Of a stretch of DNA of 23,411 nt, positions 1 through 23,411 are shown piece after piece. Both the position numbers and the translations under genes were made by a program. The stretch comes from a virus. The notes below the pieces were generated by a model. The model had not been told where the DNA came from. It made no database searches and worked only from the letters and a program-made list of their open reading frames with translations. The stretch is from the IMG/VR virus record IMGVR_UViG_3300005337_000048, positions 1-23,411 of that record. One strand, written 5' to 3'. Numbering within the stretch: the stretch's first letter is position 1; the number at the start of each line of letters is the position of its first letter.

Positions 1-446
1 TCGGCCTGAGCTACCTGAAGCGGTCGAATCTTCGGCTCATAGCGCGCCCATACCACCCCACGCCCAGGCAGTAGATAGTCAATGACGCAGTTCTCAGTAG
101 CTACATGGAACTTGCCGCATTCCAGCTGGTAAGCAATGGCTCGCTCAAGCACCTCAGATGCCCAGCGCCCGACAGGGTCTTTATCCTTGTATCGGCGCTC
201 AACAATAGGTACGGGGCACTTAGCATAGACAGCGGGAGCGAGTGTCTGGGTATTGGACCAAAGAATGTTGTACTTGGTCGTATAGCTATTGACTGCCGAT
301 TCAGACCGGTCATCAAGATAACGTTTGACAATGCGCTCGCCGCGCGCCCTGAACGTCTGGGATTTTTGAGTGTAAAGCTCAATCTCACGACTGTAAGTCG
401 CTTGCAGTTCGTCAAATGGCTTGTCTGACTTCTTCTTCGGTGCCAT
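1..446 (-). CDS. Portal protein, N-terminal part (runs off left edge)
   Basis: The N-terminal 148 codons are present, starting at the ATG at 446 behind an AGGA-type ribosome binding site; the rest lies beyond the window. The protein opens with a Lys-rich tail (MAPKKKSDK). Around residues 50-80 it carries a segment ending in the string NTQTLAPAVYAKCPVPIVER, followed by a Lys-Asp-rich stretch and a WASEVLERAI helix. These strings are typical of podovirus portal proteins of the P22-like or Bcep22-like type. The portal is the dodecameric ring at the capsid vertex through which DNA is packaged and ejected. Its place directly downstream of terL, with about 56 bases between, fits the usual terS-terL-portal order. 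The assignment rests on recalled family motifs and gene order. Confidence 0.85.
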   Translation of the reverse strand, partial: MAPKKKSDKPFDELQATYSREIELYTQKSQTFRARGERIVKRYLDDRSESAVNSYTTKYNILWSNTQTLAPAVYAKCPVPIVERRYKDKDPVGRWASEVLERAIAYQLECGKFHVATENCVIDYLLPGRGVVWARYEPKIRPLQVAQA

Positions 447-502
447 GTCTATCCTGACGTCATCACGACGTTAACGAACCGGCTAATTGCTGTGAATCAT
501 AC

Positions 503-2110
503 TCATATTCGCGACGCACCGCTAGACCTGTTGGAATAAAGGCCCTGTAGGTCAAACACCTCTTCCGCGCGCGTCTCAGACAAGAACCGTGGTCGTTCAG
601 CATAGGTCTGAGGCTTCGTTTTCCACAGTTTGTCCACCATTCGACCGGCTAATCCGCAAACGTCCACCTTGTCGTCATGGGCGGCAACGGGGAACTTGCA
701 TAGCTGTTGGATAACGCGCTCTGCCCAGACTGCGTCACGAGGAAACCGGACGCGACCCATAGATGCCATCGCACGAAAGCTCGCAACCTTAGCGACCTTG
801 TCCCCAATATGGGGAAGGAGTTCGACGGCCACGACGTGACCAGTCCCTCTCGTGGCTCGCTCCATGACAACGCGGTCGCGCCATGGCTGGACGGCGTTTT
901 CATCCTTGCCAGTCTCACCAGCCCAGACCACGGGTTGCCACCGGTCAGAGAGGTCACAGAACTTGAACACGCCTTCGTCGGTCTTGATCTGGCCGCCGTC
1001 CCAGTCAAGCGCCCATAGATAGCCGTCATCGCACAACCCCCAAACACCATGCTCGGTGTAGTCCGCCGTGGTCTTCTCGGTTACCGCCCAATCGCTAGAC
1101 CCAAAGATGTGCATGCGCTCAGGCTTAGGCAGCTGGCGCTGATCATAGCGGTGATTGTCGAACCATGGCCGTTCGAATTGGCCACCTGTATCAGCCGTAG
1201 GGCGCTGCTGGAACAACGCAGACCACGTCCGTTGGGCTTGTGGGTTGGGGTTGTTCTCAAACGTCCGCCAGTGATCAGCCGTAAACCACTCTGGCCACAT
1301 GTATTCGCCAATCTCACGCCCTAATGGATCGTCAGTGCGTTCACATTTGGCTGCAATGTTGAGGACTTCCCAAGTTCGTCCGTCTCGACAATCCACCAGG
1401 CCAGACCGGCCATCGTAATCGGCTGGAAGGATACGCCCGGATAGATCGTCTTCGTGCCACCGCGTTTGGATGATAATGACAGACGCGCCAGGCTTGAGAC
1501 GCGTGCATAGATCGTCAAGGTACGCATCCCACGTCTTGTTGCGCATCGTCTCAGAATCAGCTTCTTCACGGCCAGCCACCGGATCGTCAATGATGAGAAG
1601 GTCAGCACGAGTACCCGTCACGGCACCTAAGATCCCGGTAGCCATGAACTCAGCTTCGTTGGTAAGTCCCCATGTCGCAGCAGCCTCCATACCCTTGGGT
1701 ATCGATGCCTTCATAGCCGAAACGAACTTAGGGCTACGGCATATCTGGCGAGCGCGCTTGGACTGCTTCTCGGCGATGTTCTGGGCGTAGCTTGCCAAGA
1801 TCACGCGGTAGCCAGGGAACGTGCCACAGGCCCAGCTAGGGGCGACTACAGATGCATAGGAGGATTTGGCCGAGCCAGGTGGTGCGAAGATCATCAGCCG
1901 CCCATTGGGCTGGCGGATCGTATCCTCGACCTTTTGGAGAATGACCTTGTGGTGGAAGGCTAGCGGCGACTCGACGGGATTGAACAGCCACGCCTCGGTT
2001 TCATCGCCAATGGGGCGGCCTGGAACATCTACGGCCTGGGCAAAGCCAACCAACGTCTTGCAGGATCGACGTCGGAGAAGCTCGCGGGCAGCTTCTTGGC
2101 GAGAAATCAT
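503..2110 (-). CDS. terL: Terminase large subunit (packaging ATPase/nuclease)
   Basis: 535 residues, normal for TerL, the motor that pumps DNA into the prohead and cuts it. Visible motifs are a Walker A-type loop (APPGSAKSS, about residues 76-84), a Walker B strand followed by two Asp (LLIIDD, 171-176), and a motif III-like strand (VIIIQTRWHEDD, 211-222). The C-terminal half has an RNase H-like nuclease pattern: Asp340 in SSDWAV, Asp350 in TTADYTE, and the HDDKVD cluster near 478-483. The start is the ATG at 2110 with only a weak GGAA upstream. terS lies 71 bases upstream and the portal gene downstream. The identification is firm; the packaging mode (headful or cohesive ends) cannot be read from this window. 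Confidence 0.96.
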   Translation of the reverse strand: MISRQEAARELLRRRSCKTLVGFAQAVDVPGRPIGDETEAWLFNPVESPLAFHHKVILQKVEDTIRQPNGRLMIFAPPGSAKSSYASVVAPSWACGTFPGYRVILASYAQNIAEKQSKRARQICRSPKFVSAMKASIPKGMEAAATWGLTNEAEFMATGILGAVTGTRADLLIIDDPVAGREEADSETMRNKTWDAYLDDLCTRLKPGASVIIIQTRWHEDDLSGRILPADYDGRSGLVDCRDGRTWEVLNIAAKCERTDDPLGREIGEYMWPEWFTADHWRTFENNPNPQAQRTWSALFQQRPTADTGGQFERPWFDNHRYDQRQLPKPERMHIFGSSDWAVTEKTTADYTEHGVWGLCDDGYLWALDWDGGQIKTDEGVFKFCDLSDRWQPVVWAGETGKDENAVQPWRDRVVMERATRGTGHVVAVELLPHIGDKVAKVASFRAMASMGRVRFPRDAVWAERVIQQLCKFPVAAHDDKVDVCGLAGRMVDKLWKTKPQTYAERPRFLSETRAEEVFDLQGLYSNRSSGASRI

Positions 2111-2181
2111 ACCAATTCCAGATAGGCACCCGAGAATCTTGGCATATTGGTCTTGTTGTCACCCAATATAAGCAATACCAC

Positions 2182-2487
2182 TTACTTACCACCCGCAATC
2201 GATGCTAGATCGTCATCTGACATTTCGGAGGCCTGGACCTTAATGGGACCGCCATCTAGGCCAGTGTGCTCAACACGTCCAAGCTTAGGTGCGGCGAACT
2301 CTGCCAGCCTAGCCAGCTTATCTAGCGCCTTATCTGGATCGGTAGCCGCCACCTGTGTAAGCCACAGAGAGACGTTTTCAGCGTTGTCCTCAAGGAGCTT
2401 ACGTACGGTATCCCTGAACTCTCTGGTCGTCTTGTTGACCGATCCAGGAGCCCTTCCGCCTGTTTTTGGCTGACCTTTGCCGGCCAT
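2182..2487 (-). CDS. terS: Putative terminase small subunit
   Basis: 101 residues. The N-terminus is basic and Gly-rich (KGQPKTGGRAPGSVNKTTREFRD), a pattern common at the start of phage small terminase or terminase-associated DNA-binding proteins. A predicted helical section with a DPDKALDKLARLAEFAAPKLGRVEHTG string follows, and the tail is acidic. TerS recognises the packaging site and loads TerL. The position immediately upstream of terL is the main support. Similar short proteins are often annotated only as hypothetical, so the function is inferred from place and N-terminal pattern. Confidence 0.72.
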   Translation of the reverse strand: MAGKGQPKTGGRAPGSVNKTTREFRDTVRKLLEDNAENVSLWLTQVAATDPDKALDKLARLAEFAAPKLGRVEHTGLDGGPIKVQASEMSDDDLASIAGGK

Positions 2488-2521
2488 ATCTGTATCACTC
2501 TGTTAAAGACTCGTCCACACT

Positions 2522-2713
2522 CTACTTTGGCTTATTACCCGGGTCAAATGGTGTGAGCTGGCACCATACATCGCCGTCCCATTGTTCAAAGACCATTTCA
2601 GCCATGGGCAAATCATTAACGCCATCAAACCACACGATCCCAACAAGTTTCGAGAACGATGGATGAATCCGTTTCACGATCCTAAGCTCTCCCACATAGC
2701 GCCCATCGTTCAT
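2522..2713 (-). CDS. Hypothetical protein, 63 aa
   Basis: A small soluble protein (MNDGRYVGELRIVKRIHP...) with no domain I recognise. It is rich in aromatic residues and Asp and ends in a PFDPGNKPK tail. Its ATG overlaps the TGA of the gene before it by an ATGA junction, so the two are translationally coupled. It sits between the secreted barrel-like gene and terS. The junction supports it being a real gene. Confidence 0.6.
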   Translation of the reverse strand: MNDGRYVGELRIVKRIHPSFSKLVGIVWFDGVNDLPMAEMVFEQWDGDVWCQLTPFDPGNKPK

Positions 2714-2898
2714 TTCTTGTCCTCAGCTTGATCTTCATGCTGCAACACAATCTTTGCCCCACAGAACTGCGCCTTCCACCGTTCAGCAAACTCAGTAGGG
2801 ATCGTCTCTCTGGTCACCACCTTAACGCCGCTCACATAGTGCTCAAAGATGCTGTACACGGCCATCTCGGTCTTTAGCTGGCGGATGAGCATGGTCAT
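2710..2898 (-). CDS. Hypothetical protein, 62 aa
   Basis: A small protein beginning MTMLIRQLKTEMAVYSIFEHY and ending in a charged EDQAEDKK tail; family unknown. The reading frame is open further upstream, but the ATG at 2898 forms an exact ATGA overlap with the stop of the secreted protein gene, and a longer start would run back through that gene's C-terminal codons. I therefore chose the short form. It is coupled in the same way to the next gene downstream, giving a three-gene unit beginning with the barrel-like gene. Confidence 0.6.
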   Translation of the reverse strand: MTMLIRQLKTEMAVYSIFEHYVSGVKVVTRETIPTEFAERWKAQFCGAKIVLQHEDQAEDKK

Positions 2899-3563
2899 AG
2901 CTCGTAAGTGACGTAAGCAGACAGGACGTTGCGCCACAGTGGCGGGTTGTCGTACTTGAACGTGACAGGCTTCATCAGGTATTCGTCTATCGAAGCCGTC
3001 CATTTACCTGCTTTGACAGATAATCCGATGATGCCACCAACCCTGATACGCCTGTCAGCTTGGTGTACGCCGTCAATCGGGTTGGGGTACTCGAAGCTAC
3101 GCCAGCCGTAGACGGTCTCTTTCCAGGCGTTTCGGTAGACCAGCAACCCAACATCAGGCGAAATGTCATAGCTACCAACGGAAAACCACCGATTGACCTT
3201 AAGCTGAATCCCTTGGACATCACCGTACCCGTTGAACTTCCCCGGAGGCAGCGGATATCCAATATTGATCTGTACATGCTTGCCAGCGTCGTAGTTATCA
3301 TCGGCAGTACACCAGCACCCAGCAGATGATTTACCGAAGTTCACGTAATCCGCATGCCACTGCCAATCGTCGTTGATGTGGCCCGTAACGCCTATTAGGC
3401 CAAACCTTCCCGACGTGTCCAGATGGTGCGGCATGCCCATCTGATACCAAATACCATCCCCATAGGTTCGATAGGCTGACTCGCCCATCCCAACCTCCAT
3501 GTGCCAGTCCGTGGCATGTGCAGCACTTACTCCGAGCAAACCAAGAAGCACTAGGGCTTTCAT
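2895..3563 (-). CDS. Secreted, outer-membrane beta-barrel-like protein
   Basis: 222 residues with a clear Sec signal peptide: Lys2, a hydrophobic LVLLGLLGVSAA core and a likely cleavage site after AHA (about residue 17). The mature part is rich in Gly and aromatic residues. It has alternating strand patterns and turns such as NDDWQWHADYVNFG and VNRWFSVGSYDISPDVGLLVYRN, and ends in a strand (LSAYVTYEL) although the final residue is Leu, not the usual Phe. This looks like a small outer-membrane barrel of the host envelope rather than a virion protein. It has a GAGGA ribosome binding site and a possible promoter of its own, between the tRNA cluster and terS, so it reads like an inserted cargo gene. 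Surface modification or superinfection exclusion is an inference. A periplasmic protein is an alternative. Confidence 0.6.
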   Translation of the reverse strand: MKALVLLGLLGVSAAHATDWHMEVGMGESAYRTYGDGIWYQMGMPHHLDTSGRFGLIGVTGHINDDWQWHADYVNFGKSSAGCWCTADDNYDAGKHVQINIGYPLPPGKFNGYGDVQGIQLKVNRWFSVGSYDISPDVGLLVYRNAWKETVYGWRSFEYPNPIDGVHQADRRIRVGGIIGLSVKAGKWTASIDEYLMKPVTFKYDNPPLWRNVLSAYVTYEL

Positions 3564-3593
3564 GGTCGTTCCTCAATGAACTAGGTGGCTTGC

Positions 3594-3621
3594 ATTGTCA
3601 CACTTTGATTAGCCGTGTCAT
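3594..3621 (-). promoter_or_regulatory. Possible sigma70-type promoter for the barrel-like gene
   Basis: On the minus strand ATGACA (3621-3616) is followed after 16 bases by GACAAT (3599-3594), 5/6 and 4/6 matches to the -35 and -10 consensus. It lies in the non-coding gap between tRNA-Trp and the secreted protein gene, about 30 bases before that start codon. Short AT-rich matches arise by chance, so this is only a candidate. Confidence 0.3.
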
Positions 3622-3644
3622 TAGGCCATAAAGCCTATATCGTA

Positions 3645-3720
3645 TGGCCAGCCACCAAGGATTCGAACCCTGATTCACGGATTTGGAGTCCGTTGTCCTG
3701 CCAGATTGGACGAGTGACTG
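3645..3720 (-). tRNA. tRNA-Trp (CCA anticodon)
   Basis: A 76-nt cloverleaf. The acceptor stem is CAGTCAC/GTGGCTG with discriminator G and an encoded CCA. The D arm is GTCC/GGAC, the anticodon arm is ACGGA-CTCCAAA-TCCGT giving anticodon CCA, the variable loop is GAAT, and the T arm is CAGGG-TTCGAAT-CCTTG. Every stem closes (G-U pairs included) and position 33 is T. The discriminator G agrees with bacterial tRNA-Trp. It decodes UGG and may supplement the host pool during late synthesis. It lies three bases downstream of the CCA end of the tRNA-like element. Confidence 0.93.
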
Positions 3721-3723
3721 ATT

Positions 3724-3822
3724 TGGATGGCATGGCCGGATGCGATCCCGGCACGGCGGAGTTGATAAGTCTTCCTACCGCAGGCTCTGGCGTCCTCGCG
3801 TATCGCCTACGCATTCATGCCA
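3724..3822 (-). ncRNA. tRNA-like element with CCA end, no canonical anticodon arm
   Basis: A 99-nt segment. It has a perfect 7-bp acceptor-type stem, TGGCATG (3822-3816) with CATGCCA (3734-3728), then T and an encoded CCA (3726-3724). It has a T-arm-like hairpin GCCGG/CCGGC with an 8-nt loop GATCGCAT, a D-arm-like hairpin GCGTA-GGCGA-TACGC and a GC-rich arm GCGG...CCGC. I tested the possible 7-nt loops with T33 and none is flanked by a pairing 5-bp stem, so no anticodon can be assigned. It sits three bases before tRNA-Trp in the same orientation. It could be a degenerate long-variable-arm tRNA, a tRNA mimic, or the 3' domain of a larger RNA including the upstream hairpin. Confidence 0.5.
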
Positions 3823-3910
3823 TTAGGGATTCGGCTGGGAGCAAGGCGCTACCCTTCAACTGATTATGCCGACCGAGCTTTGATCGGAAACCAACCGAAT
3901 CTCTAATAGC
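3819..3910 (-). ncRNA. Long imperfect hairpin in the tRNA-cluster leader
   Basis: Arms 3819-3838 and 3891-3910 are inverted copies of 20 nt differing at three positions. In the minus-strand RNA two of these become G-U pairs and one is an A-C mismatch. In the plus-strand RNA two are A-C mismatches. The pairing thus favours the strand that carries the tRNAs. The 52-nt loop contains a further CCGA/TCGG mini-hairpin. The element fills the stretch between the end of the 89-aa gene and the tRNA-like element, and no sizeable ORF runs through it. It overlaps the tRNA-like acceptor by four bases, so the two folds may compete. Function unknown. Confidence 0.5.
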
Positions 3911-3943
3911 CAGAACAATTTCATCTTACCACGTTAGCCGGGC

Positions 3944-4213
3944 TTAGCAAGTAGGAACTACCACCATAGCACCAGGAATTAGCGTATAGGCCACGCGTAC
4001 GTATTCATCGGGGTTGAGTTCCATATAGGTCCCCGTTCCGATGAAGTAGTACGTCACGTTATCCCTAGAGAATCCCACGGCGCTAAGCAAGCCGCCGTTG
4101 ATCATGACCCTGACTTTATAGGGGAAAGGGTTCTGCCATGTGAAGGGACTCGCCCCAATGGAAATCGTTGTGGCTGGCTGGTTCAGGGGATTAGGTGCGC
4201 CGTTATATGACAT
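3944..4213 (-). CDS. Putative small virion protein (89 aa)
   Basis: MSYNGAPNPL... then a beta-rich section with the strings ASPFTWQNPFPYKVRVMINGG, VGFSRDNVTYYFIGTGTYMELNPDEYVRVAYT. Alternating hydrophobic residues and Gly or Asn turns suggest a compact beta-sandwich like those of phage decoration or tail-surface proteins. The frame is open upstream, but the ATG at 4213 fits best because it overlaps the end of the preceding gene by only 11 bases. It is the third of three consecutive small beta-rich genes. The family is unnamed to my knowledge; the role is inferred from composition and neighbours. Confidence 0.6.
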   Translation of the reverse strand: MSYNGAPNPLNQPATTISIGASPFTWQNPFPYKVRVMINGGLLSAVGFSRDNVTYYFIGTGTYMELNPDEYVRVAYTLIPGAMVVVPTC

Positions 4214-4544
4214 ACCACTGCACCCCGTCCGACTGTAGGAACACATACTGCCACTGGGCCGCAAGAATGCTGGTATTGGACCCATCAATAAGCTCCGAAC
4301 CGTTGCCCTTCGCCGTTACCGTATTGGCCGAGCTGTCTTTCTTCTTGACGCCTAAGATACGTCCAGTGCTGGCGGCGGCAAACGGAAGCGTGACAATGAT
4401 TGCGGAAGCCGTTGCATCAGCTACCAGCGTGCAATCGGTCGCTAGATAGCCCTGAGACGTGCTGATATTGCGAATGCCAGCACCGATAGCGTTACCGTTG
4501 CCGGAGACGAACCCGGGCGACATGGAAGCCGGAGAGCGCAACAT
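4203..4544 (-). CDS. Putative virion surface/decoration-type protein (113 aa)
   Basis: After an N-terminal Gly/Asn-rich stretch it reads TLVADATASAIIVTLPFAAASTGRILGVKKKDSSANTVTAKGNGSELIDGS, then AAQWQYVFLQSDGVQWYVI. This beta-repeat (strand, LP turn, GR, KKxDSSANTVT, G-SE-IDG, then QW..V.LQSDG..WY) is familiar from phage fibre tips and head-decoration-like proteins, where it forms a small beta-structured domain. The ATG at 4544 is preceded by AAGGA about nine bases away. Assignment as a virion component is by motif memory and by position among the late genes. Confidence 0.6.
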   Translation of the reverse strand: MLRSPASMSPGFVSGNGNAIGAGIRNISTSQGYLATDCTLVADATASAIIVTLPFAAASTGRILGVKKKDSSANTVTAKGNGSELIDGSNTSILAAQWQYVFLQSDGVQWYVI

Positions 4545-4547
4545 GGG

Positions 4548-4883
4548 TCATTGTCCTTCACCCGGAGTCACGTACACGTTCCCCGTGCCAGCTCCCGTGC
4601 CAATGATGGCGACGGTATCAATAGGGAAGCCCTTGCTGAATACCTCAGTAGCGCCAGAAAGTATTACAGCATCACCAGGCGTGCCAGGAACCGGCAGCAA
4701 TGCGGTAACTGAGTCTCGGCCAGCAAGCCCGAAGCGGACAGCGATATCTACGGACGATTTGTTAGCAATGCGAACCACATTGGCGTTGGTGCCAGCGGTG
4801 TTAAACGTAAGAGTTGCGCTAGCAGCGCCCGGCACAATGGCCTGGGTAGCGCCTTGAACTTGACCAAACGGCTGAACGTTCAT
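4548..4883 (-). CDS. Putative small virion protein (111 aa)
   Basis: Starts at the ATG at 4883, which has AAGGAG five bases upstream; a GTG one codon earlier would be too close to that site. The protein (MNVQPFGQVQGATQAIVPGAASATLTFN...) is Ala/Gly/Val/Thr-rich with strand-turn patterns (VVRIANKSSVDIAVRFGLAG, TEVFSKGFPIDTVAIIGTGAGTGNVYVTPGEGQ), which suggests a beta-sandwich. It is the first of three beta-rich genes between the two tRNA loci. A decoration or fibre-associated role is plausible but unproven. Confidence 0.6.
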   Translation of the reverse strand: MNVQPFGQVQGATQAIVPGAASATLTFNTAGTNANVVRIANKSSVDIAVRFGLAGRDSVTALLPVPGTPGDAVILSGATEVFSKGFPIDTVAIIGTGAGTGNVYVTPGEGQ

Positions 4884-4939
4884 CACCGCTCCTTGCGATG
4901 GGGTTGAGCCATTCTACGGGGTTTTCACGTACTTTCAAT

Positions 4940-5026
4940 TGGCGGAAGATGAAGGAGTCGAACCCTTTGCCGTGAGGCAACCCTGGTTTTCAAGACCAGT
5001 TACCAGCCAACCTAGTGGCATCTTCC
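4940..5026 (-). tRNA. tRNA-Ser (TGA anticodon)
   Basis: 87 nt with acceptor stem GGAAGAT/ATCTTCC, discriminator G and encoded CCA (4942-4940). The anticodon arm is CTGGT-CTTGAAA-ACCAG, giving anticodon TGA (decodes UCA). The long variable arm TTGCC-TCAC-GGCAA is as expected for class II tRNA-Ser, and the T loop is TTCGACT. One outer T-stem pair is A-C. It starts five bases downstream of the stop codon of the 65-aa gene, so it is probably cut out of the same transcript. Confidence 0.93.
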
Positions 5027-5031
5027 AAAGA

Positions 5032-5229
5032 TCATTCAGGTGGCTGGATCGGGCCTTCCCACTGCTCACGGCCTGTAAGCTGAATCGGGCCATAGACAAC
5101 AAGGGCAGGCCTAACCAGCGCGCACCCCGGCACGAGCCATTCCACCACATTGACGATGACAGGATCGCTATCGTCCGACTTCATCCAATACTGACCAGCC
5201 TGCGTAGGAACGTCCGTGGTCCACGTCAT
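5032..5229 (-). CDS. Hypothetical protein, 65 aa
   Basis: Reads MTWTTDVPTQAGQYWMKSDDSDPVIVNVVEWL...WEGPIQPPE. The opening (W....P...G.YW.K) is a pattern I associate with small accessory phage proteins of unknown function. The ATG overlaps the TGA of the preceding gene (ATGA). It ends five bases before tRNA-Ser. Soluble, no signal or membrane segment. Confidence 0.6.
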   Translation of the reverse strand: MTWTTDVPTQAGQYWMKSDDSDPVIVNVVEWLVPGCALVRPALVVYGPIQLTGREQWEGPIQPPE

Positions 5230-5381
5230 TGGCTTTCCTTATGGAACCTAGCCTCAAACGCATCGACGGCCTTGTGGGCCCATTCAATGGCCTCATTGAC
5301 GTCTTTCCCAATGCCAAGCGCATGCGCCATGACCTTTTCCCACATGGACATCCGTCCCTCTTCGGTTTCCTGAAGCGTCAT
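5226..5381 (-). CDS. Hypothetical protein, about 51 aa
   Basis: MTLQETEEGRMSMWEKVMAHALG... then a helical tail AIEWAHKAVDAFEARFHKESQ. Two starts are possible: 5381, five bases after the preceding stop, or the internal ATG at 5351, which has a better GAGGG site just upstream. The open frame extends farther back, but that part overlaps the 59-aa membrane-protein gene and looks non-coding. Coupled downstream by ATGA. Function unknown. Confidence 0.5.
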   Translation of the reverse strand: MTLQETEEGRMSMWEKVMAHALGIGKDVNEAIEWAHKAVDAFEARFHKESQ

Positions 5382-5386
5382 AAGAT

Positions 5387-5566
5387 TTACCTGATGGCCT
5401 GAATAAGACTGATAACGAGAGAAGCGCCCAGAATGTACCAAACGGCCATGGTCGTGCCCTTCCGATGCTGCTGCTTGTAGGCGGCCTTCCATAGCTTGGA
5501 AAACTCGGCCTGTGACAGCTCGTCGCCCGATTTGACAGCCTTCTCATACCGCTCGATGGCGTTCAT
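5387..5566 (-). CDS. Small C-tail membrane protein, 59 aa
   Basis: MNAIERYEKAVKSGDELSQAEFSKLWKAAYKQQQ-like helical head (residues 1-37), then a single hydrophobic segment MAVWYILGASLVISLIQAI (residues 40-58) at the C-terminus. That suggests a tail-anchored inner-membrane protein with a cytoplasmic charged domain. Its ATG overlaps the TGA of the preceding gene (ATGA). Function unknown; it belongs to the string of coupled small genes at 5226-5763. Confidence 0.55.
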   Translation of the reverse strand: MNAIERYEKAVKSGDELSQAEFSKLWKAAYKQQHRKGTTMAVWYILGASLVISLIQAIR

Positions 5567-5763
5567 TCGATCCGCTCCGATTCACTTTCAACCTGTGACA
5601 AGATCGAGCGATTAATCGCCTCAGTCTTGGTCTTCGCCCATCCCTGAATGACCATCGCACCAAGGACCTTTGATGCCTCAGGGCTGATGATGAGGTCGAT
5701 CCTCTCGCCACGACCTTCGCGGATGCGCTTAGCTCTGGACTTTGCGACGGCCTTTGTGTTCAT
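5563..5763 (-). CDS. Ribbon-helix-helix-like DNA-binding protein, 66 aa
   Basis: A basic head (NTKAVAKSRAKRIREGRGE) is followed by RIDLIISPEASKVLGAMVIQGWAKTKTEAINRSILSQV. The layout fits the Arc/CopG ribbon-helix-helix fold: a short beta strand (RIDLII), a helix over SPEASKVLGAMV, then a second helix beginning in TKTEAINRSI. Such proteins act as dimeric repressors or antitoxins. No toxin partner is evident next to it, so a phage transcription regulator is more likely. The fold call comes from pattern recognition only. Confidence 0.55.
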   Translation of the reverse strand: MNTKAVAKSRAKRIREGRGERIDLIISPEASKVLGAMVIQGWAKTKTEAINRSILSQVESESERIE

Positions 5764-5781
5764 GCGTCCATGTTAGCCGTG

Positions 5782-5988
5782 CTACCTTCCTTTTGCAAGC
5801 AGTTTGTTGGCTACGGCCTTGATATGGGCAGCAGCGGCAGGGCTAAGGTTCCCCTTCTCTTCCTGCTGAGTGGCTCGCGCCTTTGCATTCGCAGCATGGG
5901 CCCGATTTGTGATCGGGTACGTGCGGTCAGGACCAGCGAACTTGGAATCTGGAAGATTGTTGCGAGACTTCGTGGTTAGATCAGCCAT
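5782..5988 (-). CDS. Small conserved phage protein (DUF6582-like), 68 aa
   Basis: MADLTTKSRNNLPDSKFAGPDRTYPITNRAHAANAKARATQQEEKGNLSPAAAAHIKAVANKLL. The strings LPDS.FAGP.R.YPI.... HA.NAKARA and a KA.ANK.L tail recur in many phage genomes, alone or as a C-terminal domain. The function is not established to my knowledge. The ribosome binding site GGAGGG is strong, and a terminator-like hairpin lies just upstream, so this may be the first gene of a separate transcription unit. Confidence 0.7.
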   Translation of the reverse strand: MADLTTKSRNNLPDSKFAGPDRTYPITNRAHAANAKARATQQEEKGNLSPAAAAHIKAVANKLLAKGR

Positions 5989-6001
5989 ACACCCTCCAAA
6001 G

Positions 6002-6035
6002 TAAAACGCCGCTGCGCTTCACAGCGGGGCGGCGT
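6002..6035 (-). terminator. Terminator-like hairpin between left operon blocks
   Basis: ACGCCGC (6006-6012) pairs with GCGGCGT (6029-6035) in a GC-rich 7-bp stem with a 16-nt loop; an alternative inner CGCTG/CAGCG pairing exists. Read on the minus strand the stem runs into TTTT at 6006-6003. It lies downstream of the 41-aa membrane-protein gene. The loop is larger than in a classic terminator. The 84 bases from 6036 to 6119 hold no gene; they contain a bulged TTCGAC/GTCGAA pairing. Confidence 0.5.
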
Positions 6036-6119
6036 CTGGGATTCGACTAGGGCTTGTACGGGATGACACGGGGGCGTCGAACCGCTCGTGGCTTAGATTG
6101 CCAAGGGATCGCGATGCTG

Positions 6120-6245
6120 TCAAGGCCTCACACCCCAATGAAATGAAAGGTAAGTGACATAGACGAATATGGTAGCGACGATCACCGTCAAGCAAATGAA
6201 GATCACGTCGCCGTGCCTATCAATGATTCGATCTAGCCAGTTCAT
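6120..6245 (-). CDS. Single-span membrane micro-protein, 41 aa
   Basis: MNWLDRIIDRHGD then the hydrophobic span VIFICLTVIVATIFVYVTYLSF and a short WGVRP tail. An excellent AGGAGA site lies six bases before the ATG at 6245, which is the main reason to call it. It overlaps the 3' end of the Lar-like gene by 26 bases. It is the last gene of the leftward early block before the terminator-like hairpin. Function unknown. Confidence 0.6.
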   Translation of the reverse strand: MNWLDRIIDRHGDVIFICLTVIVATIFVYVTYLSFHWGVRP

Positions 6246-6429
6246 GATTTCTCCTATTCCAAGCATCTATACATTTTTGGATACTGTTGGGCTCATACTC
6301 GTCAATGTAGCATCCGCAAAATTGACAGCCACAAGCACTGCTTCCGAACTCATTCCCCGAGCCCGGTTGCCAGATTGCAGGCTCTCCGCAGAACGGGCAT
6401 TCTCTTAATCTTTCATCGGGTCCGTACAC
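6220..6429 (-). CDS. Lar-family-like restriction alleviation protein, 69 aa
   Basis: A zinc-ribbon protein: CPFCG at residues 11-15, then SSACGCQFCGCYIDEY, and a C-terminal Ala-Trp-Asn-Arg-Arg (AWNRR, residues 56-60). This CPFCG...C..C....A...WNRR layout is the signature of the Lar family, named after the Rac prophage protein that modulates type I restriction-modification. Many phage members of this fold are untested, so the zinc-ribbon call is firmer than the anti-restriction role. It overlaps the nuclease-like gene upstream by 17 bases. Confidence 0.7.
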   Translation of the reverse strand: MYGPDERLRECPFCGEPAIWQPGSGNEFGSSACGCQFCGCYIDEYEPNSIQKCIDAWNRRNHELARSNH

Positions 6430-6721
6430 TTTCCCTCCATTTCGCCACCAGGGCGATCACGTCGTCTTGCGTGGACACCAGCGCCACAGGCTCGCCTCGC
6501 CAGTCACGATTGAAGGCTGTCTGATTGGCATTGAACCCTGCGCGTCCGTAGGCCGTTTCCTGAGACTTATATTCGCAAAAATGATTTACGCCGATACATC
6601 CCACCACCGCGTCGGGCCACCCAGGAATGCCCGTGTCAGGCATATCTACCACGCTACACCCAAGCTGCCTGAAAAGCTCAGAGAGCGCCTTGTGGTTGCC
6701 GTCACGCCTGCCTCTCCGCAT
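6413..6721 (-). CDS. PD-(D/E)XK (VRR-NUC-like) nuclease-fold protein, 102 aa
   Basis: The core reads LFRQLGCSVVDMPDTGIPGWPDAVVG, then HFCEYKSQETAYGRAGFNANQTAFNRDWRGEPVALVSTQDDVIALV. The Pro-Asp of GWPDAVVG and the Glu-x-Lys of CEYKS make the PD...ExK active-site set (about D37 and E50/K52). The later NQ..F...W.G..V..V strand-helix is typical of VRR-NUC and Holliday-resolvase-like phage nucleases of about 100 residues. It probably cleaves branched or damaged DNA during replication or recombination. It starts one base after the preceding stop and has no clear ribosome binding site. Confidence 0.7.
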   Translation of the reverse strand: MRRGRRDGNHKALSELFRQLGCSVVDMPDTGIPGWPDAVVGCIGVNHFCEYKSQETAYGRAGFNANQTAFNRDWRGEPVALVSTQDDVIALVAKWRESVRTR

Positions 6722-6722
6722 G

Positions 6723-7268
6723 TCAGTCGATTAGGCCGCGCGATTTGGCGAAATGGGTAAGCGCTCGCACTAACGGCGACGTTCCACACCCATAATGGAG
6801 CCAGTATGCCGTTGCCGCCTCTTGCCATTCTTTATCAGTCACCGGCCCGCGCTTGATCTCTTTGCTAGACCAGTGCGGCGGAGTGAAAACCACGCTCCTT
6901 TCCTCCACCAACTTCGCCACATTCCCCGAAAGCTCTTGGATGGCTTGGGTTAGGGAGGCGAGTTCGTTGGCCATGCGTTCCTTCAATTGGTTATCTACCG
7001 ATGGAAGTTGAACCCACTGGTCAGATTGAATGCCACCACTCCTAACTCCGGCTCGACCATCTCCGAAATCAGCGAAACATTCACCACAGCTCATCGCCAT
7101 CTCAACCCCATGCACACACTTCATTCTGTTTTCTCCATTTGGTTCAACATGATCAACCATCCAGTGCGATGCACCCATCGCGTGGCTTCCTGTGCGGAGC
7201 CCGAAGCAAATCTGACATCCACATTTCATGTTGAATTTCACAACACCCCCATAGTCTCCAAAGCCCAT
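6723..7268 (-). CDS. Hypothetical Cys-rich protein with helical C-terminus
   Basis: Up to 181 residues. The N-terminal part carries Cys groups (MKCGCQICFG, MKCVHG, MSCGECFADFG) that may bind zinc. Then comes a helical region (LKERMANELASLTQAIQELSGNVAKLVEE) and a C-terminal DKEWQEAATAYWLHYG section. The start is uncertain: 7268 overlaps the previous gene by 31 bases, and internal starts at the GTG near 7240 or the ATG before KCGCQ are possible. Family unknown. Confidence 0.55.
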   Translation of the reverse strand: MGFGDYGGVVKFNMKCGCQICFGLRTGSHAMGASHWMVDHVEPNGENRMKCVHGVEMAMSCGECFADFGDGRAGVRSGGIQSDQWVQLPSVDNQLKERMANELASLTQAIQELSGNVAKLVEERSVVFTPPHWSSKEIKRGPVTDKEWQEAATAYWLHYGCGTSPLVRALTHFAKSRGLID

Positions 7269-7492
7269 TCACGGCCTTCGGGTGTTAGTTCAAAGCGATA
7301 GGATGACTTGCCGCCAGCATGAGGCCTGCGGCTGGTTCCGCAAATCCTCAACAGCCGATGCTTTGCTAATTCGCGCGACCGGTAGTCAATCGAGTGACGA
7401 GGCTCACTCAGCATCAACGCCATTTCACTGATCGTGGCGCTTCCAATAACCAGGGCACGAAGGATGCGGTACTCAAGGGATATCGGGTTCAT
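7238..7492 (-). CDS. Winged-helix-like DNA-binding protein, about 84 aa
   Basis: MNPISLEYRILRALVIGSATISEMALMLSEPRHSIDYRSRELAKHRLLRICGTSRRPHAGGKSSYRFELTPEGREWALETMGVL. The order is a first helix, a SATISEMALML / HSIDYRSRELAKHRLL helix-turn-helix, then a beta wing (SYRFELTPEGREWA). This matches small winged-helix regulators, in which TPEG follows the wing. I chose the ATG at 7492, two bases after the preceding stop; 7504 is an alternative. Likely a transcription regulator of phage or host genes, but no target is visible. Confidence 0.55.
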   Translation of the reverse strand: MNPISLEYRILRALVIGSATISEMALMLSEPRHSIDYRSRELAKHRLLRICGTSRRPHAGGKSSYRFELTPEGREWALETMGVL

Positions 7493-7494
7493 GA

Positions 7495-7674
7495 CTAATC
7501 CCATTCTTCACATGAAGCCGTGTCATCAAAACTTTCGGCCAAGGCGATTTTCTGTTCCTTGGTGAAAGTAGGCCACAGTTCCTTGATTCGGCCTGAGGCG
7601 TAATTACGCCAGTCATGAACTCTCCCAGCTTCTTCCCACTTCGGATTTTCGATCTCTTCCGGATTAACGTACAT
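7495..7674 (-). CDS. Hypothetical acidic protein, 59 aa
   Basis: MYVNPEEIENPKWEEAGRVHDWRNYASGRIKELWPTFTKEQKIALAESFDDTASCEEWD. The ATG at 7674 has GGAGG five bases upstream, which fixes the start. The HDWRNYASGRIKELWPTFTKEQKIALAES section is reminiscent of small accessory phage proteins seen beside replication genes. No enzyme motif. A non-coding gap of about 76 bases (7675-7750) precedes it, containing the GGATATAGGCC 11-mer shared with the divergent control region. Confidence 0.6.
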   Translation of the reverse strand: MYVNPEEIENPKWEEAGRVHDWRNYASGRIKELWPTFTKEQKIALAESFDDTASCEEWD

Positions 7675-7750
7675 GGTCGCCTCCAAACTTGTAATGCCCT
7701 ATCAAACCTCACGCCGCTGTCTTAGACAATCGGCCAAAGGATATAGGCCG

Positions 7751-8002
7751 TTACAGGCGCTCTTCGACCAAGCGCGCATAGCCTTGGATGTCATGCCAGT
7801 TGTCGGCATAGTTCGGATCGCCATTGAGAATCCGTGCGATCTTGTCAGCGATCACCGACAACGCTTGGCGCTGATGTGGATTAAGTCGCTTCCATCCATC
7901 CGCCAACCTCATCACGTCCTGAAGGTCTTGGGCGATAAGGGCGTGCTCGCGAAAGTCACCGTAACGGCTACCGCGCTCTTCCAGCGTCTTTTTGAGTTCC
8001 AT
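7751..8002 (-). CDS. DUF6378 family phage protein, 83 aa
   Basis: MELKKTLEERGSRYGDFREHALIAQDLQDVMRLADGWKRLNPHQRQALSVIADKIARILNGDPNYADNWHDIQGYARLVEERL. The strings RGSRYGDF..HA.IAQ.L, QR.AL..IADKIARILNGDPNY.D.W.DI.GYA.LV match the DUF6378 family, common in phages. The conserved Asp/His/Tyr suggest a helical nucleotide-related fold, but no biochemical role is known to me. Start 8002 has AAGGA overlapping the stop of the preceding gene. Confidence 0.8.
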   Translation of the reverse strand: MELKKTLEERGSRYGDFREHALIAQDLQDVMRLADGWKRLNPHQRQALSVIADKIARILNGDPNYADNWHDIQGYARLVEERL

Positions 8003-8004
8003 AC

Positions 8005-8319
8005 CTAATCCTTCACGATAGTGCAACTGTCGTCGCGTGTTTTCTTGCGCTCGTTTTCTTCTTTGATCGCTTGCTGTGCTTCGGCCACTTGCATCTGAGT
8101 CAAGCCACGGCGCTCTAGGTGATCGAAGTATCCGCGCTGGCAGGCGAAACCATGAATTGCTCCGTCCGATGTTCGGATCACGATGTCGGCCTTACCATGG
8201 CTACCACACCGGCACATGGCGAGTTCGCAGTGATCGGGCACGCGGATCGGCTCTACCTCTTCTGGCCTATTCCTACGCGGCTTGGGATTGAGATAGTCCC
8301 TAAGATTCTCACGCGTCAT
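8005..8319 (-). CDS. Hypothetical Cys/His-containing protein, 104 aa
   Basis: MTRENLRDYLNPKPRRNRPEEVEPIRVPDHCELAMCRCGSHGKADIVIRTSDG, then GFACQRGYFDHLERRGLTQMQVAEAQQAIKEENERKK. HC...MCRCG..G and the later C could bind a metal; the C-terminal third is helical and highly charged. Start 8319 overlaps the end of the preceding gene and has AGAGGA upstream. It follows the replication-type genes, so a role in DNA metabolism is possible. Family unknown. Confidence 0.6.
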   Translation of the reverse strand: MTRENLRDYLNPKPRRNRPEEVEPIRVPDHCELAMCRCGSHGKADIVIRTSDGAIHGFACQRGYFDHLERRGLTQMQVAEAQQAIKEENERKKTRDDSCTIVKD

Positions 8320-8806
8320 CGTGTTTCCTCTTCCAGCCAAGCGCGTCCCATTGCGCCGCAACAATGCGTTGCCTGCGCTCTCGTTCGGCCTTTTCCTGTT
8401 CAGGCGTTAGTTCTGGCTTAGGAAGCGCTTGGAAATACTCGCGCTTGACCGGAATTTCGGGTAGCGCATCAAGGAACTGCCGGGGCTTAGGCCAGTCAAC
8501 ACAGTTAACGGCCAGCGACACAAACGCCTGCTCAATCCTTGGCAAATCCCTTTCTTCGTCCCAGCGCTCAACCGCCATCAGGGCTTCCATCCAAGCCATC
8601 AGGGTCCCACTCAACGTCTCCACGGGAGGCTGAAAGTTCAAATGGAGCAGGGCCAGTTTCTGGAAGCCCCGGGCGATAGCTGATCGCAACCAAATCGGGT
8701 AATTCGTCTGTTGGTTCACGAGTGAATCCCTCAAGAATTTGTAGGCGTTGCGCAGTATTGGAGAGCGGTTTTGCGGGCAGTGAACGAGGGCCTGATTCCA
8801 GCTCAT
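8309..8806 (-). CDS. Hypothetical protein downstream of replication gene (up to 165 aa)
   Basis: Contains IWLRSAIARGFQKLALLHLNFQPP, LMAWMEALMAVERWDEERDLPRIEQAFVSLAVNCVDWPKPRQFLDALPEIP and a charged C-terminus. The WDE..D.PRI..AF..L.....WP.PR.FL..LP pattern recurs in phage proteins placed next to replication genes; I know no proven function. With the start at 8806 it overlaps the DUF1376 gene by 239 bases in another frame, which is unusual. A shorter form starting within LMAWMEAL is possible, but the upstream residues (WLRSAIARGFQKLALLHLN) look coding. Which start is real is open. Confidence 0.65.
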   Translation of the reverse strand: MSWNQALVHCPQNRSPILRNAYKFLRDSLVNQQTNYPIWLRSAIARGFQKLALLHLNFQPPVETLSGTLMAWMEALMAVERWDEERDLPRIEQAFVSLAVNCVDWPKPRQFLDALPEIPVKREYFQALPKPELTPEQEKAERERRQRIVAAQWDALGWKRKHDDA

Positions 8807-9524
8807 CCGACCATCGCTGACCGTTCAGCCAGCTAGAGGCATGCGGAAGAAATTCTTTCTCAGTTCCCCGCGAATGCCATAGCCGAACATGCTTGGGCAG
8901 CGCATCAATGGCCATCTGCACCTGAGAGGCTGTGAGCTTCCCGAAAGCCCGCATAGCCGCCGCCATTCCCACCTTGCGCGGGTAAAGCTGCCAGAACGAC
9001 TCAAACCCTTCGGGGACAGGCTTAACTTTCCTGCCCCCTGAGGGGGGAGGGGGGGTGTTAGCTCTTTCTTGGTTATTGGTTACTGGTTTATGGTTACTGG
9101 TTAGTAAAGCGTCCGTAATTCGATCGCTATACGAACGTATCGAATCCGTATCTATAGAAGGCGCTTGCGGGCTTACAGCCGTATGACGGTCGCCTGCTTT
9201 GCGGGCCTTTTCCCACCGCGCATTCACGCTCTCTTGGGCCTTCGTTCGCTTGTCGTGGTACTTATCGAGCTGTTCCTCAGCGTCCTTATGGCGCCATCCA
9301 ACGTCGCATAGTTGGAACAAGTCTTCCAGCACCACCAGAACATCGGTTTTGTCCTGATCGCTTACCGCACGGACACGTCGATATATCGTCGGAAGCTCCA
9401 ACGGAAGGACGTTCTCGGAATCGAAGTACAGGCACAGAAGGCGCATGTAGAAGCCTTCCTGGGATGCCGTGAGATGGTGTGCGGCCTTGAGGTGGTCGCC
9501 GATATTGAGGCTGAAGTACTTCAC
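8568..9524 (-). CDS. DUF1376-type phage replication protein, 318 aa
   Basis: The N-terminus MKYFSLNIGDHLKAAHHLTASQEGFYMRLLCLYFDSENVLPLELPTIYRRVRA matches DUF1376 (K....IGDYL..T.HLT..E.G.Y.RLL..Y). A charged linker, a low-complexity TPPPPSGGRK stretch, and then a C-terminal domain follow: FESFWQLYPRKVGMAAAMRAF...LPHASSWLNGQRWSDELE. That domain is common at the end of phage replication initiator or helicase-loader-type proteins. I chose the GTG at 9524 because AGGGG precedes it and the domain starts there; an in-frame ATG at 9581 would add 19 atypical residues. It lies behind a highly structured leader. Confidence 0.75.
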   Translation of the reverse strand: MKYFSLNIGDHLKAAHHLTASQEGFYMRLLCLYFDSENVLPLELPTIYRRVRAVSDQDKTDVLVVLEDLFQLCDVGWRHKDAEEQLDKYHDKRTKAQESVNARWEKARKAGDRHTAVSPQAPSIDTDSIRSYSDRITDALLTSNHKPVTNNQERANTPPPPSGGRKVKPVPEGFESFWQLYPRKVGMAAAMRAFGKLTASQVQMAIDALPKHVRLWHSRGTEKEFLPHASSWLNGQRWSDELESGPRSLPAKPLSNTAQRLQILEGFTREPTDELPDLVAISYRPGLPETGPAPFELSASRGDVEWDPDGLDGSPDGG

Positions 9525-9534
9525 GGGTAAATCC

Positions 9535-9654
9535 CCTAAGCGGTTGACTGCTGTGGTAGCAGTCCCACAGGGGTAGGTCATTGCGACCGAGTTGGGTCAC
9601 AACAGCCAACCGCTTAGGAGACTTCTACCCCTGTTTTATTACCCGGCTGCTACC
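9535..9654 (-). promoter_or_regulatory. Structured leader with interlocked inverted repeats
   Basis: Three inverted-repeat pairs interlock: A 9535-9554 with 9599-9618 (20 nt), B 9567-9576 with 9625-9634 (ACAGGGGTAG, exact), and C 9555-9562 with 9647-9654 (GGTAGCAG, exact). A local hairpin GACTGCT/AGCAGTC lies at 9546-9564. The two A mismatches are G-U pairs in the minus-strand RNA but A-C in the plus-strand RNA, so the transcript towards the DUF1376 gene can form a 20-bp helix. Its 3' arm reaches the AGGGG ribosome binding site at 9533-9537. Pairings A, B and C cannot all form as nested hairpins, so this is a pseudoknot or a switch. A DNA-level origin is the alternative. Confidence 0.6.
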
Positions 9655-9717
9655 CCGGTCAGGCCTAAGCCTGCACTGCCATTTTGCTCCTAGTCGTAGC
9701 CTTACGTCCACAACTTT

Positions 9718-9870
9718 CTACTGACAGTATTCCACCCACAGCCAAGCCGTTGCCGGCCACAGCGCTGCGGTGATTAGGTTGAAGCGCCACCCCTTGACCT
9801 TGTAGTGACGGTCCATGAGGGCGCATAGGGTGAACCAGGCTAGGGCTATGGCGAGGGAGGCGGGGAGCAT
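9718..9870 (-). CDS. Small two-span membrane protein, 50 aa
   Basis: MLPASLAIALAWFTLCALMDRHYKVKGWRFNLITAALWPATAWLWVEYCQ. There are two hydrophobic segments (residues 3-19 and 31-46) joined by a basic loop DRHYKVKGWR. GGAAG lies seven bases before the ATG at 9870. It overlaps the preceding gene by 25 bases in another frame. Function unknown; it is the last gene before the structured leader. Confidence 0.5.
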   Translation of the reverse strand: MLPASLAIALAWFTLCALMDRHYKVKGWRFNLITAALWPATAWLWVEYCQ

Positions 9871-10055
9871 GGGCGAGCTTCCATGGTATTGCGCCATCCG
9901 CCTTCGGATTTTAGGGCCAGTAGATACCTTCCAGCACTAATGCCCCAAGTAGCGATTCGCTGAACTGGCTTAAACTCATACCAATACCAATCGCCGTTAT
10001 CGTCCATTGCTAGGTATTGCGCGAAATCCGGTGCCTCATCCCAACTAGGCTTCAT
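9846..10055 (-). CDS. Hypothetical protein, 69 aa
   Basis: MKPSWDEAPDFAQYLAMDDNGDWYWYEFKPVQ... The W.EAPD.A...A.D..G.WYWYE.KP pattern is a familiar small phage protein of unknown function, thought to be accessory. The ATG at 10055 overlaps the end of the upstream gene by 11 bases; a longer open frame is ignored because it lies within that gene. It ends in a Pro/Ser-rich tail. Confidence 0.6.
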   Translation of the reverse strand: MKPSWDEAPDFAQYLAMDDNGDWYWYEFKPVQRIATWGISAGRYLLALKSEGGWRNTMEARPCSPPPSP

Positions 10056-10206
10056 CACTCTTCTCCTTGTAGTTCCAAGCGGCTTGCCAGCCAACCCAAG
10101 CTTCATGAGTTCGCCAATAGGCATATCCATCGCTCTCAGGAAGTTTTGTCAGTGCAAATCCCTCAGTAGGTGCCCACTTCTCAAACGCCTCGCGACACTC
10201 ATTCAT
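10045..10206 (-). CDS. Hypothetical protein, 53 aa
   Basis: MNECREAFEKWAPTEGFALTKLPESDGYAYWRTHEAWVGWQAAWNYKEKSDEA. The REAFEKW......Y....T..AW..WQAA pattern recurs in many phage genomes as a small acidic helical protein of unknown role. AAGGAG seven bases before the ATG at 10206 sets the start. It overlaps both neighbours by a few bases. Confidence 0.65.
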   Translation of the reverse strand: MNECREAFEKWAPTEGFALTKLPESDGYAYWRTHEAWVGWQAAWNYKEKSDEA

Positions 10207-10408
10207 GGGGTGGCTCCTTTGGATCAGATGCAGCCGGATAGTCAAAGACGTTGATGTTCACCAAGTACAGATAGCCATGCTTAGCCATCTCAAGAACTAG
10301 CTGTAAGTCATCCGTTCGTACCGTAACGGCCTTGGCTTCATCCCTGAACGCCGTCTCAAACACGCGCCCATAGGCTTCTCGGTACTTATCGATCTGCGGC
10401 CATTCCAC
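10199..10408 (-). CDS. Hypothetical protein, 69 aa
   Basis: Starts at a GTG (10408) behind AAGGAGG: MEWPQIDKYREAYGRVFETAFRDEAKAVTVRTDDLQLVLEMAKHGYLYLVNINVFDYPAASDPKEPPHE. Soluble, mixed alpha/beta, with no motif I recognise. The frame is open further upstream but would then lie inside the previous gene. Confidence 0.55.
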   Translation of the reverse strand: MEWPQIDKYREAYGRVFETAFRDEAKAVTVRTDDLQLVLEMAKHGYLYLVNINVFDYPAASDPKEPPHE

Positions 10409-10553
10409 CTTCCACCTCCTTCTCAGCCATCTGCTGTGCCAACGAAGCCCGAATCTGGCGCGCAATGGCCTGATCCGTATCGCTTAGGTTGAATTCCAAC
10501 GGGTCCAGGTCATCGGTTTTGGACGGCTTGCATAGGTTGATGATGTGTTTCAT
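10386..10553 (-). CDS. Hypothetical protein, 55 aa
   Basis: MKHIINLCKPSKTDDLDPLEFNLSDTDQAIARQIRASLAQQMAEKEVEGGMAADR. An acidic head and an amphipathic helix with Gln/Ala-rich spacing. The ATG at 10553 makes an ATGA overlap with the membrane-protein gene, which fixes the start. Function unknown. Confidence 0.55.
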   Translation of the reverse strand: MKHIINLCKPSKTDDLDPLEFNLSDTDQAIARQIRASLAQQMAEKEVEGGMAADR

Positions 10554-10768
10554 GCGTTCACCCATTTGTTGATCTTGTCGGCGATCCACAGGGACAACTT
10601 ACTGACCACTAGGAGAAGGCTAAAAAAGCAGGTCAGAGGCCACAAAATGGCCATGACTATATTGGCCATGGCGCGGCGATGCCCGGTGTAATGGAAAAGG
10701 ACATCGGCGAATGTGCACATCGACCAAAGCACTCCACAGATAACCAAATATTGAATAACCATGTTCAT
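10550..10768 (-). CDS. Two-span membrane protein, 72 aa, first gene of leftward operon
   Basis: MNMVIQYLVICGVLWSMCTFADVLFHYTGHRRAMANIVMAILWPLTCFFSLLLVVSKLSLWIADKINKWVNA. There are hydrophobic segments at about residues 4-22 and 36-55, with a basic loop HYTGHRR between them. GGGAG lies about ten bases upstream. As the promoter-proximal gene of the leftward block it is probably expressed early, when some phages make membrane-active exclusion or takeover proteins. No specific role can be assigned. Confidence 0.6.
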   Translation of the reverse strand: MNMVIQYLVICGVLWSMCTFADVLFHYTGHRRAMANIVMAILWPLTCFFSLLLVVSKLSLWIADKINKWVNA

Positions 10769-10907
10769 CTAAACGACTCCCTTTTAAGTGTCGCCATGCT
10801 GCCATTTCCCTAGGCTCCGCGCCATGTGCCATTGGATATAGGCCATCAGACATATGGTGTCGGATCGAGGTCGTGCGTACAGTTCATCCATCAACACGGA
10901 GAACGTT
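10769..10907. promoter_or_regulatory. Divergent control region between early operons
   Basis: 139 bases separate the first leftward gene and the first rightward gene, so promoters for both should lie here. The best leftward candidate on the minus strand is CCGACA, a 17-base spacer and TATATC, around 10862-10834. No rightward match is convincing; TACAGT at 10878-10883 is a weak -10 without a good -35. The 11-mer GGATATAGGCC (10834-10844) recurs at 7739-7749, and ATAGGCCATC (10838-10847) recurs at 14341-14350. No repressor gene or clear operator palindrome is present. Confidence 0.5.
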
Positions 10908-11168
10908 ATGGACCGGGCAAAATACTACGCCGCACACTCCCTCATCCGCGCAAATTGGAAGTTCGGCTTCAAGATGCTGATCGAGCGTCAGGATGTGAAG
11001 TTGATGGAGCGCGTGTTCAATATGCGCATGCCGTCCCGTGACAAGCTCGAAACGCGACGAGATATGGCGGTTACCTTCGCGATGTATGGCGACCATGCAC
11101 CGATTCCGCTGATCAATGAGAAGTTCGGACCGGTTCGTTCTATCGCTTACAAGGAAGCGCACGCATGA
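10908..11168 (+). CDS. Hypothetical early protein, 86 aa
   Basis: The first rightward gene: MDRAKYYAAHSLIRANWKFGFKMLIERQDVKLMERVFNMRMPSRDKLETRRDMAVTFAMYGDHAPIPLINEKFGPVRSIAYKEAHA. Basic and mostly helical, with no family I recognise. GGAGA lies six bases before the ATG at 10908, so the longer upstream frame is not used. As the promoter-proximal early gene it may be a host-takeover or regulatory factor, but nothing in the sequence says which. Confidence 0.65.
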   Translation: MDRAKYYAAHSLIRANWKFGFKMLIERQDVKLMERVFNMRMPSRDKLETRRDMAVTFAMYGDHAPIPLINEKFGPVRSIAYKEAHA

Positions 11169-11452
11169 AATCCCCCATCGAACAGTACGCAGAGGTTGAG
11201 GCGATGAAGAAGGTAGATGTGCTGGCGGCGATGGATCGTGATCGCAATGCCGTTTTAGGCCACACCGATTACCATGAATCTGATCTCGTTAAGTCACGCG
11301 AAGCACGATCCATTGTGGCTGAGCTAATCGGAGCTATACGAGAGAATCGAGAGGTATGCCAGACGTTCGCAGAGGATGGTATGCCATCTAACTACTTCAA
11401 GTATGAAGCTTCGGAACGTCGTCTTAGCGATATCTTGGAGCGCATCGCATGA
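11165..11452 (+). CDS. Hypothetical protein, 95 aa
   Basis: MKSPIEQYAEVEAMKKVDVLAAMDRDRNAVLGHTDYHESDLVKSREARSIVAELIGAIRENREVCQTFAEDGMPSNYFKYEASERRLSDILERIA. Helical and highly charged; family unknown. It starts with an ATGA overlap with the preceding gene and is itself followed by an ATGA junction, so it is part of a translationally coupled string. Confidence 0.6.
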   Translation: MKSPIEQYAEVEAMKKVDVLAAMDRDRNAVLGHTDYHESDLVKSREARSIVAELIGAIRENREVCQTFAEDGMPSNYFKYEASERRLSDILERIA

Positions 11453-11550
11453 ACCGCCTATCCGACATCTTTTGGCGCCATCACGGCTGGTTCGCCTGCG
11501 CGGGCTTCGTGGCTGGTTCGTTTTACATCATTTGGAGCGCGTTTCAGTGA
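11449..11550 (+). CDS. Single-span membrane micro-protein, 33 aa
   Basis: MNRLSDIFWRHHGWFACAGFVAGSFYIIWSAFQ. One hydrophobic segment (about residues 13-32) after a short basic head. GGAG is nine bases upstream and the start overlaps the preceding stop by ATGA. The next gene starts at a GTG overlapping this stop. Small but well placed; function unknown. Confidence 0.5.
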   Translation: MNRLSDIFWRHHGWFACAGFVAGSFYIIWSAFQ

Positions 11551-11777
11551 ATCTTTACCGGATTTCTCAGGACGAGAATAACGACTATGACACCTTCGAT
11601 TCGGCGGTCGTGGCTGCTGAAAACGAGAATGATGCTAGGACAATCCATCCCCATGAGCATTTGGGGTGGGAGTCTGACGACACTTGGTGTGCTCGCGAAA
11701 AAGTGAAGGTTGAATTTCTTTGCGCGGGATATGCTGGCGCGCGCGGCGTGATCGTAGCCTCATTCAACGCGGGATGA
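11547..11777 (+). CDS. Conserved small phage protein, 76 aa
   Basis: Starts at the GTG at 11547: MNLYRISQDENNDYDTFDSAVVAAENENDARTIHPHEHLGWESDDTWCAREKVKVEFLCAGYAGARGVIVASFNAG. The NNDYDT.DSAVV.A..E..AR.IHP and terminal GVI.ASFNAG strings are a recurrent phage family of unknown function. GGAG lies about ten bases upstream in the 3' end of the preceding micro-gene. Confidence 0.75.
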   Translation: MNLYRISQDENNDYDTFDSAVVAAENENDARTIHPHEHLGWESDDTWCAREKVKVEFLCAGYAGARGVIVASFNAG

Positions 11778-11780
11778 ATC

Positions 11781-11930
11781 ATGTGCGCCATCGCTGACCT
11801 AATCGACATGACGCCAGAAGAAAAACTCGCAGCCGTTGAGCAACTCGCCAAGATGCTGCGGGTTGTTCCTATAACTACAGAAGGAGAGGTCTATGAACTT
11901 CGAATTCAGCATTGCAAAGACATCACCTAA
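11781..11930 (+). CDS. Hypothetical protein, 49 aa
   Basis: MCAIADLIDMTPEEKLAAVEQLAKMLRVVPITTEGEVYELRIQHCKDIT. A helical head and a short beta tail. GGGA lies about eight bases upstream. It overlaps the next gene by 38 bases in another frame, and that gene has the stronger ribosome binding site inside this one. Function unknown. Confidence 0.45.
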   Translation: MCAIADLIDMTPEEKLAAVEQLAKMLRVVPITTEGEVYELRIQHCKDIT

Positions 11931-12066
11931 GAGTTGGCAGGGATGTGAGCCGCCAACAGATGATGAGCGGCGCGCGGAGTGGCTGTATCGATACTATGCG
12001 GCAGGCCATCACCACTTAGATGACTCCGGTGTCATCGAACAGAACCATGCACAGAAGGAATCGTGA
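11893..12066 (+). CDS. Hypothetical protein, 57 aa
   Basis: MNFEFSIAKTSPKSWQGCEPPTDDERRAEWLYRYYAAGHHHLDDSGVIEQNHAQKES. A very strong AAGGAGAGG site precedes the ATG at 11893. The central ERRAEWLYRYYAAGHHHLDD segment is helical and His-rich. The stop overlaps the start of the next gene (TGATG). Family unknown. Confidence 0.55.
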   Translation: MNFEFSIAKTSPKSWQGCEPPTDDERRAEWLYRYYAAGHHHLDDSGVIEQNHAQKES

Positions 12067-12284
12067 TGACTAACGAGAAGTTTTGGGTTGTATGGCAACC
12101 CGATAGTGGTAATCCGACCCATCGCCATGCCTCCCGAGAAGATGCCCTGAAGGAAGCTGAGCGACTTGCCGAATGCGCATGGCCTAGAACTTTCTACGTA
12201 TTGGAAGCTATTAGCAGCTCTCGTAAGGTCACCGTCCAGACTACGACTCTTGTCGAGTTTGACCACGATGAACTTCCTTTCTAA
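12066..12284 (+). CDS. Hypothetical protein, 72 aa
   Basis: MTNEKFWVVWQPDSGNPTHRHASREDALKEAERLAECAWPRTFYVLEAISSSRKVTVQTTTLVEFDHDELPF. The layout (strand FWVVW.P..G.P..RH.S...A..EAERLA......FYVLEA) is a small alpha/beta domain common in phages with unknown role. The ATG at 12066 follows AAGGA by six bases and overlaps the previous stop by one base; a GTG one codon earlier is less likely. Confidence 0.65.
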   Translation: MTNEKFWVVWQPDSGNPTHRHASREDALKEAERLAECAWPRTFYVLEAISSSRKVTVQTTTLVEFDHDELPF

Positions 12285-12296
12285 GCGGAGACTTTC

Positions 12297-13040
12297 GTGA
12301 ACGATATCGTGAAACATCAGGAACAAGAGCAGCCAGCCACGATGCTTTCCATCATCGCCAGGGCGGCAAGTGATCCGAATACAGACATCGATAAGCTTGA
12401 GCGCCTCTTGGCGATGAAACGAGAGATGGACGCTGAGCAGGCAAAGCAGTCCTATAACCGAGCACTCAAGGCCGCACAGACAGAAATCGGCGTTGTCGGA
12501 TTCAACAAATTCAACGGCCAGACGAAAAGTAGCTACGCCACTCTCGAAAAGATCGATGCAGCTGTTCGCCCGATCTATACCAAGCATGGCTTCTCGATAA
12601 GCTATGACACAGGCGATACGCCGTCCGAAGGCTTGATGCGCGTCCTTTGTATCGTCGCCCATCAGGACGGCCATGAGCGTACCTACAAGCTTGATGTCCC
12701 GAACGACGGGAAGGGCGCCAAGGGTGGGGACGTGATGACAAAGACGCACGCTACAGGAAGCGGATTGAGCTATGGCAAGCGTTACTTGCTAACCGCCGTT
12801 TTCAACATCCAGACGGGCGAGAATGACGACGACGGCAACAGCGCTGGTGGAACGACGTGCGTTTCTGACGAACAGGCCGAAACGATCCGTCAGATGCTAC
12901 AAGACAATGATTTCGATATCCGCGGCTTCTGCGACTACTTCAAGGTAGATGCGATCACCTCCATTCCTGCCAATCGATATGACGGCGTGATCCGTGACAT
13001 CAAGCAGAAGATCGCCGCCAAACATAGGAATAATTCCTAA
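12297..13040 (+). CDS. erf: ERF-family single-strand DNA annealing protein
   Basis: 247 residues from a GTG start (GGAG eight bases upstream). The ERF signature is clear: SSYATLEKIDAAVRPIYTKHGFSISYDTG (about residues 78-106), a strand region LMRVLCIVAHQDGHERTYKLDVP, and HATGSGLSYGKRYLLTAVFNI (151-171). ERF proteins, first known from phage P22, anneal complementary strands in RecA-independent phage recombination and genome circularisation. The next gene is the matching 5'-3' exonuclease, so the pair forms a SynExo-type module. The C-terminal 60 residues, beyond a GENDDDGNSAGG linker, are likely regulatory or partner-binding. Confidence 0.95.
   Translation: MNDIVKHQEQEQPATMLSIIARAASDPNTDIDKLERLLAMKREMDAEQAKQSYNRALKAAQTEIGVVGFNKFNGQTKSSYATLEKIDAAVRPIYTKHGFSISYDTGDTPSEGLMRVLCIVAHQDGHERTYKLDVPNDGKGAKGGDVMTKTHATGSGLSYGKRYLLTAVFNIQTGENDDDGNSAGGTTCVSDEQAETIRQMLQDNDFDIRGFCDYFKVDAITSIPANRYDGVIRDIKQKIAAKHRNNS
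13025..13039 (+). promoter_or_regulatory. Short hairpin at the erf-exonuclease junction
   Basis: TAGGAA (13025-13030) and TTCCTA (13034-13039) form a 6-bp stem with a TAA loop. It contains the AGGAA ribosome binding site of the exonuclease gene and the erf stop codon and touches the ATG at 13040. Ribosomes finishing erf would open it, which would couple exonuclease synthesis to annealase synthesis. This is inference from the sequence. Confidence 0.35.
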
Positions 13041-13660
13041 TGGAAGCAGCTCTGGAGATTTTCGACTGCGAACAGAACAGCGATGATTGGCGAGAGGCTC
13101 GCCGTGGCGTGGTGACAGCATCGAACTTCGCCTCCGTCTTAGCTAAAGGTGAAGGTAAGACCAGGGCCACCTACATGCGAAAGCTTGCCGGGGAAATCAT
13201 CACTGGCGAGGTGATGCCGTCCTATTCCAATGCAGCCATGGAACGCGGACATGTCATGGAGCAGGAGGCTATCGATAAGTTCGCCTTCATCCACGGCTAT
13301 CAGCCGCTTGAAGTTGGCTTTATGCGTCGCGGCCGGGTCGGTGCAAGCCCTGATCGTGTTGTGAATTGGGAAGAGGATGCTATTCACGCACTGATCGAGG
13401 CGAAATCGAAAGAACCCCATATCCTTATCGAGTGCCTTGAGAGGGGCAAGCTACCACCCGAGCATGTGGCTCAAACTCAGGGCCAACTGTGGGTTTCAGG
13501 GGTCGATGTTTGCCACTTCATCGCCTACTGGCCTGGGATGCCTCTGTTCCACGTCGAGGTCAAAGAGGATCGTTCCTACCATGATCGCCTAGCTAACGAA
13601 TGTGGCGCGTTTGTGGAGGAACTAGACGCCATGGTCGAGCGAATCAGGAACTACCAGTGA
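13040..13660 (+). CDS. YqaJ/lambda-exonuclease-type 5'-3' exonuclease
   Basis: 206 residues. The motifs of the lambda Exo/YqaJ fold are in order: GVVTASNFASVL (residues 23-34), ERGHVMEQEA with the metal-ligand Glu (68-77), GASPDRVV with the catalytic Asp105, IEAKS with Glu120 and Lys122, and a later HVAQTQGQLWVSG helix. It should degrade one strand of linear duplex DNA to give the 3' tails bound by ERF. The length fits the family. The start overlaps the erf stop (TAATG). Confidence 0.92.
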   Translation: MEAALEIFDCEQNSDDWREARRGVVTASNFASVLAKGEGKTRATYMRKLAGEIITGEVMPSYSNAAMERGHVMEQEAIDKFAFIHGYQPLEVGFMRRGRVGASPDRVVNWEEDAIHALIEAKSKEPHILIECLERGKLPPEHVAQTQGQLWVSGVDVCHFIAYWPGMPLFHVEVKEDRSYHDRLANECGAFVEELDAMVERIRNYQ

Positions 13661-14055
13661 ACACGTTTAAGCTAAGCCGTGGCCCTGGGCGCGGGATCAT
13701 CCTTTCTAACGTCTTGGCATTCATCACTCAGTTGCCGGAGTCAAAAGACTGGCAGATTGAGATAAAGCCATATGTTAAGCGCCGAAGCAATGACCAGAAC
13801 CGCGCCTTGTGGGGTGTTGCCTATGCAACCCTATCCAAGACCACAGGAAACGATCCAGAGGACTTGCATACCTACTTCCTTGGTGAGTGGTCGGGGTGGG
13901 AAGTGATCGACGTTATGGGCCAGCACAAGCGTGTTCCTATGCGTCGAAGCTCCAAGCTCACGACAGCTGAATTCAGCGAGTTCTATGAGTTCATCCAGAG
14001 GCGCGCGGCTGAGGCTGGGTATAACGTTCCATCACCGGGTGAATATGATGGTTGA
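13657..14055 (+). CDS. ninB: NinB-like recombination protein
   Basis: 132 residues from a GTG overlapping the exonuclease stop. KPYVKRRSNDQNRALWGVAYATLSKTTGNDPEDLHTYFLGEW and RRSSKLTTAEFSEFYEFIQRRAAEAGYNVPSPGE are hallmark NinB (lambda Orf) strings. NinB helps load recombinases at single-strand gaps and can replace RecFOR functions. Its place directly after an annealase-exonuclease pair and before a DUF1364 gene mirrors lambdoid and related recombination regions. Confidence 0.92.
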   Translation: MNTFKLSRGPGRGIILSNVLAFITQLPESKDWQIEIKPYVKRRSNDQNRALWGVAYATLSKTTGNDPEDLHTYFLGEWSGWEVIDVMGQHKRVPMRRSSKLTTAEFSEFYEFIQRRAAEAGYNVPSPGEYDG

Positions 14056-14332
14056 CCGTCGTAAAGAGGCTCGCGGCAAGGAATGCCAGATAAGAATTCC
14101 GGGTCGTTGCAACTGGAATCCTGAAACCACAGTGTTATGCCACTACCGACTCGCTGGATATTGCGGAACTGGACTCAAGCCAGATGACGACTTAGCGGCT
14201 CACGGATGCAGCGGATGCCATGACTGTGTCGATGGCCGAACGCCTCCTCCTGATGGATGGACCCGAAACGATGTCCTCCTAGCTTTTTCCGAAGGCATCA
14301 TGCGGACATGGATGGCACGTAAGAAAGCATAA
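14045..14332 (+). CDS. DUF1364 (HNH-like nuclease domain) protein, 95 aa
   Basis: MMVDRRKEARGKECQIRIPGRCNWNPETTVLCHYRLAGYCGTGLKPDDDLAAHGCSGCHDCVDGRTPP... The pattern A.GK.C..RIPG.CN....T.VLCH.R..G.CG.G.KP.D...A.GC..CHD..DGR is the DUF1364 family, associated with ninB regions and resembling an HNH/zinc nuclease fold. The Cys and His of VLCH and CSGCHDC are the probable metal ligands. The start overlaps ninB by 11 bases. The substrate is unknown; junction processing is a reasonable guess. Confidence 0.85.
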   Translation: MMVDRRKEARGKECQIRIPGRCNWNPETTVLCHYRLAGYCGTGLKPDDDLAAHGCSGCHDCVDGRTPPPDGWTRNDVLLAFSEGIMRTWMARKKA

Positions 14333-14392
14333 CTAAAGAGATAGGCCATCTGGCACATGTTCGACAACCCACAAATCAGGCAACCTAGCCAC

Positions 14393-14551
14393 ATGAACGA
14401 GACATTCAAAACCATGCCGCTTGATCGGATGTCGGACTATCTAGCCGACCTTTCCGACGAGCTGGTACAGCATGACCCTACGCTTAGCGCTATGGCGGCT
14501 ATGCTGTCTAATGTCGCTAGGAAGCTTGACGAGTCTAAGGAGCCCCGATGA
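14393..14551 (+). CDS. Hypothetical protein, 52 aa
   Basis: MNETFKTMPLDRMSDYLADLSDELVQHDPTLSAMAAMLSNVARKLDESKEPR, an acidic helical protein. The start is uncertain: the in-frame ATG at 14357 would add 12 residues, and neither has a convincing ribosome binding site. The stop overlaps the next start (ATGA). The gap before it (14333-14356) contains ATAGGCCATC, also found in the divergent control region. Confidence 0.5.
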   Translation: MNETFKTMPLDRMSDYLADLSDELVQHDPTLSAMAAMLSNVARKLDESKEPR

Positions 14552-14748
14552 TGGATGCGAAGAAGGTGGATTTGGTCAAGTTGGAAGTCATACGCATGCT
14601 TGACGACATCGGAGCACTTTCAATGGCTCGCCGACACGGCGGCCCTGATCCGATGGACCTTGCCGAACTAGACCGAGCACTTGGAATGGCTATCGATATG
14701 GCGCATGCCGCACGGGACATGCTGATCGAAGGAGAAAAGTCATGCTAA
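14548..14748 (+). CDS. Hypothetical protein, 66 aa
   Basis: MMDAKKVDLVKLEVIRMLDDIGALSMARRHGGPDPMDLAELDRALGMAIDMAHAARDMLIEGEKSC. All-helical, Met-rich and acidic. AAGGAG precedes the tandem ATG codons, so either may be used. Coupled to both neighbours by short overlaps. Function unknown. Confidence 0.6.
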   Translation: MMDAKKVDLVKLEVIRMLDDIGALSMARRHGGPDPMDLAELDRALGMAIDMAHAARDMLIEGEKSC

Positions 14749-15029
14749 ACGACGATTACCAAAGCATGGCGGCTAATGCCATTGCCCATGCGGCGACGAT
14801 GGCCGGAAATGATTGGTCTTGCGCGGCAGCGGAAATGCAACGCCCCTGTGTCGTTTTCCGGCCGACTCTAAGCATAGACGGCAACAAGTGGTGCGCCTTG
14901 TACGGCAGTAATTTGCAGGACGGCGTAGCCGGGTTTGGTGATTCTCCATCCCTTGCCATGTACGCCTTCGATATCGCATGGAACAAAAAGATCACCGAGC
15001 AGGATAACCGCATCGGATCGCCCGCATGA
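14742..15029 (+). CDS. Conserved small phage protein, 95 aa
   Basis: MLNDDYQSMAANAIAHAATMAGNDWSCAAAEMQRPCVVFRPTLSIDGNKWCALYGSNLQDGVAGFGDSPSLAMYAFDIAWNKKI... The middle (RP.L..DG..WCALYG.NLQDGVAGFGDSP..AM..FD.AW) is a recurring phage protein of unknown function with a strand-turn-strand core followed by a helix. AAGGAG lies eight bases before the ATG. It overlaps the preceding gene by seven bases. Confidence 0.7.
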   Translation: MLNDDYQSMAANAIAHAATMAGNDWSCAAAEMQRPCVVFRPTLSIDGNKWCALYGSNLQDGVAGFGDSPSLAMYAFDIAWNKKITEQDNRIGSPA

Positions 15030-15406
15030 CCACCCAACCCCATGACCTGAAGAAGCTGCGGGAAGTGACCGCTAGTTTGCCTGATGAGGCGTCGGTGAAT
15101 GTACATATTGCGAAGCTTGATGAATTGATTGGTCCGCTTGGTTACTGCTCATTTGAGCAGGCGCATGCGTGGGCTGTGTTGAAGTTCCAAATCTCTCAAC
15201 TTCTTGCAGCCAATCCTTCCGCCCTACTCGACGCCTACGAGGCCAGCGCTAGGGATGCGGAGCGTTATAGGTGGATTCGCAATACCGATGACGGGTCGGT
15301 CGAGAGCGCAGTCATCTACTGCTCCTTTGGTGAACCTTACCTATTTTTAGGCGAAAGACTTGATGCGCAAGTTGATGCAGCCCGCCACGCCACTCAGGGA
15401 GACTGA
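15026..15406 (+). CDS. Hypothetical protein with DAERYRWIR motif, 126 aa
   Basis: A helical N-terminal half, then LLDAYEASARDAERYRWIRNTDDGSVESAVIYCSFGEPYLFLGERLDAQVDAARH. The DAERYRWIR string followed by a charged helix is common in phage accessory proteins, where it is often duplicated or swapped between genes; no biochemical role is known. ATGA overlap with the gene upstream. Confidence 0.65.
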   Translation: MTTQPHDLKKLREVTASLPDEASVNVHIAKLDELIGPLGYCSFEQAHAWAVLKFQISQLLAANPSALLDAYEASARDAERYRWIRNTDDGSVESAVIYCSFGEPYLFLGERLDAQVDAARHATQGD

Positions 15407-15407
15407 T

Positions 15408-15605
15408 ATGAGCTATTGCCCCGTGGATCGTGAGCCATGTTGCGATGATCTTTGCCGTGGTGGCGGGTGCATGAGAAATCATGGCGAGGAAATGCTGGAC
15501 AAGTGCACCGTGTGCGGAAAATTCAGCAACGGCGACACGATCTTTTGCGATTGCGACGAAGACTACGCCTATCCCGATGACGCGCCAGATTGGAGTAATG
15601 ACTGA
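15408..15605 (+). CDS. Cys-rich putative zinc-binding protein, 65 aa
   Basis: MSYCPVDREPCCDDLCRGGGCMRNHGEEMLDKCTVCGKFSNGDTIFCDCDEDYAYPDDAPDWSND. Nine Cys in 65 residues, in two groups: C..D..PCC..LC....C (N-terminal) and C..CG...........C.C (C-terminal). This suggests two small zinc sites. The tail is very acidic. GGGAG lies seven bases before the ATG at 15408. Family unknown. Confidence 0.6.
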   Translation: MSYCPVDREPCCDDLCRGGGCMRNHGEEMLDKCTVCGKFSNGDTIFCDCDEDYAYPDDAPDWSND

Positions 15606-16179
15606 CATGACCGACGAGACGAAGGGTGATGGGATGACGCTTGAGAAGGACGCTGGAAAAGCAGCCCGTCAAATTCGAGGCTCGATCATTCGACGCCTTG
15701 AGCTATTTCATCAGGATTTTCCGCAGCATTGGTGCGGATATCTTGATGACGCTTTAGGGGCAGCAGAAGTGATTGAGCAATCGCTGCTGAGCCTAGCCGC
15801 CCAATCCGCGAAGATTGATGTGTCGCCAGATTTCCCGCTTGGCGCAATTGAGAATGGCCGTGTATTTGCAGATCGCTTGGAACAAACGGACCTAAGCTGC
15901 GTCGCTGGCGACTTGCACCTGTGCGTGGATTGGCACGAATTCAGGCGATGCTTTGAGTACATGGCCGAATGGTGCATGGGTCAAGCCGCCCAATCCGCGA
16001 TGCGTGTGGATGAGGCGTCATCTAAACGAGAACGGTGGGTAAATAGCCTTATCGCGCAGGTCCGTCGAATCGATAAAGAAGCATGGGCCATCGGAACATC
16101 CAATATCTCTATTGAGGCCCTTCGTGGTCTAAGCCAAACCTTAGAGATGGAGCCAATGACTACGTTGGGTGGGGTGTGA
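15598..16179 (+). CDS. Hypothetical protein, about 193 aa
   Basis: Begins MTDMTDETKGDGMTLEKDAGKAARQIRGSIIRRLELF and is helical throughout. A 17-base string that encodes AAQSA recurs in it at about 15798 and 15986. Starts at 15598 and 15607 are both possible after the GGAG at 15592. The longer open frame is the shadow of the Cys-rich gene. No enzyme motif. It overlaps the PP-loop gene by one base (TGATG). Confidence 0.6.
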   Translation: MTDMTDETKGDGMTLEKDAGKAARQIRGSIIRRLELFHQDFPQHWCGYLDDALGAAEVIEQSLLSLAAQSAKIDVSPDFPLGAIENGRVFADRLEQTDLSCVAGDLHLCVDWHEFRRCFEYMAEWCMGQAAQSAMRVDEASSKRERWVNSLIAQVRRIDKEAWAIGTSNISIEALRGLSQTLEMEPMTTLGGV

Positions 16180-16916
16180 TGGAGTTACACGTTGTAGCTC
16201 TGTCTGGAGGTAAGGACTCCACGGCCATGGCGCTTCGGTTGGCCGAGATTGAGCCCCGCGACTACGTGTATGTGTGCACGCCAACGGGTAATGAGCTACC
16301 GGAAATGTTCGCGCACTGGCGCAATCTTGGCGAACTTCTAGGAAAGCCGATTATCCCAGTAATGGCCGCTTCACTCGATGGTCTTATCAAGAAGCAAAAC
16401 GCGCTGCCCAATTGGCGCCAGCGTTGGTGCACCAGGATGTTGAAGATTGAGCCGTTCGCAGCTTGGCTGATGAATAAGGCAAATGAAGGATATGCAGTTA
16501 CGAGTTACGTGGGTCTGCGCGCCGATGAAGAAGAACGCGAGGGTGGTGACTACACAAAGGTTCCAAACCAGACCACGCTTTTTCCCATGCGTGAATGGGG
16601 CTGGGGCCTATCAGATGTGGTCGATTATCTTGCTAGGCGTGGCGTGACCATTCCCAAGAGAACCGATTGCGCCGTGTGCTTCTATCAACAGTTGAACGAG
16701 TGGTGGGATTTGTGGAAGGACAACCCTGACGCATATGCAGAGGGTGAGCGATACGAGGAAATGACCGGCTTCACATTCCGTTCGCCAGGTCGAGACACAT
16801 GGCCGGCAGCTCTAAAGGAACTACGCATCGCGTTCGAAGCCGGTCGTATTCCACGAGGCACTGAAACGAACCTCGATCTATTTGGCGCAATGAAGTGTCG
16901 AGTGTGTCGAATCTAA
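16179..16916 (+). CDS. PAPS-reductase-like PP-loop protein, 245 aa
   Basis: The PP-loop SGGKDST (residues 9-15) is followed by a strand VYVCTPTGNELPEMF, WRQRWCTRMLKIEP (79-92), VTSYVGLRADEEER (108-120), DCAVCFYQ (163-170), GFTFRSPGRDTWP (197-209) and a C-terminal CRVC (240-243). This is the adenine nucleotide alpha-hydrolase / PAPS reductase family; the WCTR..K..P string is typical of its phage and DndC-like branches. The Cys set (C84, C164, C167, C240, C243) could hold an Fe-S or zinc centre. The ATP-binding role is secure by motif. The substrate is unknown: sulfur transfer to DNA or RNA, or sulfate metabolism, are options. No other dnd genes are in the window. Confidence 0.85.
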   Translation: MELHVVALSGGKDSTAMALRLAEIEPRDYVYVCTPTGNELPEMFAHWRNLGELLGKPIIPVMAASLDGLIKKQNALPNWRQRWCTRMLKIEPFAAWLMNKANEGYAVTSYVGLRADEEEREGGDYTKVPNQTTLFPMREWGWGLSDVVDYLARRGVTIPKRTDCAVCFYQQLNEWWDLWKDNPDAYAEGERYEEMTGFTFRSPGRDTWPAALKELRIAFEAGRIPRGTETNLDLFGAMKCRVCRI

Positions 16917-16949
16917 CCCACCCCACCGCCTAACCATCGGAGAAAGTGA

Positions 16950-17162
16950 ATGAAGACGTATAGCAAGTTGCAGGTGCTGGCGATGGCTGATGATTTGTCT
17001 AAGCGTTGGACGTTGGCCGACAACTCACAGGCAGCTGACATGCTGCGTGCCTTCGCCCATACGCTTGGCGAGCCGGTGGCTGTGCCTGATGAAGAACTTC
17101 CGGGCATAACCCGCTTAGCCCGAAGGAACAGAGTAAGTTGCCGAACTACAACTTTAGGATGA
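16950..17162 (+). CDS. Hypothetical protein, 70 aa
   Basis: MKTYSKLQVLAMADDLSKRWTLADNSQAADMLRAFAHTLGEPVAVPDEELPGITRLARRNRVSCRTTTLG. The first half (Y.K.QVLAMADDLSKRW.LADNSQAADMLRA.A..L) is a known small helical phage protein of unknown role; the last 20 residues are basic and atypical. GGAGA lies seven bases before the ATG at 16950. Confidence 0.65.
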   Translation: MKTYSKLQVLAMADDLSKRWTLADNSQAADMLRAFAHTLGEPVAVPDEELPGITRLARRNRVSCRTTTLG

Positions 17163-17169
17163 TACCGCG

Positions 17170-17331
17170 ATGAAATGGCTATTGAACAAATTGCAGGCGG
17201 TTTTGTTATTTGCTATCGGAGTCGTGGGGGCCATTCAATGCGCTTCCCATGGCGCCCCCAATATGTCATTCATGGTCTTTCTTGCATCTTGCTTCCTTAC
17301 CTACGCAAGCATCGTGGTTAATGCTGACTAA
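17170..17331 (+). CDS. Small two-span membrane protein, 53 aa
   Basis: MKWLLNKLQAVLLFAIGVVGAIQCASHGAPNMSFMVFLASCFLTYASIVVNAD. Two hydrophobic segments (residues 8-24 and 32-50) are separated by a short CASHGAPNM loop. It is the last gene of the rightward operon, 57 bases before the terminator. The ribosome binding site is weak. Function unknown. Confidence 0.5.
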   Translation: MKWLLNKLQAVLLFAIGVVGAIQCASHGAPNMSFMVFLASCFLTYASIVVNAD

Positions 17332-17388
17332 CAAGAACGCTCATCCCTAGAGCGTCCTGAAAGAGACTGCGGTGAGCGATGCGATCTT

Positions 17389-17416
17389 AAGCCCTCAATT
17401 CTGAGGGCTTCTTTTT
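17389..17416 (+). terminator. Rho-independent terminator of the rightward operon
   Basis: AAGCCCTCA (17389-17397), a 4-nt loop ATTC, TGAGGGCTT (17402-17410), then CTTTTT. A perfect 9-bp stem with a T tract on the plus strand only. It ends the early rightward transcription unit. Confidence 0.92.
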
Positions 17417-17442
17417 ATGTCAACGTCATAATTACCAGGGTA

Positions 17443-17499
17443 GTATCCGGATACCTAGGTAAAACACCGACCTAGCGGGACGCACCCCGCCAAGGCCGG
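17443..17499. other. Palindromes between convergent terminators
   Basis: In the gene-free stretch 17332-17530 this part holds a perfect 12-bp palindrome GTATCCGGATAC (17443-17454), an overlapping ACCTAGGT palindrome (17453-17460), and a longer hairpin at 17467-17499 (CCG/CGG, CCT/AGG and GCGGG/CCCGC with loop ACGCAC). Read on the minus strand, the last hairpin is followed by TGTTTT and could be a second leftward terminator. The small palindromes may bind a dimeric protein; no such protein can be named. Confidence 0.4.
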
Positions 17500-17506
17500 C
17501 AAAGAA

Positions 17507-17532
17507 AAAGGCTCCCAAGCACGGGAGCCTTT
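17507..17532 (-). terminator. Terminator of the lysis/late operon
   Basis: AAAGGCTCCC (17507-17516), loop AAGCAC, GGGAGCCTTT (17523-17532). On the minus strand it is followed by TTTTTCTTT-type residues, and it overlaps the Rz1-like stop codon. The plus strand also has TTTACTTTTT after it, so it can work in both directions. Confidence 0.88.
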
Positions 17533-17779
17533 ACTTTTTCTTGGGCTTCGTCCAGCAACCTTGAGCCACACCGTTAAGATTGTGGGCGAGTATTTCCTTG
17601 GCTGTTTGATCGGTCAACACGTCACCATTCCCTACAAGGATCATTGACCATCCCTTGCACGGATCGACCTTAACGGGACCAGTCGTCGTGCAGCTGACCA
17701 GCAGCGGTATGAGGGTCAGCAGTAGCCACAGCCTGCGTAGGCGCTTGCGGTAGGTTTTGAACCGTCGTGTCAACTTCAT
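17531..17779 (-). CDS. Rz1: Outer-membrane spanin (Rz1-like lipoprotein)
   Basis: 82 residues. A basic head (MKLTRRFKTYRKRLRR), a hydrophobic WLLLTLIPLLVSC segment ending in a lipobox (LLVSC, lipidated Cys about residue 30), then a short periplasmic part with two more Cys. It begins inside the i-spanin gene in another frame and extends past it, the classic Rz/Rz1 overlap (110 bases). The o-spanin joins the inner-membrane spanin across the periplasm and fuses the membranes in the last step of lysis of a Gram-negative host. It is more basic at the N-terminus and less Pro-rich than lambda Rz1. Confidence 0.85.
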   Translation of the reverse strand: MKLTRRFKTYRKRLRRLWLLLTLIPLLVSCTTTGPVKVDPCKGWSMILVGNGDVLTDQTAKEILAHNLNGVAQGCWTKPKKK

Positions 17780-17966
17780 GGCGAACCTCTACGACCTGTT
17801 GGACTTGCTCGGCTTCCTGGATCTTCTGGGTGGCTTCGTCTACCTTGGCTTGGTTAGATTCCTTACCCTTGGAGCGACCCTCAAGGAATATCGCTAAGAC
17901 GGCAGCAGCTAGCGCTCCGATAGCTACCACGTACTTCCAAATCTTGGCCCACAATATGGCAAGCAT
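17670..17966 (-). CDS. Rz: Inner-membrane spanin (Rz-like)
   Basis: 98 residues: MLAILWAKIWKYVVAIGALAAAVLAIFLEGRSKGKE with an N-terminal membrane anchor (about residues 3-28), then a long periplasmic helical region AKVDEATQKIQEAEQVQQVVEVRHEVDTTVQ and a Pro/Ala-rich tail. A type II anchor plus coiled coil is the i-spanin layout. It starts with a TGATG overlap with the endolysin gene and overlaps the Rz1-like gene. Identification is by topology and position, since spanin sequences diverge strongly. Confidence 0.85.
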   Translation of the reverse strand: MLAILWAKIWKYVVAIGALAAAVLAIFLEGRSKGKESNQAKVDEATQKIQEAEQVQQVVEVRHEVDTTVQNLPQAPTQAVATADPHTAAGQLHDDWSR

Positions 17967-18415
17967 CAGTCTGTCTCCGGTCGGTCGAATATGGCCTTTT
18001 CGTCCTTACGGCGGTTTACCAGTCCAGCCATCACACGGCCAGCGGCTTTGTTCCACACCAAAAACTGAGCCGATGCGCCATAAATGTCTCGCCGCTTTAG
18101 GCACTTTAGAAGCGTCGAATTGCTCAGATTGCCGATACCAATATTGTAGGCTAGCGAGCACAGCGCGCCCTTCTGATTGTCATTTAGCGGAACGTCAAAA
18201 CCGTCAATTGCGATGCCAATGGCGTCAATGCGACGCTGCAAATCAGCATCGGCTTGGGATTGCGTCCATTCGGTACCAGGACCGATATCAGGTCCTGTTG
18301 CGCCGAAACCGATGGTCCATGGAGCGCCGCCGGTAGCAGGGTCTGGATAGGCCTTTAGCTTGCAACCTTCCCAATGCGTAATCAGGCCGAAGGCAACTTG
18401 CCGCCAATCACACAT
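17966..18415 (-). CDS. Endolysin, GH24 lysozyme (muramidase)
   Basis: 149 residues. HWEGCKLKAYPDPATGGAPWTIGFGAT holds the T4-lysozyme-type catalytic triad: Glu16, Asp25 and Thr40. The conserved LNDNQKGALCSLAYNIGIGNLSNSTLL helix follows, and the C-terminal WNKAAGRVMAGLVNRRKDEKAIF section is standard for the family. It cleaves the glycan bond between MurNAc and GlcNAc. The start at 18415 (MCDWRQVAF) overlaps the holin gene end by eight bases. No signal-arrest-release segment is visible, so it needs the holin to reach the wall. Confidence 0.94.
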   Translation of the reverse strand: MCDWRQVAFGLITHWEGCKLKAYPDPATGGAPWTIGFGATGPDIGPGTEWTQSQADADLQRRIDAIGIAIDGFDVPLNDNQKGALCSLAYNIGIGNLSNSTLLKCLKRRDIYGASAQFLVWNKAAGRVMAGLVNRRKDEKAIFDRPETD

Positions 18416-18632
18416 CAGGTTTCGTCCTTTGGCGGTAGTGCTTTGCAGCAAGACCAACAGCCGCAAAGCCATACATCACATGCTTAGCGCTTGGCGGAAG
18501 GTCCGAATACCCTGTCCACCCAGCCAGAACGTTATAGAGGTCAGGGAACGGCGCGAGGATGACGAACACCCATGTAGACGCATGCTTCCAGACTGCCTTT
18601 ACATCGGAAACGATCAGCTCGCGCCATGCCAT
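18408..18632 (-). CDS. Putative holin, 74 aa
   Basis: MAWRELIVSDVKAVWKHASTWVFVILAPFPDLYNVLAGWTGYSDLPPSAKHVMYGFAAVGLAAKHYRQRTKPDV. There are two weakly hydrophobic segments (about residues 19-40 and 51-63) and a basic C-terminus. The VWKHASTWV......PDLYN.L....... LP...K..MYG.AA.GL..K..RQ pattern resembles proteins annotated as holins next to GH24 endolysins. AGGGG precedes the ATG at 18632; an ATG two codons earlier is too close to it. Position directly before the endolysin is the strongest support. Confidence 0.75.
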   Translation of the reverse strand: MAWRELIVSDVKAVWKHASTWVFVILAPFPDLYNVLAGWTGYSDLPPSAKHVMYGFAAVGLAAKHYRQRTKPDV

Positions 18633-18634
18633 GA

Positions 18635-18820
18635 TCATTCCCCTGGCTGCGATTCTTCAGCCATCGTCATGGCCGCATTCGAAGAATCCAAATACCGCTG
18701 CGCATCTTCGGCATCACTAAAGCCAGAAGCGTGCACACATCCATGCCCATCCTCAATCCGATGGCCCTTCGCATCGGATACAACACGGAGCTTTGGGTTA
18801 ATGATAATTACGGTACTCAT
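18635..18820 (-). CDS. Hypothetical protein, 61 aa
   Basis: MSTVIIINPKLRVVSDAKGHRIEDGHGCVHASGFSDAEDAQRYLDSSNAAMTMAEESQPGE. A short alpha/beta protein with no motif I know. It lies between the membrane protein upstream and the holin, and overlaps the preceding stop by TGATG. The stop lies two bases before the preferred holin start. Confidence 0.55.
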   Translation of the reverse strand: MSTVIIINPKLRVVSDAKGHRIEDGHGCVHASGFSDAEDAQRYLDSSNAAMTMAEESQPGE

Positions 18821-19170
18821 CAGTTCACCTTTTCCTTTGCCTTCTCGGCGTCAATTTTCTGCTTAATCTCAGGAAGAATACGAAAGATTGACATGACGTA
18901 GTCGTCGTCCCTGTCCTGTTTCCTGCGCACCTCATTGATGTCGCCAGCCATCTTTGCCTGCTGAACGGCATCAGCTGCCTGCTTTCCATTCTGCGCGATA
19001 TTCAATCCAGCGAGGAAAGCCACCATGATTAGGGCTACGAGAACGCCCCAACCACCAGCATTCACATTGATCGTCTGTGTGTTCTTGTTTCCAGCTGAGC
19101 TATACATAAGCTCAGCGACCTCACGTAGTTCTTTTACAGCCTCGGTGAACTCAGTCCCCTGTGCTGACAT
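18820..19170 (-). CDS. Single-span membrane protein of the lysis region, 116 aa
   Basis: A soluble helical head (TEAVKELREVAELMYSS), then NVNAGGWGVLVALIMVAFLAGLNIAQNG with one membrane span (about residues 40-60), then a charged helical C-terminus (AADAVQQAKMAGDINEVRRKQDRDD..., EIKQKIDAEKAKEKVN). Proteins with an INVNAGGWG...span occur in phage lysis clusters with undefined roles; a holin partner or lysis regulator is possible. GGGAG lies six bases before the ATG. Confidence 0.6.
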   Translation of the reverse strand: MSAQGTEFTEAVKELREVAELMYSSAGNKNTQTINVNAGGWGVLVALIMVAFLAGLNIAQNGKQAADAVQQAKMAGDINEVRRKQDRDDDYVMSIFRILPEIKQKIDAEKAKEKVN

Positions 19171-19172
19171 GG

Positions 19173-19418
19173 TTAGCTCCCTGATTCGTGCGTTGCCATG
19201 CTACGGCCCTCCATTCGCAGGCAGGCCTCAAATACTCGATCAAGTTTAGCTTTTACCTCATCCATGTCTTTATTGTTTGGATGATTGTTCGTCACGTGCT
19301 CACGAAGGTCTGAAATCTTTGCCCGCAGACTTATGATGGAGCCAACGGTCCACCCGACATAGGCAACAATAGTCGGGATCGACATGGTAATGAGTATTTT
19401 GATCCATTCATCACTCAC
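19173..19418 (-). CDS. Single-span membrane protein, 81 aa
   Basis: Starts at a GTG (19418) with AGGA upstream: MSDEWIKILITMSIPTIVAYVGWTVGSIISLRAKISDLREHVTNNHPNNKDMDEVKAKLDRVFEACLRMEG. One membrane segment (about residues 6-29) is followed by a coiled coil. The layout resembles small holin-like or superinfection-type proteins, but no family is certain. It sits between the tail-tip gene and the other membrane protein of the lysis block. Confidence 0.55.
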   Translation of the reverse strand: MSDEWIKILITMSIPTIVAYVGWTVGSIISLRAKISDLREHVTNNHPNNKDMDEVKAKLDRVFEACLRMEGRSMATHESGS

Positions 19419-19428
19419 GCGGCATTCC

Positions 19429-19878
19429 TCATGGACCGGTATAACTCAAGGTGATGCTGCATGAATTGCTCGTGACAACTACGAGTCCAGATGCCGTATC
19501 CGTGACTTGGCAGGTTGCCGTAGCTGTTGCAAGATCATTTGCACCGTTGACAGTTGCCTGAAACGTTGTGGCTGCTGCATTTGGAGTGGCCGCAGTTACC
19601 GTATTACCGACGCCCTGAACTAGCTGCCAGACGTAGGTATAGCTTCCCGAGCCATTGATAGGCGTCGTCGTGCAGGCATTCGATACGGCAGTTCCTGCGG
19701 TAGCTCTCGATCCAGAAACTCCGACAGGGCTAAGTGTGGCGCTAAGAAAACCAAAATTGACCCACGATGAGCCATTCCATCTCCTTGCCTGAGCAATGGC
19801 CGTCCATGCTGAACCATTCCACCGATTGTAGGTAGAAAAGGTCTGCCACGTTGCGCCCGTCCAGCGTGCGAATGTCAT
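19429..19878 (-). CDS. Tail-tip or adhesin-like protein with Trp repeats, 149 aa
   Basis: The N-terminal part holds three tandem units of the type RW-x-G-x-x-W (ARWTGATW, NRWNGSAW, RRWNGSSW). A C-terminal Ig-like beta domain follows: LSATLSPVGVSGSRATAGTAVSNACTTTPINGSGSYTYVWQLVQGVG...CQVTDTASGLVVVTSNSC. The WNGS.W repeats and the Cys-bearing Ig-type domain fit a fibre accessory or receptor-binding tip. The ATG at 19878 begins one base after the tail-fibre stop; a longer form from 19935 would overlap that gene and is less likely. Confidence 0.65.
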   Translation of the reverse strand: MTFARWTGATWQTFSTYNRWNGSAWTAIAQARRWNGSSWVNFGFLSATLSPVGVSGSRATAGTAVSNACTTTPINGSGSYTYVWQLVQGVGNTVTAATPNAAATTFQATVNGANDLATATATCQVTDTASGLVVVTSNSCSITLSYTGP

Positions 19879-19879
19879 G

Positions 19880-20608
19880 TCAGAAGAACCATAGGTCACC
19901 CGTATTACGGGCTGTTGGTGTACCTGATTGGACAAAAATCGTTGGCTGATTTACTCCACCCGCTACAAAAACACCGGAAGTAGAGATATTCCCGCTCAGA
20001 GCATTGAAACTGCCATCATTGGCGAAACTTGCAAATTTAAAGCTTGCTGGATTTCCGAAGCGGACGCCCAAATTATTGCTACCAGCATCGTATACAAGTT
20101 GAGCACCGGGATAGTTAACCGCGCCGCCTGCATTGGTTATGGTAATTCCTGAATTGAAAAAAGCGGTGCCAGCTGTAGTTGTAGAGCTATTGAAGGTTAC
20201 GGGGCCGCTAACCGTTCCGCCAGATAGAGGCAGATATGAGGCCGTATTGGCCACCACAAATGCCGTCGTAGCAATCTGGGTGCTGTTATTGCCTGGCGCA
20301 GCCGTTGGAGCAATGGGCGTCCCCGTGAACGATGGCGAATTGAGTGGGGCAAACCCGGAAATCTGCGCCATCGTCGCGTAATCGGATGGCGATACGCCAG
20401 CTGCCGCACCGGTATGTTTGAACCCGCTCATCGGGAGATTCGCGGTCGGCGTACCCTGGCCATCCCTCGTCAGGGCATTACCAAGACCGTTAGTACAGAT
20501 ATCGTTGGTATCCGCGTCCATGCGAGGCGCGGAGATGGGGATACTGTTGGTCGCGTCGTTGACCCATGAGTACCCACGAACGAAGACGCCATTACCGTTA
20601 TAGGGCAT
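19880..20608 (-). CDS. Tail fibre protein, 242 aa
   Basis: The N-terminus MPYNGNGVFVRGYSWVNDATNSIPISAPRMDADTNDICTNGLGNALTRDGQGTPTANLPMSGFKHTGAAAGVSPSDYATMAQ is a familiar virion-attachment region of phage tail fibres (PISA.RMDA...D...GL...LTRDGQ...T.NLPM.G.KHTG...A....DYAT..Q). Gly/Ser/Thr/Asn-rich beta repeats follow (STQIATTAFVVAN, LPLSGGTVSGPVTFN), ending in GDLWFF. It should bind the host receptor. It is short for a full fibre, so the neighbouring Trp-repeat protein may form its tip. Confidence 0.85.
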   Translation of the reverse strand: MPYNGNGVFVRGYSWVNDATNSIPISAPRMDADTNDICTNGLGNALTRDGQGTPTANLPMSGFKHTGAAAGVSPSDYATMAQISGFAPLNSPSFTGTPIAPTAAPGNNSTQIATTAFVVANTASYLPLSGGTVSGPVTFNSSTTTAGTAFFNSGITITNAGGAVNYPGAQLVYDAGSNNLGVRFGNPASFKFASFANDGSFNALSGNISTSGVFVAGGVNQPTIFVQSGTPTARNTGDLWFF

Positions 20609-20663
20609 GGTTGCAATTCCTATTAGCCGGGTTCATCATATGTCCAACCACGGGAGCGTCCTC

Positions 20664-20897
20664 ATGATACATCTAGCCATTATCTTACTTTCGGCATACA
20701 TCATATACATAGCCGCCACACTGTTCATCGGAGCGGTAGCAGTTATTGTCCACCAGTTCCGTAAGATTGAGCCGCCACAACTTCAGGCAGATTGGCTGCA
20801 TTACCTACAAGAGCGCCGCGCTGCAAAAGATCAGGTAGGCGTTGTCGTGTATTTTTCGCGATATTCTGGAGTTGGTCGATACCGTCGGGAGAGGTGA
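20664..20897 (+). CDS. Candidate plus-strand membrane micro-protein, up to 77 aa
   Basis: MIHLAIILLSAYIIYIAATLFIGAVAVIVHQFRKIEPPQLQADWLHYLQERRAAKDQ... A long hydrophobic segment (residues 2-28) is followed by a basic amphipathic helix. GGGAG lies about seven bases before the ATG at 20664, and TTGCAA-17-CATCAT (20611-20639) is a possible promoter. The first 79 bases lie in the 134-base gap between two minus-strand late genes; the rest is antisense to the end of the ejection-protein gene. The last 18 residues look non-natural. It could be an independently expressed cargo gene or an accident of sequence. Confidence 0.35.
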   Translation: MIHLAIILLSAYIIYIAATLFIGAVAVIVHQFRKIEPPQLQADWLHYLQERRAAKDQVGVVVYFSRYSGVGRYRRER

Positions 20898-22863
20898 TGA
20901 CTTGCGCAAGCTCCTTGCTGTTCTTAGCCAAGCGCATCTTATCCACGAATTCATTCAAAGCCGCCTTAGGCTTCGTGAGCTGAGAGAGCCCACCACCCGA
21001 CAAATCAGTCATGGTTTGCTGATTTAGCGCCGTAGGACTCCCCTCGCCAAGACGTGTTCCCTGGGCCTTCATGCGGTCCAAGGCAATCGAAAGCCCGTCA
21101 GCCGCCTGATTTCCCGAAGCGCCACGAACCAGCGCCATGAGGTTATCTGCGCTCTGCTGATTACCGGCCATCGTCTGAGCAAATCGGGCGCCAGAGAACT
21201 GAGGCGTCTCACCTCGAATAAACTTGTTAGCCTCATCCCACGTGTTCTGAATATGCTGTCTCAGCATGTCAGGGATGGCCGAAGGATTGGTTTTCTTCAG
21301 CTCGTTGGCGGTATAGGCCAGCGTGTCCGGGTTGACGACGCCCGATGGATTTTCCGGGAACAACGTGTTCTTGACGGCGTTGAATGTCGTCTGAGGCGTC
21401 TTTTCTACGCCTACATCAGCCAATTGACCAACGGGGCTATTTTGAAGCGGCGAGACCTTATTTCGAGTTAAGGCGGCATACAACTTCTGTCCCTGATCGT
21501 AGGGTTTACTCGTACGCAATGCCTTCTGAAGATCAGAAGCGCCCGCATTGAGCATGGCCGACTGCTTAGTGCTCAATTGATTAGGGTCAAAAGTGCCTGG
21601 ATTGGCCTGAGTGACCATTTCGTCATGCAGAGTATCCAAGCGCCCGACATTCGTTTCCGGGGCGCCTGAAACGCCTCCCATGAGCTGTCGAGCGCGCTGC
21701 ATTAGCATCTGCCCAATCTTCGTATTCGGTCCTTGCTCCATGGCCGAATTGGCCAAGCTAGAGGCAATATCCGTGACTTGACCCGGGCTCAAGTTCTCCG
21801 TCTTGGCCATATCGTAGAAAGGCTTCACGGCCGCCGTACGAGCCGCCGCCTCTTGCTTGATTCGCTGCGCTGCCGCCTGCTGGACAAACTCACCAGTCCT
21901 CGACGGATCACGTACAGCCATATCGGGACTAATCTGGTCCGCTAGCTGAGCAATCTGTTGTGCATTAGCAGGTGTCCGCTGGGCCATATAGGGGCCAAGA
22001 ACTTCACTACCGCCAGCAGTCCCTTCAAGCGTACGTTGAATCTTAGGTCCGGCTGTCGAGCCCGTAACATAAGACAAAGCTTCGGGTGCAGTGACCTGAC
22101 CGGTGGCCGTAAGCCTACGAGCTTGATCGAGTTGTTCTGGCGTTGCATCACCAATGATTCGACTAGCGGTGGAGTTGATCGTAGGCCGAACAAGCTTAGG
22201 CAAGCCACCGGCAAAACCACCAGCCAACGTCCCGGCAATGGATGCCATAGGGCTGTCCGGGGCAATTTGATGAGCGGCCTCTTGGCCTGCGAAAGCGCCT
22301 ATGGATGGAAGAATGGCCGACTTGATGGCATTTCCTTCACCTGTAGGGAGCAATCCGCCGCCACCGATGACATTACCGGTAAAGTTAAGCGCTCTTCCTT
22401 GAAGGTCTTTCGGCGCGTATTTGTCATCGATCAAGCCAGCATCATGCGCGGCATTTGAAAGGACGCTCAAATTTCCCGACTTAGTGCCGTAAACCCCTGC
22501 TTCGGGGTTATAGAAATTCCCCGGGATAGCTTGGTCGCCAAAAGAAGTGCCTACACGGCCGCCCGTTAGGTCATTGACTGACCCGGAGACGATGCCAGCA
22601 CCAATGCGCCCCAAATTGTACAGATTCTTAGGAAAATCGATGACGGAATCGGCAAGCCCGGCAAGTCCTTGAACCGCTCCAGTATTTAACTGTCCAGCGC
22701 GGAACCGAAGATTATCAAGCATCGACGGCTCAGGTTTTACAGCTTCCGAGGTTGCAGCCATATTCTTCTGAGCGTAAGCAATCGCATCCTGCTCAGTGGT
22801 GCCTTCAGGAGCATTCACTTCATAGATATGACCATCCGGTCCGGTGACGTGAAAGACGGGCAT
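20743..22863 (-). CDS. Putative DNA ejection (internal virion) protein, 706 aa
   Basis: Begins MPVFHVTGPDGHIYEVNAPEGTTEQDAIAYAQKNMA, a small beta-grasp-like segment common at the start of phage internal proteins. A long Ala/Gly/Gln-rich body follows, with glycine-rich hydrophobic stretches (VIGGGGLLPTG, ASIAGTLAGGFAGGLPKL, residues about 150-225) and extended helices (QAAAQRIKQEAAARTAAVKPFYDMAKTENLS and beyond). This composition and its place next to another virion protein and the tail fibre match P22 gp16/gp20-type ejection proteins, which leave the virion and help DNA cross the envelope. GAGGG lies eight bases before the ATG. Confidence 0.75.
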   Translation of the reverse strand: MPVFHVTGPDGHIYEVNAPEGTTEQDAIAYAQKNMAATSEAVKPEPSMLDNLRFRAGQLNTGAVQGLAGLADSVIDFPKNLYNLGRIGAGIVSGSVNDLTGGRVGTSFGDQAIPGNFYNPEAGVYGTKSGNLSVLSNAAHDAGLIDDKYAPKDLQGRALNFTGNVIGGGGLLPTGEGNAIKSAILPSIGAFAGQEAAHQIAPDSPMASIAGTLAGGFAGGLPKLVRPTINSTASRIIGDATPEQLDQARRLTATGQVTAPEALSYVTGSTAGPKIQRTLEGTAGGSEVLGPYMAQRTPANAQQIAQLADQISPDMAVRDPSRTGEFVQQAAAQRIKQEAAARTAAVKPFYDMAKTENLSPGQVTDIASSLANSAMEQGPNTKIGQMLMQRARQLMGGVSGAPETNVGRLDTLHDEMVTQANPGTFDPNQLSTKQSAMLNAGASDLQKALRTSKPYDQGQKLYAALTRNKVSPLQNSPVGQLADVGVEKTPQTTFNAVKNTLFPENPSGVVNPDTLAYTANELKKTNPSAIPDMLRQHIQNTWDEANKFIRGETPQFSGARFAQTMAGNQQSADNLMALVRGASGNQAADGLSIALDRMKAQGTRLGEGSPTALNQQTMTDLSGGGLSQLTKPKAALNEFVDKMRLAKNSKELAQVITSPDGIDQLQNIAKNTRQRLPDLLQRGALVGNAANLPEVVAAQSYGTGGQ

Positions 22864-23411
22864 TATTGAACCCTCTTTACGGACCAGCCCGCATTGTTGT
22901 TAGTCTGAACAGGAGCGCCAGGAGCAAGCGAAGTGGGAGCAGATACGCCCTGATCTGGATAGTTCGTATTGAACCAACTATTGAACTGGTTCAGGTCGCC
23001 GCCCTTGTTGCGGTAGTCGTTATAGACATTCTGACGCTGCAACAACCGCTGCTGCTTCATATTGTCGGTATTGATGATTGAATTGAGCGCATTCTCCGTC
23101 ATGTTGGCCGAAGGATTCCAGTGCGGAAGGCTCATTAGATCGGCGTTCGTGATGCGATTTCCATACACCTGTTTAGCGGACTCAAGGGCCGCTTGCATGG
23201 CGTACTTCTCAAACTCCTGATTGTTCGTCGGATCAGGGCCGGTCCAGCCGACCGAATTCAGGAAGTTCTTGGCGTCCGTAATGTGGCCAGCAAGGGGGCC
23301 CTTGGTGATGTTTGGAACAAGGGCCATTAGTTTCTGATTGTTGGCGAGCTTGGCCTGGGCCGACTGCGCCTTATCATTGATGTCCTGCTCAAGATCGGCG
23401 ATGTTCCCGGC
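22863..23411 (-). CDS. Putative internal virion/ejection protein, C-terminal part (runs off right edge)
   Basis: The reading frame is open to the right edge, so at least 182 C-terminal codons are present and the start is outside. It begins in the window with a helical segment (IADLEQDINDKAQSAQAKLANNQKLMALVPN). GPLAGHITDAKNFLNSVGWTGPDPTNNQEFEKYAMQAALESAKQVYGNRITNADLMSLPHWNPSANMTENALNSIIN follows, and then a DLNQFNSWFNTNYPDQ motif. Similar C-termini occur in podovirus internal proteins. Its stop overlaps the ATG of the 706-aa protein (TAATG). An ATG at 23327 exists but there is no sign it is the true start. Confidence 0.7.
   Translation of the reverse strand, partial: AGNIADLEQDINDKAQSAQAKLANNQKLMALVPNITKGPLAGHITDAKNFLNSVGWTGPDPTNNQEFEKYAMQAALESAKQVYGNRITNADLMSLPHWNPSANMTENALNSIINTDNMKQQRLLQRQNVYNDYRNKGGDLNQFNSWFNTNYPDQGVSAPTSLAPGAPVQTNNNAGWSVKRVQ

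Follow-up and report, generated by a model that had tools for sequence, protein, structure and literature searches.

A predicted family of tRNA-shaped RNAs with paired loops and exchanged inserts, widespread and uncatalogued in phages

The bacterial Y RNA YrlA is a tRNA mimic bound by Ro60 and is reported from bacteria and phages. The purine riboswitch consists of one closing stem and two hairpins joined by loop-loop pairing, whilst the stable RNAs C and D of phage T4 lie in a tRNA cluster, are not tRNAs and have no known function. Here we describe an element that shares the closing stem and two loop-paired hairpins of the purine riboswitch, but whose hairpins are parted by a long variable insert; the element has no Rfam match and no tie to metabolic genes. 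By description it resembles RNAs C and D, as a putative stable non-tRNA RNA encoded beside phage tRNAs. Among prophage sRNAs, STnc100 (RF02076) is expressed, STnc100_4 having been verified by Northern blot in EHEC (PMC5331693), and PasD is linked to STnc100 (PMC13192938). A literature search, thin on subscription papers, returned no tRNA-shaped kissing-loop fold described for STnc100 or for the present family.

The element came to light in a 23,411-base virus record from IMG/VR, the whole of which is called the window. By direct reading, the minus strand from 3822 to 3724 is TGGCATG-AAT-GCGTA/GGCGA/TACGC-(45 nt)-GCCGG/GATCGCAT/CCGGC-CATGCCA-T-CCA, and the features of the locus are as follows.

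3728..3822 (-): tRNA-shaped RNA element, P1 to P1′; R1 covariance model 83.8 bits, E 1.1e-17, the window itself being in the training set; 32 further members
3816..3822 (-): P1 5′ arm, TGGCATG; P1 covariation across the family
3813-3815 (-): conserved AAT linker, 5′ of the D-like hairpin
3798..3812 (-): D-like hairpin GCGTA-GGCGA-TACGC, 5 bp; near-constant in the metagenomic branch, elsewhere altered with pairing retained
3803..3807 (-): D-like loop GGCGA, whose GCGA is predicted to pair with TCGC in the T-like loop; loop-loop covariation
3753..3797 (-): hypervariable central insert, 45 nt; insert swapping among phages and length range
3735..3752 (-): T-like hairpin GCCGG-GATCGCAT-CCGGC, 5 bp with an 8-nt loop, abutting P1′
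3740..3747 (-): T-like loop GATCGCAT, predicted kissing partner of the D-like loop; loop-loop covariation
3728..3734 (-): P1 3′ arm, CATGCCA; P1 covariation across the family
3724..3726 (-): CCA 3′ of P1; not a family feature
3645..3720 (-): tRNA-Trp(CCA), 3 nt downstream of the window CCA, probably co-transcribed; ARAGORN, Rfam 52.4 bits
3819..3910 (-): upstream hairpin P0, arms 3910-3891 and 3838-3819, with a 4-nt overlap with P1; score 39, a value that 0.2% of background stretches attain

The preliminary description of this DNA had claimed a perfect 7-bp acceptor-type stem, D-like and T-like hairpins and a CCA directly upstream of tRNA-Trp, and direct reading bears out all of these: P1 is a perfect 7 bp, or 8 bp if A3823:T3727 is counted, and the CCA ends 3 nt before the tRNA gene (3645-3720). 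The folding energy is unremarkable, with z of -1.2 for the tRNA-like fold and -2.6 for the upstream hairpin. A descriptor of a 7-bp stem, an abutting 5-bp arm and NCCA gave one match when run on 12 Mb of Markov sequence. Run on real phage DNA, 1.24 Mb of it, the descriptor matched only 3 tRNA genes, the window site and 2 others. It is the homologues that are decisive for the reality of the predicted fold. No promoter-like site was found just upstream of the window copy, and no terminator-like site was listed at it.

Three other structures were observed in the window. A second tRNA gene, tRNA-Ser(TGA), lies at 4940-5026 in the same orientation, ~1.2 kb upstream of the element; in Rfam it scores best, though under the threshold, with tRNA-Sec. 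A 27-nt inverted repeat (9529-9555 and 9598-9624), 85% complementary with 42 nt between its arms and overlapped by a weak NiCo riboswitch match, lies where a primosomal-protein-like gene starts. Lastly, a GC-rich hairpin at 17499-17540, with T/A runs on both sides and a sub-threshold ctRNA_p42d match on both strands, is probably a bidirectional terminator.

Homologues were sought by several routes. A two-part pattern made from the D-like and T-like arms and run against IMG/VR returned two loci, L133 and L134, whose arms are as in the window and whose closing stems are different yet perfectly or nearly perfectly paired; L133 sits 5′ of tRNA-Pro and tRNA-Gln. BLAST with a consensus and with L134 as queries found copies in Pseudomonas phage KLEP17-4, Leptolyngbya phage Lbo-JY16 (preceding tRNA-Ile/Thr/Gly and terminase), Klebsiella phage RCIP0055 and the tRNA array of a Pseudomonas plasmid, and a T-arm pattern search returned additional viral contigs. 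With a Klebsiella member as query, BLAST matched 176 of 5426 E. coli genomes as well as 89 phage records; in many of these the similarity was confined to short pieces. Thirteen more members were taken from annotated records, and coliphage mEp460 has a copy. The 33 members collected, window included, come from metagenomic phages, Pseudomonas and cyanobacterial phages, many Klebsiella and other enterobacterial phages, E. coli prophages and one Pseudomonas plasmid. All are laid out alike: a P1 of 7-10 bp comes first, as a rule followed by AAT, and then come a D-like hairpin, the hypervariable insert and a T-like hairpin of 5 bp that abuts P1′. Moreover, a covariance model built from 13 members, none of them from an enterobacterial phage, recovered 16 enterobacterial loci with E values from 2.8e-9 to 1.1e-4; this supports one predicted family independently. 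Among the members examined, the element itself drew no score over threshold from any Rfam 15 family, a tRNA inside the insert of L142 apart. A search of 369 bacterial genomes from the class of Gallionellaceae genome G016 gave no match and, there being no positive control among them, shows little. The matches listed for a loose stem pattern, GGCATG..CATGCCNTCCA, were mostly chance, and a tRNA-Trp pattern search gave no match.

Two carriers hold more than one such structure. In Klebsiella phage P01 a second related fold (L230:312-457) has the canonical 7-nt T-loop TTCGATT; a standard member lies ~400 nt beyond it, followed by STnc100 and a tRNA region. The 909-kb plasmid of Pseudomonas sp. FeN3W (L211) has at 749500-759500 a dense tRNA array with two copies of the element, one of them around a tRNA-scoring insert.

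The surroundings of the element vary. A strict tRNA was found near 5 of the first 21 loci (the window, L200, L202, L211 and L212), and a tRNA is also near the element in Hafnia phage Meifeng and Klebsiella phage GP-1. CCA follows P1 in a minority of members only. Judged by these sequences, neither the CCA nor the tRNA neighbour is a feature of the family, and the earlier suggestions of a CCA-ended RNA and of a tRNA-processing leader are not supported. A search for relatives through the neighbouring proteins gave one close relative of the window, L003 (92.7% nucleotide identity over TerL), from which the stretch 3641..3943 (-) is missing. Between the same genes L003 has other sequence, including small ORFs, and neither a tRNA nor an R1 match was found in L003. 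Because the stretch is missing from this close relative, the RNA and tRNA-Trp form an exchangeable cassette, and close relatives are unusable for covariation.

Covariation among homologous phage regions was one of the checks proposed in the preliminary description. P1 covaries strongly against permutation and slid controls, and the loops covary against permutation. P1 is paired in 136/140 cells in 20 members (permutation mean 99, maximum 117; 10,000 permutations) and in 227/231 cells in all 33 (permutation maximum 198; 5000 permutations); the permutations are uncorrected for relatedness, and the P1 arms vary freely among unrelated phages, with 14 distinct pairs. By pair counting P1 is 97% paired and 5 of its 7 pairs show two-sided changes. 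The covariation score of the whole structure is 0.293 versus 0.095 when shuffled (0/500), and in the slid control 34-44% is paired. Conservation of the T-stem, for which the search pattern itself partly selects, was excluded from the evidence. Moreover, between 3 and 6 bases of the D-like loop have Watson-Crick complements in the T-like loop, and the two loops change together, as GCGAT/ATCGC, ATGCGA/TCGCAT, TGTGAT/ATCACA, AGCCAA/TTGGCT, GTCGA/TCGAC and GCTGA/TCAGC. The longest loop complements sum to 168, whereas permutation gave 130 on average and 147 at most (0/2000), and this covariation spans nine T-loop classes. In the longer complements the outermost base belongs to the D-stem; of the GCGAT/ATCGC of the window, GCGA/TCGC falls inside the loops. 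Taken together, these data indicate that the window element is a conserved structured RNA on the minus strand, in which P1 encloses two loop-paired hairpins with a hypervariable insert between them. The covarying stems and loop-loop contact of the homologues support the earlier proposal of a new structured RNA in preference to a decayed tRNA.

The insert, measured after the first 22 nt, is 28-154 nt long in the family. In four Klebsiella phages, two of them recorded as Jedunavirus, the core and the downstream sequence are common (down50 0.90-0.98) but the inserts are unrelated (0.20-0.46). Conversely, L220 has an insert with 97-100% identity to the inserts of L224 (Shigella phage DS8) and L225 (Klebsiella prophage), whereas the flanks of L220 are unrelated to those of either. 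Such comparisons show exchange of the insert between phages as a cassette. An annotated HNH endonuclease gene (L221:259-840) lies beside one element, and an ORF resembling a GIY-YIG endonuclease lies 553 to 266 nt upstream of another (L205); these genes are possible vehicles for cassette exchange.

The reading that we prefer, with about even confidence, is that the family is a trans-acting phage RNA with a constant scaffold and a variable payload. The constant part would be a compact, nuclease-resistant, tRNA-shaped scaffold presenting the insert, and the insert would be the working part, acting in trans: its targets would be RNAs of the host or of rivals, or else it would serve as a decoy that draws off RNA-targeting factors of the host, defence nucleases for instance. 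An insert acting in this way would explain why whole inserts are exchanged between phages. In tRNA-linked phages the RNA would be released from longer transcripts; the window copy would probably be cut from one shared with tRNA-Trp, the processing sites being the P0/P1 junction and the tRNA-Trp 5′ end, and the E. coli prophage copies seem to be free-standing small RNA genes with their own promoter. One of these, in the E. coli O103 member (L233), has a promoter-like TTGACA-18-TACATT that ends 10 nt before P1. We count for this reading the covariation of P1 and the loops, the result of the 13-member model, the swapping of inserts, the L233 promoter-like site and the position of the element, which is intergenic in most annotated records; by analogy, the expression of STnc100, a layout-related sRNA, also argues for it. 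Counting against it, strict terminators lie 3′ of only 3/33 members. Some metagenomic inserts contain pieces of tRNA (that at 1432-1503 of L142 reaches the Rfam tRNA threshold, with 30.2 bits), which could reflect recombination in tRNA arrays, and the variation of the inserts could stem from a lack of constraint and not from diversifying selection; both points also count against this reading.

The family might have branched off from the prophage sRNA lineage of STnc100 and PasD, diverged, and act as a base-pairing sRNA, a reading we regard as possible, though we lean against it. STnc100 is the nearest catalogued RNA. The family is related to it in layout; it was not placed within STnc100 because neither covariance model finds the other's core members. 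Two STnc100 loci over the gathering score, L236 and L237, lie in carrier phages and have the layout of the family: TTGGTG or TTGTGGTG-AAT, followed further on by a 5-bp hairpin, GGGAGGCACCC, abutting CACCA. The closing stem (TTGTGGTG/CACCACAA) is nearly the same, both kinds are located in phages, and direct reading found the STnc100-type arrangement of P1, AAT and a 3′ hairpin abutting P1′. A downstream hairpin, GGTACCAG..CTGGTACC, is common to the STnc100 of E. coli phage 720R4 and the O103 element, and ACATAACAG is found 5′ of P0 in both L231 and L237. The lineage itself finds support in the link between PasD and STnc100 (PMC13192938). However, the window has no RF02076 match at E<=10, the other members score below cut-off (23.8 bits for the element of Cronobacter phage ES2 versus a cut-off of 47) and the two STnc100 copies were missed by R1. 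Moreover, STnc100 has a T-like loop of AGGCA and not the 8-10 nt loops of the family, no kissing complement was found in it by eye, and we know of no hypervariable insert described in it. Two other sets of candidate relatives were weighed: of the Pas sRNAs only PasD is linked, via STnc100 (PMC13192938), and for the svsR sRNA (PMC12803456) kinship to the family was not established.

Less probable in our judgement is a role in cis, comparable to that of the put sites of phage HK022: the element would be a leader or an antitermination element in late or regulatory phage transcripts, P0 would compete with P1, and the fold would control transcription or processing of downstream tRNA, lysis or packaging genes. 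The upstream hairpin is as first described, with imperfect 20-nt arms and mismatches better tolerated in the minus RNA (17 Watson-Crick pairs, 2 GU and 1 mismatch) than in the plus RNA (17, 1 and 2), and the four bases common to both folds (3819-3822) belong to P1. The view of it as part of the object finds partial support: a hairpin abutting P1, strong as in the window, recurs throughout ten copies from enterobacteria and also in L161, L159 and L163, but it is weak or absent in other members, including many metagenomic ones that lack it. Enterobacterial P0 (GGTAAGAGCATTG/CAGTGCTCTTACC and variants) is paired in 116/130 cells in ten copies (permutation maximum 115; 0/5000 as high). In some members, P0 either overlaps P1 or lies directly against it, and in several phages the element is flanked by Q or nin genes on one side and by holin, lysis or terminase genes on the other. 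The window copy could also be a cis-acting part of a longer transcript, since no promoter-like site lies just upstream. The supposed competition of the two folds, which may occur, finds no general support across the family: sequestration by upstream sequence is significant for the junction 15-mer in 11/33 members, but for P1 alone in only 3/33, about chance. Furthermore, in Klebsiella phages and others the element lies in antisense or convergent orientation relative to structural genes, and a cis-acting element that binds polymerase would not be expected to hold hypervariable inserts, here 28-154 nt long.

Other observations concern the upstream sequence. In L161 (G013), a 23-nt segment upstream of 6310 is nearly perfectly complementary to a stretch holding the entire P1 5′ arm, so that its two folds would be mutually exclusive. 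P0 was also considered as a mobile inverted-repeat element and rejected. There is no second copy among the listed window repeats; the two-arm pattern gave three viral matches. Sub-threshold tmRNA_permuted/tmRNA matches of up to 32.3 bits (L232:514-669, L224:382-539 and L234:521-637) fall in a long noncoding stretch, up to ~600 nt, upstream of the element. This stretch is 75-89% identical between phages with different surrounding genes and may be part of a larger RNA.

That the family is the bacterial Y RNA YrlA is very improbable; it too has a tRNA-like module with D-like and T-like arms that serves outside translation, but the RF02553 model matched nothing in the window and scored nowhere above its cut-off in the carriers, and a TROVE/Ro60 gene was found in 0/20 carrier genomes or records. 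With tRNA (RF00005) the family shares the plan of a 7-bp end-closing stem, a D-like arm and a T-like arm, and tRNA is a frequent neighbour. In contrast, the T-like loop of the family is 8-10 nt long and 3-6 Watson-Crick pairs connect the loops; an anticodon arm and a conserved CCA are lacking, and the length is about 82-213 nt. The predicted kissing contact differs from the tRNA elbow contact, replacing it by Watson-Crick pairs, and the earlier term tRNA mimic holds for overall shape only. ARAGORN at default and a lax Rfam search called no tRNA at the window element. Consistent with the first account, in which no anticodon arm pairs, permissive ARAGORN alone (70% thresholds) draws a tRNA, poorly: a 99-nt pseudo-cloverleaf with an 8-nt loop, CAGAGCCT, an A.G stem mismatch, a 4-nt 'anticodon' gagc and no anticodon arm of the tRNA kind, with U33 and a purine at 37. 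The mismatch and an A at position 33 led to rejection of a frameshift-suppressor tRNA with a 4-nt anticodon, and for tmRNA there were nothing but absurd low-threshold ARAGORN matches. A decayed class II tRNA or tRNA pseudogene, which the site 3 nt before tRNA-Trp, the encoded CCA, the acceptor-like, D-like and T-like arms and the permissive ARAGORN drawing might suggest, is scarcely credible given that even lax searches score no tRNA, that homologues in unrelated phages have common non-tRNA loops and covarying pairs that contradict it, and that the CCA, though encoded 3′ of the window P1, is not conserved.

In summary, a predicted family of tRNA-shaped RNAs is widespread and uncatalogued. Well-defined structured RNA families are few in phage genomes, and this one is common and almost always unannotated. 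We tentatively suggest, while thinking it doubtful in full, that it represents a large unrecognised class of trans-acting phage RNAs, from cyanobacterial to enterobacterial phages and prophages, in which a tRNA-shaped kissing-loop scaffold would carry swappable payloads for phage-host conflict, for example decoys for RNA-cutting defence, and of which STnc100 would be a distant unrecognised branch. The family supplies a structural hypothesis for the prophage sRNA STnc100, and the copy in coliphage mEp460 makes it testable in laboratory coliphages. A fixed scaffold with an exchanged insert is the pattern expected of a specificity element.
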